A DNA stretch of 64,000 nt, from contig JAEEQP010000007.1 in assembly GCA_016285355.1 (NCBI GenBank), forward strand, positions 43,111 to 107,110. The letters are read 5' to 3'. The notes beneath the pieces are model-generated. The model was given only the letters and a program-made list of their open reading frames with translations, was not told the DNA's origin and searched no databases. The stretch's first letter is position 1. Each line of letters opens with the position of its first letter. Of the stretch, positions 1 to 64,000 are shown piece by piece. The stretch is from Bacteroidales bacterium. GTDB taxonomy: Bacteria; Bacteroidota; Bacteroidia; Bacteroidales; F082. Position numbers and translations under genes: made by a program.

Positions 1-1
1 G

Positions 2-433
2 GCTTCGCTGCTCACCTTCTCTTACTTCGCCAAGCCGCGCCAAAAAGAGGACATCAGCCCCTCAAACGCCTTTGTCATCGGTATTGCCCAGGCTTGCGCC
101 GTGATGCCGGGTTTGTCGCGTTCTGGCTCAACGATTGCGACAGGTTTGCTCCTCGGCAACAAAAAGGAAAAACTCGCTCAGTTCTCCTTCCTGATGGTCA
201 TTCCGCCCATCCTCGGTGAGGCCTTGCTCGATGTCAAGGACATCATTGAAGTCGGCTTCAGCCAAGCCATGGACGGCATCTCGCCTGTGGCCGCCCTCGT
301 CGGCTTTTTGGCTGCCTTTATCTCGGGTTGCTTCGCCTGCAAATGGATGATTAACATCGTGAAGAAGGGCAAGCTGATTTGGTTTGCCGTGTATTGTGCC
401 ATTGTGGGTATCGTTGCCATAATTTTCGCCTGA
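2..433 (+). CDS. uppP: Undecaprenyl-diphosphatase, C-terminal part (5' end outside window)
   Basis: The window opens inside this gene, and the reading frame is open from base 2. UppP is an inner-membrane phosphatase that recycles undecaprenyl pyrophosphate to the monophosphate lipid carrier used in peptidoglycan and O-antigen synthesis. The visible part carries the family signature [17 protein letters not shown], with the conserved Arg and Ser of the active-site loop, followed by three hydrophobic helices and a short C-terminus typical of the family. The stop TGA (431-433) overlaps the truB ATG, so the two are probably translationally coupled. The uppP-truB-queA order is common in Bacteroidales. 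Confidence 0.93.
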
Positions 434-1176
434 TGTTCCATTTTGAAGACGGCGAGGTCATCCTCATCGACAAGCCTTTAGACTGGACGTCGTTCGACAC
501 GGTCAACTTCATCCGTTCCTTGGTCAACCGTTGTTATGGCATCCGCAAACTGAAAGTCGGACATGCGGGTACGTTGGATCCTTTGGCTACAGGTTTGCTC
601 ATCCTTTGCACAGGTAAGATGACCAAACAGATTGACACGTTTCAAGCACAGGTGAAAACATACACTGGAACGATTTTGCTCGGCCAGACTACACCGACTT
701 TCGATTTTGAGAGTGAGCCTGATGCCTTCTACCCCACCGACGGTATCACGCCAGAGCAAATTGAAGCGGCACGACAGCAGTTCATCGGCGACCTAAAGCA
801 ATATCCGCCAAAGTATTCCGCCATCAAAATCAAGGGAAAACGTGCCTTTGACTACGCCCGTTCCGACGAGGAAATCGAGCTGAAAGCCCGCGATGTCCGC
901 ATTGACGATTTCAAAATCAGCCTCGACCGCTTCCCCGAACTCGACTTTGAGGTCACTTGCAGCAAAGGCACCTACATCCGCAGCCTTGCCAATGACTTCG
1001 GCAAAGCCTTGGGCAACGGTGCCTGCCTGAAATCTTTAAGACGCACCCGCATTGGTGACTTCAAAGTTGAGGATGCCTGGCCTTTGGAAAAGTTGAAGCA
1101 GCATATTATCGACACAGGGGATGCATTTAAGGAGTGGAAGAAGGAACAAGAGGAAAAACAGCAGAAACAAGGCTGA
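433..1176 (+). CDS. truB: tRNA pseudouridine(55) synthase
   Basis: TruB isomerises U55 to pseudouridine in the T-arm of tRNAs. The ATG at 433 overlaps the uppP stop (TGATG); an upstream in-frame start would lie wholly inside uppP, so 433 was chosen, giving 247 residues, normal for the family. The catalytic motif GHAGTLDPLATG is at residues 43-54, with the nucleophile Asp49. YPPKYSAIKIKGKRAFDYAR and GTYIRSLANDFG are further TruB core motifs. A lysine/glutamate/glutamine-rich tail ends the protein. The next gene, queA, has its own promoter about 30 bp after this stop. Confidence 0.96.
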   Translation: MFHFEDGEVILIDKPLDWTSFDTVNFIRSLVNRCYGIRKLKVGHAGTLDPLATGLLILCTGKMTKQIDTFQAQVKTYTGTILLGQTTPTFDFESEPDAFYPTDGITPEQIEAARQQFIGDLKQYPPKYSAIKIKGKRAFDYARSDEEIELKARDVRIDDFKISLDRFPELDFEVTCSKGTYIRSLANDFGKALGNGACLKSLRRTRIGDFKVEDAWPLEKLKQHIIDTGDAFKEWKKEQEEKQQKQG

Positions 1177-1200
1177 AAACCAATACTTTAATAAAAAAAC

Positions 1201-1231
1201 TTGACAAAACTTTTGTCCTGCATTATCTTTG
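1201..1231 (+). promoter_or_regulatory. Bacteroidetes-type promoter of queA
   Basis: TTGACA at 1201-1206 and TATCTTTG at 1224-1231 match the Bacteroidetes -33 (TTG) and -7 (TAnnTTTG) elements, with 20 bases between TTG and the -7 box. The queA start lies about 40 bases downstream. Confidence 0.75.
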
Positions 1232-1271
1232 CACGCCTTTATTGAGCAAAGGAATATCAAACTTTATATAA

Positions 1272-2321
1272 ATGAAACTCTCTCAATTCAAATTCAACCT
1301 GCCGAGCGAGCTGATTGCGTTGCAGCCTACGCAAAACCGCGACGAAGCCCGCTTGATGGTCGTTGACCGCAAGACTGGCAAAATCGAGCACCGCATTTTC
1401 AAGGACTTGGTGGACTATGTGAAAGACGGCGACGTGTTCGTTATTAATAATACTAAGGTGTTTCCTGCCAAACTCTATGGTGAGAAGGAAAAGACCGGTG
1501 CCAAGATTGAAGTGCTGCTACTCCGCGAATTAGACCACGAGAGCCGCCTTTGGGACGTGCTCGTTGACCCGGCGCGTAAAATCCGCATCGGCAACAAGCT
1601 GTATTTCGGCGACGGCGACGAATTGGTGGCTGAAGTCATCGACAACACCACCTCGCGTGGCCGCACGTTGCGCTTCCTTTATGATGGCACCTACGACGAG
1701 TTCAAAAAGACCCTTTCAGGACTTGGCCACACGCCCATCCCGAAAGAACTGAACCGTGACGAACGCCCCGAAGACGCTGAAGATTTTCAGACCATCTACG
1801 CCAAGGTGGAAGGTGCCGTTTCGGCTCCTACTGCAGGCATGCACTTCAGCAAAATCCTGATGAAACGTCTTGAAATCATCGGTGCTTCTTTCGCCGAACT
1901 GACCCTGCATCCTGGCATGGGCAACTTCCGCGACATTGAAGTGGAAGATCTCACCAAGCACAAGCCCGACTCGGAGGAGATGTACATCGATGAAAACTGC
2001 TGCACCTTGGTCAACGAGGCCAACCAACGCCACAACACCGTCTTTGCCGTGGGCACCACCTCGCTGAAAGCCCTAGAGACCGCTCAGACCATCAGCGGCA
2101 AAATCAAGCCCTACAAAGGCTGGACAAACAAGTTCATCTTCCCGCCGTATACCTTCTCAGTGGCCAATGCCATGATAACCAACTTCCACCTGCCCAAGTC
2201 GCCCATGATGATGGAAGTGGCGGCCTTCGCTGGTTACGACCTGCTGATGAAAGCCTACAAGGAAGCCATCGCCGAGAAATACCGCTTCTTCACATACGGT
2301 GATGCGATGCTGATTATTTAA
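1272..2321 (+). CDS. queA: S-adenosylmethionine:tRNA ribosyltransferase-isomerase
   Basis: QueA transfers and isomerises the ribosyl group of AdoMet onto preQ1 at tRNA position 34, giving epoxyqueuosine. The 349-residue product starts with the usual [18 protein letters not shown] and contains the conserved [27 protein letters not shown] and [20 protein letters not shown] segments, ending [11 protein letters not shown] as in other members. It has its own promoter, and its stop TAA overlaps by one base the ATG of the following ORF6N gene, so that gene is probably co-transcribed. Confidence 0.96.
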
Positions 2322-3265
2322 TGGTTGTTTCAATGGCGAAACAGATAAAGGAAAAATCGGTAGCAAAAGTTCAAACAATTGCAAAGAGTGAACAATTGGA
2401 TAATGCAATTTGCGACATCCAATCTATTAATATTGAACATCTCATCTACACAATTAGAGGTGTTCAAGTGATGCTTGACCGTGATATTGCTTTATTGTAT
2501 AGCGTTGAAACAGGGCAACTTAACAGACAAGTCAAAAGAAATATAGAAAGGTTTCCGTCAGATTTCATGTTTCAACTATCCAAAGAAGAACAAGAAATCT
2601 TGAAATGCCAAAATGGCATCTCAAGTTGGGGAGGAGATCGATATCTTCCATACGCCTTCACCGAAAATGGCATTGCCATGCTCAGCAGCGTCCTACGTTC
2701 ACCAACGGCCATTGAGGCTAACATTCGCATTATGCGTGCGTTTACTTCCATGCGGCATTTCCTTACGAACAACGCTCAAGTTTTCCAGCGTCTTTCAAAC
2801 ATCGAATACCATCAAATCGAGACTGATAAACGCATTGACGAGGTGTTCAAAAGATTAGACGCCAACACAACTCCCCAACAAGGCATCTTTTTTGATGGAC
2901 AAGTCTTTGACGCATACCGTTTCGCCTCTGACCTTGTCAGGAAAGCAAATAAGTCTATCGTATTGATTGACAATTATGTAGACGACACCGTGCTTTCCTT
3001 GTTGGATAAAAGACAAGACGGCGTTTCAGCAACCATATACACCCAACATATCAGTCAAAAGATGCAGTTGGATATTAATCGGCATAACACCCAATATCCA
3101 CCAATTTCAGTCCAACAATTCAACAAAGCACACGACCGTTTCCTTCTCATCGATGATGAAATCTATCACATCGGAGCCTCACTCAAAGACTTGGGCAAGA
3201 AATGGTTTGCTTTTGCAAAAATGCACGATATTACGACAAAAGAACTCATTAAGAAAATCAAGTAA
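2321..3265 (+). CDS. ORF6N-domain protein
   Basis: The N-terminal region (about residues 37-130) matches the ORF6N domain: IRGVQVMLDRDIALLY, NRQVKRNIERFPSDFMFQL, and YAFTENGIAMLSSVLRSP. ORF6N is a KilA-N-associated domain of phage origin found in putative DNA-binding or regulatory proteins of Bacteroidetes. The C-terminal part (about 195-314) ends in HDRFLLIDDEIYHIGASLKDLGKKW, resembling the HxK(x4)D segment region of phospholipase-D-like proteins but with only one degenerate copy. The start overlaps the queA stop by one base. The gene is more AT-rich than its neighbours, suggesting acquisition. No function beyond probable DNA binding can be stated. Confidence 0.8.
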   Translation: MVVSMAKQIKEKSVAKVQTIAKSEQLDNAICDIQSINIEHLIYTIRGVQVMLDRDIALLYSVETGQLNRQVKRNIERFPSDFMFQLSKEEQEILKCQNGISSWGGDRYLPYAFTENGIAMLSSVLRSPTAIEANIRIMRAFTSMRHFLTNNAQVFQRLSNIEYHQIETDKRIDEVFKRLDANTTPQQGIFFDGQVFDAYRFASDLVRKANKSIVLIDNYVDDTVLSLLDKRQDGVSATIYTQHISQKMQLDINRHNTQYPPISVQQFNKAHDRFLLIDDEIYHIGASLKDLGKKWFAFAKMHDITTKELIKKIK

Positions 3266-3286
3266 ACAACAATAAATCAGGCAACT

Positions 3287-4810
3287 ATGAACCAAGAAGA
3301 TTTTTTCAAGAAAATAACCGCTCATGCGAAGGAATACGGTTTCATTTTCCCTTCGAGCGAGATTTATGACGGACTTTCAGCCGTTTACGACTACGGCCAA
3401 AACGGCGTGGAGTTGAAGAAGAACATCCGCGAATACTGGTGGAAGGCCATGGTGCAGATGCACGAAAACATCGTCGGTATCGATGCCGCTATCTTCATGC
3501 ATCCCACCACTTGGAAGGCCTCGGGCCACGTCGACGCCTTCAACGACCCGCTCATCGACAACCGCGACAGCAAGAAACGCTATCGCGCCGATGTACTCGT
3601 TGAGGATTATATGGCCAAGATTGAGGAGAAGATTAATAAAGAGGTGGAGAAAGCCCGCAAACGCTTCGGTGACGCTTTCAACGAGGAACAGTTTGTGACC
3701 ACCAACCCACGTGTGTTGGAACACAAGGCTAAGATTGAGGAAATCAGCCACCGCCTGTATGGTGCCATGGAGAAAAACGACCTCGATGCCATCAAACAGC
3801 TCATCCTCGACCTGGAAATCGTTTGCCCCATCAGCGGCACCCGAAATTGGACCGACGTGCGTCAGTTCAACCTGATGTTCGCCACCAAGATGGGTAGCGT
3901 GGCCGACGGCTCCGACACCATCTATCTGCGTCCCGAGACGGCACAAGGCATCTTCGTCAACTACCTCAACGTGCAGAAGACCGGCCGCATGAAGATTCCG
4001 TTCGGCATCGCCCAGACGGGTAAGGCCTTCCGCAACGAGATTGTGGCGCGTCAGTTCATTTTCCGTATGCGCGAGTTTGAGCAGATGGAGATGCAGTTCT
4101 TCGTCCGCCCTGGCACGGAGCTCGAATGGTTCCAACACTGGAAGCAGGAACGCCTCAACTGGCACCTCTCATTAGGTCTGCCTGCCGAGAAATACCGTTT
4201 CCACGACCACGAGAAGCTGGCCCACTACGCCAACGCCGCCACCGACATCGAATTCGACTTCCCCTTCGGCTTCAAGGAGCTGGAAGGCATCCACAGCCGC
4301 ACCGACTTCGACCTCTCCGCCCACGCCAAATACTCGGGCAAGAAGCTCCAATACTTCGACCCCGACACCAACGAGAGCTACACACCTTACGTCATCGAGA
4401 CCTCCATCGGCCTCGACCGCATGTTCCTCGCCATGTTCAGCAACGCCTTCACCGAGGAGAAGTTGGAAGACGGCTCGGAGCGCGTGGTGCTGAAGCTGCC
4501 GGCCATCCTGGCACCTTACAAGGTCGCGGTGCTGCCGTTAGTCAAGAAAGACGGTCTGCCGGAGAAGGCCCGCGAAATCATCGACTCGCTGAAGTTTGAC
4601 TTCATGTGCCAATACGAGGAGAAGGACTCTATCGGCAAGCGTTACAGAAGACAAGATGCCATCGGCACGCCAATGTGCGTCACCGTCGATAACGACACCT
4701 TGGTGGACAACACCGTCACCGTGCGCGACCGCGACACGATGGCGCAGGTACGCGTCCCGATTGAGAACCTCCACAATATGATTTTCGACGAATTGAAACC
4801 GAAGAAGTAA
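3287..4810 (+). CDS. glyS: Glycyl-tRNA synthetase, single-chain dimeric type
   Basis: This class II synthetase charges tRNA-Gly. At 507 residues it is the homodimeric form found in Bacteroidetes, not the alpha2-beta2 form. Class II motif 2 is visible (FRNEIVARQFIFRMREFEQ), as are motif 3 (ETSIGLDRMFLAMF), the LRPETAQGIFVNY block, and a C-terminal anticodon-binding domain starting near LAPYKVAVLPL. The start lies 21 bases after the ORF6N gene. A strong bidirectional-looking hairpin follows the stop. Confidence 0.96.
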   Translation: MNQEDFFKKITAHAKEYGFIFPSSEIYDGLSAVYDYGQNGVELKKNIREYWWKAMVQMHENIVGIDAAIFMHPTTWKASGHVDAFNDPLIDNRDSKKRYRADVLVEDYMAKIEEKINKEVEKARKRFGDAFNEEQFVTTNPRVLEHKAKIEEISHRLYGAMEKNDLDAIKQLILDLEIVCPISGTRNWTDVRQFNLMFATKMGSVADGSDTIYLRPETAQGIFVNYLNVQKTGRMKIPFGIAQTGKAFRNEIVARQFIFRMREFEQMEMQFFVRPGTELEWFQHWKQERLNWHLSLGLPAEKYRFHDHEKLAHYANAATDIEFDFPFGFKELEGIHSRTDFDLSAHAKYSGKKLQYFDPDTNESYTPYVIETSIGLDRMFLAMFSNAFTEEKLEDGSERVVLKLPAILAPYKVAVLPLVKKDGLPEKAREIIDSLKFDFMCQYEEKDSIGKRYRRQDAIGTPMCVTVDNDTLVDNTVTVRDRDTMAQVRVPIENLHNMIFDELKPKK

Positions 4811-4873
4811 TGAAATTGCTTTCATCAAGAAATGCCCTGTATTCAACGCAGTTAAATCGTTCAAAATAGTTTT

Positions 4874-4910
4874 AAAATCTCTCAAAAAATCAATTTTGGG
4901 AGATTTTTTC
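4874..4910 (+). terminator. Rho-independent terminator after glyS
   Basis: AAAATCTCTCAAAA pairs imperfectly with TTTTGGGAGATTTT across a short AT-rich loop, and the 3' arm runs into six Ts. It lies 65-100 bases after the glyS stop. Confidence 0.75.
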
Positions 4911-4985
4911 TACCCTTTTATGTTATCATTTTATTTTTATGATGAAAATTTTATGATGTTTTTAGTATGATAAAAATAAAATGAT

Positions 4986-4993
4986 TATCTTTG
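4986..4993 (+). promoter_or_regulatory. -7 element of the ATPase gene
   Basis: TATCTTTG at 4986-4993 is a perfect Bacteroidetes -7 box. It sits only 16 bases before the ATG at 5010, so the leader would be about 10 nt or less. Confidence 0.65.
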
Positions 4994-5009
4994 CCAAAAT
5001 TTGAACGCC

Positions 5010-6128
5010 ATGATTTACAATCCATTCATCACTTCGGGCTATGTTTCGCCCGAATACTTTTGCGACCGCGAAAACGAAACACGGCAGTTGGTTCAGAACA
5101 TATTAGGCCACAGCCACACGGTGCTCATTTCGCCTCGACGCATGGGCAAAACTGGCCTCATCGAACATTGCTTCAACCAAGACATCATCAAAAACAGTTG
5201 CCACACCTTCTTCATCGACATTTACCCCACCATGAACCTTAATGATTTTGTGTTTCTGTTAGGCAATCGTATTTGCAGAAGCCTGAAAGCCAAAGACAAG
5301 CAACTCATGGAGTTGTTCGTGAAAGTGGTAAAGTCCATCCAATTCACCATCGGCTTTGACGAAGCAGGCATGATGAATGGCTCTTTCGGTCTCGGTGACA
5401 TCAAAGATTCTCAAAAGTCGTTGGAGGAGATTTTCCAGTATTTGGAAGAAGCCAAGCGGCCTTGCGTTGTGGCCATCGACGAGTTCCAGCAGATTGAAAA
5501 ATACCCCGAAAAGAATGTGGAAGCCCTGCTACGCACTTATATCCAACACTGCAACAACGCCACTTTCATCTTTGCCGGCAGCCAACGGCACATCATTCAA
5601 AACATGTTCGCCACAGTTTCAAAACCTTTTTATAACAGTTCGAGCATGATGAGCCTCAATGCCATCGCAAAGGAGAAATATGTCGATTTTGCCATAAAGA
5701 TGTTCGCCCAGTTTGGCAAAACTTGCGCTCCCGAATGGGTTGAAAACCTATATGATACCTTGGAAGGCCACACTTGGTATATGCAAGCCGTATTGTATTT
5801 GGCCTTTTACATGACCGAAAAGGATTGCTCGCCAACCATTATCAATGAAGCATTGATAAAACGTGTCTCCGACAATGAAAACGTCTTTGAGTCCCTGTAC
5901 TATGGTTTGAGCGAAAAGCAGCGGCAAGTGCTGAAAGCCATTGCCGTTGAAGGCAAGGCTAAACAAACGCAATCGGTGGCTTTCATCAAAAAACACAACC
6001 TGGCATCGGCCAGTTCGGTGCAGTCGGCCTTGCGCCAGTTGTTGGACAAAGACCTGATAACAACAGAGCAAGGTTCCTATCGTATAGATGACCGTTTCTT
6101 TGGTTTTTGGCTTAAAAGCCAATTATAA
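5010..6128 (+). CDS. AAA-type ATPase with C-terminal winged helix (archaeal-ATPase-like family)
   Basis: The ATG at 5010 was chosen over an upstream TTG because it begins the usual MIYNPFITSG. The P-loop is SPRRMGKT (residues 41-48, Lys47-Thr48). Walker B is VVAIDEFQQ (Asp157-Glu158), followed by a sensor-like IFAGSQRHI. The last about 90 residues (LSEKQRQVLKAIAVEGK to FWLKSQL) look like a winged helix. This family (PF01637-like) is abundant and often solitary in Bacteroidetes; substrates and partners are unknown. It has its own promoter and a terminator on each side, so it is monocistronic. Confidence 0.85.
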   Translation: MIYNPFITSGYVSPEYFCDRENETRQLVQNILGHSHTVLISPRRMGKTGLIEHCFNQDIIKNSCHTFFIDIYPTMNLNDFVFLLGNRICRSLKAKDKQLMELFVKVVKSIQFTIGFDEAGMMNGSFGLGDIKDSQKSLEEIFQYLEEAKRPCVVAIDEFQQIEKYPEKNVEALLRTYIQHCNNATFIFAGSQRHIIQNMFATVSKPFYNSSSMMSLNAIAKEKYVDFAIKMFAQFGKTCAPEWVENLYDTLEGHTWYMQAVLYLAFYMTEKDCSPTIINEALIKRVSDNENVFESLYYGLSEKQRQVLKAIAVEGKAKQTQSVAFIKKHNLASASSVQSALRQLLDKDLITTEQGSYRIDDRFFGFWLKSQL

Positions 6129-6186
6129 ATACACAAAATTTTATGTATTTACCGCTGCAACAGCATAGACAACCCCATAGACAACG

Positions 6187-6228
6187 ATTGGATTTCGATT
6201 TTGCAACAAATTGAAATCCAATTTTTTA
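6187..6228 (+). terminator. Rho-independent terminator after the ATPase gene
   Basis: A perfect 10-bp stem, ATTGGATTTC / GAAATCCAAT, is followed by TTTTTT. It lies about 60 bases after the ATPase stop. Confidence 0.8.
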
Positions 6229-6306
6229 TGTTTTCACATTTTCAAATAATGATAGACAAACCCTCTTGGGGGCTTGACAAAACGCTTTTCCTGTTGGGAA
6301 ATTTTC

Positions 6307-6314
6307 TAATTTTG
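6307..6314 (+). promoter_or_regulatory. -7 element upstream of the T9SS gene cluster
   Basis: TAATTTTG at 6307-6314 fits the -7 consensus. TTGACA at 6274 is too far upstream for standard spacing, so the -33 element is unclear. A start here gives a leader of about 150 nt containing the hairpin repeat at 6326-6422. Confidence 0.5.
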
Positions 6315-6325
6315 CGTTGCAAACG

Positions 6326-6422
6326 TTTGTAGGGCTGTCGTATCACGGCAACCGCACGCAAAACGGCATAGCGGCTGCCACGGTGCTTCGACAAGCTCAG
6401 CAACCTGTAACAGCCCTACAAA
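6326..6422 (+). repeat. Composite palindromic repeat in the leader of the T9SS cluster
   Basis: A perfect 13-bp outer stem, TTTGTAGGGCTGT (6326-6338) and ACAGCCCTACAAA (6410-6422), encloses an inner stem GGCAACCGC / GCGGCTGCC. The right half also holds CTTCGACAAGCTCAG. Pieces of the same sequences recur inside the coding regions of the downstream T9SS genes (around 9061, 11877, 11943, 13765 and 13831), so this is a member of a dispersed repeat family. Confidence 0.8.
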
Positions 6423-6465
6423 CCGAAACAAAAAACAGGAAAAACAAACAAAAAAAATAGAAACC

Positions 6466-9303
6466 ATGAAAAAACTATTCACCATCTTGGCCATCATGAC
6501 ACTGACCTTGAACGCCACCGCGCAAGACATTTATTCGGTGGGCTATTATCTTGAAAACAACAAGAAAATTGCCGCCCTTTATCAAAATAGTCAAATCCTT
6601 TTTACGGTTCAAAAAACCGACCTGAATGCCATTCCAAAAACCATCGCAAATGATTCCAATAGAAATCTGTATTGGATGGTGAACATCTTCAATGGCAACT
6701 CTTTCCGTTATACTGAAGTGTGGAAAAATAACGAACTCTATGTCACGACAGAAGGCCTAACAGGCATCCGCATCATCGACATCTATTGCTCTGGCGACAC
6801 GCTTTATTACGCTGGACATTACACGAACGACGACAACAACACTGTGGCAACGGTTTGGAAAGGAACCGACTTCACAACCCATTGGCAGTTGGGCGACGGC
6901 ACACATGCCAGTTTCATATACGATGCCGAAGTGAACCCGAACACCGGGATACCTTATTTTTGCGGCTATGTCACTGAAGAAAACACCAACGCTACAGTAT
7001 GGGAAAAAAGCCAAATCAAATATTCGTATGAACCTACAGGCTATATTATAGGATCTGTCGCAGAAGAAATTTCGATAGACAACGACTCTGTTTTTACCCT
7101 TGGTTATTACAATCTTGACGCTGATGGTGATACTTATTCGTTTTCCGCAGTTTGGAAAAATGGTAAAAGAGTCGCTTCTTTTGATGCGTATGACATAGTC
7201 AATTGTCTTTGTGCCCATAATGGCGATTTTTATTACTGTTATGCATATCCTCATGGATTGGAGTATGAAATATGTAAAAACAGTTCGCAAACCTTTGTGT
7301 ATCAGTTTCCTTTTAACGGCAGTGCCGGGGCAAACAAAATCAAAGCCATTTCCAGCGATATCTATGTGATGGGGTTATTTGAAAACAAGGGATGTATTTG
7401 GAAGAATTTCGAAGTGTTTATGCAACCAGAAAACTGCGACGCGCTATACGATATAGCGGTATTTGAAACAAGCATTAACCCCAATGACTATTACGGCTTC
7501 CTCTGCCAGCCCGACAGCGCCGTCATTGAGTTGGACCCTAATAGCAGCATGGGCAGTGAATATGGTGATTTCCAAGCCCGTTTCGAATACTATCCAAACG
7601 GATTACTATATATACAAGACGCTTTTTCAATTAATTATCCTTATGATGATGAGGGTGACGACTATGGCCATACAGATTGGTTTGTTTACGATTCCGACCT
7701 TCATGTCATTGAACAACATGACTCTTATTATGACATCTACTTGGGACTCGCTTCTTACCTAAACCGCTATGTCTATGATGACGGCCTTCTCATAGCTTTT
7801 ACCATATATTATAACGACCACCATTCAATCAACGACCCGTTGATTTTGGAAGACAGCATATCATACACTTATGACGGACTTCGACGGTTACAAACAGAAG
7901 AACGGTTTGTTAGCACCACCTCCATTAAAAACTATGAATACCTTGAAAATGAAGTCATCATCACCACCGATGGCTATACCAATGGAACTTCGGGCGATTG
8001 GTTGACCCTCAGCCGAGAAATCCGCACCTTCAACGAAGACAGCCTTTTGGTCAGTTCGCAAACCGAAAAATACAACGACAGCACCATTCTGATTACCTAT
8101 GGCTATGATGCACTAGGACACAGGACCAGCATCTTGACACAAAAACGAAACAATGGCGTGTGGGAAAACCAGAAACTGGTGCAATACCACTTCAATCCAA
8201 ATGGTCGTCTCACCCTCGCAGAAATCAAACTTTGGCATGACGATGCATTTGTGGATGCCCATCGTGCAGTCTATGAATTGAACGAGCTGGGCTATCCCGC
8301 CACGGTCACCTTTGAGAAATGGGACGGCGATACGTGGGGATATGGCATTTGGCAATCCGACTTCTACCTCTACGATGAAGGCCACCTGCAGCAACAAAAC
8401 GATATGCTTTACAGTTATAGAAATTCTATCCATAAGATTGAACTATCCTATATCGCCACAAACAATCCAAGGGAACCGCTTCTGCCCGACAATTCCGAAT
8501 GGTACTACGAAATCCTCAACGACGACGGCAGCACCACCTACCAGCATCTGGAATATGCCGCCGACACCACCATAGGCACCCAACGCCCCAAGATCATCAT
8601 CCGCAGCAATACGCAATATGACCGTGACATCATCTTCACCGAAGTCACGCACGAATATGTCTATGAAGAAAACGGCAAGGTATATTGGTGGAACAAAGAC
8701 TTACAGGAGTTCACCACACTCTACGACCTCACCGCCAACGTGGGAGATGAATGGGAAATCAAGGTGGGCACCGAAAGCCTCATCATGCATGTGGATGCCG
8801 TGGAGAACTACGAATATGATGGCAAGACCTATCGGATGTTACGCGTAAGCGACGAAAACGGCCGTTTCAGTGGCAACATAGTGAGCGGCGTTGGCCACCT
8901 CACCAGTTTCTTCCCCGAACGGTTGATGAACCGAGACAAAGGCTACCGCGTGACTGGTTTGCGCTGCTATTGGGTCGAAGGAAACCTGATTTTCAAAATC
9001 AACCGCGATGACTGCGACGCCATTTATGCCCAATTGCACAACGGCATCGAGGAAGACGGCCCTTCGACGGGCTCAGGGACCTTGGTGGTCTACCCCAATC
9101 CCGCCAACGACATCCTGTTTGTACAGACGTTGCGCGCAACGTCTCTACCAAAGGAAACCTACCGCATCACCAACCTGATGGGACAAACTGTCCTTTCGGG
9201 AAACATTATCGCTGAAACCCAGCAAATCAACATCGAAAAACTGCCTGCGGGAATGTATTTCATCACCCTCGGAAACGCGACACAGAAATTTGTAGTGAAA
9301 TAA
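6466..9303 (+). CDS. T9SS-exported protein, paralog 1 (beta-propeller-like N-terminus, YD-like middle, sorting tail)
   Basis: This 945-residue protein has a signal peptide (KKLFTILAIMTLTLNATAQ). The first about 350 residues repeat blades of the form AxVWKNG/GYY, suggesting a beta-propeller. The middle has YD-like repeats (TYDGLRRLQTEERF, GYDALGHRTSI). A block of about 200 residues (WYYEILNDDG to YAQLHNGIEEDG) is shared with the next two genes. The end is a type A T9SS sorting domain (VVYPNPAND to MYFITLGNATQKFVVK), so the product should be exported across the outer membrane by the Por system. The 28-bp palindrome at 9121-9148 is translated inside that sorting domain. Substrate and function are unknown. 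Confidence 0.85.
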   Translation: MKKLFTILAIMTLTLNATAQDIYSVGYYLENNKKIAALYQNSQILFTVQKTDLNAIPKTIANDSNRNLYWMVNIFNGNSFRYTEVWKNNELYVTTEGLTGIRIIDIYCSGDTLYYAGHYTNDDNNTVATVWKGTDFTTHWQLGDGTHASFIYDAEVNPNTGIPYFCGYVTEENTNATVWEKSQIKYSYEPTGYIIGSVAEEISIDNDSVFTLGYYNLDADGDTYSFSAVWKNGKRVASFDAYDIVNCLCAHNGDFYYCYAYPHGLEYEICKNSSQTFVYQFPFNGSAGANKIKAISSDIYVMGLFENKGCIWKNFEVFMQPENCDALYDIAVFETSINPNDYYGFLCQPDSAVIELDPNSSMGSEYGDFQARFEYYPNGLLYIQDAFSINYPYDDEGDDYGHTDWFVYDSDLHVIEQHDSYYDIYLGLASYLNRYVYDDGLLIAFTIYYNDHHSINDPLILEDSISYTYDGLRRLQTEERFVSTTSIKNYEYLENEVIITTDGYTNGTSGDWLTLSREIRTFNEDSLLVSSQTEKYNDSTILITYGYDALGHRTSILTQKRNNGVWENQKLVQYHFNPNGRLTLAEIKLWHDDAFVDAHRAVYELNELGYPATVTFEKWDGDTWGYGIWQSDFYLYDEGHLQQQNDMLYSYRNSIHKIELSYIATNNPREPLLPDNSEWYYEILNDDGSTTYQHLEYAADTTIGTQRPKIIIRSNTQYDRDIIFTEVTHEYVYEENGKVYWWNKDLQEFTTLYDLTANVGDEWEIKVGTESLIMHVDAVENYEYDGKTYRMLRVSDENGRFSGNIVSGVGHLTSFFPERLMNRDKGYRVTGLRCYWVEGNLIFKINRDDCDAIYAQLHNGIEEDGPSTGSGTLVVYPNPANDILFVQTLRATSLPKETYRITNLMGQTVLSGNIIAETQQINIEKLPAGMYFITLGNATQKFVVK
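9061..9081 (+). repeat. Short dispersed repeat inside T9SS gene 1
   Basis: CCTTCGACGGGCTCAGGGAC is translated as PSTGSGT just before the sorting domain. Near-identical copies are at 11877-11897 and 13765-13786 in the paralogs, and a variant at 6385-6405 is in the untranslated leader. Confidence 0.75.
9121..9148 (+). repeat. GTAGAGACG-type palindrome inside a coding region
   Basis: GTACAGACGTTGCGCG continues to CAACGTCTCTAC, a 28-bp palindrome with one mismatch pair. It is in frame and encodes the VQTLRATSL region of the T9SS sorting domain. The same GTAGAGACG/CGTCTCTAC arms occur at 49162-49187 and 62824-62855. Confidence 0.85.
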
Positions 9304-9323
9304 ACCCTCAAAAATCTAATACC

Positions 9324-12131
9324 ATGAAAAAGTTATTCACCATCATAGCCATTGTGGCAATAGCCTTAAACGCCACCGCGCAAGACATTTATTCAGTGGG
9401 ATATTATAACGCAAACGAAGGAACCAGAGCGGCACTTTACAAAAACGGCGAAGGGCTATATACCGCCCACCACCCCAACCAGAGTTCCAAAGCGACAAGA
9501 GTAGCCTGCACTTCGCAAGGCGATGTTTTTTGGTTAGTCAATTACTACGATGATTTGAGCAACACTTTCAGCCATTCGGAAATCCGCCTCGAAGACATGG
9601 TATATGCCTCAACCGAAAACCACGGCAATATCCACATTTCCGATTTGTATTGCCTCAACAACACAGTCTATTATGCCGGTTACCAATATAACGAGGACTC
9701 CGTGATGGTGGCCACGGTATGGAAAGGCAGCGATTTCACAGAACACTGGATTCTAGGCGACGGTGTCCATCCCAGTTGTATCAATGATGTCGAGGTGGAT
9801 AAGCAAACGAGTATCCCTTATTTTTGTGGCTATGTCATTGACGGAAAGAAAAAAGCTTCCGTTTGGGAGAATCAAGATTTGCTCTTCTCTTTTGACCAAG
9901 ATTCCATCAATTCCAGTGTTGAAATCACCTATTCCGAAGCCACACAAATTGCCGTGGAAAACGGTCACGTCTATACATTAGGAATATATGAGGTGGAAGG
10001 CGCGGTCACACAAGATGCCATCTGGAAGGACAACGCAATAGTTCTTTCTGTGGGACCTTATTATGAATTCTTGCAAAGCATTTGCGCCATGGGAGACTCC
10101 TATTATTATGGATACAGCAGTCGCGACCAGCTTTACACCTCGGTATTGAAATCCGACCATAGTGAAATGCTGAGGTTAAACGACATCGGCAAGATGCTAT
10201 CCTCCGACACAGACATTTATGTGTTAGGCGAGGATTTTGATTCCCATTTCTGTGTGTGGAAAAATTTCGAAGAACTCTTCCAAATCGAAAACTGCAATGC
10301 GGTTTACGATATGACAGTGCATGAAACGAGCGTTATTCCCGACGACTATTACGGCTTCCTCTACCAGCCCAACACGGCCATCATTTATTTGAGCCCCAAT
10401 CACCCTTATGAGGTCGACAACAACCAACTTTATGCCGGCTTTCAATATCGTCCAAATGGCTTGTTAAAAAAAAGCTATGTTGAAACATACGAAATGTATG
10501 GACATTGGAGGTATTATTATTATGATTCCGACTTACATGTCATCGTTGAGGACGACTCGTATTTCAATCCGGTTGCTGCTCCATTTCAAAATCAATACTC
10601 CTATGAAGACGGTCTCCTTATGACTTATACGCGGTATTTTTTCAACTACCATGCAGATGACATGATGATATTAGAAGACAGCATATCATATTCTTATGAT
10701 GAATTGCGACGATTGCAAACGGAGAAACGGTTCAAAAGTACCACATACGAAAAAACCTACGAATACCACGAAAACGAAATCATCATCACCACCGATGGTT
10801 ATTCTTCCGGCACTTGGATGACCCTTAGCCAAGAAACCCGCACCTTTTCCGAGGACAGCCTTTTGCTCAGCTCAAAAACCGAAAAATATAACGACAGCGC
10901 CACTCTTGTCACTTACACCTATGATGAACAAGGGAATAGGCTGAGTGCTTTGACACAAAAACGAAACAACGGCGTGTGGGAAAACCAAAAGTTGGTACAA
11001 TACCACTTCAACCCCAACGGACATCTCACTCTCGCCGAAATCAAATTGTGGCAAGAAAGCGAATGGGTCGATGCCCATCGGGCGATTTATGATTTGGACG
11101 AAATGGGATATCCTGCCGTGGTCACCTTTGAGAAGTGGGATGGCGAAGCCTGGGTGAACGGCGTTTGGCAAGCCGATTTCTATCTCTACAACGAAGACCA
11201 TCTGAAGCAACAAAACGACATGTTATTCAAATATAAGAATTACATCCACAAAATTGAGATGGACTATCTTATCACAGACAACCCTGAACAGCCCCTCCTG
11301 CCCGACAATTCTGAATGGTTCTACGAAATCCTCAACGACGACGGCAGCGTCACCTATCAGCATCTGGAATATGCCGCCGACACGACCATCGGAACAGAAA
11401 GACCGAAAATCATCATCCGCAGCAATACCCAATATGACCGCGACACCATCATCACTGAAGTCACGCACGAATACATCTACGAGGAGAACGGCATCGTTTA
11501 TTGGTGGAACAAGGATTTGGAAGCGTTCACCATGCTTTACGACCTTATGGCCGATGTGGGCGACGAATGGGAAATCAAAGTAGGAACGGATAGCCTCACC
11601 ATGCATGTGGATGCCGTGGAGAATTACGAATATGGTGGCAAGACCTATCGGATGCTCCGCGTGAGCGATGAAAACGGCCTTTTCAGTGGAGACGTCGTGA
11701 GCGGCGTTGGCCACCTCACCAGTTTCTTCCCCGAACGATTGATGAACCAGGGCAAAGGCTACCGTGTGACCGGCCTGCGTTGCTATTGGGTCGAAGGAAA
11801 CCTGATTCTCAAAATCAACCGCGACGACTGTGACGCCATTTATGCCCAATTGCACAACGGCATCGAGGAAGACGGCCCTTCGACGGGCTCAGGGACCTTT
11901 GTGGTCTATCCCAATCCGGCCAATGGCGTTTTGACCGTTTCCGTGCGGCTGCCACAATGTGACAGCCCTACAACGGGACAAAAAGAATACCAAATCTCCA
12001 ACCTGATGGGACAGACCTTGCTACAAGGCCACATTTCGGCCGAAACCCAGCAGATTGACATTTCAACATTGCCTGCTGGAATGTATTTCATCAGCGTCGG
12101 CAAACAAACTGAAAAATTCGTTGTAAAATAA
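9324..12131 (+). CDS. T9SS-exported protein, paralog 2
   Basis: This 935-residue protein is a tandem paralog of the preceding gene along its whole length: the same signal peptide type (KKLFTIIAIVAIALNATAQ), propeller-like WKxx blades, YD-like middle, shared block ending LHNGIEEDG, and a T9SS sorting tail ending EKFVVK. The 20-bp spacer before it (ending TCTAATACC) is nearly the same as that before the third gene, showing that the duplication unit included the ribosome-binding region. In the sorting domain, the loop occupied in paralog 1 by a GTAGAGACG palindrome holds a different repeat piece (GCGGCTGCCAC...GACAGCCCTAC), translated VRLPQCDSPTTG. Probably co-transcribed with its neighbours. 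Confidence 0.85.
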   Translation: MKKLFTIIAIVAIALNATAQDIYSVGYYNANEGTRAALYKNGEGLYTAHHPNQSSKATRVACTSQGDVFWLVNYYDDLSNTFSHSEIRLEDMVYASTENHGNIHISDLYCLNNTVYYAGYQYNEDSVMVATVWKGSDFTEHWILGDGVHPSCINDVEVDKQTSIPYFCGYVIDGKKKASVWENQDLLFSFDQDSINSSVEITYSEATQIAVENGHVYTLGIYEVEGAVTQDAIWKDNAIVLSVGPYYEFLQSICAMGDSYYYGYSSRDQLYTSVLKSDHSEMLRLNDIGKMLSSDTDIYVLGEDFDSHFCVWKNFEELFQIENCNAVYDMTVHETSVIPDDYYGFLYQPNTAIIYLSPNHPYEVDNNQLYAGFQYRPNGLLKKSYVETYEMYGHWRYYYYDSDLHVIVEDDSYFNPVAAPFQNQYSYEDGLLMTYTRYFFNYHADDMMILEDSISYSYDELRRLQTEKRFKSTTYEKTYEYHENEIIITTDGYSSGTWMTLSQETRTFSEDSLLLSSKTEKYNDSATLVTYTYDEQGNRLSALTQKRNNGVWENQKLVQYHFNPNGHLTLAEIKLWQESEWVDAHRAIYDLDEMGYPAVVTFEKWDGEAWVNGVWQADFYLYNEDHLKQQNDMLFKYKNYIHKIEMDYLITDNPEQPLLPDNSEWFYEILNDDGSVTYQHLEYAADTTIGTERPKIIIRSNTQYDRDTIITEVTHEYIYEENGIVYWWNKDLEAFTMLYDLMADVGDEWEIKVGTDSLTMHVDAVENYEYGGKTYRMLRVSDENGLFSGDVVSGVGHLTSFFPERLMNQGKGYRVTGLRCYWVEGNLILKINRDDCDAIYAQLHNGIEEDGPSTGSGTFVVYPNPANGVLTVSVRLPQCDSPTTGQKEYQISNLMGQTLLQGHISAETQQIDISTLPAGMYFISVGKQTEKFVVK
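11896..12097 (+). repeat. 202-bp identical segment, copy 1 (T9SS sorting domain)
   Basis: Bases 11896-12097 and 13785-13986 appear identical over 202 bp, although the flanking gene sequences have diverged clearly. The segment covers the T9SS sorting domain from VVYPNPANG to MYFISVG. Confidence 0.85.
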
Positions 12132-12151
12132 ACCATTAAAAACCTAATACC

Positions 12152-14020
12152 ATGAAAAAGTTATTTGTAATTGTAGTAATGATGGCTTTGGCCATCGCCG
12201 GTTTCTCACAAGAGTACATCCAGCAACCGATAGCCATAGACACATGGACTTATGTAGATCCGTATGGTGAATTACCATTTAACAAAAACATCACCCTTCA
12301 ATATGATGAAAGAGGAAACCTGTCCTATTATAATCATGTCATCAATTACCCTGGTTCTCCCTATACCAATACTATGTGGTTTACACATGATGCTTTGAAT
12401 CGTCTAACCTATAAGCAAACATATTACCAAGAATATAATCAATTCGGTACGCACAGATATTACTACACCTACGATGAGTCGTCAAATCTTACAGAATGTC
12501 TCGTGATGAGAAGAGACAGAGAGTCCATGTATTATACCGATGAGTTCATCATCGACTCCAAAGATGTTTACCAATACGAGAACGGGAAAAAGACTCGTTT
12601 GAATCATTTTAAGGATAGTACATTGGTCCTACAATATTACTACCTATACGAACACTCCGACAACGACGATTGGTCTTCTGAAACAAAATACGATGCAAAC
12701 GATCAGCCTCTTACAAGAACAGAATACGCATTTTCAAGCACTCATGACCCACTTTCGAAAACCGTTTTCAACTGGTCTGCAGAAACACAGTCATGGCTCT
12801 TGGGATCACTCACGGAATTTGTATATAGTGATGGCAAGCTCATTGAGAAACTAATCACCGACAGCCAACAAAAGAAACAACTATACAGCTATGATGAAAA
12901 CGGAAACTGCATCCAGATCCTCTTCCAAACCTTCGTGGATAGCATTTATACCGACCAAAACAGGGCTGTCTATCTTTATGACGGAAACAATCTTTGCACA
13001 AATGCCAATGCCGAACGGTGGGCCGATACCGCTTGGGTGGTAGGAGGCTTCCCTCAAGGGACATACCTTTTCTTTGACGACATCTATTCAGATGCTAACA
13101 ATGTAATAGGCTCCATTGCAGGTTGTACACGTGCCGAAGTGACTGCCTATGACACCACAAACAATCCTCAATACCTACAAGCACCTCTCAACCTCGAAGG
13201 TGAATGGTATTACGAAATCCAAAACGACGACGGCAGCATCACCTATCAACATTTGGAGTATGCCTCCGATACCACCATCGGCACCCAACGCCCGAAAATC
13301 ATCATCCGAAGCAACACGCAGTACGACCGCGATACCCTTTTCACTGAGATGACGCAAGAATATGTGTATGAGGAAAACGGAAAGATATACTGGTGGAACA
13401 AGGATTTGGAAGAGTTTACTATGCTCTACAACCTAACTGCAAATGAAGGCGACGAATGGGAAATCAAGGTAGGGACGGAAAGCCTTATAATCCATGTGGA
13501 TATGGTGGAATACTACGAACTCAATGGGCTTAATATCAAGAAGCTACGAGTGAGCGACGAAAACGACCTCTTTAGTGGCGACATCTTGTGCAGTTTCGGC
13601 CACATGACCAGCTTCTTCCCCGAAAAGCTGATGCGCAGGGATGGTGATTTCACTGTGAATGGCTTGCGATGCTATTGGGTGGGCGATGCACTGCTCTATC
13701 ACAACGGCGATGAGGACTGCGATGCCATCTATGCCGAATTGCACAACGGCATTGATGAGGACGACCTTTCGACAGGCTCAGGGGCCTTTGTGGTCTATCC
13801 CAATCCGGCCAATGGCGTTTTGACCGTTTCCGTGCGGCTGCCACAATGTGACAGCCCTACAACGGGACAAAAAGAATACCAAATCTCCAACCTGATGGGA
13901 CAGACCTTGCTACAAGGCCACATTTCGGCCGAAACCCAGCAGATTGACATTTCAACATTGCCTGCTGGAATGTATTTCATCAGCGTAGGCGAACAGACGG
14001 TGAAATTTGTGGTGAAATGA
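12152..14020 (+). CDS. T9SS-exported protein, paralog 3 (shorter)
   Basis: This 622-residue protein has a signal peptide (KKLFVIVVMMALAIAGFSQ) but lacks the propeller-like N-terminal region of its two upstream paralogs. It starts directly with YD-like repeats (YDERGNLSYYNH, YDESSNLTEC, YDENGNCIQI). The block from GEWYYEIQNDDG to LHNGIDEDD and the T9SS tail are shared; the sorting-domain DNA is identical to paralog 2 over 202 bp, indicating recent conversion or duplication. Its TGA stop overlaps the ATG of the following regulator gene (ATGA), so the two are coupled. Confidence 0.85.
   Translation: MKKLFVIVVMMALAIAGFSQEYIQQPIAIDTWTYVDPYGELPFNKNITLQYDERGNLSYYNHVINYPGSPYTNTMWFTHDALNRLTYKQTYYQEYNQFGTHRYYYTYDESSNLTECLVMRRDRESMYYTDEFIIDSKDVYQYENGKKTRLNHFKDSTLVLQYYYLYEHSDNDDWSSETKYDANDQPLTRTEYAFSSTHDPLSKTVFNWSAETQSWLLGSLTEFVYSDGKLIEKLITDSQQKKQLYSYDENGNCIQILFQTFVDSIYTDQNRAVYLYDGNNLCTNANAERWADTAWVVGGFPQGTYLFFDDIYSDANNVIGSIAGCTRAEVTAYDTTNNPQYLQAPLNLEGEWYYEIQNDDGSITYQHLEYASDTTIGTQRPKIIIRSNTQYDRDTLFTEMTQEYVYEENGKIYWWNKDLEEFTMLYNLTANEGDEWEIKVGTESLIIHVDMVEYYELNGLNIKKLRVSDENDLFSGDILCSFGHMTSFFPEKLMRRDGDFTVNGLRCYWVGDALLYHNGDEDCDAIYAELHNGIDEDDLSTGSGAFVVYPNPANGVLTVSVRLPQCDSPTTGQKEYQISNLMGQTLLQGHISAETQQIDISTLPAGMYFISVGEQTVKFVVK
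13785..13986 (+). repeat. 202-bp identical segment, copy 2 (T9SS sorting domain)
   Basis: Second copy of the segment at 11896-12097, offset by 1889 bases. It includes the translated GCGGCTGCCAC/GACAGCCCTAC repeat piece. Confidence 0.85.
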
Positions 14021-15363
14021 AAACACGAAATTTGATATTGTCATTCCTTGTGATGGCGGGTCTAACGGCCTGCCATCACGAGGCGCGCTGGCTCAAAGAA
14101 GCTGAGACGCTCTTTGAGCAAGGCGTTGAACAACGTGCCACCAAACAATCGGAGGCAGCCGCTGAGTCGTTCAATCAGGCATTGCTGGCCATTGAGCATT
14201 GCGATCTCGACAGGCCTGAAACGAAACACCTTAAGGCGCAAATCGAAGACAACCTCGGCTTCACCTACTGGAAACACGAGCTGTTTGAAGAAGCCCTGCC
14301 CTTGCATACGGATGCCTCCAATCTGGCTCGCGAACTTGGCGACTCCACCCTGCTGATGACCACCCTGCGCAACAGTGGTCGTACAGCGGCATCGTTGGGC
14401 GACCTCGATGCGGCACAACAGCATTACGACGAAGCCCTAACCATCGCAAAAGCCTTAAACGACAAGACAATGAAAGCCGACATCCTATTGGAATCGAGCC
14501 GCGACATCTTGATTGAGAAAGAAGACTACAAGCAGGTGATTGAACGCGTCAGCCAGGCCCTCGCTCACAGCGCCACGCCCGACATCTGCCACCTCACCTT
14601 AGGAGTGGCGCATTTCTATCTTGAACAAGACAGCCTCGCCCTCGTCCACCTCAATGAAGCCACCAAAAGCGGGACGGCAGGCACACGCATGTCGGCCTAC
14701 CAAACGCTACATTACCTCTACCAGTACGCCGGTGACTACCCAAAAGCCCTCGAATGCCACGAGCTCTTCAACGAGAATATGATGCAAGCCGACCGCGAAC
14801 ACCGCAGTGAGCAGGTGCAGCGCATCAAGACGGAATACGACCTCCAGATGCAGAAAAACCGGTTGAAAGCCGAGCAAAAGCTGAAGACACTCTATCTCTA
14901 TCTCATCCTTGGTGGCTTGGTCACAGCCTTGGCCATCGTATTGCTGCTCTTGCGGCAAAAAACGCTGAATGCCAAGCTGAAAGCCGAGGAAATGAAGAAC
15001 CAACTGGAACTTGCGTTGAAGAAAAACAAGGTGTACGTGACCGCCCTTGCTCTCACCGAGCAAATCACGGCCTCCACCTTGGACTTCGACCTGAAGGAAA
15101 CCGAGTGGGACGACTTCGTGACGCTCATCGACAAGGTCTATGGCAACTTCACCCAACGGCTGATGGAAAAATACCCCTCTCTGACCAAGAGCGACCTGCA
15201 AATCTGCTGCCTCACCAAGCAAGGCTTCAGCAACCAGGTGATTTCGATACTGATGAACCTGCAAACCAACAGCTACGCCCGCCGCAAGTCGCGCATCAAA
15301 CAGGAAAAGATGAACGGATTGGAGGACGAACGTAGTTTTGAGGAAATCATTAATAGCCTATGA
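14017..15363 (+). CDS. Membrane-anchored TPR protein with C-terminal helix-turn-helix
   Basis: This 448-residue protein has a lipobox-like N-terminus (VMAGLTAC, Cys19), TPR repeats at about 30-250 (for example LGDLDAAQQHYDEALTIAKAL), a membrane helix at 291-312, then a coiled coil. A C-terminal segment at about 388-430 (LTKSDLQICCLTKQGFSNQVISILMN...) resembles the LuxR-like helix-turn-helix of Bacteroidetes TPR regulators. The predicted topology is TPR sensor in the periplasm and DNA-binding domain in the cytoplasm. It overlaps the stop of T9SS paralog 3 by four bases, so it is probably in the same operon and may control it; that role is inference. Confidence 0.75.
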   Translation: MKTRNLILSFLVMAGLTACHHEARWLKEAETLFEQGVEQRATKQSEAAAESFNQALLAIEHCDLDRPETKHLKAQIEDNLGFTYWKHELFEEALPLHTDASNLARELGDSTLLMTTLRNSGRTAASLGDLDAAQQHYDEALTIAKALNDKTMKADILLESSRDILIEKEDYKQVIERVSQALAHSATPDICHLTLGVAHFYLEQDSLALVHLNEATKSGTAGTRMSAYQTLHYLYQYAGDYPKALECHELFNENMMQADREHRSEQVQRIKTEYDLQMQKNRLKAEQKLKTLYLYLILGGLVTALAIVLLLLRQKTLNAKLKAEEMKNQLELALKKNKVYVTALALTEQITASTLDFDLKETEWDDFVTLIDKVYGNFTQRLMEKYPSLTKSDLQICCLTKQGFSNQVISILMNLQTNSYARRKSRIKQEKMNGLEDERSFEEIINSL

Positions 15364-15428
15364 CTATGGCTTATGGCTTGCCTTTACGACGGGGCAAGCC
15401 ATAGACCATTGGCTATAAGCCGTAGTCC
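15361..15428. terminator. Long imperfect hairpin between convergent genes
   Basis: GACTATGGCTTATGGCTTGCC on the left pairs with GGCAAGCCATAG and GGCTATAAGCCGTAGTC on the right. It lies exactly between the stops of the convergent TPR regulator and AsmA genes, so it may end transcription from both sides. There is no long U run on either strand, so it may instead be another dispersed palindrome. Confidence 0.5.
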
Positions 15429-15429
15429 C

Positions 15430-18400
15430 TTACCTCACGTTCTCCTTCAGCCGGTCGGCGATTTTCTTCTTCAGCTCGTAATACATCTCTTCCCTGTCGT
15501 TGCGCTTGTTGGGCTTGTAGAGCGTGGGGAATTTAGGTCTTTCCAGCTCATATTCCAAATCGTTGATGGGACCTGACAGCTTCAAACCCATGCGGTTGGG
15601 CAAAAAGACAGGTGTTTCTGTCACCGAAAAGTGGTATTCGCCATCCTTGTCAAGGTTCATGCGGCCATCCACCGTGACCTTGTATTTCCCGATGGCAATC
15701 TGCGAAGGCCACAAGTCGATTTCGTCCTTGAAGACGGTAAGCTGCACATCGAGGCTGTCCACTCTATATTCACCGTCGGTGCTGACTTTCAGCTTGTCCG
15801 TGATGTTGGTGAAAGCAAATTTGTCATTCACGGTCAAATTCTTACCCTCAATGTCGGCGGCGGCACGCAAGGTGGAAATCTTGGGCTCATAATTTGCCTT
15901 CAGGTTGGTTTCCGCACCAATATGGAACTCCGCCTGCCCATCGAAGGTCTTCAGCATGGGCACCAAGGTGTCAATATACGGAATCATGTGCAACAAGTCA
16001 TTAATCTGAACATTGAGCAGATGGAAGTCCATGGCTAAGAACAAGTTGTTCTTGCGTGGCGACTGGTACATGGCCGTTAATTGCATCTCGGCAGCCTTGT
16101 TGGTGAAACCGATTTCCTGCAAAATCAAGGTGCCGTCCTTAACCGTCATCGTGCCGTTGAGGTTATTCAAGTCAAAGTTATCGTACAATGATTTCTTCGT
16201 TTGGACGATGAAATTGAAATCCACGCCCTCGGGAACCATGAAGGGTTTGCTTTCCTTAGGTTCAGTCGTACTTTTTTCCGTCGCCGAACTCGAAACATCC
16301 GAACGGCCCAAACCGTTGGTCAACTCCATGATTTCATTGATATTCAGCATTTCGGAAGTCAACTGCAACTCGCCCTTCATTAGGTTCTTGTGGTCTTCAA
16401 CCCACTCCTTGATGCCTATCACGCTACCTTGCAGGCTCAGGTCGGACTGACCGATGCGGAAGGTGCTCTTCTTGAAATCCAACTCAGTGGAATTGAACAA
16501 GAAATCGATGTTGCTGATGCGGATGTCCTCTTTCAAGCCATCCACCTGTACCAATGCATTGCCAAGTATGAAATCTGCTGTAGGATTCCATTGGTTCAGG
16601 AAGTCCGTCTTATCCTTGTTCTGTTTCACCGAAGCATCGATTTTCAACAAATTGGTATGTAAGGCATTATCTTTACCCATGTTGGCAACTACCTCTTTGC
16701 CATTGAAAACGACACGGGCTTTCAAACCCTTAGCATTCTTTTCAGGCATGGTAACCAAAGAAATAGCCGGCGCATTGACGGCAGCCGTAATCGTGTCGTA
16801 AACCACATCCAAACGGCTGAAATTCAAATCGGCTTTCAAATCCATCTTTTCCATGCCGCCCCTGAAATTGTCGGCGGTCAGTTTGATGTCGGGATTCGTC
16901 AAATTGGCATTGATGTCTTTGCCGACTTGCGCATGAAGCGTTTGGGTAGCCAACGAAACATACGCACCTTTGCGGCCTTTTTCCTTCACCGAGGCGGGCA
17001 AAGTAAGCGCGACGTTCATCAAAGGCGAAGCGGCATGGATGGTGTCCCTGTCGAAAGCAAAGTCCTTGATTTTCAAGTTGGCTTTTGCCGATAAGCGGTT
17101 CAAATTATAGTCGTCAAGCGACTTCATCAACTGCTCAACGGTGAAATTGGTGGTCACGTCAAGATTGGTTCGTCCACTCAGTTTCATCGATTTGGGCAAA
17201 AAGCTTTTCACATCCGACATTGGCACATCGCCTTTGACTTTGAGCTTCAGGCCTATATCACCCCGCAAATCATCCACCAATCCAGTGACTGTAAAATTAC
17301 TGCGATTGTATTTGGCATTCAAACTGTTGACTGTTACGATATTATTGTTTTCATTGAGGTCCAAATCCAACAATGCATCCAAATTGACCGCCGTGAATGG
17401 ATAAGGAAGACGAGGTTCATAAACTATTGCATTATCCGTCAATATTTTAGCTGAAATCACCGGCAACAAGCTGTCGTTATAAGTGCCTATTACTTTTATA
17501 TCAGTAAGAGTCGCTTTACCTTCATACGTATTGCGGCTAAGCTTTTTCTGCAGCCAATTAGGCAAATAAGTCAGCACATCCTCAATGATTAAAGTGTTGG
17601 TATTCAGTGCCAAATCAAGATTGATATCCCCATTGTCCGCCATTTCGGCATCGCCATTAATATTAATAAGGTAGCGGTTCAAACCAATTTGAGCCTGATT
17701 AAAATGCCCCTTCAAGTCATTAATACTGAGCTGCAAAGGCAGATTAAGACTCAAGGTGTCGTTTTTGAGGTAAGGCTCTTTCATATCCAGACTGATGTCG
17801 GGAGTGGTCAGTTTCATCGAACCAACGATTTGGTCCATTTGGGCTATTTTACCGTCAAAATCAAGATTCAAGGTCTTCAATGCCAACTGTATAGCCTTCA
17901 TTTTCAGGTCTATGGCTGATGCACCCAATGTCAAGTCCGCATCAATGTCCTTGTCTTGCATCTTGCCTTTCAAGTCAAGATTGAGGCCTTTGGCTTGGGC
18001 CGTCATCTGACTGCGGTCGTCAGCATAGAACAAAGTTGTGTTTTTCAGTTTTATTTCCTTAATATCAACGAGATAATCAAAAGAGCTCGTGGTATCATTG
18101 TCCTCTTTAGAGTTGAAGACATTGAGATTGCTTTTGCCTATGGAATCGGTGTAAAGGTTGACGAAAGCATCCTCAAGGATGCATTTTCTGACGATTATCT
18201 CCTTCTCTTTCAGCAGTTTCTTGGCATCCAACACCACAATCAAGTTATCAATGTTGGCCAAGGTATCGGAAGGCGAGCCCGCCATCGGATTGATGAGTGC
18301 CACATTTTCAATCTCAAGGCCGACTTCAGGGAAGGTCTTGAATATGGTCAAATCCGCCTTGCCTAACTGCATATCGCAGGTAATGAACTCGGGCGCGTAT

Positions 18401-18525
18401 TTCTTTACCATCTTGGTCAGTCGCCCCGATGAAGTAATCATCGTTGCAGCAATGACCGCCACGATAATCACCAATCCCACCAGAGAGGCCAAGGTTATTC
18501 CTATGATTTTTAGTGCCTTTTTCAT
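15430..18525 (-). CDS. AsmA-family outer-membrane/periplasmic protein
   Basis: This 1031-residue protein has an N-terminal membrane anchor (about residues 9-32: IGITLASLVGLVIIVAVIAA). The rest is long periplasmic beta-rich repeats. The N-terminal part has AsmA-type features (KADLTIFKTFPEVGLEIENVALINP, NIDNLIVVLDAKKLLKEKEIIVRKCIL), and the C-terminus has the AsmA_2-like LSGPINDLEYELERPK. AsmA/TamB-like proteins form groove-shaped bridges implicated in phospholipid traffic to the outer membrane. It is transcribed alone, away from the lipocalin-like gene that shares its direction. Confidence 0.85.
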   Translation of the reverse strand: MKKALKIIGITLASLVGLVIIVAVIAATMITSSGRLTKMVKKYAPEFITCDMQLGKADLTIFKTFPEVGLEIENVALINPMAGSPSDTLANIDNLIVVLDAKKLLKEKEIIVRKCILEDAFVNLYTDSIGKSNLNVFNSKEDNDTTSSFDYLVDIKEIKLKNTTLFYADDRSQMTAQAKGLNLDLKGKMQDKDIDADLTLGASAIDLKMKAIQLALKTLNLDFDGKIAQMDQIVGSMKLTTPDISLDMKEPYLKNDTLSLNLPLQLSINDLKGHFNQAQIGLNRYLININGDAEMADNGDINLDLALNTNTLIIEDVLTYLPNWLQKKLSRNTYEGKATLTDIKVIGTYNDSLLPVISAKILTDNAIVYEPRLPYPFTAVNLDALLDLDLNENNNIVTVNSLNAKYNRSNFTVTGLVDDLRGDIGLKLKVKGDVPMSDVKSFLPKSMKLSGRTNLDVTTNFTVEQLMKSLDDYNLNRLSAKANLKIKDFAFDRDTIHAASPLMNVALTLPASVKEKGRKGAYVSLATQTLHAQVGKDINANLTNPDIKLTADNFRGGMEKMDLKADLNFSRLDVVYDTITAAVNAPAISLVTMPEKNAKGLKARVVFNGKEVVANMGKDNALHTNLLKIDASVKQNKDKTDFLNQWNPTADFILGNALVQVDGLKEDIRISNIDFLFNSTELDFKKSTFRIGQSDLSLQGSVIGIKEWVEDHKNLMKGELQLTSEMLNINEIMELTNGLGRSDVSSSATEKSTTEPKESKPFMVPEGVDFNFIVQTKKSLYDNFDLNNLNGTMTVKDGTLILQEIGFTNKAAEMQLTAMYQSPRKNNLFLAMDFHLLNVQINDLLHMIPYIDTLVPMLKTFDGQAEFHIGAETNLKANYEPKISTLRAAADIEGKNLTVNDKFAFTNITDKLKVSTDGEYRVDSLDVQLTVFKDEIDLWPSQIAIGKYKVTVDGRMNLDKDGEYHFSVTETPVFLPNRMGLKLSGPINDLEYELERPKFPTLYKPNKRNDREEMYYELKKKIADRLKENVR

Positions 18526-18562
18526 GTGAAGTTTATTTTTTAGAGGCTTTTCCTTGACACAA

Positions 18563-18925
18563 TTAGTCTATTTTCGAAAAATAATGGGTTGTCCCATAAT
18601 CATCGTGATAGGTCAAGTCGCTGGCATTCAGTGTGGTTACGGTGTATACTTTGGGAACAGTGACGAAAGTCCCAATATGTTCATGTATGAGCGTCGAGCC
18701 TTCCAACGACCATTTGAAAAGCTGGGCTTCCTCCTCTTCCAAGTCATCACTTACATCCCATGTTGCTCCCAAACCTGTGTCGTCATAACGCTCAAACACA
18801 GTGCCTTCCTGCCATCGGCCATACAACAATGTAACATCAAAATTCTCCTCCGTGTTCCCTCCATCACAAGAACTGATGCCTACCATCAAGATGATCGCCC
18901 CAAGGAAATAGATTAGTTTTTTCAT
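18563..18925 (-). CDS. Lipocalin-like lipoprotein
   Basis: The ATG at 18925 gives 120 residues beginning MKKLIYFLGAIILMVGISSC, a clear lipoprotein signal with Cys20. An in-frame extension to 18967 would put extra residues before the signal peptide and was rejected. The mature part (LYGRWQEGT...) resembles the small Bacteroidetes lipocalin-like domain, an eight-strand barrel of unknown ligand. A -7 box on this strand (CAAAAGTA at 18965-18972 in + orientation) precedes it, divergent from the amidase gene. Confidence 0.7.
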   Translation of the reverse strand: MKKLIYFLGAIILMVGISSCDGGNTEENFDVTLLYGRWQEGTVFERYDDTGLGATWDVSDDLEEEEAQLFKWSLEGSTLIHEHIGTFVTVPKVYTVTTLNASDLTYHDDYGTTHYFSKID

Positions 18926-18964
18926 AACGCATGCTTTCAGTATTCGTACAAACAGAATTTTCCG

Positions 18965-18972
18965 CAAAAGTA
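18965..18972 (-). promoter_or_regulatory. -7 element for the lipocalin-like gene
   Basis: Read on the minus strand this is TACTTTTG, matching TAnnTTTG, 40 bases upstream of the start at 18925. Confidence 0.55.
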
Positions 18973-18984
18973 AGATTATTTTTC

Positions 18985-18992
18985 TATTTTTG
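18985..18992 (+). promoter_or_regulatory. -7 element for the amidase gene
   Basis: TATTTTTG at 18985-18992 lies 21 bases before the ATG at 19013, giving a leader of about 14 nt. Confidence 0.6.
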
Positions 18993-19012
18993 CATCAACA
19001 TACTAATTTATC

Positions 19013-19807
19013 ATGCAAAACCTCAACATTGCCTACCTTCAATCCGACCTCGTTTGGGAGGACAAAACCGCTAACTTGGAGCATTTCAGCCACTTATTAG
19101 AACAAGTGCGCCCTGATACCGATTTGATTCTCATTCCTGAGACATTCACCACTGGTTTCCCTGTCGACCCGAAACAATTTGCCGAAACCGTCAATGGTGC
19201 GACCATGCAATGGCTGAGAAGACATGCTCAAGCCAAAAATGCGGTCATCTGTGCAACATTTCCTATGGACATTGATGGGCATTATTACAACAGCCTTGTC
19301 TGGATGCGCCCTGATGGCAGTTATGAACTGTACTTCAAGCGGCACACCTTCACCATGGGCGGCGAGGACAAATTGGTGGAACGCGGTGAGAAACAATTGA
19401 TTGTAGAGCTAAAGGGCTGGAAAATCAAGCCTATGGTGTGTTACGACATCCGCTTCCCTGTGTGGGCCCGCAATCGATACAAGGACGGTCAATACGAATA
19501 CGACTTAGCCTTCTATCTCGCCAATTTCCCCGATTCAAGGATGGTGGTCTGGAACACGCTTTTGGTGGCTCGTGCCATCGAAAACCAAGCCTACTGGATT
19601 GGCTTGAACCGCATCGGCAAAGATGCCAACGGCCTGCATTACAGTGGTGATTCACAAGTGATTAACTCTCGCGGCGAGGTCATCTCAAAGGCCGAATCCT
19701 ACAAGGAAGCCGTGATGCATTGCACCTTGGATTACGAAAAGCTGGAACGCTTCAGGCAGAAATTCCCTTTGGGACCGGATTGGGATAAATTCAACATCGA
19801 CAAATGA
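19013..19807 (+). CDS. Carbon-nitrogen hydrolase, omega-amidase type (nitrilase superfamily)
   Basis: This 264-residue protein has the Glu-Lys-Cys triad of the nitrilase fold visible: Glu43 (LILIPETFTTGF), Lys109 (ELYFKRHTF) and Cys143 (KPMVCYDIRFP). The length and motif spacing match YafV/Nit2-like omega-amidases, which hydrolyse alpha-ketoglutaramate and alpha-ketosuccinamate and so detoxify or salvage the products of glutamine/asparagine transamination. The exact substrate is inferred from family. It is cytoplasmic, with its own promoter. Confidence 0.85.
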   Translation: MQNLNIAYLQSDLVWEDKTANLEHFSHLLEQVRPDTDLILIPETFTTGFPVDPKQFAETVNGATMQWLRRHAQAKNAVICATFPMDIDGHYYNSLVWMRPDGSYELYFKRHTFTMGGEDKLVERGEKQLIVELKGWKIKPMVCYDIRFPVWARNRYKDGQYEYDLAFYLANFPDSRMVVWNTLLVARAIENQAYWIGLNRIGKDANGLHYSGDSQVINSRGEVISKAESYKEAVMHCTLDYEKLERFRQKFPLGPDWDKFNIDK

Positions 19808-19812
19808 AGAAT

Positions 19813-19940
19813 TATCACAAAACCAGCAAAACCTTCAAAACAAAGTTTGGGGAAGCACGCCAACCAGCTGCTTCCCTGCGGCGACACGGTTGTGGAGCCA
19901 CCACATAATGTTTTGTAAGTTTTGAAAGTTTTGTGACAAA
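19813..19940 (+). repeat. Inverted-repeat element between amidase gene and tadA
   Basis: CACAAAAC...CTTCAAAAC near 19815-19842 is mirrored by GTTTTGAAAGTTTTGTG ending at about 19938. The centre holds two smaller hairpins (GGAAGCA/TGCTTCC and TGTGG/CCACCACA). The layout resembles a small non-coding hairpin element; no coding capacity is seen. Confidence 0.5.
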
Positions 19941-19951
19941 AAAAGAACAAT

Positions 19952-20395
19952 ATGACTCTTTCCGTTTTCTCCAACGAATATTATATGAAACAAACCTACC
20001 AAGAGGCCCAGAAAGCCTTGGAGGCTGACGAAATCCCCATTGGTGCCGTGGTGGTATGCAATAACAAAATCATCGCCCGCGCCCACAACCAAACCGAGAC
20101 GTTAAATGATGTGACCGCCCATGCCGAAATGTTAGCCATCACCGCAGCCGCCAACGCTTTGGGTGCCAAATACTTGGACGAATGCACGCTGTATGTTACA
20201 CTAGAGCCCTGCCCCATGTGCGCCGGAGCCTTGTGCCATGCCCATATCGGCAAAATCGTTTGGGCAGCCGATGACCCGAAAAACGGATTCTCTCGCTTCG
20301 GAAACATGTTGCATCCTAAGACGAAGACTGAAACTGGCGTGATGCACGATGAATGTTTGGCTTTGCTGACGGAGTTTTTCAAGAAAAGAAGGTAA
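19952..20395 (+). CDS. tadA: tRNA-specific adenosine deaminase
   Basis: TadA converts A34 to inosine in the anticodon wobble position of tRNA-Arg(ACG). The 147-residue product has the zinc-site motifs HAE (57-59, with the proton-shuttling Glu59) and PCPMC (Cys87 and Cys90), preceded by DEIPIGAVVV. The start at 19952 (MTLSVFSNEYYMKQ) was chosen because family members have a short acidic/aromatic stretch before the first helix; a second ATG at 19985 is possible. A hairpin element begins 6 bases after the stop. Confidence 0.92.
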   Translation: MTLSVFSNEYYMKQTYQEAQKALEADEIPIGAVVVCNNKIIARAHNQTETLNDVTAHAEMLAITAAANALGAKYLDECTLYVTLEPCPMCAGALCHAHIGKIVWAADDPKNGFSRFGNMLHPKTKTETGVMHDECLALLTEFFKKRR

Positions 20396-20400
20396 TAAAG

Positions 20401-20530
20401 GGATTCCCCTGCGGGGAATAGAATTGCCACTTGTTTTATTAACCGTGGTGGCAAGTAGAGTTTACGAACAAACTTCATTGACTTCGTCGAAATGCGTAGC
20501 TAATCTTCAATTTCCCAGCAGAGGAATCTC
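20401..20530 (+). repeat. About 130-bp hairpin element, copy C (degenerate)
   Basis: The left end GGATTCCCCTGCGGGGAAT mirrors the right end TTTCCCAGCAGAGGAATCTC. The interior has a smaller hairpin (TTGCCAC/GTGGCAAG) and TTTACGAACA, also found in the copy at 42579-42711. It starts 6 bases after the tadA stop. The remaining bases to 20723 show no gene, only a GGACACAT/ATGTGTCC stem at 20698-20716. Confidence 0.7.
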
Positions 20531-20723
20531 AACATGCCAATTATGTAAATTAAGTCTGCTCATTTACTTATCATAACATCATCATTCAATGGGCGGCATT
20601 TTTGGTGTCGCACGTTTTTTTGTGTTATTTGGCTCTCTGGTCGCCTTTCGTTGTTTTGGGGTGGCACCGTATGCACCTGTACAATACACTGTTTGACGGA
20701 CACATGTGATGTGTCCCAATAAA

Positions 20724-21152
20724 TCATTCTTCGTATCTGCGATACATCTCGATTTTTGGCCGGTAAATCATGTCCGCCGTGACAAAGGCCTCCTTGAAAC
20801 GCGGCTTGATGCGGCGTAGGCATTTCTCAGCCTCCACGCGGTTGCGGAAATTGCCGGCACGCAGGCGGAAATATGGCTCCGAATAGGTGAGATAAATCGG
20901 AATGTCGGGGAAAGATTTTTCAAATTGCTTTTTCACCTCTTGGGCATGTTTCAGGGCTTCGTTGCCGATTTCCATAAACACATGGATGCGGTAGCCGCTG
21001 AACGAGCTGTCTACATAATAAAGGGAACGTTGCTTGGCAATGAGGCTTTCGATACGGTCGTCTTGGTTAACATTCAGTGAACCATTACTTTGCGCAATGG
21101 CGGTCGAAACCAAGGAAAGGAATATGATTAGGCTTAGGATGTGTTTCATCAT
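20724..21152 (-). CDS. SPOR-domain-like exported protein
   Basis: Starting at the ATG pair 21152/21149, the product is about 142 residues with a signal peptide (KHILSLIIFLSLVSTAIAQ). The mature part includes GYRIHVFMEIGNEALKHAQEVKKQFEK and YLTYSEPYFRLRAGNFRNRVEAEKCLRRI, the typical pattern of a SPOR domain, which binds denuded peptidoglycan at division septa. The upstream extension was rejected because the minus-strand -7 box (21169-21176) would fall within it. Divergent from ruvB. Confidence 0.75.
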   Translation of the reverse strand: MMKHILSLIIFLSLVSTAIAQSNGSLNVNQDDRIESLIAKQRSLYYVDSSFSGYRIHVFMEIGNEALKHAQEVKKQFEKSFPDIPIYLTYSEPYFRLRAGNFRNRVEAEKCLRRIKPRFKEAFVTADMIYRPKIEMYRRYEE

Positions 21153-21168
21153 GATTTTGTTTAGGCTG

Positions 21169-21176
21169 CAAAGATA
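21169..21176 (-). promoter_or_regulatory. -7 element of the SPOR-protein gene
   Basis: On the minus strand this reads TATCTTTG, a perfect -7 box, 17 bases upstream of the ATG at 21152, and divergent from the ruvB promoter. Confidence 0.65.
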
Positions 21177-21214
21177 CATTTTTTTGATAACATTCCAATT
21201 TTCGGCGAAAGTTG

Positions 21215-21222
21215 TATCTTTG
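21215..21222 (+). promoter_or_regulatory. -7 element of ruvB
   Basis: TATCTTTG at 21215-21222, about 60 bases upstream of the ruvB ATG at 21284. Confidence 0.65.
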
Positions 21223-21283
21223 TGCCGCAAATCGCAGATTGGCTAACGCCGAATTATCATTTCAACGAAGTTAAAAGAAAACT

Positions 21284-22315
21284 ATGAATAGCAATCTTGA
21301 TGCCAACGGAAGTCATTTGTCGAAGGCTGAGAAAGACCTCGAAAACGCCCTTCGTCCCGACATGTTTGAAAGCTTTGCGGGACAGAAGCAAGTGGTTGAC
21401 AACCTGCGCGTTTTCGTGAAGGCCGCCGCCCAGCGTGGCGAAGCCCTCGACCATACCTTGCTGCACGGCCCTCCGGGTTTGGGCAAGACTACCTTGTCGC
21501 ATATCATCGCGCATGAATTGGGTGTAGGCATGAAAATGACCTCAGGTCCTGTCTTGGACAAGCCAGGCAATCTTGCTGGTTTGCTCACGAGCTTGGAGCC
21601 CAACGATGTGTTGTTTATCGACGAGATTCACCGATTGAGTCCTGTGGTGGAGGAGTATCTCTATTCCGCTATGGAGGACTTCCGCATCGACATCATGTTG
21701 GAAACCGGCCCCAGCGCACGCAGCATCCAAATCACCCTGAATCCTTTCACCTTGATTGGAGCCACCACCCGCAGCGGCTTGTTGACGGCACCTTTGCGTT
21801 CGCGTTTCGGCATCAATTTGCGTTTGGAATATTACGATGCAAAAACCTTGGCTAAAATTGTGAAGCGTTCGGCAGGCATCCTTCGTGTGCCCATCGACGA
21901 CACGGCGGCCTTCGAGATTGCACGTCGCAGCCGTGGCACGCCGCGTATCGCCAACCTCTTGTTGCGCCGCGTCCGCGATTTCGCCCAAATCCAAGGCGAC
22001 GGCACCATCACCATCGAAATCGCCCGCATCGGCTTAAAGGCTCTCAACGTGGACGAGCACGGCCTTGACGACATGGACAACAAAATTCTCTCGACCATCA
22101 TCGACAAGTTCAAGGGTGGTCCCGTGGGTGTCAATACCATCGCCACAGCAGTAGGCGAGGACCCCGGCACCATCGAGGAGGTTTGCGAGCCGTTCTTAAT
22201 CCAAGAAGGTTTCATCATGCGCACGCCTCGTGGCCGCGAGTGCACGGATTTGGCTTACAAGCACTTGGGCAAGATGCGGATTAAGCCTTCGGGAGAGATG
22301 AGTTTGTTTGAATAG
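21284..22315 (+). CDS. ruvB: Holliday junction branch-migration ATPase RuvB
   Basis: RuvB is the hexameric AAA+ motor that, with RuvA, drives branch migration of Holliday junctions. The 343-residue protein has Walker [11 protein letters not shown] (Lys68-Thr69), Walker [10 protein letters not shown] (Asp113-Glu114), [18 protein letters not shown] with the arginine-finger region, and a C-terminal winged helix ending GEMSLFE. The start gives the usual N-terminal length. A decayed duplicate of its last about 30 codons lies 412 bases downstream. Confidence 0.97.
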
Positions 22316-22357
22316 GGAATTGGTGCGTATGGAAGAATAACGATAAAGCAAAGAACT

Positions 22358-22633
22358 ATGGGTTTACCACTATTGATTTTCGGGTTGTTGACGGGCTCGT
22401 TTTTGGCGGCCTTGGTGGGATTGCTTGGTGCCAGAAGGAAGATTGGCTTCGGTTGGACCTTCTTTTTGTCCGTCCTGTTCACACCGCTCGTCGGATTGAT
22501 TGTTTGCCTGCTCTCCGACAAACTGCCCGACGGCGAACGCAAATGGGGTTGTTTAGGCAGCGTTTTGGCCATCATCACTATTGCCTTATTTGTATTCTTG
22601 GCCTTGATGGTGGTTGGAGCAGTAGTGGTTTAA
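22358..22633 (+). CDS. Small membrane protein of unknown function
   Basis: This 91-residue, mostly hydrophobic protein has probably three membrane helices (LLIFGLLTGSFLAALVGLLG; FGWTFFLSVLFTPLVGLIVCLL; LGSVLAIITIALFVFLALMVVGAVVV), separated by RRKIG and SDKLPDGERKWG. I do not recognise a family. It lies 42 bases after ruvB and is bracketed by ruvB and a ruvB 3'-end remnant, so it may have arrived with, or been trapped by, a local duplication. Confidence 0.6.
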   Translation: MGLPLLIFGLLTGSFLAALVGLLGARRKIGFGWTFFLSVLFTPLVGLIVCLLSDKLPDGERKWGCLGSVLAIITIALFVFLALMVVGAVVV

Positions 22634-22639
22634 CATTGC

Positions 22640-22734
22640 TGCACCTCACAAGTGCACGGACTTGGTTTACAAGTATTTGTGAAAGGTGTGCATTAAACTT
22701 ACGGGGGAGATGGGTTTGTTTGAGCAGGGGAATG
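22640..22734 (+). pseudogene. Decayed duplicate of the ruvB 3' end
   Basis: Bases 22653-22734 align without gaps to the ruvB end (22241-22322), roughly four bases in five identical. In the ruvB frame the remnant still reads CTDLVYKYL, then a TGA, then LTGEMGLFE, matching ruv[10 protein letters not shown] and PSGEMSLFE. The original stop codon is lost. It is a non-functional fragment. Confidence 0.8.
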
Positions 22735-22772
22735 TTGTTTTCGGTTTTTCCGTGATTTTTTTAAGTTTTTAT

Positions 22773-22801
22773 GTTTGGTTTACAAAAAGTTTTGTAGTTT
22801 T
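22773..22801 (+). promoter_or_regulatory. Orphan promoter upstream of a candidate small RNA
   Basis: TTTG at 22773-22776 and TAGTTTTG at 22794-22801 form a plausible -33/-7 pair (17 bases between). No plus-strand reading frame follows before the convergent gene. Confidence 0.5.
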
Positions 22802-22807
22802 GCATCG

Positions 22808-22962
22808 TGTTTCGCTCCCACCTTAAGGCGACAAAACGTAACCTTCTGGCGCGTAGGCCAAACGCAGTACAAACCTGCCTTGGTACGTCGAAACGAGGAA
22901 TGAGTGAGGATTGCGATTAAAGACACCGGGAACAGGACTTTTTGGATCCTCACTTTTCTTTT
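22808..22962 (+). ncRNA. Candidate small RNA
   Basis: A promoter-like sequence ends at 22801. About 100 bases on, GTGAGGAT (22904-22911) pairs perfectly with ATCCTCAC (22946-22953), followed by TTTTCTTTT. This could end a transcript of about 155 nt. Its 3' end overlaps by a few bases the stop of the convergent gene. No known RNA family is recognised, so this is a prediction from layout only. Confidence 0.3.
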
Positions 22963-23594
22963 ATCACCTTCCACCCTGTCAGCAGCCAGTTTACTTTGTT
23001 ACCATGCCAGTTTTGCGATATGACGGCCTCAAAGCCGTCCTTTTGCAGGTAAACGCATTGCTTTGTGGGTTTGGTGTCGACGATTTTTCCGTAAACGATA
23101 ACGTCCATGAGTTTCTTTACCACATGCAATCCTGTCTCTGGGAAAGCTTTTGGGTTGTTTGCGTGTTCGTAGTCGCGTTTGGCTATGATGTGTGATATTC
23201 CAAAAGCTTTCTTGAACTTTGGTGGAATGCCAGGTGTTCCATATTTTAAGCAAACTGGGCCGAGAGAGCAGAAAAATGCGTCGTCAATATCGGATTCTGT
23301 CTTGATCACTTTGTTTAGTGCGGCCAATGCTTTTCGTTTTTCAATTCTTTTGTCCATGTTTTCGTTTTGTTTCTTTTGTTTTTCAGCTTGTTTTTGAGTT
23401 GTTTCCAGTATGTTGCTGCTTTTATGCCGCAAAGAAATGCCATTTGTCAAGAACAAGCTGTTGATTAAACGTTTGTTGTCGACTGTAATCGTTTGTTGTC
23501 GTTTGCTGTCGGATAGATTGCAATCAATCAATGTTTTAGTTTTTTCTTGTTTAAAAAGGGTGGGCTGATTCTCAGTTTTTATGACAGGATTCAT
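22950..23594 (-). CDS. Possible phage-type BECR-fold nuclease-like protein
   Basis: This 214-residue reading frame is AT-rich compared with its neighbours. The N-terminal about 80 residues are lysine/glutamine-rich and low in complexity; a second start at residue 80 (23357, MDKRIEKRKALAALN) could give a compact 135-residue protein. The C-terminal half (FGISHIIAKRDYEHAN..., LHVVKKLMDVIVYGK, WLLTGWKVIKEK) resembles the barnase/colicin E5/RelE-like (PBECR) nuclease domains found near phage genes. The match is from memory of the motif pattern and is not certain. No partner antitoxin or other phage gene is adjacent, suggesting an isolated transferred gene. Confidence 0.45.
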   Translation of the reverse strand: MNPVIKTENQPTLFKQEKTKTLIDCNLSDSKRQQTITVDNKRLINSLFLTNGISLRHKSSNILETTQKQAEKQKKQNENMDKRIEKRKALAALNKVIKTESDIDDAFFCSLGPVCLKYGTPGIPPKFKKAFGISHIIAKRDYEHANNPKAFPETGLHVVKKLMDVIVYGKIVDTKPTKQCVYLQKDGFEAVISQNWHGNKVNWLLTGWKVIKEK

Positions 23595-23613
23595 TCATAA
23601 AGCAAATTTTCCG

Positions 23614-23621
23614 TATTTTTG
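23614..23621 (+). promoter_or_regulatory. -7 element of leuS
   Basis: TATTTTTG at 23614-23621, 40 bases before the leuS ATG at 23661. Confidence 0.65.
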
Positions 23622-23660
23622 CAGTTTCTTTTCAAAACAGGAAAACAACACTGCAATAAT

Positions 23661-26600
23661 ATGGATTATAACTTTAGTGAAATCGAGAAGAAGTGGCAGC
23701 AGTATTGGCGCGACCACAAAGTGTATAAGGTTGATATTGACCACAGTAAGCCGAAATTTTATGTCTTGGACATGTTCCCGTATCCCTCGGGCGCAGGCCT
23801 GCATGTGGGTCATCCGTTAGGCTATATTGCCTCCGACATTTACGCGAGATACAAAAGGTTGAAAGGCTTCAACGTGTTGCACCCGATGGGCTACGATGCC
23901 TACGGTCTGCCCGCTGAGCAATATGCCATCCAGACAGGCACACATCCCGCCGTGACGACCGAGAAGAACATCAACCGCTACCGCGAGCAGATGGACAAAA
24001 TCGGTTTCTGCTACGACTGGGACCGCGAGGTACGCACCTGTGAGCCAAGCTACTATAAATGGACACAATGGACTTTCCTCCAGCTGTTCAACTCGTTCTA
24101 TTGCAACGGTTGCCAGAAAGCCCAACCTATCAGTAAGCTGATACATCGCTTTGAGGAAAAAGGCACCGAGGGCCTCAATGTGGCCGAGAGCAAGCCGCTG
24201 AGTTTCACTGCCGCCGAATGGAAAGCGATGAGCGAGAAGGAGCAGCAAGAGGTATTGATGAACTACCGCTTAGCCTATCAAGCTGAGGCGATGGTGAACT
24301 GGTGCCCCAGTTTGGGTACAGTGCTGGCCAATGATGAAGTTGCCGACGGACTTTCAGTGCGAGGCGGTTATCCTGTGGAGCGCAAGTCGATGAAACAGTG
24401 GCAACTCCGCATCACAGCCTACGCCGACCGCCTGCTTCAAGGCCTCGAAACCGTGGATTGGAGCGAGTCGGTGAAGGATCTGCAACGCAACTGGATTGGC
24501 AAGTCGATGGGTGCTTCCGTCATCTTCAAAGTTGAGGGTAAAGACATTGATTTGGAAGTGTTCACCACACGTGCCGATACCTTGTTTGGCACCACTTTCA
24601 TGGTGCTGGCTCCTGAACATGAGTTGGTTTCGCAAATCACTACACCTGAGCAACGTACTGAAGTTGAAGAATACATCACCCGCACCAAGAACCGTAGCGA
24701 GCGTGAGCGTATGGCTGAGGTCCGCAAGGTGAGCGGTGCCTTCACAGGTGCTTTCGGCATCAACCCCATCACGGGTGCCAAACTCCCGATTTGGATTGCC
24801 GACTACGTGCTGATGGGCTACGGCACGGGTGCCATCATGGCCGTGCCTGCCCACGACAGCCGCGACTTCGCCTTCGCCCGCCACTTCAACCTGCCCATCA
24901 TCCAAGTGGTGAAGAAACCCGGCACCGAGCCGACAGACCCCGCCACCTGGGAAGAGAGCTTCGATGCCAAGGACGGCGAATTAGTCAATTCAGGCTTCCT
25001 CAACAGTCTGACTGTCAAGAAAGCCATTGAGCGCATGATTGAAGAGTTGGAGAAATTGGGTGTCGGCACAGGCAAGACCAACTACCGCCTGCGCGATGCC
25101 ATCTTCAGCCGTCAGCGTTATTGGGGCGAGCCTTTCCCGATTTACTACAAGGACGGCATGCCTTACGCCATGGACGAGTCGAAGCTGCCGCTTGAGCTGC
25201 CTGCCATTGACGAATACAAACCCACTGAGACAGGTGAGCCGCCTTTGGCCCGCGCCAAGAACTGGGTTACGGAGGAAGGCTATCCCATCGAGACCAACAC
25301 CATGCCGGGCTTTGCCGGTTCGAGCGGTTACTATTTCCGCTACGAAGACCCGCACAACGACAAGGAGTATTTCAGTCGCGAAGCCAACGACTATTGGCAG
25401 AACGTCGACCTCTATATCGGTGGTGCTGAACATGCCACCGGCCACCTGATTTACAGCCGCTTCTGGTGCAAGTTCCTCTACGACATCGGTCTGTCGTGCA
25501 AGGACGAGCCTTTCCAGCGGATGATTAACCAGGGTATGATTCAAGGCCGTTCAAGCTTTGCCTATCGCGCTAACATGGAGAAAATAGGCGAGTACACTGT
25601 TTGGCAGTTGATTAAGGATAGTCGTATGGGAGTGAAGTTCGAGAAGGACTTCAAGGATGGCCGTCGTCGTTTCGACTTCTTCTGCCCTGAGAAGGGTATC
25701 CTCATCGAAATCAACCGCATGGGCAACCTTGAGAAAGTGGTCGAGCCTTGGAAAGAGTATGCCGAAAGCAAAGGCTACAAGTTGTTGATGGTTCCGATTG
25801 CCGAAATAGTGAATGATTGTGCTCAGGGCACCAATAAGGTGGAACAGAAGATTAGGGATTTGATTGACGGCAAAGAGGTTCCCGCTTTTGTTGACGGCCA
25901 GGAATTCAAGGGAGGCCCATTGTTCGTCTCCAAGAATTGGCAGGGCCGTGAGGAGTACACTGACCCGATTCACGTGGACATCAACATGGTGCGCAACGAC
26001 ATCCTTGATATAGAGGCCTTCCGCCAGTGGCGCGACGACTTAAAAGATGCTTGGTTTATCTTCGAGAAGGACAAAGACGGTAACGACATTTACGTGTGTG
26101 GTTCGGAAGTGGAGAAGATGTCGAAGTCGAAATACAACGTGCAGAATCCCGACGACCTCGTGGAGAAATACGGTGCTGACACCTTGCGTCTCTATGAGAT
26201 GTTTCTCGGCCCCTTGGAGCAATCCAAACCCTGGGACACGCAAGGTATCGAAGGCACGTTCCGTTTCCTGCGCAAGTTCTGGAGGCTGTTCCACAACGAA
26301 AACAACGAGTTCAATGTTTCCGGTGAACCTGCCACTGCACCCGAACTGAAGAGCCTGCACAAGCTCATCAAGAAGGAAGAGGAAGGCATCGAGAGCATCT
26401 CGTTCAACACGGTTGTTTCGGCCTTCATGATTTGCGTCAACGAATTAGCCGACCTCAAGTGCAACAAGCGCGAGGTTTTAGAGCCGATGGCTATCTTGAT
26501 TTCGCCTTACGCGCCGCACATTGCCGAGGAGTTGTGGCACCTGCTGGGTCATGAGGATTCGGTGGTGAATGCCGCGTTCCCTGTGTATGACGAGAGCAAA

Positions 26601-26801
26601 ACCGTGGAGAACAGCTTCAACTATCCTGTGAGCTTCAACGGCAAGATGCGTTTCAATATGGAGTTGCCTGTGACGATGAACGCCGATGAAGTACAGGCCG
26701 CCGTGCTTGCCGCCCCTGAGTCCGCCAAATGGATTGAGGGTAAGCAGGTGCGCAAGGTGATTTACGTGCCGAAGAAGATTGTGAATATCGTGGTGGGATA
26801 A
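23661..26801 (+). CDS. leuS: Leucyl-tRNA synthetase with an inserted DUF559-like domain
   Basis: This class I synthetase charges tRNA-Leu. The ATG at 23661 ([16 protein letters not shown]) is the standard start; a TTG 14 codons earlier overlaps the promoter. HIGH is HVGH at residues 48-51, KMSKS is at 819-823, with a full CP1 editing domain between and an anticodon-binding C-terminus. The 1046 residues exceed the usual Bacteroidales length (about 920-945). The excess is at about 637-752, between the conserved [15 protein letters not shown] and LFVSKNW...DPIHVD segments. That insert has the layout of DUF559, a VSR-like nuclease-fold domain: [31 protein letters not shown] and [16 protein letters not shown]. 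The usual IExDG is IEINR here. Confidence 0.95.
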
Positions 26802-26812
26802 AGACTTCCTGC

Positions 26813-27667
26813 TTATTGTTGTGCCCGGTATTCCTTGGGCGACAAACCTGTATTTGTCTTAAAATAACGGGTGAATGCAGCTGGGTCTGAAAAGCCAAGC
26901 TGCTGGCTGATTTGTTGGATGTTGAGGTTACTGCTGTGGCGAAGTAATGACTTTGCTTGAACGATAACATAACCCGTAATCCATTCATTGGCGCTAATGC
27001 CGGTTTGTTTTTTGATGACGCTGCCAAAGTATTTGGGCGACAAGCAAAGAAGATTGGCATAATACTGCACCTCACGGCTTTCTTGGAAATGGTTGACAAA
27101 GGTGTTTTTAAAGCGGTTAACCAATTGTTGGGCTGGGGTGAGTTCCGGCGCCGATAAGCCGTTTTCATGTAGGTAGATTTCCATCAAATGCGTTCCTATC
27201 TCCATTTGCTTGATCAATAATTCGTCACGTTCAGGGTGGCTCAATTGACTGATGGCTTGGAGCATCATGAAATGCCCTTTCATGCCTTCGTATTGCTCAT
27301 CACTCAGATGAAAAACGGAATTGTATCGGTATTCGGCATGCTCAAAATAAAAAGGATAGAGATGCTTCAGGCTTTGGAGATAACTTGGTGAGATGACGAG
27401 CAATGAAACCAAATAATCGTCGCTCGTCTCTTGTATCTCCATCACGTGACCAGGAGGCATCACGACAAAGTCGTGTCGATGGAATTCCTTTTGTTGCTTG
27501 TCAAAAAGGTTTTTCAGCCACCCCCGATGCGTTAGCCATAGTACGAAAAAAGGCGATGCGTAGGCTTTCTCGTAAATAGGCACTCGGTTGATGTTGTCAA
27601 ATAACATTAGACCATGCTTTTTTATCTGGTCTCTTATTTCCTCCAAAGCGTGTGGTTGCTTATCCAT
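26813..27667 (-). CDS. AraC-family transcriptional regulator
   Basis: This 284-residue protein has an N-terminal sensing region with a cupin-like MPPGHVMEIQE segment. Two helix-turn-helix motifs occupy the C-terminal about 100 residues (VQYYANLLCLSPKYFGSVIKK; IQQISQQLGFSDPAAFTRYFK), ending with the family signature TGLSPKEYRAQQ. It is convergent with leuS, 11 bases apart, and read away from the fucosidase. A minus-strand -7 box lies at 27689-27696. Target genes are unknown; the nearby candidate RNA or fucosidase are possibilities only. Confidence 0.92.
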   Translation of the reverse strand: MDKQPHALEEIRDQIKKHGLMLFDNINRVPIYEKAYASPFFVLWLTHRGWLKNLFDKQQKEFHRHDFVVMPPGHVMEIQETSDDYLVSLLVISPSYLQSLKHLYPFYFEHAEYRYNSVFHLSDEQYEGMKGHFMMLQAISQLSHPERDELLIKQMEIGTHLMEIYLHENGLSAPELTPAQQLVNRFKNTFVNHFQESREVQYYANLLCLSPKYFGSVIKKQTGISANEWITGYVIVQAKSLLRHSSNLNIQQISQQLGFSDPAAFTRYFKTNTGLSPKEYRAQQ

Positions 27668-27688
27668 TTGTTTCGGTCATTTTGCCTA

Positions 27689-27696
27689 CAAAAATA
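27689..27696 (-). promoter_or_regulatory. -7 element of the AraC-family gene
   Basis: On the minus strand this reads TATTTTTG, 22 bases upstream of the ATG at 27667. Confidence 0.6.
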
Positions 27697-27762
27697 CTTG
27701 TTATTTGAATAAAAATCGAAAATAATCCGACCAAATGACAATTATTTCGTTCTAATCGTTAC

Positions 27763-27792
27763 TTGATTTGTGTTGGAATAGCTCTACTTTTG
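27763..27792 (+). promoter_or_regulatory. Orphan promoter in the AraC-fucosidase gap
   Basis: TTG at 27763-27765 and TACTTTTG at 27785-27792, with 19 bases between, match the Bacteroidetes promoter layout. No plus-strand gene follows; only a 10-codon frame starts at 27801. Confidence 0.55.
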
Positions 27793-27798
27793 TGACCG

Positions 27799-27955
27799 AG
27801 ATGAAAAGAGCACAACGGCATCATTATCACTAGTTAGTGTCCATGTACTGGCTTCTCTTATTGTTTGGCGACAAAAGTGTATAGTCAGTGGAGTACTTTT
27901 TTTGTTTGTACTTCATTTTTTTCATTTAAAGTGGGATGGTGCCGTTTTTATTTTG
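27799..27955 (+). ncRNA. Candidate small RNA
   Basis: The transcript would start just after the orphan promoter. AACGGCATCAT (27814-27824) can pair with ATGGTGCCGTT (27936-27946) through one G-U wobble, closing a domain of about 130 nt, and is followed directly by TTTTATTTT. Promoter, closing stem and U-tract together suggest a self-contained RNA. The 3' end reaches the fucosidase stop on the other strand. Confidence 0.35.
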
Positions 27956-29369
27956 CTTGCATCTCAAACACTACTGCATGCGGCATTTCAATATTGTTCG
28001 GGAAATCGATGCGGTAACGACCATCAGCCTCCTTGCGAAGGGTGGCTTTTTTGTTGCAACCTAACACCTTGATTTTACCCATCTTCAGGCCTGCAGACGG
28101 GCCGTCTGCAGGAACAGGAAAATCAAACCAATAGGTCTCAGGCACAGGACTTTCCTGTTCGTCCAATAGGAAGATACCATATACTTTGTCGCCCTTCTGT
28201 GTGAAGCGGAACTTGCCGTAGGTGAAGGGATAGATGGGGCGCGTGCCATAGATGGCTTCTCCGTTCACCTGCATCCATTCGCCGATTTCCTTCATGCGGA
28301 GCAAGGCCGTGTCGGGCAGGTTGCCGTCGGCATCTGGACCCACGTTGAGGAGGAAATTGCCGCCCTTGGCCACGATGTCGCATAAAAGATGGATAAGTTT
28401 GTTGGTGCTTTTGTAAGTGTCGGTGGAGACGTATGACCAGGAGTTGCCCATCGACATGCAGGTCTCCCAAGGGTAGGGCAGGAGCGAGTCAGGCACCTGC
28501 TGCTCAGGGGTTTGGTAGTTCTCGTATTTGCCGCCCACCGAGCGGTCCACGATAATGAGGTCGGGGTTGTTCTCGCGGGCGATTTCAGCTACGGTTGGCA
28601 TGTCAATGTCTTGGATGTAACCTTGGCAGCCTAACCAGGGGCGTGTCTCTTCGTTCACGCTCCATTCGGGGCGCACCCAACCGCCATCGAGCCAAAGAAT
28701 GTCGATGTCGCCGTAATTATGGGTGAGTTCTCGTATCTGTTTGTGGGTGAATTGCTTGTATTTCTCAAAACGCTCGGGCATGGCGGTCGGGTCATAGTTG
28801 ACGTTGCGGTCGGGCGTGGCCCATTCGTGTGCCCAATAGTCGTCGCAGTGCCAGTCGGGTTTGGAGAAGTAGAGGCCTGTCCAGAAACCTTTTTCACGGA
28901 AGGCTTTCACCACTTCGCCTGTGATGTCGGCTTTGGGATTCTTCGAGAACGGACAGCTTGGGTCAACGGTGGAGTAGGAGGTCTCCTTGGTGTCGAACAT
29001 GCAGAAGCCGTCGTGGTGCTTCGTGGTGAAGACGACATATTTCATGCCCGCGTTTTTGGCGGCCTCGGCCCATTTTGATGGGTCGAAGTTCTTCGGGTTA
29101 AAGGTCTTGTTAAGATTTTGGTAATCAGTTTTGTATTGGTAATAATCCGCGCCATCGCGGTTAATCCAAGGCTCGTTGCAAATCGACCATGATTCCACCA
29201 CTTCCCATTGGGCATAGATGCCCCAGTGCATCATGAAGCCAAACTTCAAGTCTTGCCATTGGCTGATGCGGTTGGTGATGATGGGGTCGGTTTCGGGTTG
29301 TTGGTCGGTTTGGGCGAAGGCGGTCATGCCAACCAGGCACAACAGCATGGAGAAAAAGCACTTTTTCAT
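27948..29369 (-). CDS. Exported alpha-L-fucosidase (GH29)
   Basis: This enzyme hydrolyses terminal alpha-L-fucose from glycans. The 473-residue protein has a signal peptide (KKCFFSMLLCLVGMTAFAQ), the GH29 substrate motif FTTKHHDGFCMF (about 114-125) and the nucleophile region DIDILWLDGGW with Asp228. The fold then continues through FLLNVGPDADGNL to a C-terminal beta domain. A 23-bp palindrome (28090-28112) lies in the coding region and encodes PADGPSAG. Presence in a host- or plant-glycan-using Bacteroidales would be expected; no SusC/D pair is adjacent. Divergent from the channel gene. Confidence 0.93.
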   Translation of the reverse strand: MKKCFFSMLLCLVGMTAFAQTDQQPETDPIITNRISQWQDLKFGFMMHWGIYAQWEVVESWSICNEPWINRDGADYYQYKTDYQNLNKTFNPKNFDPSKWAEAAKNAGMKYVVFTTKHHDGFCMFDTKETSYSTVDPSCPFSKNPKADITGEVVKAFREKGFWTGLYFSKPDWHCDDYWAHEWATPDRNVNYDPTAMPERFEKYKQFTHKQIRELTHNYGDIDILWLDGGWVRPEWSVNEETRPWLGCQGYIQDIDMPTVAEIARENNPDLIIVDRSVGGKYENYQTPEQQVPDSLLPYPWETCMSMGNSWSYVSTDTYKSTNKLIHLLCDIVAKGGNFLLNVGPDADGNLPDTALLRMKEIGEWMQVNGEAIYGTRPIYPFTYGKFRFTQKGDKVYGIFLLDEQESPVPETYWFDFPVPADGPSAGLKMGKIKVLGCNKKATLRKEADGRYRIDFPNNIEMPHAVVFEMQAK

Positions 29370-29389
29370 CGTAAATTGGTTTTATTGCG

Positions 29390-29397
29390 CAAAAATA
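29390..29397 (-). promoter_or_regulatory. -7 element of the fucosidase gene
   Basis: On the minus strand this reads TATTTTTG, 21 bases before the fucosidase ATG at 29369. Confidence 0.6.
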
Positions 29398-29419
29398 GAA
29401 AAAGTGGCCGAAATTTCCA

Positions 29420-29427
29420 TAATTTTG
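29420..29427 (+). promoter_or_regulatory. -7 element of the potassium-channel gene
   Basis: TAATTTTG at 29420-29427, 33 bases before the ATG at 29460, and divergent from the fucosidase promoter. Confidence 0.6.
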
Positions 29428-29459
29428 CCAAATGAATTTTCAAAACTATCTGTAAGTGT

Positions 29460-30245
29460 ATGGTAAATCGGAAATGGATTAGCGATTTGGTGGAGCCAGG
29501 GAAACCGGGCGTTCACTCCCAAATCTATGATTGCCTGATGTTTGTGGCGATAGTCTTAGGCACAGTGTCCTTGCTGTTTAGGGAATATTTGCCGCTGTTC
29601 TGGTATTTTGACATCATTTCAGGTGTCTTCTATATAGTGGACTATCTCCTTCGTTGGATGACCTGCGACCTGCGCTCCAAAAAGCCGAAATGGAAGGCGT
29701 TTCTTCTCTATCCATTTACTCCCATGGCCATCTTGGACCTTCTTTCCATCCTGCCCACCTTCGATGTAATCTCGTCATCCTACAAGCTGGCAAAGTCAGC
29801 GCGTCTGCTCAAGATATTCCGCTTCACAAAGATCATCCATTACATCGGTCCCTTGGAGATATTCGTCACTGTGATCAAGAAGCAGTGGAAACTACTGCTG
29901 GCTGTCGCGCTTGTGGCCATTTTCGACATCCTCATTACCGCTATCATTATGTTCCAGTCGGAGCAGGAAATCGATCCTGTCACCGGAGAGTATATCTTCA
30001 AGACCTTTTACGATGCCTTCTATTGGGCTGCCATCACGCTGACCACGGTGGGCTATGGCGATTTTAGTCCCGTGTCCGACATGGGCAAGACCCTCAGCAT
30101 CATTTCTTCGTTGCTTGGGATTGGCATCATTGCCATGCCGTCAAGTATCATCACTGCTGGTTATATGCAGGAGTTGAACCGACGCTTGAAAGAGGAGGAA
30201 GAAGATCCGAAAGCGGAGATAAGCGAGGATAAAAAAGAAAGTTAA
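29460..30245 (+). CDS. Voltage-gated-type potassium channel
   Basis: This 261-residue, six-helix inner-membrane channel has a selectivity filter TTVGYGDF at residues 195-202. The fourth helix is arginine/lysine-rich (KLAKSARLLKIFRFTK, about 109-124), as in voltage sensors. A short acidic cytoplasmic tail (LKEEEEDPKAEISEDKKES) ends the protein. The family conducts K+; gating in this organism is not known. The TPR regulator starts 23 bases after the stop, so they may be co-transcribed. Confidence 0.9.
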   Translation: MVNRKWISDLVEPGKPGVHSQIYDCLMFVAIVLGTVSLLFREYLPLFWYFDIISGVFYIVDYLLRWMTCDLRSKKPKWKAFLLYPFTPMAILDLLSILPTFDVISSSYKLAKSARLLKIFRFTKIIHYIGPLEIFVTVIKKQWKLLLAVALVAIFDILITAIIMFQSEQEIDPVTGEYIFKTFYDAFYWAAITLTTVGYGDFSPVSDMGKTLSIISSLLGIGIIAMPSSIITAGYMQELNRRLKEEEEDPKAEISEDKKES

Positions 30246-30268
30246 AAGCCACTTTGAAAACCCAAAAA

Positions 30269-31876
30269 ATGAAACCCATCAAGCATATCACCTTATTAAT
30301 AATAACCCTGCTGGCTTTGGCGGGCTGCCGAGAGGAAACGCCGAAGCCAGACCTGAGGCACGATGAGATAAAGGAGTTGAACGCACGTGTCTTGGAGAAG
30401 GCCATCGGCGAGCCCGACAGCGCGATGATGATGATTGACTCGCTCAAAACAAACGGTATCCTGCCCGACTACCGCTGCGACTTCCTCCGCGCCAAGATTT
30501 ATGCGCAGACCCTGGAGGGCGCACAGCTCGACTCGGCCATCCTCATCGGTGAAAGGCTAATGACGCTCGACGCGGTCAATGAGGACTCGGCGCTGAAGCA
30601 GGACGTGCTCGAAATGCTCATAAATGCTTGCCGCCAGTACAACGACTACAAGAAGACGATACATTGGTGCACCCAGCTTATCGAGCTTTGCCGCGAAAAC
30701 GGCGACGAGACGGAAGCCTTGCGCAACGAGGCGGAGATAGGACTGATGCTCGCCGGAATGGACAATGTTGACGAGGGTCTGGCGAAGATAGACACCGTCA
30801 TCAGCCAACTCAACGGCAAACGCAAATTCAACGAGATGGATGCCTCCCTCATTGCCCTGAGGCGTAAGATCGCGGTGCTGAAAGACAATGGCCGCTACGA
30901 CGAGATTCCTGATGTGGGGCAAGCCATCATCGACCTCCTTGACGATTTCGAGCAGAACCCCGACTTGTTCCACGACGGCACCTACCGCGAGCCGCCCGAG
31001 CATCTCCGCGCCGGCTACATCGACTTCTACCGCTCGCAGAACTATTCCAACATGGCGAATGCCTACGCCCACATGGGCGACAACACAACAGCCCGCTATT
31101 ATCTCGACCTCTTCCTGCAGGGCGATTACGCCAAGACTTTCTCCGGTCGCCAGCACATCGCTGGCACTTACAGCCTGCTGGGGGAAGACGATAAGATGGA
31201 GGCCGTCCGCGCCGAGGAGAAAGCACGTCAGCGTGTGATGGAGCAGCAGCATGAGATTGAGCTTCAGCGCGAAGTCACCCGACACACTCAACAGTCGCGC
31301 ACCATGATTGCTGTCATCGGTTTGCTGATATTGGTGTTTGCCGTCTATGCCGTCATCCAGCTGCGCAAGACACGCCGACGCAACCACATCCTCGCCCAGC
31401 AGATCACCGAAGCGGTAAAATACAAGGAAAAGTATAAGGAACTGTCAGCCAACAATGCCCAACTTTCAACTTTCAACGCTCAACTTTCTACTGACTCTAA
31501 ACACTCAACTCTAAACACTCAACTTTCAACGCTCACCGACGCCGAGCTTTTCGACTATCTCCGCGATCTCATAGAGCGCGAGCAGCTGTTTCTCGACCCG
31601 AACTTCGAGCGACAAACGCTCATCAACCGCACGGGCTTGTCGAAAGAGCGCATCGGAGCGGCCTTCGCACAGGCTAGCGACTACAAGAGGCTCTCCACCT
31701 TTGTCCGCGAGCTTCGCTTAGACTATGCCGTCCGCTTGATGAACGAGCAGCCTGAGCTCTCCGTTGAGGACATTGCCCGTAGCAGCGGCTTCTTGCGTGC
31801 CGACACCTTTGCCACCAGTTTTCGGGCCAAATATGGCATGACTCCCACCGCCTATCGGCAGGCCAACGCTTTGTAA
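30269..31876 (+). CDS. Membrane-anchored TPR protein with C-terminal AraC-type DNA-binding domain
   Basis: The ATG at 30269 gives 535 residues starting with a lipoprotein-like signal (ITLLALAGC, Cys20); a TTG five codons earlier is less likely. TPR-like helices fill about 30-300, a membrane helix lies at 345-365, then a charged coil and a Q/L/S/T-rich linker (about 395-422) made of 7-base DNA repeats. The C-terminal about 110 residues are AraC-like (VRELRLDYAVRLMNEQPELSVEDIARSSGF, KYGMTPTAYRQ). It is presumably a one-component regulator spanning the membrane; it precedes the giant surface-protein locus, which may be its target (inference). Confidence 0.85.
   Translation: MKPIKHITLLIITLLALAGCREETPKPDLRHDEIKELNARVLEKAIGEPDSAMMMIDSLKTNGILPDYRCDFLRAKIYAQTLEGAQLDSAILIGERLMTLDAVNEDSALKQDVLEMLINACRQYNDYKKTIHWCTQLIELCRENGDETEALRNEAEIGLMLAGMDNVDEGLAKIDTVISQLNGKRKFNEMDASLIALRRKIAVLKDNGRYDEIPDVGQAIIDLLDDFEQNPDLFHDGTYREPPEHLRAGYIDFYRSQNYSNMANAYAHMGDNTTARYYLDLFLQGDYAKTFSGRQHIAGTYSLLGEDDKMEAVRAEEKARQRVMEQQHEIELQREVTRHTQQSRTMIAVIGLLILVFAVYAVIQLRKTRRRNHILAQQITEAVKYKEKYKELSANNAQLSTFNAQLSTDSKHSTLNTQLSTLTDAELFDYLRDLIEREQLFLDPNFERQTLINRTGLSKERIGAAFAQASDYKRLSTFVRELRLDYAVRLMNEQPELSVEDIARSSGFLRADTFATSFRAKYGMTPTAYRQANAL
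31459..31536 (+). repeat. Heptanucleotide repeat inside the regulator gene
   Basis: CAACTTT and related 7-mers (CAACGCT, CACTCAA, CTCTAAA) repeat about eleven times within the linker between the membrane region and the AraC domain. Because the unit is not a multiple of three, gain or loss of one unit would shift the frame ahead of the DNA-binding domain. Confidence 0.75.
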
Positions 31877-32020
31877 TTTGTCTGAAACGCTTTGTAATTT
31901 GTCTGTTTTCTGACAAAAAGCAGGCCTAATGGATTTTTGCTTTGTGTTGGAAATCAGCAAAATAAAAACTGCTTTCTTTGTGATTTGTCCAAAACTTATT
32001 GTTCATTTGTCTGCGCGCTC

Positions 32021-32055
32021 GCGGACGCGTGTCCTTTTTATATTTTTGCGTCCGC
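32021..32055 (+). promoter_or_regulatory. Promoter flanked by an inverted repeat
   Basis: GCGGACGC (32021-32028) and GCGTCCGC (32048-32055) are perfect inverted repeats flanking TATTTTTG (32041-32048), a -7 box. This could be an operator overlapping the start site, or a leader hairpin. It precedes the frameshifted small gene and the giant surface gene. Confidence 0.45.
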
Positions 32056-32075
32056 AAAACGAAATCACGTAATCA

Positions 32076-32508
32076 ATGAATAAAAAAGTAAATCAATCAA
32101 GACCTTCGCGTTGGCACTTGCATTGGGGGCAGCCCTATTGTTTCCCGTGCCGCTGAGTGCGCAACACGGCTTCGACAACGAGTCGTTTGGAGGTGCTTCG
32201 AGTGGTAATCCGATCGGCAACCAGTCGTTTGGAGATGCTTCGAGTGGTAGCTCGATTGGCAACCAGTCGTTTGGCGTGTCGAATCAAGTCTGGTTCGGCA
32301 ACGCGACTGGACCTGGGCGCGACTCATCGAGGACGGCAAAGCCCTCCTGGCCATCGACCCCGACAATCCCACGCGCATCCTCTCCACCGACAAGAAGGCC
32401 CAGAAGGCTGGCGGCCTCTGCCTCGCCCTCAAGGGCGTGCCGGTGAAGCCCACCGACGACGTGGACGTGGACAAGGAGTACCAGCTCATCCCCCTCGACA
32501 GTTTATAA
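32076..32508 (+). pseudogene. Frameshifted small exported-protein gene
   Basis: From ATG 32076 the frame reads MNKKVNQSRP and soon stops. One extra A in the six-A run (32082-32087) would instead give MNKKSKSIKTFALALALGAA, a good signal peptide continuing LLFPVPLSAQHGFDNESFGG. Tandem 14-residue units follow (SFGGASSGNPIGNQ, SFGDASSGSSIGNQ). A second frame change near 32290-32310 is needed to reach the open C-terminal stretch (DWTWARLIEDGKALLAIDPD ... YQLIPLDSL, stop at 32506-32508). So either the gene is dead, or the A-run is a slippage or sequencing site. The C-terminal part is not recognised. Confidence 0.6.
32181..32274 (+). repeat. 42-bp tandem repeat, about 2.2 copies
   Basis: The unit AGTCGTTTGGAGGTGCTTCG and following bases repeats at 32181, 32223 and partly at 32265. 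It is a multiple of three and encodes SFGxASSGxxIGNQ. Confidence 0.8.
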
Positions 32509-32544
32509 ACATTTCAAATCAATTTAATTCTATAATTTATCAAA

Positions 32545-35500
32545 ATGAAAAAATTTATCAAAATGAAAACAAAAATTCTATCAATCCTTGCCCTGCTGCT
32601 CATGACTGTGACGCAGGGGGCGTGGGCGCAGGAGACACTCACCGTGTATGACGGAACTGCTGATAACCGGTACAGCCCGATGAACAGTTATATCTTTGAC
32701 AACTACACAAAATGTGAATGCATCATTCCTGCTTCAGAGTTAACCGCAATGGAAGGCGGCACAATTACCGCCATCACATTCTATGCAAGGGCTGTAGCTA
32801 CACAGAATGCCGCCTGGACTAATACAAACCAGAAAGTCTTCTTGAAAGAAGTCTCTGGAACCACTCTTAGTAGCTACAGCGGTATGACAGATGCCACCGT
32901 CGTTTTTGATGGTACGTTGCCCATGCCAACAACTTCCGCAAGCGGGTACACCATTTCGTTCTCCCAGGGCTACACCTACAACGGAGGCAACCTGCTGATT
33001 GGCGTATATAACGACGCTAAAGGTAAGTACAACCAAGTGAGATGGTATGGAATCGACAATCAGTCTTCCGGCGTATCTGCTTACGGATACAGCACTCTCA
33101 GCCCTGCAGAGGTCGGCTTCACTAAACAGACATTCCTCCCCAAGACCACGTTTACCTATGAGACCCCTCCCACCGCTGTCGACCTCGGACTGCCCAGCGG
33201 CACGAGGTGGGCTGACATGAACGTCGGCGCAGGCAGCGAGACGGGCTACGGCACCTACTACGCATGGAGCAGCAGCGACATCGCCACCGCACAATGGGGC
33301 AACGACTGGCGCATGCCGACGCTGACCGAAGCACAGGAACTCATCAACAACACCGACCAGGAGTGGGCTACCATCGGAGGCGTGAACGGCACGAAGTTCA
33401 TGAAGAAGACCGACCACTCGGTTTATATTTTCGTACCAGCAGCCGGATGGGACGGCAGCGGCAACGGCAACATCGGCACCGCTGGCGCATACTGGACATC
33501 GACCGCACAGAACGAGAGCAGAGCCTACGAGTTTGTCATCAGAGCCTCGGGTAACGCCACGGGCAACGACAACATGACCCACCAGTTCACCGTCCGCCCC
33601 GTGCAGATGTTCGCGGGCGAAGGCACCCAGGCCTCACCCTACGAAATCGCCAGCACGACTGACTGGAACAACCTCGTCACGGCAGTGAACGGCGGCGAGA
33701 CCTACAGCGGCAACTACTTCAAGATGACCGCCAACGTGGGCACCGTCTCGACGTGGATGACCGGCACGTTCAGCGGCACGTTCGACGGCGACGGCAAGAC
33801 GCTGACGGTGGGGTACTCGGCAACGACGAACAACTGCGCCCCGTTCGGCTATCTGAACGGCACGGTGCAGAACCTCAAGGTGGCGGGCAACATCAGCACG
33901 TCGAAGCAATACGCCGGCGGCTTGGCCGCATGGGTTAAGACTGGCCACACGGCTAACGTCACCAACTGCCGCGTCGCGGCCACCATCAACAGCACCTATA
34001 GCGGCGACGGCTCGTCGGCAGGCTTCGTGGCCTATGTCGATGGCAGGCTCAACGTGACGGGCTGCGCCTTCACGGGCACACTGGCTGGCAGCAATGCCTA
34101 TGCGTGGGGCGGCTTCGTGAGCTACAACGTCGGAAGGTCCGACATCACCAACTGCCTCTTCGCCCCCGCCAGCGTGACAGCCAAGGCTGACTATTCCGCC
34201 ACCGTAGGACGCAATGGCGGCGGCACACTAAACTTCGCCAACTTCTACTACACGCAGAAGTTCAACACCGCCCAGGGCCTCCAGGCCCGCACCATCGTCA
34301 AGGGCGACGGCGTGAGCTCGCTCTCGGTGACCAAAGGTTCGGGCACAACCTACAACGTGGCGGGCATCACCGTCTATAGCAACGGCGTGGACTACAACTC
34401 AAACTTCTACTGCGGCAGCGGACAGACCGTCAGCCTCGCCCTCACCGCCGAGACCCGCAGCGGCTACCAGTTCACGCAGTACGCTGCATCACAGGGCACG
34501 CTCTCTGCACAGACCGCCACCTCGGCCACCCTCACCATGCCCGCCGCCAACTCGACGGCAAACGACGCGGTGACCGTCACGGCCCAGTACCTCTCGGGCG
34601 AAGGCACCGAGGCATCGCCCTACCTCATCGCCAGCACGACGGACTGGAACAACATCTCGGCGGCTGTCAACGGCGGCGAGACCTACAGCGGCAAGTACTT
34701 CAAGATGACGGCCAACGTGGGTACGGTCTCGACGACAGTAGGTACGAGTGCGAGTGCGTTCAACGGCACATTCGACGGCAACGGCCACACGCTGAACGTG
34801 AACATCAGCAACAGCAACCCTGACACGCGCACGGCTCCCTTCGCATGGGCTGGCGGCTCGGCCGTCATCAAGAACCTGCACGTGACGGGCTCCCTCACGA
34901 ACACGGCACGTACCTCCGGCATCGTAGGCTCATGCTACGCCACGACGCAGATTTCGAGCTGCCGCGTCTCGGCCACCATCAGCGGCAGCAATCACACGAG
35001 CGGTATCTCCATTTCGGGCGGCCAGATTACGAACTGCCTCTTCGACGGCAAGATAAACGGAACGGCCAGCACTGCAGGCTTCGCGACATACGTGGCCGAT
35101 GGCACCAAGATTACCAACTGCCTCTTCAAGCCACAGTCCGGCTCCAGCATTCCCTCCAGCCAGGGCTGCTTCTACACCTCGGAATCGGGCAAAACTCCGA
35201 CTTTCGACAACTGCTACTATACCAGCACGGCTGGCGGCACCGCCCAGGGCACCGACGGCTCGGGTATGACCGCCGAGCAGCTCGTCGAAAACCTCGGCCC
35301 CAGCAACTGGAAGGTGGTCGATGGCAATGCAATACCCAAGGTTCATCCCAACCTCGCGGGCGAAGGCACCGAGGATTCGCCCTACCTCATCGCCAGCACG
35401 ACGGACTGGAACAACCTCGTCTCGGCAGTGAACGCCGGCGAGACCTACAACGGCAACTACTTCAAGATGACCGCCAACGTGGACGCTTCGAAGATGATTG

Positions 35501-37524
35501 GCAGCAGCACCGAGACTTTCAAGGGCAACTTCGACGGCGACGGCTACACGCTGAACCTCAACATCAATATGACAGCTAGCAGTTCACAGATTGCTGCGCC
35601 CTTCGCCTATGTCGTTGGTGGCACTATCAAGAACGTGAAATTGACGGGAACCGTCAACACGGCGGGCATGCGCTCGTCAAGCCTCATCGGATACGCTGAC
35701 AACTGCACCATCAGGAACTGCACCAGCAGCGTGGCCATCAGTTCGAGTCGTAATAATGACGTTGACGGCGGTGCCTTTGTGGCATGTGTCATCAAGGACA
35801 AGACAGTGACCATCGAGGGCTGCGCCTTCACGGGCAGCATCACCTTCAGCGACGCTGCGGGCTACGAGGGCGGTGGCTTTGTAGGCTGGATGCGCAGTCC
35901 TTCTACGGTAACGCTGACCAACTGCCTGTTCGCTCCCTCGGCTGTCAGCCTGGCGAAGGCTTCACCCGCTTTCAAAATGTTCGCCTATGACAATGCGGGC
36001 ACCACGCTCACCCTCAACAACTGCTACTATAACGACGTGGCGGCAGCCGAATCGAAGATTACGGTTCAGGGCCTCCAGGCCCGCAGCATCGCCAAAGGCG
36101 CCAACGTGACCACGCTCGCCATCAGCGGTGCTGGCACGGAGTATGACGTCAGCGGCATCACCTCATACGGCACGGGTATTCAGTATGGCGGCGTGCTCTA
36201 TGGCGGTAACGAAGATGCTGTCAGCCTTACTCTAACTGCTCCTGAACATGACGGATATGGATTCGTCTATAGTGCAGACAACGGAACTGTCACTGGAAAC
36301 AACAATCCTTATACCCTAACCATGGTGGATGCCAATGCCATTATCAATGTAAAGTATTCGGCTTCCAAAGCCATCAATAAATACACATCCGATGATACCT
36401 CAGATGGCTGGTATCTCATTGCATCGCCTTTGGATGGCGAAGTTGAGGTGGATGAAGTGGAACACCTGCAAGATAACGTGTACGACCTTTACTTTTTTGA
36501 CCAAAGTCGGGAGAAAGAGTGGGTGAACTACAAAGAGCACGAAGGTAATGCCAATCCCGGCTTCGATTTAGTGTCAGGCAAAGGCTACCTTTACGCCAAC
36601 AGCGGGGATGTCACGCTCACCTTCATTGGTACACCCTACAGCGGCAACGGCGAGGTTTCTTTGGCTTATTCAGTAGACAACCCCGATGTAAACATGCGCG
36701 GCTGGAATCTTGTGGGCAACCCGTTTGCCACCACAGCTACACTGAACAAGCCTTTCTATAAGATGAACAATGATGGTAATGGTTTAACAGCAAAAATCGA
36801 AGACCTCAACACTACTATTGCCGCCATGGAAGGCGTGTTTGTACAAGCAACAGCGGAAGGCCAGTCGGCTACCTTCACGGCCCAAACCAGCAAGGGTGGA
36901 CAGCAAGCCATCGCCAAGACCAACATAGTGCTCAGCGGCAACAAGGGCAAGGTGTTGGACAACGCCATCATCCGCTTCGACAATGGCGAGACCCTTGGCA
37001 AGTTCTACTTCGGTGAACAAAACGCCAACCTCTACATCCCGCAAGATGCCGAGGAATACGCCATCGCCACCAGCAACGGCCAAGGCGAAATGCCTTTGAA
37101 CTTCAAAGCCAACGCTAACGGCGAATACACCCTTACGGTAAATCCCGAGAACGTGGAGATGGGCTATTTACACCTTATTGATAATATGACTGGCGCCGAC
37201 ATTGACCTGCTGCAAACGCCTGAATACAGCTTCAGCGCCAAGGCGACGGACTACGAAAGCCGCTTCCGCCTCGTGTTCGTTTGCGGGGACGCAAACGACG
37301 ACAATGGCGACAATGAGACCTTTGCTTTCTTCAGCAACGGCAGCTGGGTCATCGCCAATGAAGGTGAAGCCACTCTGCAAGTCATCGACCTCAACGGCCG
37401 CATCCTGAGCAGCGAGACGGTCAACGGCAGCGTCAGCAAGAGCATCAACCAGCCTGCTGGTGTGTATATGATTCGTCTTATCAATGGAGAGAATGTTAAG
37501 GTGCAGAAAGTGGTGATTGAATGA
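32545..37524 (+). CDS. Giant T9SS-exported surface protein with beta-helix-like repeats
   Basis: This 1659-residue protein has a signal peptide (KILSILALLLMTVTQGAWAQ). The start is ambiguous: the bases around ATG 32545 are duplicated 18 bp on at ATG 32563. After an N-terminal beta domain (about 30-205), a FISUMP/DUF1566-like domain begins VDLGLPSGTRWADMNVGA (about 212-355). Three repeats then start EGTxxSPYxIASTTDWNN (near residues 357, 684 and 938), each with GLUG-like motifs (NCLF, GGFV, CAFTG) suggesting a beta-helix. From about 1281 (DGWYLIASPLDG, GWNLVGNPFA) a C-terminal domain leads to a T9SS sorting tail ending VKVQKVVIE. Probable adhesin or S-layer-like surface protein; ligand unknown. 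Confidence 0.85.
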   Translation: MKKFIKMKTKILSILALLLMTVTQGAWAQETLTVYDGTADNRYSPMNSYIFDNYTKCECIIPASELTAMEGGTITAITFYARAVATQNAAWTNTNQKVFLKEVSGTTLSSYSGMTDATVVFDGTLPMPTTSASGYTISFSQGYTYNGGNLLIGVYNDAKGKYNQVRWYGIDNQSSGVSAYGYSTLSPAEVGFTKQTFLPKTTFTYETPPTAVDLGLPSGTRWADMNVGAGSETGYGTYYAWSSSDIATAQWGNDWRMPTLTEAQELINNTDQEWATIGGVNGTKFMKKTDHSVYIFVPAAGWDGSGNGNIGTAGAYWTSTAQNESRAYEFVIRASGNATGNDNMTHQFTVRPVQMFAGEGTQASPYEIASTTDWNNLVTAVNGGETYSGNYFKMTANVGTVSTWMTGTFSGTFDGDGKTLTVGYSATTNNCAPFGYLNGTVQNLKVAGNISTSKQYAGGLAAWVKTGHTANVTNCRVAATINSTYSGDGSSAGFVAYVDGRLNVTGCAFTGTLAGSNAYAWGGFVSYNVGRSDITNCLFAPASVTAKADYSATVGRNGGGTLNFANFYYTQKFNTAQGLQARTIVKGDGVSSLSVTKGSGTTYNVAGITVYSNGVDYNSNFYCGSGQTVSLALTAETRSGYQFTQYAASQGTLSAQTATSATLTMPAANSTANDAVTVTAQYLSGEGTEASPYLIASTTDWNNISAAVNGGETYSGKYFKMTANVGTVSTTVGTSASAFNGTFDGNGHTLNVNISNSNPDTRTAPFAWAGGSAVIKNLHVTGSLTNTARTSGIVGSCYATTQISSCRVSATISGSNHTSGISISGGQITNCLFDGKINGTASTAGFATYVADGTKITNCLFKPQSGSSIPSSQGCFYTSESGKTPTFDNCYYTSTAGGTAQGTDGSGMTAEQLVENLGPSNWKVVDGNAIPKVHPNLAGEGTEDSPYLIASTTDWNNLVSAVNAGETYNGNYFKMTANVDASKMIGSSTETFKGNFDGDGYTLNLNINMTASSSQIAAPFAYVVGGTIKNVKLTGTVNTAGMRSSSLIGYADNCTIRNCTSSVAISSSRNNDVDGGAFVACVIKDKTVTIEGCAFTGSITFSDAAGYEGGGFVGWMRSPSTVTLTNCLFAPSAVSLAKASPAFKMFAYDNAGTTLTLNNCYYNDVAAAESKITVQGLQARSIAKGANVTTLAISGAGTEYDVSGITSYGTGIQYGGVLYGGNEDAVSLTLTAPEHDGYGFVYSADNGTVTGNNNPYTLTMVDANAIINVKYSASKAINKYTSDDTSDGWYLIASPLDGEVEVDEVEHLQDNVYDLYFFDQSREKEWVNYKEHEGNANPGFDLVSGKGYLYANSGDVTLTFIGTPYSGNGEVSLAYSVDNPDVNMRGWNLVGNPFATTATLNKPFYKMNNDGNGLTAKIEDLNTTIAAMEGVFVQATAEGQSATFTAQTSKGGQQAIAKTNIVLSGNKGKVLDNAIIRFDNGETLGKFYFGEQNANLYIPQDAEEYAIATSNGQGEMPLNFKANANGEYTLTVNPENVEMGYLHLIDNMTGADIDLLQTPEYSFSAKATDYESRFRLVFVCGDANDDNGDNETFAFFSNGSWVIANEGEATLQVIDLNGRILSSETVNGSVSKSINQPAGVYMIRLINGENVKVQKVVIE

Positions 37525-37527
37525 TAG

Positions 37528-37661
37528 AGATTCCCCTGCGGGGAATGGAGTTAAGGCTTAAGTTTCCATGCGGCGGCTGAAAGTGCTACAAGTTGGTAAC
37601 TGGTTCTTACCGCCGCTGGCTACAAAAACAAAAAACTCCATTCCCGCGAAGCGGGAAACTC
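37528..37661 (+). repeat. About 134-bp hairpin element, copy A
   Basis: GAGATTCCCCTGCGGGGAAT plus GGAGTT at the left end mirrors AACTCCATTCCCGCGAAGCG...AACTC at the right end; an inner GCGGCGG/CCGCCGC stem lies between. It starts 4 bases after the stop of the giant surface gene. Related copies are at 42579-42711 and 20401-20530. Confidence 0.85.
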
Positions 37662-37716
37662 AATAGCAAAATAAACGATAGAACGATAACAAACAAATAA
37701 ACAACAAAATACAAAA

Positions 37717-38115
37717 ATGAAAAAACTGATAGTAACCATCGCAATCGTCCTCTTCATGGGCATGACCACCTTCGCACAAGAAGCTTTCACCGGTGCCGAC
37801 GGCGTCGCCGAAAGCGGCCTCTTCAGTTTGGGCACAAACTTCTTCGGCAACGGAGAACTCGGCTTGTTCTCTCCTGATTACTACGATTATGAAGATGAAT
37901 ACGAGGCCTACAACAACTATCCGCAAAACTATGTGGACAATGGCCTTTTCGGCATGGGTGGAGGCACACTCTTCAGCAATACCAGAAGTGGCGGTCTTGT
38001 GTTGCCTGGTTCTCATGGTCAAACTGACGACTCTAACGCTCCTTTGGGCAGCGGCGTGGTCGTGCTGCTCGGCATGGGCGCGGCTTACGCAATGAAGAAA
38101 AAGAGAGAGAAGTAA
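37717..38115 (+). CDS. Small exported protein with PLGSG / hydrophobic / basic tail
   Basis: This 132-residue protein has a signal peptide (KKLIVTIAIVLFMGMTTFAQ). The middle is rich in Gly, Phe, Tyr, Asp and Glu, with repeated GLFSLG/GLFGMG motifs. The tail is APLGSG (108-113), a hydrophobic stretch VVVLLGMGAAYAM, then KKKREK. This three-part tail resembles C-terminal sorting or anchoring signals in shape, but I do not know a described family for it. It lies after the giant T9SS gene and ahead of a strong terminator, so they may form one transcription unit. Confidence 0.7.
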   Translation: MKKLIVTIAIVLFMGMTTFAQEAFTGADGVAESGLFSLGTNFFGNGELGLFSPDYYDYEDEYEAYNNYPQNYVDNGLFGMGGGTLFSNTRSGGLVLPGSHGQTDDSNAPLGSGVVVLLGMGAAYAMKKKREK

Positions 38116-38133
38116 AAAGACAGAATCTGTTAT

Positions 38134-38173
38134 GCAAAGGCGGGGAGCTGACAACAGCTTCCCGCTTTTGCTT
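38134..38173 (+). terminator. Rho-independent terminator
   Basis: GCAAAGGCGGGGAGCTG pairs with CAGCTTCCCGCTTTTGC across an ACAA loop. The stem is strong and lies 18 bases after the small-protein stop, ahead of the efflux promoter. Confidence 0.8.
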
Positions 38174-38174
38174 G

Positions 38175-38204
38175 TTGACGATATTGCTTTTTTCCCTATC
38201 TTTG
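38175..38204 (+). promoter_or_regulatory. Promoter of the RND efflux operon
   Basis: TTGACG at 38175 and TATCTTTG at 38197-38204, with 19 bases between TTG and the -7 box, give a good Bacteroidetes promoter 50 bases before the adaptor gene. Confidence 0.75.
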
Positions 38205-38256
38205 CCCGATTTTAGAACAAGATTATCCCGATAACAAACAATTAAATTATGTAATT

Positions 38257-39393
38257 ATGAATAAACCCCATCTTTTATTATGCTCAGCGTTGCTATTGGC
38301 CTGTGGCATGATGGTTTCCTGCGGCGGGAGCCAGACACAATTTGAGATGCCTGTGGCGAAGTACGAGACCAAAGTGCTTCAACCCGAAACCAAAACCTAT
38401 AACATGACGTTTCCGGCAACGACCTGCGGCATCACTGAAATCAAGGTGTATCCGCAAGTTGAAGGCCTTGTTACGAAGAAGAATTACACCCCAGGCACCA
38501 TTGTCTCCAAGGGCCAAACCCTCTTTGTGATCGACCCGACCGAGTACCAACTCAGCGTGCAGAGTGCCGAAGCCGACCTGAAGGTGGCCAAGGCCAATTT
38601 GGAGACCACGAGGTTGCAGTATGAGTCGAACCTGAAACTGCATGAAAAGAAAATCATCAGCGATTATGTGCTCAATACCAGCCTCAACGACTATAACTCG
38701 GCACAGGCCTTGGTGTCGCAGGCCCAGGCACAGCTCAACATCGCAAGGACCAACCTCGGCTATTGCACCGTCACGGCTCCGGTGACAGGCTTCATCGCTG
38801 GCAACGAGTTCAATGTGGGCGATATGGTGAGCAGATCCAGATATGTGTGTACCGTGAGCGACATCAGCAAGGTGAAAGCCAACTTCTCCATCACGGAAAC
38901 CCAGTTGTTGAGCCTCGTCATGGAATATCACTTGACTACCGGCAAAAACGGCATGGAAGGCCCCAACGGCTCTCTCATCAGCGATGTGATGCCCAAAGTG
39001 AAACTCAAGCTGAAGGACGGTTCCATCTATCAACATGATGGCAATTTGACCGTCATTGGCGCGCTCGTCAGCCAGACCACGGGAACAGCGTCATGCGAGG
39101 CCGAGTTCGATAATCCCGACGGCGTGCTTCGCTCGGGCTTGTCGGCCAATATCATCATCCCCTTGACGATCGACAGCGTATTGAGTGTGCCGCAGACGGC
39201 TGCCGTGCGCCTGCAAGACCAGATGATGTTCTACCGCGTCAAGCAAGACGGCACGGTGGAAGGCATCATCTGCAAGGAAGTGTATCCATCCAACGATGGA
39301 ACGGAATATTACATCCTCGAAGGCTTGAACGCTGGCGACGAAATAGTCACCAACGGTGCGGGCAAATTGTCAAATGGTGCTAAAATCAGATAA
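38257..39393 (+). CDS. RND efflux periplasmic adaptor (membrane fusion lipoprotein)
   Basis: The adaptor links the inner-membrane RND pump to the outer-membrane channel. The 378-residue protein has a lipobox (GMMVSC). The barrel-sandwich/lipoyl halves are around VYPQVEGLVTKKNYTPGTIV and GYCTVTAPVTGFIAGNEFNVGD. A helical hairpin between them (about 110-160, rich in A/Q/L) and a C-terminal beta-barrel follow (TTGTASCEAEFDNPDGVLRSGL). The pump gene starts 2 bases after its stop. No local repressor gene was found beside the operon. Confidence 0.93.
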   Translation: MNKPHLLLCSALLLACGMMVSCGGSQTQFEMPVAKYETKVLQPETKTYNMTFPATTCGITEIKVYPQVEGLVTKKNYTPGTIVSKGQTLFVIDPTEYQLSVQSAEADLKVAKANLETTRLQYESNLKLHEKKIISDYVLNTSLNDYNSAQALVSQAQAQLNIARTNLGYCTVTAPVTGFIAGNEFNVGDMVSRSRYVCTVSDISKVKANFSITETQLLSLVMEYHLTTGKNGMEGPNGSLISDVMPKVKLKLKDGSIYQHDGNLTVIGALVSQTTGTASCEAEFDNPDGVLRSGLSANIIIPLTIDSVLSVPQTAAVRLQDQMMFYRVKQDGTVEGIICKEVYPSNDGTEYYILEGLNAGDEIVTNGAGKLSNGAKIR

Positions 39394-39395
39394 CC

Positions 39396-42300
39396 ATGGA
39401 TAAACCCGTGAAACAGAAATATTTCGTAAAGCACTGGGTGGCGGCATTAGTCGTCGGCGTGCTGATTTGCCTTATCGGTATTGTGGGACTCAACTCGGTT
39501 TCGATTGAGCAATACCCCAACATTGCGCCTCCGCAGGTCGTTATCTCGGCCAATTACACCGGAGCCGACGCGGCCTCTGTCATGAAATCGGTCATCATGC
39601 CCATCGAGGAGAAGGTGAACGGCGTGGAGGACATGATGTATATCTCATCAGCGGCCTTCTCCAACGGCAGTGCGGAAATCAATGTGTATTTCAAGCAAGG
39701 CACCGATGCCGACCAAGCCACCGTAAACGTGCAAAACCGTGTGAGTCAGGCTCAAGGCTCGTTGCCTGCCGCAGTGACCGCTCAAGGTATCACCGTGCAA
39801 AAGATTGTCAACTCCATTCTGCAAATCCAATGTTTGGAAAGCACCGACGACCGATTTGACCAGAAGTTTATCGGAAACTACTTGGACATCAACGTGATGC
39901 CGCGCATCAGCCGTATCACGGGTGTGGGTGGCACCACGCTGTTGGGCGACACCTACGGTGTGCGTATCTGGATCAAGCCGGATGTGATGGCTTCCTACGG
40001 TATCACCAAGGACGAGATAATCGCTGCCATCAATGCGCAACACTTGGTGGCGCCTGTGGGTAGCATCGAGAGTACCGTGAACAAGATCGACATCGAGTTC
40101 AAGGGACAACTTGACGAGATGAGCGAGTTTGAGCAAATCATCCTGCGTGCCACTCCCGGCGGCGAGGTGTTGCGCCTAAGAGATGTGGCCGACGTGGAGT
40201 TGGGAACAAGGTCGTACTCCTTCCGTTCGATGGTGGACGGACACCCCGGAGTCATGTTCTTGGTCAAGCAGGCCCCAGGTGCCAATGCTACCCAGGTCAA
40301 CGCCGAAATCAACAGGGTAATCAAGGATATCTCCAAGTCGTTGCCTGCTGGTCTGGAATTCAAGCAGTTGGAGACCTCTGATGATTTCCTTTACGCCTCC
40401 ATCCACAATGTCGTTGAGACCCTCATCATCGCCATCATCCTCGTGATTCTCATCGTGTATCTGTTCCTGCAGGATTTCAAGGCGACTTTGATTCCTTCAA
40501 TTTCCATCATCGTGTCGTTGGTAGGTACCTTCGCCATTGTGTGGGCCTTGGGCTATTCGCTCAACCTCATCACGCTATTCGCCTTGGTGTTGGCCATCGG
40601 AACCGTCGTCGACGATGCCATTGTGGTTGTTGAGGCAGTGATGACCAAGATGGAGACAGGAAAATATACCGCTGCCTCCGCCACCACCGAGGCACTCCAT
40701 GAGGTGACGGCAGCCGCCATTTCAACCACCTTGGTGTTTGTCGCCGTGTTCATCCCCGTGACTTTCATATCTGGTACACAAGGCACTTTCTTCAAGCAGT
40801 TTGGTTTCATCATGTCGGGTTCGGTGTGCCTCTCCACCCTTTCTGCTTTGACCATCTGCCCAGCCCTTTGCGCGCTTTTGTTCAAGCCGAAAAAGGAAGG
40901 CGAGAAAGAGCGGAAAAACCTCAGTTATTACGTCAAGCAAGCCTACGATGTGGCTTTCAATGCCATTTTGGGCAAATATATGAAAGGTGTGGGCAGATTC
41001 ATCAAACGCCCCGCTATTTCTTGGCTTCTGATTGTGATTTTCAGTCTCGGTATGGTATGGCTGATGAAGTCCGCCCAATCGGAACTCGTCCCGCAGGAAG
41101 ACCAAGGCTTCTTCTTCGTCGATGTGCAAACCTCACCGGGCACCTATCTGAACGAAACGGAAACGGCTGTCAATAAGCTCCAAGAATACATTAGTTCGAT
41201 AGACGATGTTGAATTGATGAGTGGCGTGTCGGGTTTCTCCATCATGAACGGAGGTAGCGGCACCAACTACGGCACCTTGATGGTGCGTCTGAAAAACTGG
41301 AGCGAGCGCGACTTCTACAGCATTGCCATGGTGCAAAACCAGATTTCTTTATGGGCCATGGAGAACATGCCAGAGGCCGATGTCACGGCGTTCCAAATGC
41401 CTCAGATTCCTGGCTACGGCTCAGGCTCGACGATTGAGTTGAACCTCCAGAACAGTTCGAGTGACGATGACGCGACTTTCATCAATTATTCGAACGAGTT
41501 CACGCAGAAACTGAATGAACGTCCGGAGGTGATGTTGGCTATACCATCCTATTCGGCCAACTATCCGAAATACACGCTCACCGTTGATGTGGCGGCCTGC
41601 ATCAGCAAGGGCGTCTCGCCCCAGACTGTTGTCGAGACCATCGGTACTAACCTTGCCGGGTCGTATATCAGTACCTACACCAAGTACGGAAAGGTTTACT
41701 ATGTGATTGTGGAGGCGGGTGATGAGTATCGTATGGAGCCGAGCGTGCTCAACAACATCTATGTTCCGGCGGGCGAAGAGATGACTCCCGTGTCGGAGTT
41801 GGTCACCCTCACCCCGACCTTGGGCACCTCTATGGAACGCCGTTTCAACCTGTTTACCTGTTACAACCTCAATGTGATTACCAACCCAGGTTATACCTCG
41901 TCGCATGTGCGTACCGCCGTTGATGAGGTGATGGCGGAGGTATTCCCCGAAGGCTACAGCTACGAGTATGGTGGCATGGCGCGTGAGGAAGCTGCCAACG
42001 CCGGTTCCAACACCACCGTGATTATCTATGCCATCGCGGTTTTGTTGATTTACCTCATCCTTGCCGTGTTGTACAACTCGGTGTTTATCCCCTTCGCGGT
42101 GCTGCTGTCCATTCCGTTCGGTATCTTCGGCGCTTACCTTGCGGTTCGTCCTTTGGAGATGCTGATGGGTGTGGGCGTCAATGTTTACGTGCAGGTGGGT
42201 GTCATCATGCTGATGGGTTTGGCGGCCAAGACAGCCATTCTGATCACCGAGTTTGCCGTGCAGAAACGCAAGGAGGGCTTGTCGATTTACGACGCTGCTG

Positions 42301-42554
42301 TCGGTGCCTGCCAAGACCGTCTGCGTCCTATCTTGATGACCGTGTTGACCATGATTATCGGTATGATCCCGCTGATTGTCGGAACCGGTGCAGGCGCTGT
42401 GGGCAACAAGTCGCTGTCCATCGCCGTGGTGGGTGGTATGACGGTGGCTATCATCGCCATCCTGTTCGTCACGCCGGCATTGTACATCGTGTTCCAGAAC
42501 ATTCACGAGCGTTTAACTCCTGATAAACCTGATGAAGTAGAAGTAGATGAGTAA
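39396..42554 (+). CDS. RND multidrug efflux pump, HAE1/AcrB type
   Basis: This proton-driven trimeric inner-membrane pump exports drugs or other hydrophobic compounds. The 1052 residues match AcrB-like pumps. The first membrane helix precedes SVEQYPNIAPPQVVISANYTG-like porter sequences. The fourth-helix signature ALVLAIGTVVDDAIVVVE contains the conserved proton-relay Asp pair, and the second half repeats the fold (VGVNVYVQVGVIMLMGLAAKTAILITEFA; DRLRPILMTVLTMIIGMIPL). The substrate cannot be read from sequence. A 133-bp hairpin element separates it from the outer-membrane factor gene of the same operon. Confidence 0.95.
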   Translation: MDKPVKQKYFVKHWVAALVVGVLICLIGIVGLNSVSIEQYPNIAPPQVVISANYTGADAASVMKSVIMPIEEKVNGVEDMMYISSAAFSNGSAEINVYFKQGTDADQATVNVQNRVSQAQGSLPAAVTAQGITVQKIVNSILQIQCLESTDDRFDQKFIGNYLDINVMPRISRITGVGGTTLLGDTYGVRIWIKPDVMASYGITKDEIIAAINAQHLVAPVGSIESTVNKIDIEFKGQLDEMSEFEQIILRATPGGEVLRLRDVADVELGTRSYSFRSMVDGHPGVMFLVKQAPGANATQVNAEINRVIKDISKSLPAGLEFKQLETSDDFLYASIHNVVETLIIAIILVILIVYLFLQDFKATLIPSISIIVSLVGTFAIVWALGYSLNLITLFALVLAIGTVVDDAIVVVEAVMTKMETGKYTAASATTEALHEVTAAAISTTLVFVAVFIPVTFISGTQGTFFKQFGFIMSGSVCLSTLSALTICPALCALLFKPKKEGEKERKNLSYYVKQAYDVAFNAILGKYMKGVGRFIKRPAISWLLIVIFSLGMVWLMKSAQSELVPQEDQGFFFVDVQTSPGTYLNETETAVNKLQEYISSIDDVELMSGVSGFSIMNGGSGTNYGTLMVRLKNWSERDFYSIAMVQNQISLWAMENMPEADVTAFQMPQIPGYGSGSTIELNLQNSSSDDDATFINYSNEFTQKLNERPEVMLAIPSYSANYPKYTLTVDVAACISKGVSPQTVVETIGTNLAGSYISTYTKYGKVYYVIVEAGDEYRMEPSVLNNIYVPAGEEMTPVSELVTLTPTLGTSMERRFNLFTCYNLNVITNPGYTSSHVRTAVDEVMAEVFPEGYSYEYGGMAREEAANAGSNTTVIIYAIAVLLIYLILAVLYNSVFIPFAVLLSIPFGIFGAYLAVRPLEMLMGVGVNVYVQVGVIMLMGLAAKTAILITEFAVQKRKEGLSIYDAAVGACQDRLRPILMTVLTMIIGMIPLIVGTGAGAVGNKSLSIAVVGGMTVAIIAILFVTPALYIVFQNIHERLTPDKPDEVEVDE

Positions 42555-42578
42555 ATTTAGTTTACATAAACGACTTTT

Positions 42579-42711
42579 GAGATTCCCTTGCAGGGAATGG
42601 AGTTCGTTCGTTTTTCTACATGCGGCGGCCTGTGGGGTTTACGAACAGTCAACATGTTCATGCCGCCGCTTAATAACTATGTCTTAACTCCATTCCACGT
42701 TAGGGGAATCT
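42579..42711 (+). repeat. About 133-bp hairpin element, copy B, inside the efflux operon
   Basis: The left arm GAGATTCCCTTGCAGGGAAT plus GGAGTT mirrors AACTCCATTCCACGTTAGGG plus GAATCT at the right; an inner GCGGCGGC/GCCGCCGC stem lies between. It fills most of the gap between the pump gene and the outer-membrane factor gene and would form a long hairpin in the mRNA. Confidence 0.85.
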
Positions 42712-42744
42712 ATTGTATGTAGTTTAATTTTGAATAGTTACTTA

Positions 42745-44103
42745 ATGATGAAAAAGATGAAAAGATATATAATTCTGCTGTTTGTTGGCCTGCTTCTGTT
42801 GCCAGGCTGCAACCTCTATAAGAAATACGAGTCAGCCGCCACCGTCCAAGACAACATTATGGGCGATGTGGTGAATCCGCAAGACACGTTGTCGATGGGC
42901 GATTTGAATTGGCGTGATGTCTTCAAAGACCCCTTGCTCCAGCGACTCATCGAGACGGCTTTGACCAACAACACCAACATTCGCACCGCCCAACTCTCCA
43001 TCGAGCAGGCGCAAAACGCGGTGATGTCGGCCAAATGGGGCTATGCTCCGACTTTGGCGTTTGCTCCTAATGCCACCTATATGTATCAAGGTGGAGCCAG
43101 TAGCTACAACGTTCAACTTCCGGTGAGGGCCAGCTGGCAGTTGGGCATTTTCGGCCAGACGCGTAGCAAGATTCGTTCGGCGAAGGCCAAACTTGCCTAC
43201 GACGAGGATTACCGCCAGGCCGTGCAAGTCGACTTGGCCGCCAATGTCGCCAATTATTACTACAGTTTGGTGATGCTCGACCGTCAGCTGAAGATTTCGG
43301 AAGAGACGGAGAAACTGTATGAGGCGTCCTACGAAACTACGCAAGCCTTATACCAGGCGGGTACCTACAACAGTCCTGCCGTGTATGAGATGCAGGCTTC
43401 GTTGGAGTCTTTGCGTGCCAATATTGTCGATTTGCGCAACAGTATTGCCTCCACTGAAGCGTCACTCTGCCTCTTGCTTGCCGAGCCGCCCCACCACATT
43501 GAGCGTTCCACTTTCGATGCGTTTGAGATGCCCGAACAACTTCACATCGGTTTGCCTGTCCGCTTGCTCGATGCCCGGCCTGATGTCCGCATGGCCGAAC
43601 GCAACGTGGAGATGGCCTATTACAGCACCCAACAGGCCCGTCAGAGCTTCTATCCTTCGCTGAGCATCGACGGTTTGATTGGCTACGCCGGCACTTTCAA
43701 CGCGCTTGGCCTCATTGCTGATGCGGTTGGCTCGCTGGCACAGCCTATCTTCCAAGGTGGACAACTCAAGGCACAACTCCGCAACGCCAAGGCGGACCAA
43801 GAAAAGGCGAGATTAGAGTTTGCCTATACGCTCTACAATGCTGGTAGTGAGGTGTATAAGTACAAGAAAGCCTGCGAAACAGCCGAGGAGAAGGCCGGAC
43901 ACATCGACATCCGCGTGAATGCCCTTCAGGAGGCATATAATGCCACCACCGAGTTGATGAACCACGGTTCGACCACCTATTTGGAGGTTCTTACCGCGCA
44001 GGAGTCGTTGCTTTCGGCACAACTCTCGCAGGTGGAGAACCAATACGAAATGATACAGGCGCTCATCAATCTTTACACCGCTTTGGGTGGGTTTGGGAAG
44101 TAA
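42745..44103 (+). CDS. Outer-membrane efflux factor (TolC/OprM family)
   Basis: This is the trimeric outer-membrane channel partner of the upstream RND pump. The start is ATG 42745 or 42748, giving about 452 residues; a TTG at 42730 is less likely. The lipobox LLLPGC marks it as a lipoprotein of the NodT/OprM subfamily. Two related outer-membrane-factor repeats follow (TNNTNIRTAQLSIEQAQNAV; LLDARPDVRMAERNVEMAY), and the C-terminal half has VLTAQESLLSAQLSQVENQYE. Lies in the same direction as the pump gene, after hairpin element B. Confidence 0.93.
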   Translation: MMKKMKRYIILLFVGLLLLPGCNLYKKYESAATVQDNIMGDVVNPQDTLSMGDLNWRDVFKDPLLQRLIETALTNNTNIRTAQLSIEQAQNAVMSAKWGYAPTLAFAPNATYMYQGGASSYNVQLPVRASWQLGIFGQTRSKIRSAKAKLAYDEDYRQAVQVDLAANVANYYYSLVMLDRQLKISEETEKLYEASYETTQALYQAGTYNSPAVYEMQASLESLRANIVDLRNSIASTEASLCLLLAEPPHHIERSTFDAFEMPEQLHIGLPVRLLDARPDVRMAERNVEMAYYSTQQARQSFYPSLSIDGLIGYAGTFNALGLIADAVGSLAQPIFQGGQLKAQLRNAKADQEKARLEFAYTLYNAGSEVYKYKKACETAEEKAGHIDIRVNALQEAYNATTELMNHGSTTYLEVLTAQESLLSAQLSQVENQYEMIQALINLYTALGGFGK

Positions 44104-44151
44104 ATTATGCCATCGCTTTTATAAACTATGGCATAACTCCATTAAACAACT

Positions 44152-44721
44152 ATGCTAACAAGATTCAAAGAGCGAGCCAAAATCATTGATGTCGTGATGA
44201 CCACCTTGGCCATTATGCTCTCGGTGGGCATCATGATTTACGGCATCTTCCATTTCGGGCTGAAGGAAAGTTGGCCCGAGTTGGTGCTCAACCTGTTTTA
44301 CATCGCCTGCATCGTGATGATTTGGATGTACTTTTTCAACCGTCTCCAAGCCCAACAGTTCAACTACTGGTGCACGGTGTGTGTGGGCGTGACGATACTG
44401 CTGCGCGACATTCTTTTCCCGCCTTCATTGGCCTATTACGTGCTGCATATAGCGTGTCTCACCCTCTCGGTGCTGTTGCTCCTCATGCTTACCTTCTTCT
44501 ATGCCCGCAAAGACTGGGAGAGTTACACCAAGGGGAACTTGTGGACGATTTTCGTCATCGACATGCTCATTGCCATACTTTATCACATTGACATCGTTAT
44601 CGAGTCTTCCGACGAGTACACCACCTATATGCTCACGGAAATCTGGATTCGTCCCACCATCACTTACGGATTGGTGGCCTGCTTCGTGTCGGAAACCAAA
44701 AAGAAAATACAAACACCATGA
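44152..44721 (+). CDS. Uncharacterised inner-membrane protein
   Basis: This 189-residue protein has about five hydrophobic helices (for example IIDVVMTTLAIMLSVGIMIYG; LVLNLFYIACIVMIWMYFF; LHIACLTLSVLLLLMLTFFY). I recognise no family. Its last four bases overlap the MscS start (ATGA), so the two genes are co-translated. A role as a channel partner or membrane-stress component is plausible from that coupling but unproven. Confidence 0.75.
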   Translation: MLTRFKERAKIIDVVMTTLAIMLSVGIMIYGIFHFGLKESWPELVLNLFYIACIVMIWMYFFNRLQAQQFNYWCTVCVGVTILLRDILFPPSLAYYVLHIACLTLSVLLLLMLTFFYARKDWESYTKGNLWTIFVIDMLIAILYHIDIVIESSDEYTTYMLTEIWIRPTITYGLVACFVSETKKKIQTP

Positions 44722-47546
44722 CAAAGCGAAAAGTCTTCTATGTTCTTGTAGTGCTGTTAGCCGTTGCGGTGCCAGCCTTGGCCGTTTTTACCGGAATAGA
44801 TTTGGATGCCACCTTGGCCAACCTGCGGCGGGAATTATGCTATGATTACTACCAAATTTCCCAGACGCAAGAAGATTTCAGGGAGTATTACGCCGGACAG
44901 CACCAGCAGATGGTGGAGATTGCCAAGAAATGCAACGACCAATCGCTGATGCTGTATTCCCAAAAACAGGACTACACCTTCGACATCAGCTATGCATTAG
45001 AGAAGGTGACCCAGGAATACGAAGACTTCAACAAGAACCGCACGCCTTACGACCGCATCGTGACGAAGTTGAACATCGAAATCAACCGTTACGCCCGATT
45101 GATTGAATCGCTCCGCCGCCTCCCACCTGAGTTGAAGGAAGTGGAGTTGGTGCCCGACAGCCTTGCCTATCATAACGACTCATTGGATGCCCACCTGGAG
45201 CACAACGAAAGCCTCTTGGAGCAGAAACTGTATGAGCAGGTGGACTTGATCATGGCTATCATCGCGACGCAGGATACCTTGCCTCGGGACTCGTTGGCGT
45301 TCGGGGACAGCCTTGCCAGTTTTATTGATACGATAGATGCTCTTGTGCCGCACACAAAAAATCCTATCGAAGAGAAACGGCCTGAGCCAGAGGAAGCCAT
45401 CGTTGATGCAGTCGTCGTTGATTCGGTTGCGGTGCAGGACACAACGGCCAAAGAGGGAAGCACTTCGCCGTTCGTTCTGAGCGAAATAGGCCAGATGGAA
45501 CGCGACTCGTGTATTTTCTACGCTTCCCAACTGCTGAAAATCTATGCCCAGACGCGCGAGGTGGTCATGGCCGACAGCACCTACTACATCGAGGCCTGGC
45601 TGCGCATGAAGGAATCTTATGACTATGCACAGGATTACTACAAAATCCTCCAGAAAAGTGTGTTCGTGGACGGCCAGACGCCCTGGTTGCAAATTCTGAA
45701 GCATCCCGTGGTCTATTGGCGACAGGCCAAACACGCCATGGAAGAGCGGTTTTCCTCGAATTTTCTCCAGAAACTGTCAGACTATGATGAATCAGACGGC
45801 ATGAATAAAGACAGCCGTTTCAACAACTCGGCCACGCTGCTCTATTTGGTGCTTTACATTTTAATCTTCTTCGTTCTGTGGGGCATTGCCGCCCTGCTGA
45901 TGCGTCTGGTCTATCGTTTCGTGAAACCGCTCGACAAGGCCGTAGCCAAGGAGCAAAGGCGTTATATCGCCCTTCTGTTAGGCTGTGTCCTGTTTATCCT
46001 CCTCAGTTACGAAACCACAGTGGACGAAAGAGCGGCCAAGTCCATCAGCCTGATGCATACCTTCATCTTCCTGCTGATGGCCATCACGACGGCGCAACTC
46101 ATCCGCTTGGAGCCCAGCAAACTCAAAAACGGCATCCGAAACTACTTGTCCACTATTTTCACGGCGCTCTTTGTCATCAGTTGCCGCGTGCTTTTCCTGC
46201 CTAACGCCTTCCTGAATTTCATCTTCCCGCCCCTTTTGCTGATTATGACGGCGTGGCAGTTGATTGCCAATTTGCGACGGAGCAAGAAATCTGATCGGGC
46301 CGATGCCATTATTGGCTGGATTTCATTAGGCGTAACCGCCGTTGCCATGTTCTTCAGTTGGGCCGGTTACATCTTCTTGGCACTCATCATCTTGGTTTGG
46401 TGGTTTTTCCTGTTGACGGCCATCCTTGCCATTGTCACGATATGGCACCTGCTGCTTTGGTACAAAGAGCATCGGTTGGACAAGCGGGTGGAGGAGCACA
46501 AGGCTAAGATTACCTATTTGTCAGGTATTTCCAAGGACAGTTTGATGTTTTCCGTTACCTGGTTCTACGACTTGATACGCGATGTGGTTGTCCCGCTGTT
46601 AGTGTTGGTGTCGTTCCCGCTGTGCATCCGATGGGCATTGAACATCTTTGAGTTCAACGACTTGTATCGTCAGATTTTCGTGGAGCCTTTCGTCCAACAT
46701 GGGGAAGGCGGATTCAAGGTGTCATTGTATGCCCTTTTGCTCCTTGCGGGGCTGTTCTTTGTGTTCCGTTACCTGAACAAGGCCATCCACACCATTTGGG
46801 AGCAGGCCAAGTACAATCGTTTCCTCCGCAAGTACAATCGGACAACCATCCGCAAAAATGAAATCAACCTTTCGTTGGGCAACAGCCTCATTAGTGTATT
46901 CGTCTGGTTTGTTTACATTTACATTTTCATCGTCACTTTAAACATACCTACCAGTTCGTTAGGACTGATTGCAGGCGGTTTGTCAGCTGGTATCGGTATT
47001 GCTCTCAAGGACATTATCAACAATTTTGTTTACGGCATCCAGCTCATGGGCGGACGCTTGAGGGTGGGCGACTGGATTGAGTGCGATGGCGTTCGCGGTG
47101 CGGTCACTGACATCAATTACCAAAGCACACAGATAGAGACTTACGATGGCACCACTGTTTCCTTCCTCAACTCGGCGCTGTTCTCCAAGAGTTTCACCAA
47201 CCTCACCAAGAGCGACTCATACGAGTGCCTCAAGTTGCATGTGAGCGTGGCCTACGGCACCGATTTGCAGCGTGCGCGCGATGTCCTTGTTGAAGCCATG
47301 CAGGTGATGCGCACCAAAGATGCCTATGGACGAGAAATCGTGGAGCCGAAGCGAGGCATCTATGTGGTGTTTGGAGCATTTGGCGACAGTGGTGTGGATA
47401 TTATAGTGAAGCAATACGTCTTGGCCGCCGAGCGTATCGCCTACGCCGACCGTGCCCCTGAAATCATGTACAACGCCCTGAACGCCAACGGCATCAAGAT
47501 TCCGTTCCCGCAGCGCGATGTTCACATGATTAAAGATGATGATTAG
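44718..47546 (+). CDS. MscS-family mechanosensitive channel with long N-terminal extension
   Basis: This 942-residue protein has a signal-like first helix and a long periplasmic helical/coiled region (about 25-370). Several membrane helices follow, then the MscS core: the pore helix SLGLIAGGLSAGIGIALKDI followed by the beta domain GDWIECDGVRGAVTDINYQS and the C-terminal alpha/beta part. Such large MscS-like proteins act as osmotic safety valves. It overlaps the upstream membrane-protein gene by four bases and is followed by a strong terminator. Confidence 0.92.
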   Translation: MTKRKVFYVLVVLLAVAVPALAVFTGIDLDATLANLRRELCYDYYQISQTQEDFREYYAGQHQQMVEIAKKCNDQSLMLYSQKQDYTFDISYALEKVTQEYEDFNKNRTPYDRIVTKLNIEINRYARLIESLRRLPPELKEVELVPDSLAYHNDSLDAHLEHNESLLEQKLYEQVDLIMAIIATQDTLPRDSLAFGDSLASFIDTIDALVPHTKNPIEEKRPEPEEAIVDAVVVDSVAVQDTTAKEGSTSPFVLSEIGQMERDSCIFYASQLLKIYAQTREVVMADSTYYIEAWLRMKESYDYAQDYYKILQKSVFVDGQTPWLQILKHPVVYWRQAKHAMEERFSSNFLQKLSDYDESDGMNKDSRFNNSATLLYLVLYILIFFVLWGIAALLMRLVYRFVKPLDKAVAKEQRRYIALLLGCVLFILLSYETTVDERAAKSISLMHTFIFLLMAITTAQLIRLEPSKLKNGIRNYLSTIFTALFVISCRVLFLPNAFLNFIFPPLLLIMTAWQLIANLRRSKKSDRADAIIGWISLGVTAVAMFFSWAGYIFLALIILVWWFFLLTAILAIVTIWHLLLWYKEHRLDKRVEEHKAKITYLSGISKDSLMFSVTWFYDLIRDVVVPLLVLVSFPLCIRWALNIFEFNDLYRQIFVEPFVQHGEGGFKVSLYALLLLAGLFFVFRYLNKAIHTIWEQAKYNRFLRKYNRTTIRKNEINLSLGNSLISVFVWFVYIYIFIVTLNIPTSSLGLIAGGLSAGIGIALKDIINNFVYGIQLMGGRLRVGDWIECDGVRGAVTDINYQSTQIETYDGTTVSFLNSALFSKSFTNLTKSDSYECLKLHVSVAYGTDLQRARDVLVEAMQVMRTKDAYGREIVEPKRGIYVVFGAFGDSGVDIIVKQYVLAAERIAYADRAPEIMYNALNANGIKIPFPQRDVHMIKDDD

Positions 47547-47563
47547 GATACGAGAATATAATT

Positions 47564-47604
47564 AACCGCCGCAAAGGTCACGAGAACCTTTGCGGCGGTT
47601 TTTA
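47564..47604 (+). terminator. Rho-independent terminator after the MscS gene
   Basis: A perfect 14-bp stem, AACCGCCGCAAAGG / CCTTTGCGGCGGTT, with a 9-base loop is followed by TTT. The neighbouring gene converges from the other side. Confidence 0.85.
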
Positions 47605-47628
47605 CATTTTTCTATGTGACGAATAGTT

Positions 47629-47829
47629 TTATTCCTGTTCCATCATGGCCCGAACTTCTTTGGCCTTCACGGTGTAGATGTTGCCGTTGGCATCGCAGAG
47701 GTAGAAGGAGCCGTTGTGGCGGCAACGCATGGCAATCAGCCTTTGCATTGAGAGGTCAAGGCCGCTCATCAGTTTCTTGGTGAAGGACGAAACTTCATTC
47801 TTCTTGGCATTCACTGTTACTGTTGTCAT
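47629..47829 (-). CDS. Small protein paired with zeta-like kinase
   Basis: Starting at ATG 47829 (preceded by an A-rich ribosome site), this 66-residue basic/polar protein begins MTTVTVNAKKNEVSSFTKKL and ends GNIYTVKAKEVRAMMEQE. Its start overlaps the 3' end of the zeta-like gene by 35 bases, so they are translationally linked. I do not recognise the family. Its size and coupling make it a candidate antitoxin or modulator; order (toxin first) is the reverse of classical epsilon-zeta. Confidence 0.55.
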   Translation of the reverse strand: MTTVTVNAKKNEVSSFTKKLMSGLDLSMQRLIAMRCRHNGSFYLCDANGNIYTVKAKEVRAMMEQE

Positions 47830-48388
47830 ATTGTCTGATTTTTTTGAATTTTTCTTCATTGTAAAACTTGGTGGATTTGATGTTGCCTTCGGCGATGACT
47901 TCAGAGGGCATGATGCTGTTGTCGATGAACAGGAAATAGTCGACAATGGGGCAATAGAGGTTGAAAAGGTTCTTGATGCCCGCTTTGTAACGCCTGCGGA
48001 TGATACTGTCGTCCACATGATGACCGCCGTGCTTCACACGCTCCGCCACGCGCTTAATAGCTAATTCAGGGCTTTGCAGCCAGAAATAAATCAGGCTGGC
48101 TTTATAGCCTTCCTCGCGGGCTTTCTTGATGAGTGCGTGATAGGATTTTGCGGCCAAGGTGGTCTCGATGGCAAAGTCGGCTTTGTCAGCGATGAGTTTC
48201 TTGATGCGCGACAACATCAGGCGACCTGCGGCGACCTTGGCACCGTCGGGGTTGAGTGGAGAAAGACCCTTGGCGATTTCGTCGCAGTTGACGAACTCCT
48301 TGCATTCTAAGGTCTCGGGCAACACCGTCAAAGAGGCGGTCGTCTTTCCCGCTCCGTTGCAACCTGATATGATATATAAATTCGGCAT
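47795..48388 (-). CDS. Zeta-toxin-like P-loop kinase
   Basis: This 197-residue protein begins at ATG 48388. The P-loop is GCNGAGKTT (about residues 9-16), followed by NCDEIAKGL. ETTLAAKSYHALIKKAREEGY is the region where zeta toxins and related kinases hold the substrate pocket, and RVKHGGHHVDDSIIRRRY is conserved in the chromosomal zeta-like subgroup. Zeta toxins phosphorylate UDP-GlcNAc and block wall synthesis; whether this member does so is unknown, since chromosomal homologues may be benign kinases. It is coupled to a 66-residue partner. Confidence 0.75.
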   Translation of the reverse strand: MPNLYIISGCNGAGKTTASLTVLPETLECKEFVNCDEIAKGLSPLNPDGAKVAAGRLMLSRIKKLIADKADFAIETTLAAKSYHALIKKAREEGYKASLIYFWLQSPELAIKRVAERVKHGGHHVDDSIIRRRYKAGIKNLFNLYCPIVDYFLFIDNSIMPSEVIAEGNIKSTKFYNEEKFKKIRQYDNSNSECQEE

Positions 48389-48606
48389 CAAATAAAAATC
48401 TGCTCGTTTTCAGATGGCATTTTTCATGCCAAAACTGGCGGCAAAGATACAACTTTTGTGAACATGTCAACACTTTTCCACACTTTTCCACGATATTTTT
48501 TTGAACGGTTTCTGTTAATAGGCTGAAACTCAAAGGAAACCCAAATCAAATAATGTTGTGGTCAATTCCCCAAAAAGTTGTACTTTTACCGCCTAAAACG
48601 AAAGCA

Positions 48607-49164
48607 ATGAAAAAACGCTATCTCGTCGGAATGCTTCTTTTGGCTTTGGCGGTGCTGTCATGCCAAAAGCCTGTGGAATATCCCATTGAACCGAAGATTG
48701 CCTACGAGGGATTCACCTATCTGTACGATCCCGACAGCACTTTCAATGGCCAGGGCATCATCTCGTTCTCCTACACCGATGGCGACGGCGATTTGGGCCT
48801 TAATGAAGGTGACACTTTGCCGCCGTTCGGCATTCACGACGCACATTATTATAATTTGGTGGTCGACTACCTGAAATGCGTCAACGGCGAGTTCGTGAAA
48901 ACACCCTTGCTGAGTTGGAACGCGCAGACCCAGACCTATGACACGATTTCGTTCAATGCCCGCTTCAAGCGTCTCCGCGATTCCGAAGAGCCGAAAGCCA
49001 TCTCTGGAACGATGGATTACACCTTGACAGTGCAGAATCCTTTCTCGCCCAACGACACTATTAAATTTGAAATCCGTATCCTCGACCGCGCTTTGCACGA
49101 GAGTAATGTAATTCAAACCGCCCCGATTATTACCAACCCAGAAAATAAATGCAAATCCTTGTAG
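48607..49164 (+). CDS. Putative lipoprotein of unknown function
   Basis: ATG 48607 gives 185 residues with a lipobox (LLLALAVLSC). The mature part has a beta-rich, acidic sequence including YTDGDGDLGLNEGDTLPPF and ends NPENKCKSL. The stop TAG is supplied by the first bases of the GTAGAGACG palindrome at 49162-49187, so the present C-terminus may have been set by insertion of that repeat. Upstream extension to 48553 would put non-signal sequence ahead of the signal peptide and was rejected. Confidence 0.75.
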   Translation: MKKRYLVGMLLLALAVLSCQKPVEYPIEPKIAYEGFTYLYDPDSTFNGQGIISFSYTDGDGDLGLNEGDTLPPFGIHDAHYYNLVVDYLKCVNGEFVKTPLLSWNAQTQTYDTISFNARFKRLRDSEEPKAISGTMDYTLTVQNPFSPNDTIKFEIRILDRALHESNVIQTAPIITNPENKCKSL

Positions 49165-49187
49165 AGACGCGATTAATCGCGTCTCTA
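49162..49187 (+). repeat. GTAGAGACG-type perfect palindrome
   Basis: TAGAGACGCGATT followed by AATCGCGTCTCTA is a perfect 26-bp palindrome. Its first three bases form the stop codon of the preceding lipoprotein gene. It could also work as a transcription terminator hairpin, although no U-run follows. Confidence 0.9.
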
Positions 49188-49225
49188 TCGACCGATACAA
49201 CCGATAACAATTAAATCAAATAAAA

Positions 49226-51529
49226 ATGAAAAAATCGACCATTTTTCTGACCTTATTAATGGCGTTAGCTTTCGCTACGGCAAAAGCGCAAACTCCTGGC
49301 GAAAACATTGACGTGACGCACTACGAGATTCACATTGGCGATTTCGACTTCAGCAACCGCACCTTGCAAGGGGAAACCTCTGTCGACTTCACGGCCACGA
49401 CCTCGGTGCAACAAGTCGTTCTCGAACTGAAATATTTGGAAGTCAGTGCGGTGACGGCCACAGGAACCACAGTTTCTGATTTCTCACAAAGCGGTGACTT
49501 CCTGACTATCAATCTGGCTTCGCCTTTGGCAGCTGGCAGCACGGCCACTTTGGATATTGTCTACGGCGGCAACACCTTCAGCGAGACTTGGGGCGGTGTG
49601 GAATGGTGGGGCTCCGACCGTGTCTACAACCTCGGCGTGGGCTTCGACAGCCAGCCGCACAATCTCGGTAAGGCTTGGTTCCCTTGTGTTGACAACTTCA
49701 TCGACAAGGCCACTTACGACCTATACATCACCGCCACCAACGGCAAGAAAGCCATTTGCGGCGGCAACCATGTTGAGACCATTGACAACGGCGACGGCAC
49801 TTCCACTTGGCATTGGAACACGCCGCAGGAGATTTCAACCTATCATATCTCTTTTGTCGTCGGTGACTTTGAGCTATGGGAAGATGTGTATCACGGCATC
49901 GAGCGCGACATCCCGATAGAGGTTTACTCTACCCCTGGTTTGAGTGGAGCTGTCCCTGGTACTTTTGCACATATCCATGAGATTGTTTCCTTCTTTGAGG
50001 AAAACCTCGGCCCTTATCCCTTCAATCGCATCGGTTACATCAGCACGAGCAAGGGCTGCATGGAACACACCGACAACATTGCTTTGGCAACCAGCGTCAT
50101 CAGTGGCAACACTGACTACGAGGAATATTTGGCCCATGAGCTTTCGCACATGTGGTCGGGCAACTTGGTGACTTGCGCCGATGCGGGCGACATGTGGCTC
50201 AATGAAGGCTTCGCGCAGTTCTGGGGCGCGTTTTACGAAGTGGGTGTGTACGGCGAACAACACTTCCAAGGCACCATTTCGGCTTTGGTCAACAGCATCA
50301 ACACTTGGTGCAATAATCCCAACAACTGGATACCCCTCAACAACATGCCTTTGGATATGACCTACGACGGCACAGCCATATACGACCGTGGCGCGGTTAT
50401 CGTCAACACAATGATGAATTATATGGGTCGCGAGAACTTCCTTTCGGCCATGCGTCAATACTTCCAGCAATATGCCTACCAAACCGCTACTTCCGAACAG
50501 CTTTGCGAGGCCTTGACCCAATACTCAGGCATCGATATGCATGGCTTCTTTGATTCGTATGTCTATTCAAGTGGCATGCCGCACCTTTATGCTGTCATCG
50601 AGTCGATTACGCCTGTACGCAACCAATATGAGGTGCAACTTGACCTTCGCTATCAACACATCGGCGATGACCATATTGGACAAAACAACCGCTATGATGT
50701 GACTTTCATAGGTCCGAATTTCCAATTGGTCACCGAACAAATCAATTGGGACGGTCTGCACGGAAGCGCAACGGTTACTCTCGACTTTGAGTCGATAGGT
50801 ATCGTCAACGACTTCAACAACTACTGGTTGGACGGCCGCACGCAGAAGAACTTGATGTTCAAATCCACATCGCAACAGAATTTTGCCTTTTTCACGGCCA
50901 AGCCTACCGCCATCACCGACTCGGTCTTTGTCAGTGTGGAAAACCACTTCATTGAACCTTACGACAACCCGCTCATCCCTTATCTCACCCTTTCCACCAA
51001 GCACTTCTGGACCATCAACCGTTATGATTTTGGTGAGGCCAATGTCGAAGGCTGGTTCGACTATTCCAAGAACAACGACGGCGACATCATCGAGACCCAA
51101 AACGACTCGGCCACTTTGCTTTACCGCAAGAATGCTGCTGAGCCTTGGCATGAAATCGCCTACACACTCTATCCAGGCAGCAACTGGCGTCAAGGTCGTT
51201 TCATTATTAATGACGTGCAGTCGGGTGAGTATACCCTTGCCGCTTGGGACAAGGAAGCCCTTGGCGAGGAAGAGCATTTCGCGCCCGAAAATCGGATGCA
51301 GGTATTCCCCAATCCGACAGAAGGTCGCGTCAACTTGAATTGGGGCGAAATTGGTGACGGACAAATCCGCATTATTAGCCCTGAGGGGAAGGAATTGAAG
51401 AGCATTGCATTCAGTCATACCGAGGGCATCAGCCTCAATACGGACGGTTTGCCCAAGGGTTGCTGCACAGTGAAACGCCTCAACAAAGAAGGTCAGGTGC
51501 TGAATATTGAAAAACTAATCATAAAATAA
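49226..51529 (+). CDS. Exported M1-family metallopeptidase with T9SS sorting tail
   Basis: This zinc aminopeptidase-type protein has a signal peptide (TLLMALAFATAKAQ). The zinc motif HELSH at 304-308 is followed 18 residues later by NEG (Glu327), the HExxH-x18-E pattern of the M1/gluzincin fold. GCMEHTDNIAL upstream stands in place of the usual exopeptidase GxMEN motif, with His for Asn, so strict aminopeptidase activity is uncertain. The last about 80 residues (MQVFPNPTEG to VLNIEKLIIK) are a T9SS type A sorting domain, so the enzyme is predicted to be secreted or surface-attached. 767 residues. Confidence 0.9.
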   Translation: MKKSTIFLTLLMALAFATAKAQTPGENIDVTHYEIHIGDFDFSNRTLQGETSVDFTATTSVQQVVLELKYLEVSAVTATGTTVSDFSQSGDFLTINLASPLAAGSTATLDIVYGGNTFSETWGGVEWWGSDRVYNLGVGFDSQPHNLGKAWFPCVDNFIDKATYDLYITATNGKKAICGGNHVETIDNGDGTSTWHWNTPQEISTYHISFVVGDFELWEDVYHGIERDIPIEVYSTPGLSGAVPGTFAHIHEIVSFFEENLGPYPFNRIGYISTSKGCMEHTDNIALATSVISGNTDYEEYLAHELSHMWSGNLVTCADAGDMWLNEGFAQFWGAFYEVGVYGEQHFQGTISALVNSINTWCNNPNNWIPLNNMPLDMTYDGTAIYDRGAVIVNTMMNYMGRENFLSAMRQYFQQYAYQTATSEQLCEALTQYSGIDMHGFFDSYVYSSGMPHLYAVIESITPVRNQYEVQLDLRYQHIGDDHIGQNNRYDVTFIGPNFQLVTEQINWDGLHGSATVTLDFESIGIVNDFNNYWLDGRTQKNLMFKSTSQQNFAFFTAKPTAITDSVFVSVENHFIEPYDNPLIPYLTLSTKHFWTINRYDFGEANVEGWFDYSKNNDGDIIETQNDSATLLYRKNAAEPWHEIAYTLYPGSNWRQGRFIINDVQSGEYTLAAWDKEALGEEEHFAPENRMQVFPNPTEGRVNLNWGEIGDGQIRIISPEGKELKSIAFSHTEGISLNTDGLPKGCCTVKRLNKEGQVLNIEKLIIK

Positions 51530-51536
51530 TAATACC

Positions 51537-52073
51537 ATGAAAAACAGTAAGTTAATTGTTTTGATTTGTTTGTTGGGCCTCTTTTTCACTTCGTGCGACA
51601 AGGAACCGAAGTCCGAATGGAAAGACTTATACAATTTCACCAACGAGGACGTTATTGGAACATACGTCTATTCCAATGTGAGCAATGCGTTTGACGAGGT
51701 TGAAGGCACTGGTCGCCATGTCTGTCCTGATGCGCAAGTCAACATTCGGGCATCGAATGAACATCCTAATTCTTGGATTAAATTTTCGATGAATTGTGAG
51801 AATGAGGGTTTCTCAAGAAGCTTTGAGGGAGTGGCCACTCCCAATGAAGACGATCACATGATTCGCATGACGACAGGCTATATCCATTCCGGTGGCAAGA
51901 TAAAGGCCTATAATTTGACCGCCTACGTGATGACGAATGAGAAACAGGAACTTCGGCTGCATGGTTTTGTGGCTGAGAACACCTACGAATTAATCACTGA
52001 TGTAGAGACGGGTGCCACCACTTATAAAACGATTGATGGCGAATACTATTACTTCGATGTTATTAAAAACTAA
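51537..52073 (+). CDS. Putative lipoprotein of unknown function
   Basis: This 178-residue protein begins 7 bases after the peptidase stop and has a lipobox (LFFTSC). The mature part is beta-rich and acidic with no family I recognise. It lies between two T9SS-secreted proteins in the same direction with short gaps, so all three are probably one operon. Confidence 0.75.
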   Translation: MKNSKLIVLICLLGLFFTSCDKEPKSEWKDLYNFTNEDVIGTYVYSNVSNAFDEVEGTGRHVCPDAQVNIRASNEHPNSWIKFSMNCENEGFSRSFEGVATPNEDDHMIRMTTGYIHSGGKIKAYNLTAYVMTNEKQELRLHGFVAENTYELITDVETGATTYKTIDGEYYYFDVIKN

Positions 52074-52085
52074 ATACTTACAACT

Positions 52086-53276
52086 ATGAAAAAAGGATTA
52101 TTTATTTTGGCTGTCTTTGTGATGGCGTTTGGAAATGTGGGCTTGGCCCAACACAAGACCAATTTGAAATCGAATGCGACTCAGAATGTGCTCAAACACT
52201 ATGGTGTTCGCGATGATATTACTATCGTTCCTGAAACCGCAGTCTGGCAAACCGTTGATGATGAACATTATCGTACTACTTATTCTTACGATGAGTATGA
52301 CTATTACCTTGTTGAAGAATTGACCGAGTTTAAGTTGGAAAGTGGATGGAAAGACTGGTACTTGGTGCACTATGATTATGATTTCTCAGGCAACGTGCTC
52401 GAAATTTATGCTTTGAATGCATTCGAGGGCGATTCTTGGGAAGATGATTCAAGGGCTTCTTATTCCTACGAGAATGGTGAATTGAGCGAAGTCGTTTACC
52501 AGAATTGGGATGGCAACGAGTGGGTGAACGACATGAAAGAAGTATACAATTACAACGGTGAGGTGTCCACGGTCCTCTATTGGGATTGGAACGGCACCAA
52601 CTGGACTTCGGACGAGCTCTACACCTACACCCGCAACGGCAACACCATCGAACTGGTTATGCAGTATATGCAGGGCGGCGCTTGGCAAAACGAGGAGAAA
52701 TGCACTTATACCCTTGATTTCGATGATAACATCCTTGAGATTCTTGTGGAGTTTTGGGTGAATAACACCATGTGGGAGTTCCATCAAAAAAATGTTTACC
52801 ACTACAATGGAGGAGTCTACACCTCTATGACTGTGGAAGTTGACAATGGTTTAGTGGTGCAGCAATATGACTATAGTTATGAGGATGGCAATGCCACTCA
52901 TGGGGAATGCAAAATATGGACTGGTGGTAGCCAGTTGGTGCCTGGTGATGGCGAAATTGAGATGGCTTATGGATTCAATTATGATAAAAAGACTTTCTAT
53001 GGCAGTGTGGTGGAAATGACATATTTTGATGTTACTCAGGTGGACGAGAATGTCCAAGCCGCCAATTTCAAGGTCTATCCCGTGCCTGCTGAGAATGAAA
53101 TCCAAATTCAGGCCGAAGGCTTCCAAAAGGCTGAAATCTATAGCCTTACAGGTCAGAAGCTGATGGAAAGCCTGAAAGACAGAATGAATGTGGGCGAGCT
53201 TTCGTCGGGCCTATATATAATAAAGGTGTATGACCTTGAAAGCAACTGCGCTACGCAGCGTTTTGTGGTGAAATGA
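52086..53276 (+). CDS. T9SS-exported protein with YD-like repeats
   Basis: This 396-residue protein has a signal peptide (LFILAVFVMAFGNVGLAQ). The middle consists of repeating tryptophan/tyrosine-rich units (YQNWDGNEWVNDMKEVYNYN; WDWNGTNWTSDELYTYTRNG) related in style to the middle of the 6.4-14 kb cluster. The T9SS tail begins FKVYPVPAENEIQIQ and ends CATQRFVVK. Function unknown. Repeats and a terminator follow directly. Confidence 0.82.
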   Translation: MKKGLFILAVFVMAFGNVGLAQHKTNLKSNATQNVLKHYGVRDDITIVPETAVWQTVDDEHYRTTYSYDEYDYYLVEELTEFKLESGWKDWYLVHYDYDFSGNVLEIYALNAFEGDSWEDDSRASYSYENGELSEVVYQNWDGNEWVNDMKEVYNYNGEVSTVLYWDWNGTNWTSDELYTYTRNGNTIELVMQYMQGGAWQNEEKCTYTLDFDDNILEILVEFWVNNTMWEFHQKNVYHYNGGVYTSMTVEVDNGLVVQQYDYSYEDGNATHGECKIWTGGSQLVPGDGEIEMAYGFNYDKKTFYGSVVEMTYFDVTQVDENVQAANFKVYPVPAENEIQIQAEGFQKAEIYSLTGQKLMESLKDRMNVGELSSGLYIIKVYDLESNCATQRFVVK

Positions 53277-53278
53277 AA

Positions 53279-53400
53279 ACACGAATTTCCATGAATTAAC
53301 CACGAATTTTGCATGAATTAAACATGAATTTCCATGAATTAGACACGAATTTTCATGAATTTAATTATTGATAATTCGTGATATATTCATGATAATTCGT
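53279..53400 (+). repeat. Tandem and inverted CACGAATT-type repeats
   Basis: CACGAATTTCCATGAATTA-like units recur four times (about 20-22 bp each), then appear in inverted orientation (GATAATTCGTG twice). The region is non-coding, AT-rich and lies just after a stop codon. Confidence 0.8.
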
Positions 53401-53409
53401 GTGAAAAGC

Positions 53410-53436
53410 AAAGGTCAGATGGCAACTCTGACCTTT
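53410..53436. terminator. Terminator hairpin between convergent genes
   Basis: A perfect stem AAAGGTCAGA / TCTGACCTTT with a 7-base loop lies between the stops of the T9SS gene and the histidine kinase gene, and could serve both strands. Confidence 0.8.
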
Positions 53437-53438
53437 CA

Positions 53439-54947
53439 TTATTTCTTTAATGTAATCCGGAAGGTCGTCCCTTCGCCCACCACGGAAGACTTCACGAAAA
53501 TCTTACCCTTGTGGTAGTCCTCAATGATGCGCTTGGCCAACGAAAGGCCGAGACCCCAACCGCGTTTCTTGCTGGTGAATCCAGGGTTGAACACTTGATT
53601 GATTTTCGATTTCGGGATGCCCTTGCCGGTGTCGCTCAGGTCAATGTGGATGTGGTCGCCGTCGTCGATGAGGTCGAGGGTGATTTTGCCCTTGTCGCCC
53701 ATGGCGTCGATGGAGTTCTTGGTTAGGTTTTCGAGTACCCAGCGGAATAACGAAGGAATCAAAGGCATGACCAGTTCACCCTCAGGCAGGTTGATTTCAA
53801 ACTCAAACTTCTTGGAGAACCGTTTCTGCAGGTAGTCCATCGTATCGCGGATGAGGTAATTGATGTCGGTGGGCTCAGGTGTTGGCACGGAGCCGATTTT
53901 CGAGAAGCGGTCAGTGACGATTTGCAGCCGCTCGATGTCTTTCTCCATCTCGTGCGTGCCTACAAAGGGCTCTTCCTGCATCTTCAACAGCTCAATCCAA
54001 CCCATCAGCGAGGAAAGGGGAGTGCCCAACTGGTGTGCAGTCTCTTTGGCCATACCAGCCCACACTTGGTTTTGTTCTGAACGCCTTGCATAGCTGAAGA
54101 GCAGGTAGGCGATGAGCAGGAATAGGGCGAATACAACAAATTGGATGACAGGGTAGTAGCGCATCTGTTGCACCAAGTCGGTGGTGCGGTAGAAGATGGT
54201 GGCCTTGCCCTTGTTCATAAACTCGATTTGCAGCGGCTCGTTCTCGTTACGCATGATGGCCAACTGTTGCTTGACATAGTTGGTGTCCTGCATCATGAGT
54301 GAGTCGAGGTTGCCAAAGCTGAGGATTTGTGTTTGTTCTTCGTTGGTGACAATGACAGGCACACCCATGGAGTTGAGTGTGATTTCCTCCATGAAGTGAT
54401 CGCTCATGTCTTCCAAAACGGCTTTCAAGTCGGTGTAAATCCGCGATTCGTTATAATAAAGGTATTGCACGATACCATAGCCTGGGTCGATTTTGATGGG
54501 TGGAAACTTGGAGTAGGCGCGTCGCATCTCAGCATCGAAGACCGTTTTCCCCTCTTGTTCGGGAGGCAGGTTGTTAGACGAAACAATGTTGTTTTTTTCG
54601 TCGGTAAGTACCAATGGGATGCTGATGTTTTTGCGGATGATGTCGACGTAAATGGCTGTGTTCTCGTTGGATGAGATGTCCATAATGCGGCGGTAGGCAT
54701 TGGCCAACAACTCGACACGAAGTTGTTCCTGTTCACTTACCTTATTGAAAAAGTCCTCCGTCGACTTCATCATCACAGCATGTTGCTCCATGGCGGCGGC
54801 CCACATTTTCACTTGCTTAATCTCCTGTTCGCCAATGGATTTCACAAGGTGGTTGGTGTACCACAATGATGCACCAATTAGGAGCAAGGCGATAATCGCC
54901 AAAGCCCATTTCCAACGTTTTTTGTTTGTATAGAGGTTCGTTTTCAC
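53439..54947 (-). CDS. Sensor histidine kinase
   Basis: This 502-residue membrane sensor kinase starts at GTG 54947 (no better ATG in frame). Two membrane helices (about 13-30 and 264-285) enclose a periplasmic sensor region. The H-box WAGMAKETAHQLGTPLSS has phospho-acceptor His305. Catalytic boxes follow: N-box LENLTKNSIDAM, DTGKGIPKSKI, and GWGLGLSLAKRI. Unusually, no response-regulator gene is adjacent, so its partner is encoded elsewhere. Ligand unknown. Confidence 0.92.
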   Translation of the reverse strand: MKTNLYTNKKRWKWALAIIALLLIGASLWYTNHLVKSIGEQEIKQVKMWAAAMEQHAVMMKSTEDFFNKVSEQEQLRVELLANAYRRIMDISSNENTAIYVDIIRKNISIPLVLTDEKNNIVSSNNLPPEQEGKTVFDAEMRRAYSKFPPIKIDPGYGIVQYLYYNESRIYTDLKAVLEDMSDHFMEEITLNSMGVPVIVTNEEQTQILSFGNLDSLMMQDTNYVKQQLAIMRNENEPLQIEFMNKGKATIFYRTTDLVQQMRYYPVIQFVVFALFLLIAYLLFSYARRSEQNQVWAGMAKETAHQLGTPLSSLMGWIELLKMQEEPFVGTHEMEKDIERLQIVTDRFSKIGSVPTPEPTDINYLIRDTMDYLQKRFSKKFEFEINLPEGELVMPLIPSLFRWVLENLTKNSIDAMGDKGKITLDLIDDGDHIHIDLSDTGKGIPKSKINQVFNPGFTSKKRGWGLGLSLAKRIIEDYHKGKIFVKSSVVGEGTTFRITLKK

Positions 54948-54983
54948 GTATTCAAAAACGGAATCAATCCAAAATTATTATAT

Positions 54984-55514
54984 CTATAACAACTGTGTCA
55001 GGTCATAATACATGGTCACAGTTTCTTTTTCTTGATTCGTCAATTCGCTTGGCTTTAAGAATTTAAAACCGTTTTTCTGATAAAAAGGAACGGCTGACCA
55101 TAGGGCATCTACTGTGATGAAGGCGCATCCGGTACGGTTGTTGGTGATGAAAGTATCCTTGACGAAATTGATGATAAGTCTTCCTAAATGCTCATTTTGA
55201 TGATGTATGTTGACTCCTAATCTTCCGATTTTTACAGCTGGATAATCACTTCTATGTTTACTGTGTGGGAATTCCTTCTTGATTTTACGCCATGTAGCTT
55301 TATCGCTTTCGTTGATGGAGATTCTATCGTTTGAAACGGAGAAAAAAGCAAGTAGTTCGGTTTCATCTTCCAATAAATAAGTCACTGCAAGCAAATGGCT
55401 GGCGTATTGTTTTGCATCATTTAGGAGAAAATCATTCAAATCGACGTTGCCACAATCGAAGGGTTTTAAAACATAATCTTGTGTCAACCTGACAATTCTG
55501 CGGTTGTTTTGCAT
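54984..55514 (-). CDS. GNAT-family acetyltransferase, possible toxin of a GNAT pair
   Basis: Starting at ATG 55514, 176 residues. The GNAT motif A region is VKIGRLGVNIHHQNEHLGRLIINFVKD, and the C-terminal motif is VPFYQKNGFKFL. The N-terminal half (VDLNDFLLNDAKQYASHLLAVTYLL) is typical of the toxin-type GNATs (TacT/AtaT-like) that acetylate aminoacyl-tRNA. A 52-residue gene ends 10 bases upstream of its start, the layout of a GNAT toxin-antitoxin pair. The toxin role is inference from family and layout. Confidence 0.8.
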   Translation of the reverse strand: MQNNRRIVRLTQDYVLKPFDCGNVDLNDFLLNDAKQYASHLLAVTYLLEDETELLAFFSVSNDRISINESDKATWRKIKKEFPHSKHRSDYPAVKIGRLGVNIHHQNEHLGRLIINFVKDTFITNNRTGCAFITVDALWSAVPFYQKNGFKFLKPSELTNQEKETVTMYYDLTQLL

Positions 55515-55524
55515 GGTGTATCCG

Positions 55525-55683
55525 TTAAAATGCAAAAGTCAACAATGAACGGATGAAGTCGGCATCCGCCTTTATACGCTTTTTCTCTTCTTCCGATGCT
55601 TTTTCTCCTTTTTCCATTTCAGCAAAAAAGGCATAAGCATCTTCTCCCTCAAGCACAGGTGTGGCTTCTATTGGTTTTGCCAT
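55525..55683 (-). CDS. Small partner protein of the GNAT gene (candidate antitoxin)
   Basis: This 52-residue gene starts at ATG 55683 and stops at 55525. It begins MAKPIEATPVLEGEDAYAFF, followed by an acidic/lysine-rich helix (EMEKGEKASEEEKKRIKADA), and ends DFIRSLLTFAF. A minus-strand -7 box lies at 55712-55719. The size, charge and tight coupling (10-base gap) to the GNAT gene fit an antitoxin or chaperone-like partner known beside such GNATs in Bacteroidetes. Confidence 0.7.
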   Translation of the reverse strand: MAKPIEATPVLEGEDAYAFFAEMEKGEKASEEEKKRIKADADFIRSLLTFAF

Positions 55684-55711
55684 AGCTATATCCTTTTAGT
55701 TGTTTTCGTTG

Positions 55712-55719
55712 CAAAAATA
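55712..55719 (-). promoter_or_regulatory. -7 element of the GNAT pair
   Basis: On the minus strand this reads TATTTTTG, 29 bases upstream of the 52-codon gene. Confidence 0.6.
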
Positions 55720-55745
55720 CACATTTATTGCAAAATAGCAACAAT

Positions 55746-57266
55746 TTAGATTTTTTTCCTCATTCGCCCGACAGGAATCCCTAATTGTTCCCGATATTTC
55801 GCCACAGTGCGCCGTGCGATGGGATAGCCTTTCTCCTTCAGCACAAACATCAGCTGCTCGTCGGTCATGGGGTTGGCTTTGTCTTCATTATCAACAGCAT
55901 CCTTCAGGATTTTCTTGATTTCGCGGGTCGAGACTTCCTCGCCTTCATCGTTGGTGATGCCTTCGCTGAAGAAGAACTTTAACAGATGGGTGCCGTAAGG
56001 TGTCTGCACATATTTGCTGTTGGCCACGCGTGAAATAGTGGAGATGTCGAGTCCAACCTTGTCGGCCACATCCTTCAGAATCATGGGCTTGAGTTTGGTT
56101 TCGTCGCCGGTGAGGAAATACTCTTCTTGGAGGTCGACGATGGCTTTCATGGTGACATATAAGGTGTTCTGCCTTTGGTTGATGGCGTCGATGAACCACT
56201 TAGCCGCATCGATTTTCTGTTTCACAAACTGCACGGCTTCCTGCTTGTTGCGGTTGTCCTTGCTATTCGAGAACTCTTCCAGCATTTTGATATACTGTTT
56301 GCTGACATGCAGTTCAGGGGTGTTGCGGCCATCTAACGAAAGTTCCACCTTTCCGTCTCTGACAAAGACGAAGAAGTCAGGTGTGATGTAATGGATGTTT
56401 TTCGTGCCTGAGCTGGAGGCATCGGCAGGCTTAGGGTTGAGTTTCAGAATCTCGTCCAAGGCAGCTTTCAGCTCGCGGTTGCTGACTTCCAACTTCTTGG
56501 AAATCTTGTCGTAATGCTTCTTGGTGAACTCTTCAAAGAAGTCCTTGACGATGGTGAAGGAAAGGCTGTAGTCTTTATGGAAAGGATTGTCTTCCTGGAG
56601 CCTTTTCAGTTGTATCAACAGACATTCCTGCAAATCGCGGGCAGCAATGCCGGGCGGGTCGAGTTCCTGCACGATTTTGAGTACCTCGGCAACTTCTTCT
56701 TCGGTGGCAGCGAGGTTCATGGTGAAGAGCAGGTCGTCGGCGATGTTCGGGACAGGACGGTTGAGGTAGCCGTTATCGTCAAGGTTGCCGATGATGTATT
56801 CCCCGATTTGCAGTTGCTTCTCCGTCAGGTCGTGATACGCAAGTTGCTGGTTCAGATAGTCTTGAAAAGTCTCCTCGTTGACGATAGGTGCTTCGTAGGC
56901 CTCATCGTCGCTACTGTAGTTGTTGGCTTGCAGCTTGTAGGAATAATCATCGCGGTCTTCTTCAGGCAGGTAGTCGTTGATGTCAAATTCGTCGTCCTTG
57001 CTGAAATTGACTTCGTCATCGTTGTAATCGTCGTTTTCCCCATTGTCGCCGTCGTCGGCGATGGGTTCGTTGTCGTCAACGGTTGGCTCGTTGTCTTCAT
57101 AATCGTTCTCACGGGTGTCTTCCAAGGCGGGGTTGATTTCCATCTCCTCCTTGATGCGTTGTTCGAGTTCGATTAAAGGCAGCTGCAACAGCTTCATCAG
57201 CTGGATCTGCTGTGGCGACAGCTTTAGTTCCTGTCGCTGGGTTTGAGTCAATCGTTGATTAGGCAT
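55746..57266 (-). CDS. rpoN: RNA polymerase sigma-54 factor
   Basis: Sigma-54 directs RNA polymerase to -24/-12 promoters that need an enhancer-binding ATPase. The 506-residue protein has region I (QELKLSPQQIQLMKLLQLP), an acidic region II (about 50-120), the core-binding domain, and the RpoN box RRTVAKYREQLGIP near the C-terminus. No enhancer-binding activator gene was found in the window. Heptanucleotide repeats occupy the 120 bases before its start, between it and asnS. Confidence 0.95.
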   Translation of the reverse strand: MPNQRLTQTQRQELKLSPQQIQLMKLLQLPLIELEQRIKEEMEINPALEDTRENDYEDNEPTVDDNEPIADDGDNGENDDYNDDEVNFSKDDEFDINDYLPEEDRDDYSYKLQANNYSSDDEAYEAPIVNEETFQDYLNQQLAYHDLTEKQLQIGEYIIGNLDDNGYLNRPVPNIADDLLFTMNLAATEEEVAEVLKIVQELDPPGIAARDLQECLLIQLKRLQEDNPFHKDYSLSFTIVKDFFEEFTKKHYDKISKKLEVSNRELKAALDEILKLNPKPADASSSGTKNIHYITPDFFVFVRDGKVELSLDGRNTPELHVSKQYIKMLEEFSNSKDNRNKQEAVQFVKQKIDAAKWFIDAINQRQNTLYVTMKAIVDLQEEYFLTGDETKLKPMILKDVADKVGLDISTISRVANSKYVQTPYGTHLLKFFFSEGITNDEGEEVSTREIKKILKDAVDNEDKANPMTDEQLMFVLKEKGYPIARRTVAKYREQLGIPVGRMRKKI

Positions 57267-57278
57267 TTTGTTGGGATT

Positions 57279-57385
57279 TGGGACTTAAGGACTTGGGACT
57301 TAGGACTTAAAACTTAGGACTTAGGACTTAGGACTTGGGACCGTCTTCCATCCTTTGTCCTTTGTCTTCTGTCCTCCGTCTTCCG
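57279..57385 (+). repeat. Heptanucleotide (GGACTTA) and related 7-mer microsatellite
   Basis: GGACTTA-type units repeat about eight times (to near 57340), then a second 7-mer type (CTTTGTC/CTTCCGTC-like) continues to 57385. They lie in the leader of rpoN on the minus strand, just after the asnS stop. Confidence 0.8.
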
Positions 57386-58825
57386 TCAATATAGACAATT
57401 TTTCGGTGTACGCGGGAACGGAATGACATCACGAATATTCGTCATGCCGGTGATGAAAAGCAACAGACGCTCGAAGCCAAGGCCATAGCCTGAGTGCGGC
57501 ACCGAGCCGAATCGGCGGCTATCCAAATACCAGTCCATTGAAGCCTCGGGGATACCGACTTCGTGCATGCGGTCGAGCAGCTTGTTGATGTCGGTCTCAC
57601 GCTCGGAACCGCCAATAATCTCACCGATGCCCGGGAAGAGCACATCCATAGCGCGGACGGTCTTGCCGTCTTCGTTCTGCTTCATGTAGAAGGCTTTGAT
57701 TTCCTTCGGGTAGTCGGTCAGGATGACAGGCTTCTTAAAGTGCTTCTCGACGAGGTAACGCTCGTGCTCCGATTGCAAATCAACGCCCCAACCGTTCACA
57801 GGATACTGGAACTTGCCCTTCTTGTTGTAGTTGGAGTTGCGCAGGATGTCAATGGCCTCGGTGTAGGTCAGGCGGACAAACTCATGTTCCAACACAAAGT
57901 GCAGCTTGCTAATGAGCTCCATCGACTTCTCTTCTTCCTTCTTGCCCTTTTCTTCTTCCTGCAAACGCTTGCTGAGGAATTGGAGGTCGTCCATGTTGTT
58001 GTCCAAAGCGTACTGAATCAAGTACTTCAGCATCTCTTCGGCCAAGTCCATGTTGTCGTTAATGTCGTAGAAAGCCATCTCAGGCTCAATCATCCAGAAC
58101 TCGGCCAAGTGGCGCGTAGTGTTGGAGTTTTCGGCACGGAAGGTGGGACCGAAGGTATAAATCTTGCCCAAGGCCGTGGCGGCCAACTCACCTTCCAACT
58201 GACCTGAAACGGTGAGGTTGGTCGATTTGCCGAAGAAGTCCTGCTTGTAGTCGATGTTGCCTTGCTCGTCACGAGGGATGTTATTGAGGTCAAGGGTGGT
58301 CACTTGGAACATCTCGCCCGCACCTTCAGCATCTGAGGCGGTGATGAGCGGGGTGTGGACATTGTAGAAACCTCTCTCAGTAAAGAACTTGTGGATGGCG
58401 AATACCATGGCGTGGCGCAGGCGCATCACGGCACCGAATGTGTTAGTGCGGAAACGCAGGTGGGCGATGTCGCGCAGGAACTCCAAGGAGTGTTTCTTGG
58501 GTTGCAGCGGGTATTCATCGGGGTTGGCGGGACCGAACAGTCCAATCTCCTTCACGGAGAGCTCCACGGCCTGACCGCTACCCATAGAAGCGACCAAAAC
58601 ACCCTTGGCCCAAAGGGATGCACCAGCGTGCATCAAGGCCAAATTCTCTTCGGGGATGACATTCAGGTCAATGACCAATTGTAGGTTGTTGATGGTGGAG
58701 CCGTCGTTAAGGGCGATGAAGGCCACGTTTTTGCTGCCGCGCTTGTTGCGCACCCAGCCCATTACAGTAATCTCATTGTCAGAGGCTTGCATCTGCAAGG
58801 CTTGCTTGATTTCTACTCTTTTCAC
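57386..58825 (-). CDS. asnS: Asparaginyl-tRNA synthetase
   Basis: This class II synthetase charges tRNA-Asn. The best start is GTG 58825 ([10 protein letters not shown]...), which gives the usual N-terminal OB-fold ([19 protein letters not shown]) and 479 residues; the upstream in-frame extension to 58915 has no family resemblance. Motif 2 is [22 protein letters not shown], motif 3 [15 protein letters not shown]. An extra Lys/Glu-rich stretch ([17 protein letters not shown]) sits in the middle. Convergence is absent: rpoN follows in the same direction. Confidence 0.95.
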
Positions 58826-58910
58826 TTTATGATGATTTTTATTTGTTGCTTGATTTGTAATCAAACTGCAAAGTAACGAAAAAAAATGCAATGGTTCGTA
58901 AAAAATGCTG

Positions 58911-58918
58911 TACATTTG
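58911..58918 (+). promoter_or_regulatory. -7 element of the Y1 transposase gene
   Basis: TACATTTG at 58911-58918, only 9 bases before the ATG at 58927, so the transcript would be essentially leaderless. A similar AAAAATGCTACATTTGCCAT stretch precedes the lipoprotein gene at 63434. Confidence 0.5.
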
Positions 58919-58926
58919 CCATCGTT

Positions 58927-59382
58927 ATGGCGAACACCTACACACAATTGAACACGCACATTGTTTTTCATACGAAAAGCACAGGTATTATCATGCGTGA
59001 CGAGGATTTAGAGCGCGTGTTTCAATATATTGGTGGCATTATCCGTGAAGAAGGCGCGATTCCATTTGCTGTGGGCGGTGTGGCTGACCATATTCATATT
59101 TTGACGACGTTGCCAAAAAACATGAGCCTTGCGGATTTTATGCGTGTTATCAAAGCGAATAGCAGCAAATGGTTGAGGCGATTGGATTCATATTATGAAT
59201 CATTTAGATGGCAGGATGGTTATGGTGCTTTCAGTGTCAGTCCGTCGGTGATGAAACGGACGACACATTACATCCTTACACAGGCGGAACATCATAAAAC
59301 GAAAACATATCATGATGAATATTGTGAGATTTTGGATGCCTATGGAATTGAATATGATGAACGGTATGTGTTTGGTGATTAA
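58927..59382 (+). CDS. Y1 (HUH) transposase, REP-associated / IS200-like
   Basis: This 151-residue enzyme of the Y1_Tnp superfamily makes single-strand cuts at hairpins. The HUH motif HIH is at 55-57 (VADHIHILTTLP), and the catalytic tyrosine is probably Tyr115 (THYILTQAEHHKT). Nearly all of the family's conserved core (WQDGYGAFSVS) is present, so it looks intact. No accessory TnpB and no clear IS ends are visible, which fits a RAYT, a domesticated relative that spreads REP-type palindromes. A palindrome (CCCATATGGG) and a 59-bp repeat follow within 115 bases. Confidence 0.85.
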   Translation: MANTYTQLNTHIVFHTKSTGIIMRDEDLERVFQYIGGIIREEGAIPFAVGGVADHIHILTTLPKNMSLADFMRVIKANSSKWLRRLDSYYESFRWQDGYGAFSVSPSVMKRTTHYILTQAEHHKTKTYHDEYCEILDAYGIEYDERYVFGD

Positions 59383-59395
59383 TGTTATTCTGTCG

Positions 59396-59405
59396 CCCAT
59401 ATGGG
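59396..59405 (+). repeat. Short palindrome after the Y1 transposase gene
   Basis: CCCATATGGG lies 14 bases after the transposase stop, in the position expected for a REP-type hairpin recognised by such enzymes. Confidence 0.4.
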
Positions 59406-59435
59406 GCTCTATTGGAATTATTTCGTTGTTTGTCG

Positions 59436-59494
59436 GCAGGAGTTCCATTCCATTTCACAACCTGCCTAATATCTGTCGTCACTATGTGACTTTG
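59436..59494 (-). repeat. 59-bp repeat beside the Y1 transposase, copy 1
   Basis: The minus-strand reading begins CAAAGTCACATAGTGACGAC and ends GGAACTCCTGC. Copy 2 at 60003-60061 is in opposite orientation; about four in five bases agree, with no gaps. It contains GTCAC/GTGAC hairpin arms. Confidence 0.8.
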
Positions 59495-59513
59495 AGGGGT
59501 AAATAGATTGAAA

Positions 59514-61112
59514 ATGAACATAATACTAAAACAATGGACGATTGAGGACAAAGTTGAATTAATAGCTTTGTGCAATGCTGTTGACAGAACCTATTTGTCG
59601 GATAGATTACCATATCCTTATTCGGATGCTGATGCGGATTGGTGGATGGAAATGGTTGAATTGAATGAAGGTAAAACGGGAATTTTCAGGGCCATTGTTG
59701 TGGATGGAAGAATTGTTGGGAGCATTTCTGTGGAATGTGATGGGAATAGTCGTGGCAGAGGTGAAATTGGTTATATGTTGAGCACAGACTATTGGTCGAG
59801 AGGCATTGCTACAAAGGCCGTTTCGCAAATTTGCAAAATTGCATTTGAAAAATTGTCCGTTGATTGTATTGGCGCAAAAGTATACGAATCCAATATGGCT
59901 TCCGTGCGTGTTTTAGAGAAAAATGGCTTTGTGTACAATAGGATTTTGGATGAACCTAAATTGAAAAAAGGTGAGCATGATAATTTGCTTTTGTTTGATT
60001 TGCAAAGTCACGGAGTGACGACAGATACTAAGCAGGTGGTGAAGCGCAGCGGAACCCCTGCGTTCCCCCACAGCGATACCCCCATCATCCTCGCTGGCCC
60101 CTGCAGCATAGAAACCGAAGAACAGATAATAGCTACGGCCCAAGCTCTATCGAAAATCCCCGAAGTGAAAATGCTCCGAGGCGGCATCTGGAAACCCCGC
60201 ACCCGCCCCGATGCCTTCGAAGGCAGGGGAGAGCAAGGCCTCGTCTGGCTCCGCGAAGCGAAACAAGAGACAGGATTGCCCACCGCTACGGAAGTAGCCA
60301 CCCCTGAGCATGTCGAGTTAGCCTTAAAATACGATGTCGATGCGCTATGGATAGGTGCCCGCACAGTCGTCAATCCCTTCTCGGTACAGCAGCTGGCCGA
60401 TGCCTTGCAGGGTGTTGATATCCCCGTGTTCATCAAAAATCCTGTCTCACCTGATTTGAAGTTATGGATTGGCGCTTTCGAGCGTTTCCAAAAGGCGGGA
60501 TTGACTCAGTTGGCGGCTATTCATCGTGGCTTTGCCTATTATAAGGAGTCACCATATCGCAATTTCCCCATGTGGGAGATCCCAATAGAACTCACGCAAA
60601 GGTTGAATGTGCCTCTCATCACCGACGTGAGCCATATTTGCGGCAACCGCGAACTATTGCAAGCCACAGCACAAAAGGCTCTCGACCTCGCCACCGATGG
60701 ATTAATGATAGAATGCCACATCAACCCTGACGAGGCTTTGACGGATGCCAAGCAACAAATCACGCCAGAAGAATTGAAAACGCTTTTGTCCAACTTAACT
60801 TTCCGCTCCAAGCAGTCAGGCAATGTGGAGCGCGACTTGGCGGGACTCCGTGGAGAAATTGACGACATCGACAGCGAGCTGCTGCAACTGTTAGCCCGAC
60901 GTATGGAGGTCAGTGCGCAGATTGGGGAATACAAGAAACACAACAATGTCACTGTGGTGCAGATGGACCGCTGGAAGAAAATCCTTGCCGACCATGTGTC
61001 TACTGGTGCTGATTTAGGTCTGTCGCCTGAATTAATTACAGAAGTCTTCGAGGCCATCCATCAGGCATCCATTGAGCGACAGAGCCGCATCATGGAAGAC
61101 GGAAACGAATAA
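59514..61112 (+). CDS. Fusion: GNAT acetyltransferase + DAHP synthase + chorismate mutase
   Basis: ATG 59514 gives 532 residues. Residues 1 to about 163 are a GNAT (GEIGYMLSTDYWSRGIATKAV; ASVRVLEKNGF). A linker (164-184) is encoded by a repeat that occurs in inverted copy at 59436-59494. From about 188 (PIILAGPCSIETEEQI) to about 430 is a type I DAHP synthase of the Bacteroidetes fused form (RGGIWKPRTRPDAFEG; FIKNPVSPDLKLW; AAIHRGFAYY). The last about 90 residues are AroQ-type chorismate mutase (LRGEIDDIDSELLQLLARRM). The latter two catalyse the first shikimate step and chorismate to prephenate. The GNAT part has no known link to this pathway. Confidence 0.9.
   Translation: MNIILKQWTIEDKVELIALCNAVDRTYLSDRLPYPYSDADADWWMEMVELNEGKTGIFRAIVVDGRIVGSISVECDGNSRGRGEIGYMLSTDYWSRGIATKAVSQICKIAFEKLSVDCIGAKVYESNMASVRVLEKNGFVYNRILDEPKLKKGEHDNLLLFDLQSHGVTTDTKQVVKRSGTPAFPHSDTPIILAGPCSIETEEQIIATAQALSKIPEVKMLRGGIWKPRTRPDAFEGRGEQGLVWLREAKQETGLPTATEVATPEHVELALKYDVDALWIGARTVVNPFSVQQLADALQGVDIPVFIKNPVSPDLKLWIGAFERFQKAGLTQLAAIHRGFAYYKESPYRNFPMWEIPIELTQRLNVPLITDVSHICGNRELLQATAQKALDLATDGLMIECHINPDEALTDAKQQITPEELKTLLSNLTFRSKQSGNVERDLAGLRGEIDDIDSELLQLLARRMEVSAQIGEYKKHNNVTVVQMDRWKKILADHVSTGADLGLSPELITEVFEAIHQASIERQSRIMEDGNE
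60003..60061 (+). repeat. 59-bp repeat, copy 2, inside the GNAT-aroG fusion
   Basis: It begins CAAAGTCACGGAGTGACGAC and ends GGAACCCCTGC, continuing into a GGAAC/GTTCC hairpin. It is read in frame as QSHGVTTDTKQVVKRSGTPA and forms the junction between the GNAT and the DAHP synthase. Confidence 0.85.
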
Positions 61113-61132
61113 AGCCCGCCAAAGACGGGCCT
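61111..61132 (+). terminator. Terminator-like hairpin after the fusion gene
   Basis: AAGCCCG pairs with CGGGCCTT immediately at the stop. There is no long T run, so efficiency is uncertain. Confidence 0.5.
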
Positions 61133-61159
61133 TACCGATACACGCCACCGCGTATTTTG

Positions 61160-61184
61160 ATGCACCAAATTCAAATAGTATTAC
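61160..61184 (+). promoter_or_regulatory. 25-bp motif ATGCACCAAAT-N5-TAGTATTAC, copy 1
   Basis: The same two blocks with the same 5-base spacing recur at 63934-63958. It is non-coding in the gap before ahcY. Its role is unknown (operator, recombinase site or chance). Confidence 0.35.
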
Positions 61185-61336
61185 GATTACGCTGCAAAAG
61201 TACCCCAAGCTCGAAAACTGGGCAAGAAAAACCCTCTCCACTTTCTCAATATGTCTCAACAAATTTGAAATAATCTATTGAAAAACAATGAAATGAATAA
61301 TCTTTTATAGGCTGTTTTTCGTGTCAGGATTTTTTG

Positions 61337-61344
61337 TAATTTTG
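61337..61344 (+). promoter_or_regulatory. -7 element of ahcY
   Basis: TAATTTTG at 61337-61344, 22 bases before the ahcY ATG at 61366. Confidence 0.6.
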
Positions 61345-61365
61345 CCGTTCAAAATCAATAAGAAT

Positions 61366-62796
61366 ATGAACGAGAAATTGTTGGATAAGAATCTTCTTTA
61401 TTTGGTGGCCGACATGAGCCTCGCCGCATGGGGAAGAAAGGAAATTGAAGTTTCCGAACACGAGATGCCTGGCCTGATGGCCTTGCGCAAGAAATATGGC
61501 GACACCAAGCCGCTGAAGGGTGCCAAAATCATGGGCTCGCTCCACATGACCATCCAGACAGCCTGCCTGATTGAGACCTTGGTGAAGTTGGGTGCTACCG
61601 TGCGTTGGTGTAGCTGCAACATCTACTCTACTCAGGACCACGCCGCCGCAGCCATTGCCGAAACAGGCACTTCGGTGTTTGCTTGGAAAGGTGAGACCCT
61701 CGAAGACTATTGGTGGTGCACCAAACGTGCCATCTCTTTCCCTGATGGAACGGGTCCCGACCTCATCGTCGACGATGGCGGCGATGCCACCTTATTAATA
61801 CATAAGGGCTACGCTTGCGAAAACAATCCTGCTTTACTCGATGCCCCAACCGAAGGTGCCGAAGAAGCCGCGCTGATGAGTGTCATCAAGGCGACTTATA
61901 AGGAAAATCCTACTTTCTGGCATACTGTTGTGGCTGGTTGGAAGGGCGTTTCCGAGGAGACCACCACAGGTGTCCACCGTTTGTATCAGATGCAGGAGCG
62001 TGGCGAACTGTTGGTGCCGGCCATCAACGTGAACGACTCGGTCACCAAGTCGAAGTTCGACAACCTGTATGGTTGTCGCGAATCTTTGGCCGACGGTATC
62101 AAACGTGCCACTGACGTGATGATTGCGGGTAAGGTCGTGGTCGTGTGCGGTTACGGCGAAGTCGGCAAGGGCTGCTCTCACTCCATGAAGAGCTACGGTG
62201 CCCGCGTTTTAGTCACGGAAATCGATCCCATCTGCGCCTTGCAGGCTGCCATGGAAGGCTTCGAGGTGACCACGATGGAAGAGGCCGTCAAGGAGGGCAA
62301 TATTTTCGTCACCACAACTGGCAACTGCGATGTCATCACCTTGGAACACATGCTTCAGATGAAGGACCAAGCCATTGTGTGCAACATCGGCCACTTCGAC
62401 AATGAGATTCAGGTGAGCCGTCTTGAGACCGCCAAGGAGTTGAAAGAAAAAATCAACATCAAACCGCAAGTCGACAAGTATGTTTTTGAAGACGGTCACT
62501 GCATCTTCCTGTTGGCCTCGGGTCGTTTGGTCAACTTGGGCTGCGCCACAGGTCACGCCAGTTTTGTGATGAGCAACTCGTTCACCAACCAGACCTTGGC
62601 TCAGATGGACCTCTGGGAGAAGCGTGGCCAGTATGCGGTCAATGTATATTGCCTGCCTAAGTACCTCGACGAGGAAGTCGCCCGTCTACATTTGGAGAAA
62701 ATCGGCGTGAAACTCACCAAATTGACGCAAAAACAGGCCGATTACATTGGCGTTCCTGTGGAAGGACCTTACAAATCGGATATTTACAGGTATTGA
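61366..62796 (+). CDS. ahcY: Adenosylhomocysteinase (S-adenosylhomocysteine hydrolase)
   Basis: This NAD-dependent enzyme splits S-adenosylhomocysteine to adenosine and homocysteine, relieving product inhibition of methyltransferases such as QueA-independent AdoMet users. The 476-residue product starts at ATG 61366 rather than an upstream in-frame GTG, which would precede the -7 box. Conserved blocks include [35 protein letters not shown], the NAD-binding Rossmann [17 protein letters not shown], and the C-terminal PYKSDIYRY. Own promoter; a GTAGAGACG palindrome lies 27 bases after the stop. Confidence 0.97.
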
Positions 62797-62823
62797 CGGA
62801 TGCCGAATGCATCTTGATTAATG

Positions 62824-62855
62824 TTGTAGAGACGTGCCATGGCGCGTCTCTACAA
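62824..62855. repeat. GTAGAGACG-type palindrome
   Basis: TTGTAGAGACG ... CGTCTCTACAA, a 32-bp near-perfect palindrome with one mismatch pair, between the convergent ahcY and lipoprotein genes. It may serve as a terminator for either, though it matches the repeat family at 9121 and 49162. Confidence 0.9.
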
Positions 62856-62860
62856 TTGTA

Positions 62861-63352
62861 TTAATTGGTGATGGTCAGTTTGCTGCCATCATAATTGGTG
62901 TGGTATTGAATCAAAGGATAAACCACGGTGCCGTCGGTGGGGAAATTGGGAACCATGTCGGGCTCACGGATGATGATTTGTCCGTTCAAGATGTTGTAGT
63001 AGGCATTGTTGCAGCGGTCGACGACAAACGGAAAGTCCACTACAAGTCGCGTCGTGTTGCCTTGGCTGTCGGTGCAGGCATCTGGTTCGTTGGGCGGTAT
63101 GCGGTCGTAGGCCAGAAACTCGTTGTTGCTTACGCGATAGACGATAATGCCTCGGCTGGTGCTTTCCACATCGGAGGTGATGTAAACCCATCCACTTACG
63201 AAGTTCAAATCCTGATACTGCATGGTGTTCGGATAAATCGTAATCGAGTAGGGCAGGAGCGGCCGATAGGGGTTCTCAGGGTATTTCTGGCACCCATGCA
63301 GCAGGGGCAGGAGTGCTATTAATATTAATAGGTGTAATTTTGGTGTTCTCAT
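62861..63352 (-). CDS. Lipoprotein resembling Rieske-like Bacteroidales lipoproteins
   Basis: This 163-residue protein has a lipobox (LLPLLHGC). The mature part follows the pattern of a Bacteroidales lipoprotein family that resembles Rieske domains: LNFVSGWVYITSD, STSRGIIVYRVSNNEFLAYDR, RLVVD, and PLIQYHTNYDGSKLTITN. The canonical CPYD ligand segment seen in relatives is replaced (DRIPPNEPDAC), so metal binding is doubtful. Divergent from the small basic lipoprotein gene. Confidence 0.7.
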   Translation of the reverse strand: MRTPKLHLLILIALLPLLHGCQKYPENPYRPLLPYSITIYPNTMQYQDLNFVSGWVYITSDVESTSRGIIVYRVSNNEFLAYDRIPPNEPDACTDSQGNTTRLVVDFPFVVDRCNNAYYNILNGQIIIREPDMVPNFPTDGTVVYPLIQYHTNYDGSKLTITN

Positions 63353-63408
63353 GATAGCAAAGAAACGCTATTTTTTCCAAAATCGTACCTCTTTGCGGAA
63401 AAAATGCT

Positions 63409-63416
63409 ACATTTGC
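63409..63416 (+). promoter_or_regulatory. -7 element of the small basic lipoprotein gene
   Basis: TACATTTG at 63409-63416, 18 bases before the ATG at 63434. Confidence 0.55.
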
Positions 63417-63433
63417 CATTCAAATTGCAAAGT

Positions 63434-63700
63434 ATGAAGAAACGAATTAATGTAATTGTCTGTCTGCTGGCCTTGGTGCTGCTGTTCAGTTCATGTGCTT
63501 CGAGCAGGTCGTCGCGTGCCATCAGGAAGGCAGAGCGGCAGATGGAACGCCAGGAAAAGAATGCCGCAAAACAGTACGACAAGGCCAAGACGGCGCACTA
63601 CAAACATCAGGCGAAAAAGACCCAAAAGATGATAAAAAAGGACAAAAGGCACGCCGAACGCATGCGCCGCCGGCAAAAATCGAATCCGTTTTTCTCTTAA
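63434..63700 (+). CDS. Small, highly basic lipoprotein
   Basis: ATG 63434 gives 88 residues with a lipobox (LALVLLFSSC). The mature part is almost entirely a charged helix rich in Lys, Arg, Gln and Glu (AERQMERQEKNAAKQYDKAK; KKTQKMIKKDKRHAERMRRR), ending SNPFFS. No family is recognised. It may interact with acidic partners or nucleic acid, but this is not shown. Confidence 0.75.
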   Translation: MKKRINVIVCLLALVLLFSSCASSRSSRAIRKAERQMERQEKNAAKQYDKAKTAHYKHQAKKTQKMIKKDKRHAERMRRRQKSNPFFS

Positions 63701-64000
63701 TACCCCAATTTCACTATATTAATAAGGTATATGCCTAAAACTGGGAGTAATCCCGAAAAAAAGCCTCTGAAACGGCAAAAAACTTATTTAATTGGAATTT
63801 TTACAAATGATTGAAAATCAAAAATATAAACATTTTGTTGAAAAATTTGTGGAGAAAAAAATGCGAAAAAAGCATATTTTTCTTGCGTACTTTCAAATAA
63901 GGTTGTAATTTTGACGACTTTTAATGCACCAATATGCACCAAATAATAGTAGTATTACATAAAATTACAAGGTATGTTTAAAAATTTACTAATGACCCTT
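63701..64000 (+). other. Non-coding right edge with an orphan promoter and a repeated motif
   Basis: No gene is seen. TAATTTTG (63906-63913) fits a -7 box and probably belongs to a gene beyond the window. It is followed by a direct repeat (ATGCACCAA at 63924 and 63934) and by the second copy of ATGCACCAAAT-N5-TAGTATTAC (63934-63958). The rest is AT-rich. Confidence 0.5.

Follow-up and report, generated by a model that had tools for sequence, protein, structure and literature searches.

Our analysis suggests that, in gut Bacteroidales, a Y1 transposase and its REPs have made their home on the start of aro, the gene for DAHP synthase and chorismate mutase, and that at this locus the front end of the enzyme has been supplied, lost and exchanged. 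From the comparison of sequences, we give this reading a probability of about 70%. The window (the whole 64-kb stretch of Bacteroidales DNA that was analysed) holds one product of the locus. A single stop-free frame, taken from the ORF list and its translation, begins at 59508 (TTG; ATG at 59514), ends with the stop codon at 61110-61112 and encodes 534 aa. Pfam recognises three domains in the product: a complete GNAT domain (Acetyltransf_3, PF13302, residues 5-142, profile positions 2-138 of 138), DAHP_synth_1 (residues 190-428) and CM_2 (residues 447-525). The in-frame fusion of GNAT, DAHP synthase and chorismate mutase described in an earlier note on this DNA is thus confirmed by the open frame at 59508-61112 and its three domains.

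Results

The neighbour of the fused gene is asnS (asparaginyl-tRNA synthetase; 57386-58828, minus strand), which is conserved and divergent, with an unsettled start codon and an ORF that extends to 58915. On the plus strand, a box of the TAnnTTTG type (58911-58918), the Bacteroidetes -7 consensus, stands 8 nt ahead of the ATG of the Y1 gene (58927-59382), in a leader homologous to the native aro leader. An ORF in another frame (59312-59506, plus strand) lies over the 3' end of Y1, reads through an inverted copy of the REP (59435-59494, minus strand, located by blastn and profile search) and stops 7 nt before the GNAT ATG. There follow, all on the plus strand, the GNAT domain including its last strand (59508-60002, from Pfam and the structure model), a REP read in frame as a linker (60003-60061), the rest of the linker to the aro core, which has no ATG (60062-60077), the DAHP synthase domain (60075-60791) and the type II chorismate mutase domain (60846-61082). 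Another GNAT gene of the window, belonging to Acetyltransf_10, is found downstream of rpoN at 54984-55535 on the minus strand.

In the structure model of the fusion (mean pLDDT 68.7, pTM 0.47), the GNAT ends with a strand formed by residues 160-166, the REP-encoded linker appears as a stretch of low predicted confidence (residues 168-185), and the DAHP synthase begins at residue 193. DAHP synthase precedes chorismate mutase, as in DAH7PS-CM, and the NCBIfam model PRK12595 gives the protein 186.7 bits, below the cut-off of 279. When solved structures were searched by sequence, the matches were DAHP synthases, the best being 3nvt, then 1nsl for the GNAT (E 1e-6) and weak transposase matches for Y1.

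As the earlier note had seen, the junction at 60003-60061 is a copy of a repeat found inverted at 59436-59494 (81.4% over 59 bases, E 2.7e-11), and the repeat adjoins a Y1 transposase (Y1_Tnp ORF, 58927-59382). A search of the 64-kb window gave no third copy (blastn, E<=10). The junction repeat is present in at least nine of 15 related genomes (blastn, E<=0.001), a lower bound, given that G001, G002 and G004 yielded no match though they bear the fused locus. An alignment of 36 copies, 35 of them distinct, taken from the window and its relatives spans 63 columns and shows two hairpins, with pairing in 99.0% of cells against 90.4% when shuffled. Compensatory changes on both sides are seen in six of the 14 hairpin pairs, a number reached in 17 of 500 shuffles, and the covariation score is 0.296 against 0.144 for shuffled copies. 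The conserved two-hairpin fold and the occurrence in related genomes indicate that the presence of the repeat at the junction is more than chance. Iterated profile searching of 121 sequences yielded 117 matches, many of them in inverted pairs, a count in which two regions are entered twice (L015/L096 and L029/L081). A palindromic hairpin kept by compensation, together with dispersed copies that are often paired and inverted, characterises the repeat as a REP/REPIN; the canonical 5' GT[AG]G foot of REPs is absent, as judged by eye in the alignment.

The first hairpin has two main versions, GTCAC-GGA-GTGAC and GTCCC-GTA-GGGAC, whose in-frame readings, SHGVT and SPVG, are the alternating heads of the linkers, so that the linker peptide follows the DNA hairpin. 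Copies elsewhere in the genomes lie, by inspection, mostly over short ORFs or over none, several as inverted pairs, and they lend no support to a view of the repeat as an in-frame protein-coding element of general occurrence. Two long-frame candidates overlapping a REP copy were observed, one in L095 (7584-9623), where a 679-aa frame carries the REP peptide at residues 20-38 and may be a second N-terminal REP fusion, and the other in L094 (1025-2098).

The earlier note took the three-domain protein to be newly made, which proved mistaken, since the fusion is neither new nor unique. It is shown by 63 of 120 protein clusters (the best 120 of 8000 scored proteins), two of which, P0065 and P0072, are without most of the GNAT. 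In a survey of 173 genomes of the family, 163 had an aro match, and 12 of these 163 have a frame of more than 500 aa among the matches listed. Fused relatives across proteins and genomes rule out a recent fusion confined to the window.

The REP head motif, searched with a pattern written after the linkers were seen, occurs in the linker of all 63 fused clusters, and its position varies (bins set by pattern, with P0059 reassigned by eye to tail-then-REP). The last GNAT strand is kept before the REP in 29 clusters, as in the window, and in 30 the REP comes soon after EKNGF. The earlier note had tied its reading to a repeat at the joint in fused relatives as well; this applies to 59 of the 63 clusters, in which a REP lies between GNAT and the aro core, and fails for four (P0040, P0054, P0055 and P0057), in which the REP precedes the last GNAT strand and that strand continues REP-free into aro. 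Two or three REP heads are present in seven clusters, and in P0048 a GNAT of the first kind, with the strand before the REP, is followed by a REP tail of the second kind. The varied positions imply repeated entry of the REP into the fused gene, or repeated shifts inside it, with the frame kept on every occasion.

Given the four clusters in which the REP is off the joint, something other than the REP may have brought about the joining. An ordinary deletion could have joined GNAT and aro, with REPs invading a tolerant linker later as passengers and with exchange by plain homologous recombination. The four clusters, the seven with several REP heads, and the discussion of REPs in flexible protein parts in PMC3733652 speak for this account. 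We nevertheless find it unlikely, since it has to accommodate both the 59 clusters with a REP between GNAT and aro core and the REP peptides that precede aro in loci free of GNAT.

Such loci were found in a series of 81, made up of the window together with the 80 best of 179 candidate loci in rumen and gut Bacteroidales. All the genomes compared are MAGs, and single cases could therefore be chimeric assemblies. The gene order rpoN-asnS facing aro is common to the 80 related loci, where the contig reaches. In all 26 outgroup loci and in several closer ones, the N-terminus of aro is short, and no Y1, REP or GNAT accompanies the gene at the thresholds used. Twelve of the 81 loci are fused to GNAT (the window and L001-L011), ten have the arrangement Y1-REP-aro, i.e. 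an aro extended by REPs without GNAT, and four (L013, L018, L019 and L048) are without Y1 and have an aro that starts with the first residues of Y1, MANTY or MANIY; L023, which lies at a contig end, was left out of this count. An additional REP stands left of Y1 in L006, L015 and L029, L031 has a REP without Y1, and L032 retains two Y1 pieces and the end of the REP peptide. Within the same group, aro has a separate ATG close to the core, after the REP or a gap, in L014, L029 and L031. In L021 the inverted REP alone reached the profile threshold, and the forward REP peptide was seen by eye.

In the ten Y1-REP-aro loci, the 618 codons of the aro frame from Y1 to aro include no stop, while the other two frames hold 27 and 33; these loci are related and are therefore not ten independent cases. 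The open frame begins inside the end of Y1 and crosses the REPs, and the actual start codon may be situated towards the end of the REP, a misannotation of the kind against which PMC3733652 cautions. The 80 nt before Y1 at aro align to native aro leaders with a mean score of 28.5 (10x9 comparisons, range 11.5-48.5). The mean falls to 5.2 when they are aligned to the leaders of 17 other Y1 genes, and it is 7.7 for shuffled sequences (sd 2.4, highest 19.5). The Y1 leader of the window scores 22.5-38.0 against the native aro leaders. The spacing from asnS to Y1 is 100-105 in several loci, close to the native spacing of 103-108 from asnS to aro in others. As the leader before Y1 is homologous to the native aro leader, the Y1/REP unit lies downstream of the aro promoter and ahead of the aro start. 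A putative two-gene RelE/ParE-like toxin-antitoxin cassette, recognised by eye, is situated between asnS and aro in L011 (7510-7999), L022 (7474-7963) and L027 (7450-7978), two of them without GNAT, so that the gap accepts other genes too.

It had been claimed in the earlier note that the repeat removed the GNAT stop and the aro start. In the window, neither a GNAT stop nor an aro ATG is left between the domains, the REP is exactly at the junction, and in the window's class the GNAT is complete to its last strand. This much would suit a single REP insertion between an adjacent GNAT and aro that made the fusion in this lineage, an event that we consider very unlikely. Separate GNAT and aro genes were sought in the 80 related loci, some of them truncated by a contig end (tblastn, E<=1e-5), and no unfused GNAT was detected upstream of aro. 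Moreover, GNAT homologues (E<=1e-12) occur in 11 of 42 genomes searched, with one match each, always fused at this locus and without a stop, and none of the 42 has an unfused or off-locus GNAT at that threshold; these 11 genomes and L142, where the GNAT was seen too, are the 12 of the family survey. The REP-extended aro without GNAT also argues against such an insertion, as does the uncoupling of GNAT likeness from aro likeness.

Stand-alone relatives of the GNAT are mostly 54-64% identical to it (best 120 of 688). In a quick tree built on few columns, the fused GNATs cluster together, apart from 38 stand-alone GNATs drawn from these 120, with 99% SH-aLRT. On the aro+asnS tree, a concatenation that mixes genes that may recombine and that has many weak inner forks, the fused state requires ten changes, and a single clade is rejected with p-AU 1.8e-45 in a test made after the tree was seen. 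Exchange would explain why the GNATs form one group yet the fused trait requires ten changes. The GNAT looks like one later arrival at the locus that has since moved, and the front end that bears it has probably moved between species.

Pairwise identities also suggest exchange. From 176 pairs compared with a 3-point threshold, six were listed. L002 and L004 are 100% identical in the DNA of the GNAT, with 79.4% in aro and 90.3% in asnS, and GNAT and aro identities are 98.3 and 85.6 for L005/L009 and 96.2 and 79.2 for L008/L010. The left flank of the last two pairs is beyond comparison, because L009 and L010 end too early, and both flanks are comparable solely for L002 against L004 and L007. L002 and L007 share a block at 7858-8500 that reaches from the Y1 end to the right REP; its 643 bases contain 4 mismatches, whereas the preceding 445 bases (7413-7857) hold 46. 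In L002/L004, L005/L009 and L008/L010, likeness has its right border within the REP or at the IIAGPCS codons that immediately follow. L007/L028, also among the six, has 94.1 in asnS, 98.0 in Y1 and 77.5 in aro. One group of three loci supports exchange well, and three pairs support its right border. Across 72 fused proteins, a GNAT identity of >=98% goes together with an aro identity of <=92% in 59 of 2485 pairs, and aro >=95% with GNAT <=85% in 13; GNAT and aro identities show hardly any correlation (0.19). The 2485 pairs (of 2556) are non-independent, many rows are near-copies, and some may be one genome twice.

The Y1 protein has the HUH motif as DHIH and the motif Y---Q--HH as YILTQAEHH, in place of the Y---NP of RAYT/TnpAREP (class 2), which is absent. 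It reaches Pfam Y1_Tnp and scores 26.8 bits with NCBIfam REP_Tyr_transpos (cut-off 80) and 45.8 bits with transpos_IS200 (cut-off 55). A canonical RAYT is rejected by the motif and by the REP_Tyr_transpos cut-off. A full Y1 of the aro-locus type (77-81% identity) is present as a single copy in ten of 26 genomes and as two copies in none, with a contig-end fragment in G017 (57 residues, 89%) leaving a second copy possible there. The remaining full-length Y1 matches in the 26 genomes have at most 61% identity and lie at other loci. Copy number and the transpos_IS200 cut-off reject an active IS200 or a multi-copy IS200/IS605 element. In the profile search of the loci, REPs flank the Y1 gene at aro, and a REP match (E<=0.01, some of them weak) lies near the Y1 gene at 13 of 20 other Y1 loci (L162-L174), the same search giving none near Y1 in L175-L181. 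In L163, L166, L171, L172 and L174, the first codons after Y1 suggest by eye a possible RluA-type pseudouridine synthase with its own ATG. A nearly identical internal deletion of Y1, of about codons 34-115, is found in two lineages (L004, 7661-7862; L032, 7783-7984) and may reflect shared ancestry, exchange or deletion that recurred.

In ten of 13 fused loci (L005, L009 and L010 left out), pN/pS is 0.25 for the GNAT, 0.65 for the linker and 0.14 for aro. The GNAT and aro domains thus look under purifying selection, and the GNAT, given this selection, probably still folds and acts. A GTG or TTG is in frame between GNAT and aro in all 13 fused DNA loci, the last of them in the window 15 codons ahead of the aro core, which leaves room for an internal start of aro. 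If aro were translated alone from such a codon, the three-domain protein would be absent from the cell. We judge this quite unlikely: an ATG is present in the linker of one fused DNA locus and lacking in the other 12 of 13, M occurs in 12 of 63 linkers, so that no ATG is conserved, and the GNAT, itself apparently under purifying selection, shares the reading frame of aro in each of 11 genomes. In four of seven loci tested (the window, L002, L004 and L007), the frame over the Y1 end has its stop 2-7 bases ahead of the GNAT ATG; in L006 it passes that ATG, and in L005 and L010 it ends earlier. From this pattern coupled translation can at most be inferred, and a translational relay from the Y1-overlapping ORF to the GNAT is possible.

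Discussion

The pattern of aro forms was seen by comparison, and the order and causes proposed here are deduced from it. In one gut Bacteroidales lineage, a Y1 (HUH) transposase with its own REPs has its home behind the aro promoter and ahead of the aro start, and the transposase would have taken over the aro leader. In most such loci, aro appears to have lost its own start, and forms are seen in which an upstream frame runs open into aro. The routes into the gene are REP pairs, the first codons of a deleted transposase, or a GNAT that appears to have been captured once beside REPs, which in the window would yield the predicted three-domain protein with a flexible, REP-encoded linker. The REP-GNAT-REP block has then probably spread between species at this single locus, with repeated loss. 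Spread was most likely by homologous recombination, with arms that could have been provided by the end of Y1, by the REPs and by the conserved codons for IIAGPCS.

A stronger proposal is that REP-GNAT-REP is a mobile domain cassette, moved by Y1 or by REP-to-REP recombination onto the start of a central enzyme. We regard it as tentative and somewhat unlikely; if it were true, species would swap N-terminal domains of one essential protein, as integrons swap genes. Under the reading that we prefer, in which the transposase and its REPs are at home on the aro start, a settled transposase and its repeats may occupy the start of an essential gene and pass a new front end between species. The rise of new domain fusions in bacteria usually has to be reconstructed at a great distance in time. 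At this locus, probable intermediates still exist together: the native gene, the gene behind a transposase, the repeat-extended gene, the gene fused to a captured domain and the gene with the first residues of the transposase. One literature search with four terms found no report of a fusion of DAHP synthase and acetyltransferase domains, and no report was found in the literature search of a REP together with a gene fusion, a transposase and a start codon.

The DAH7PS-CM of Porphyromonas and Prevotella likewise has a DAHP synthase followed by a C-terminal chorismate mutase (PMC12202928), and the window protein differs from it by an added N-terminal GNAT and a REP linker. Among transposases, Y---Q--HH, low copy number and occurrence in Bacteroidetes or Cyanobacteria mark TnpAY1 subclass 1.2 (PMC6006769), to which we liken the window Y1 by the motif, the low copy number and the Bacteroidetes host. 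The passages of PMC6006769 on this subclass describe its members as generally without typical terminal IS200 structures and name no REPs; here, the Y1 gene at aro is flanked by REPs, and 13 of 20 other Y1 loci have a REP match nearby, which links repeats to the subclass. A REPtron is a tnpAREP/RAYT gene flanked by REPs and REPINs (PMC6006769). The locus resembles it in having a low-copy HUH-Y1 gene flanked by palindromic repeats that are dispersed and occur in inverted pairs, but its Y1 has Y---Q--HH where the REPtron has Y---NP (PMC6006769), and it sits at a housekeeping start codon, with repeats that are part of the protein encoded there. In Rickettsia palindromic elements and intragenic REPs, repeats decorate existing genes (PMC10969869, PMC3733652). 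The aro REPs share with the Rickettsia elements a palindromic repeat read in frame inside a protein, whereas copies elsewhere mostly overlap no long ORF, by inspection, and the in-frame copies mark a fusion joint at the home of a transposase.
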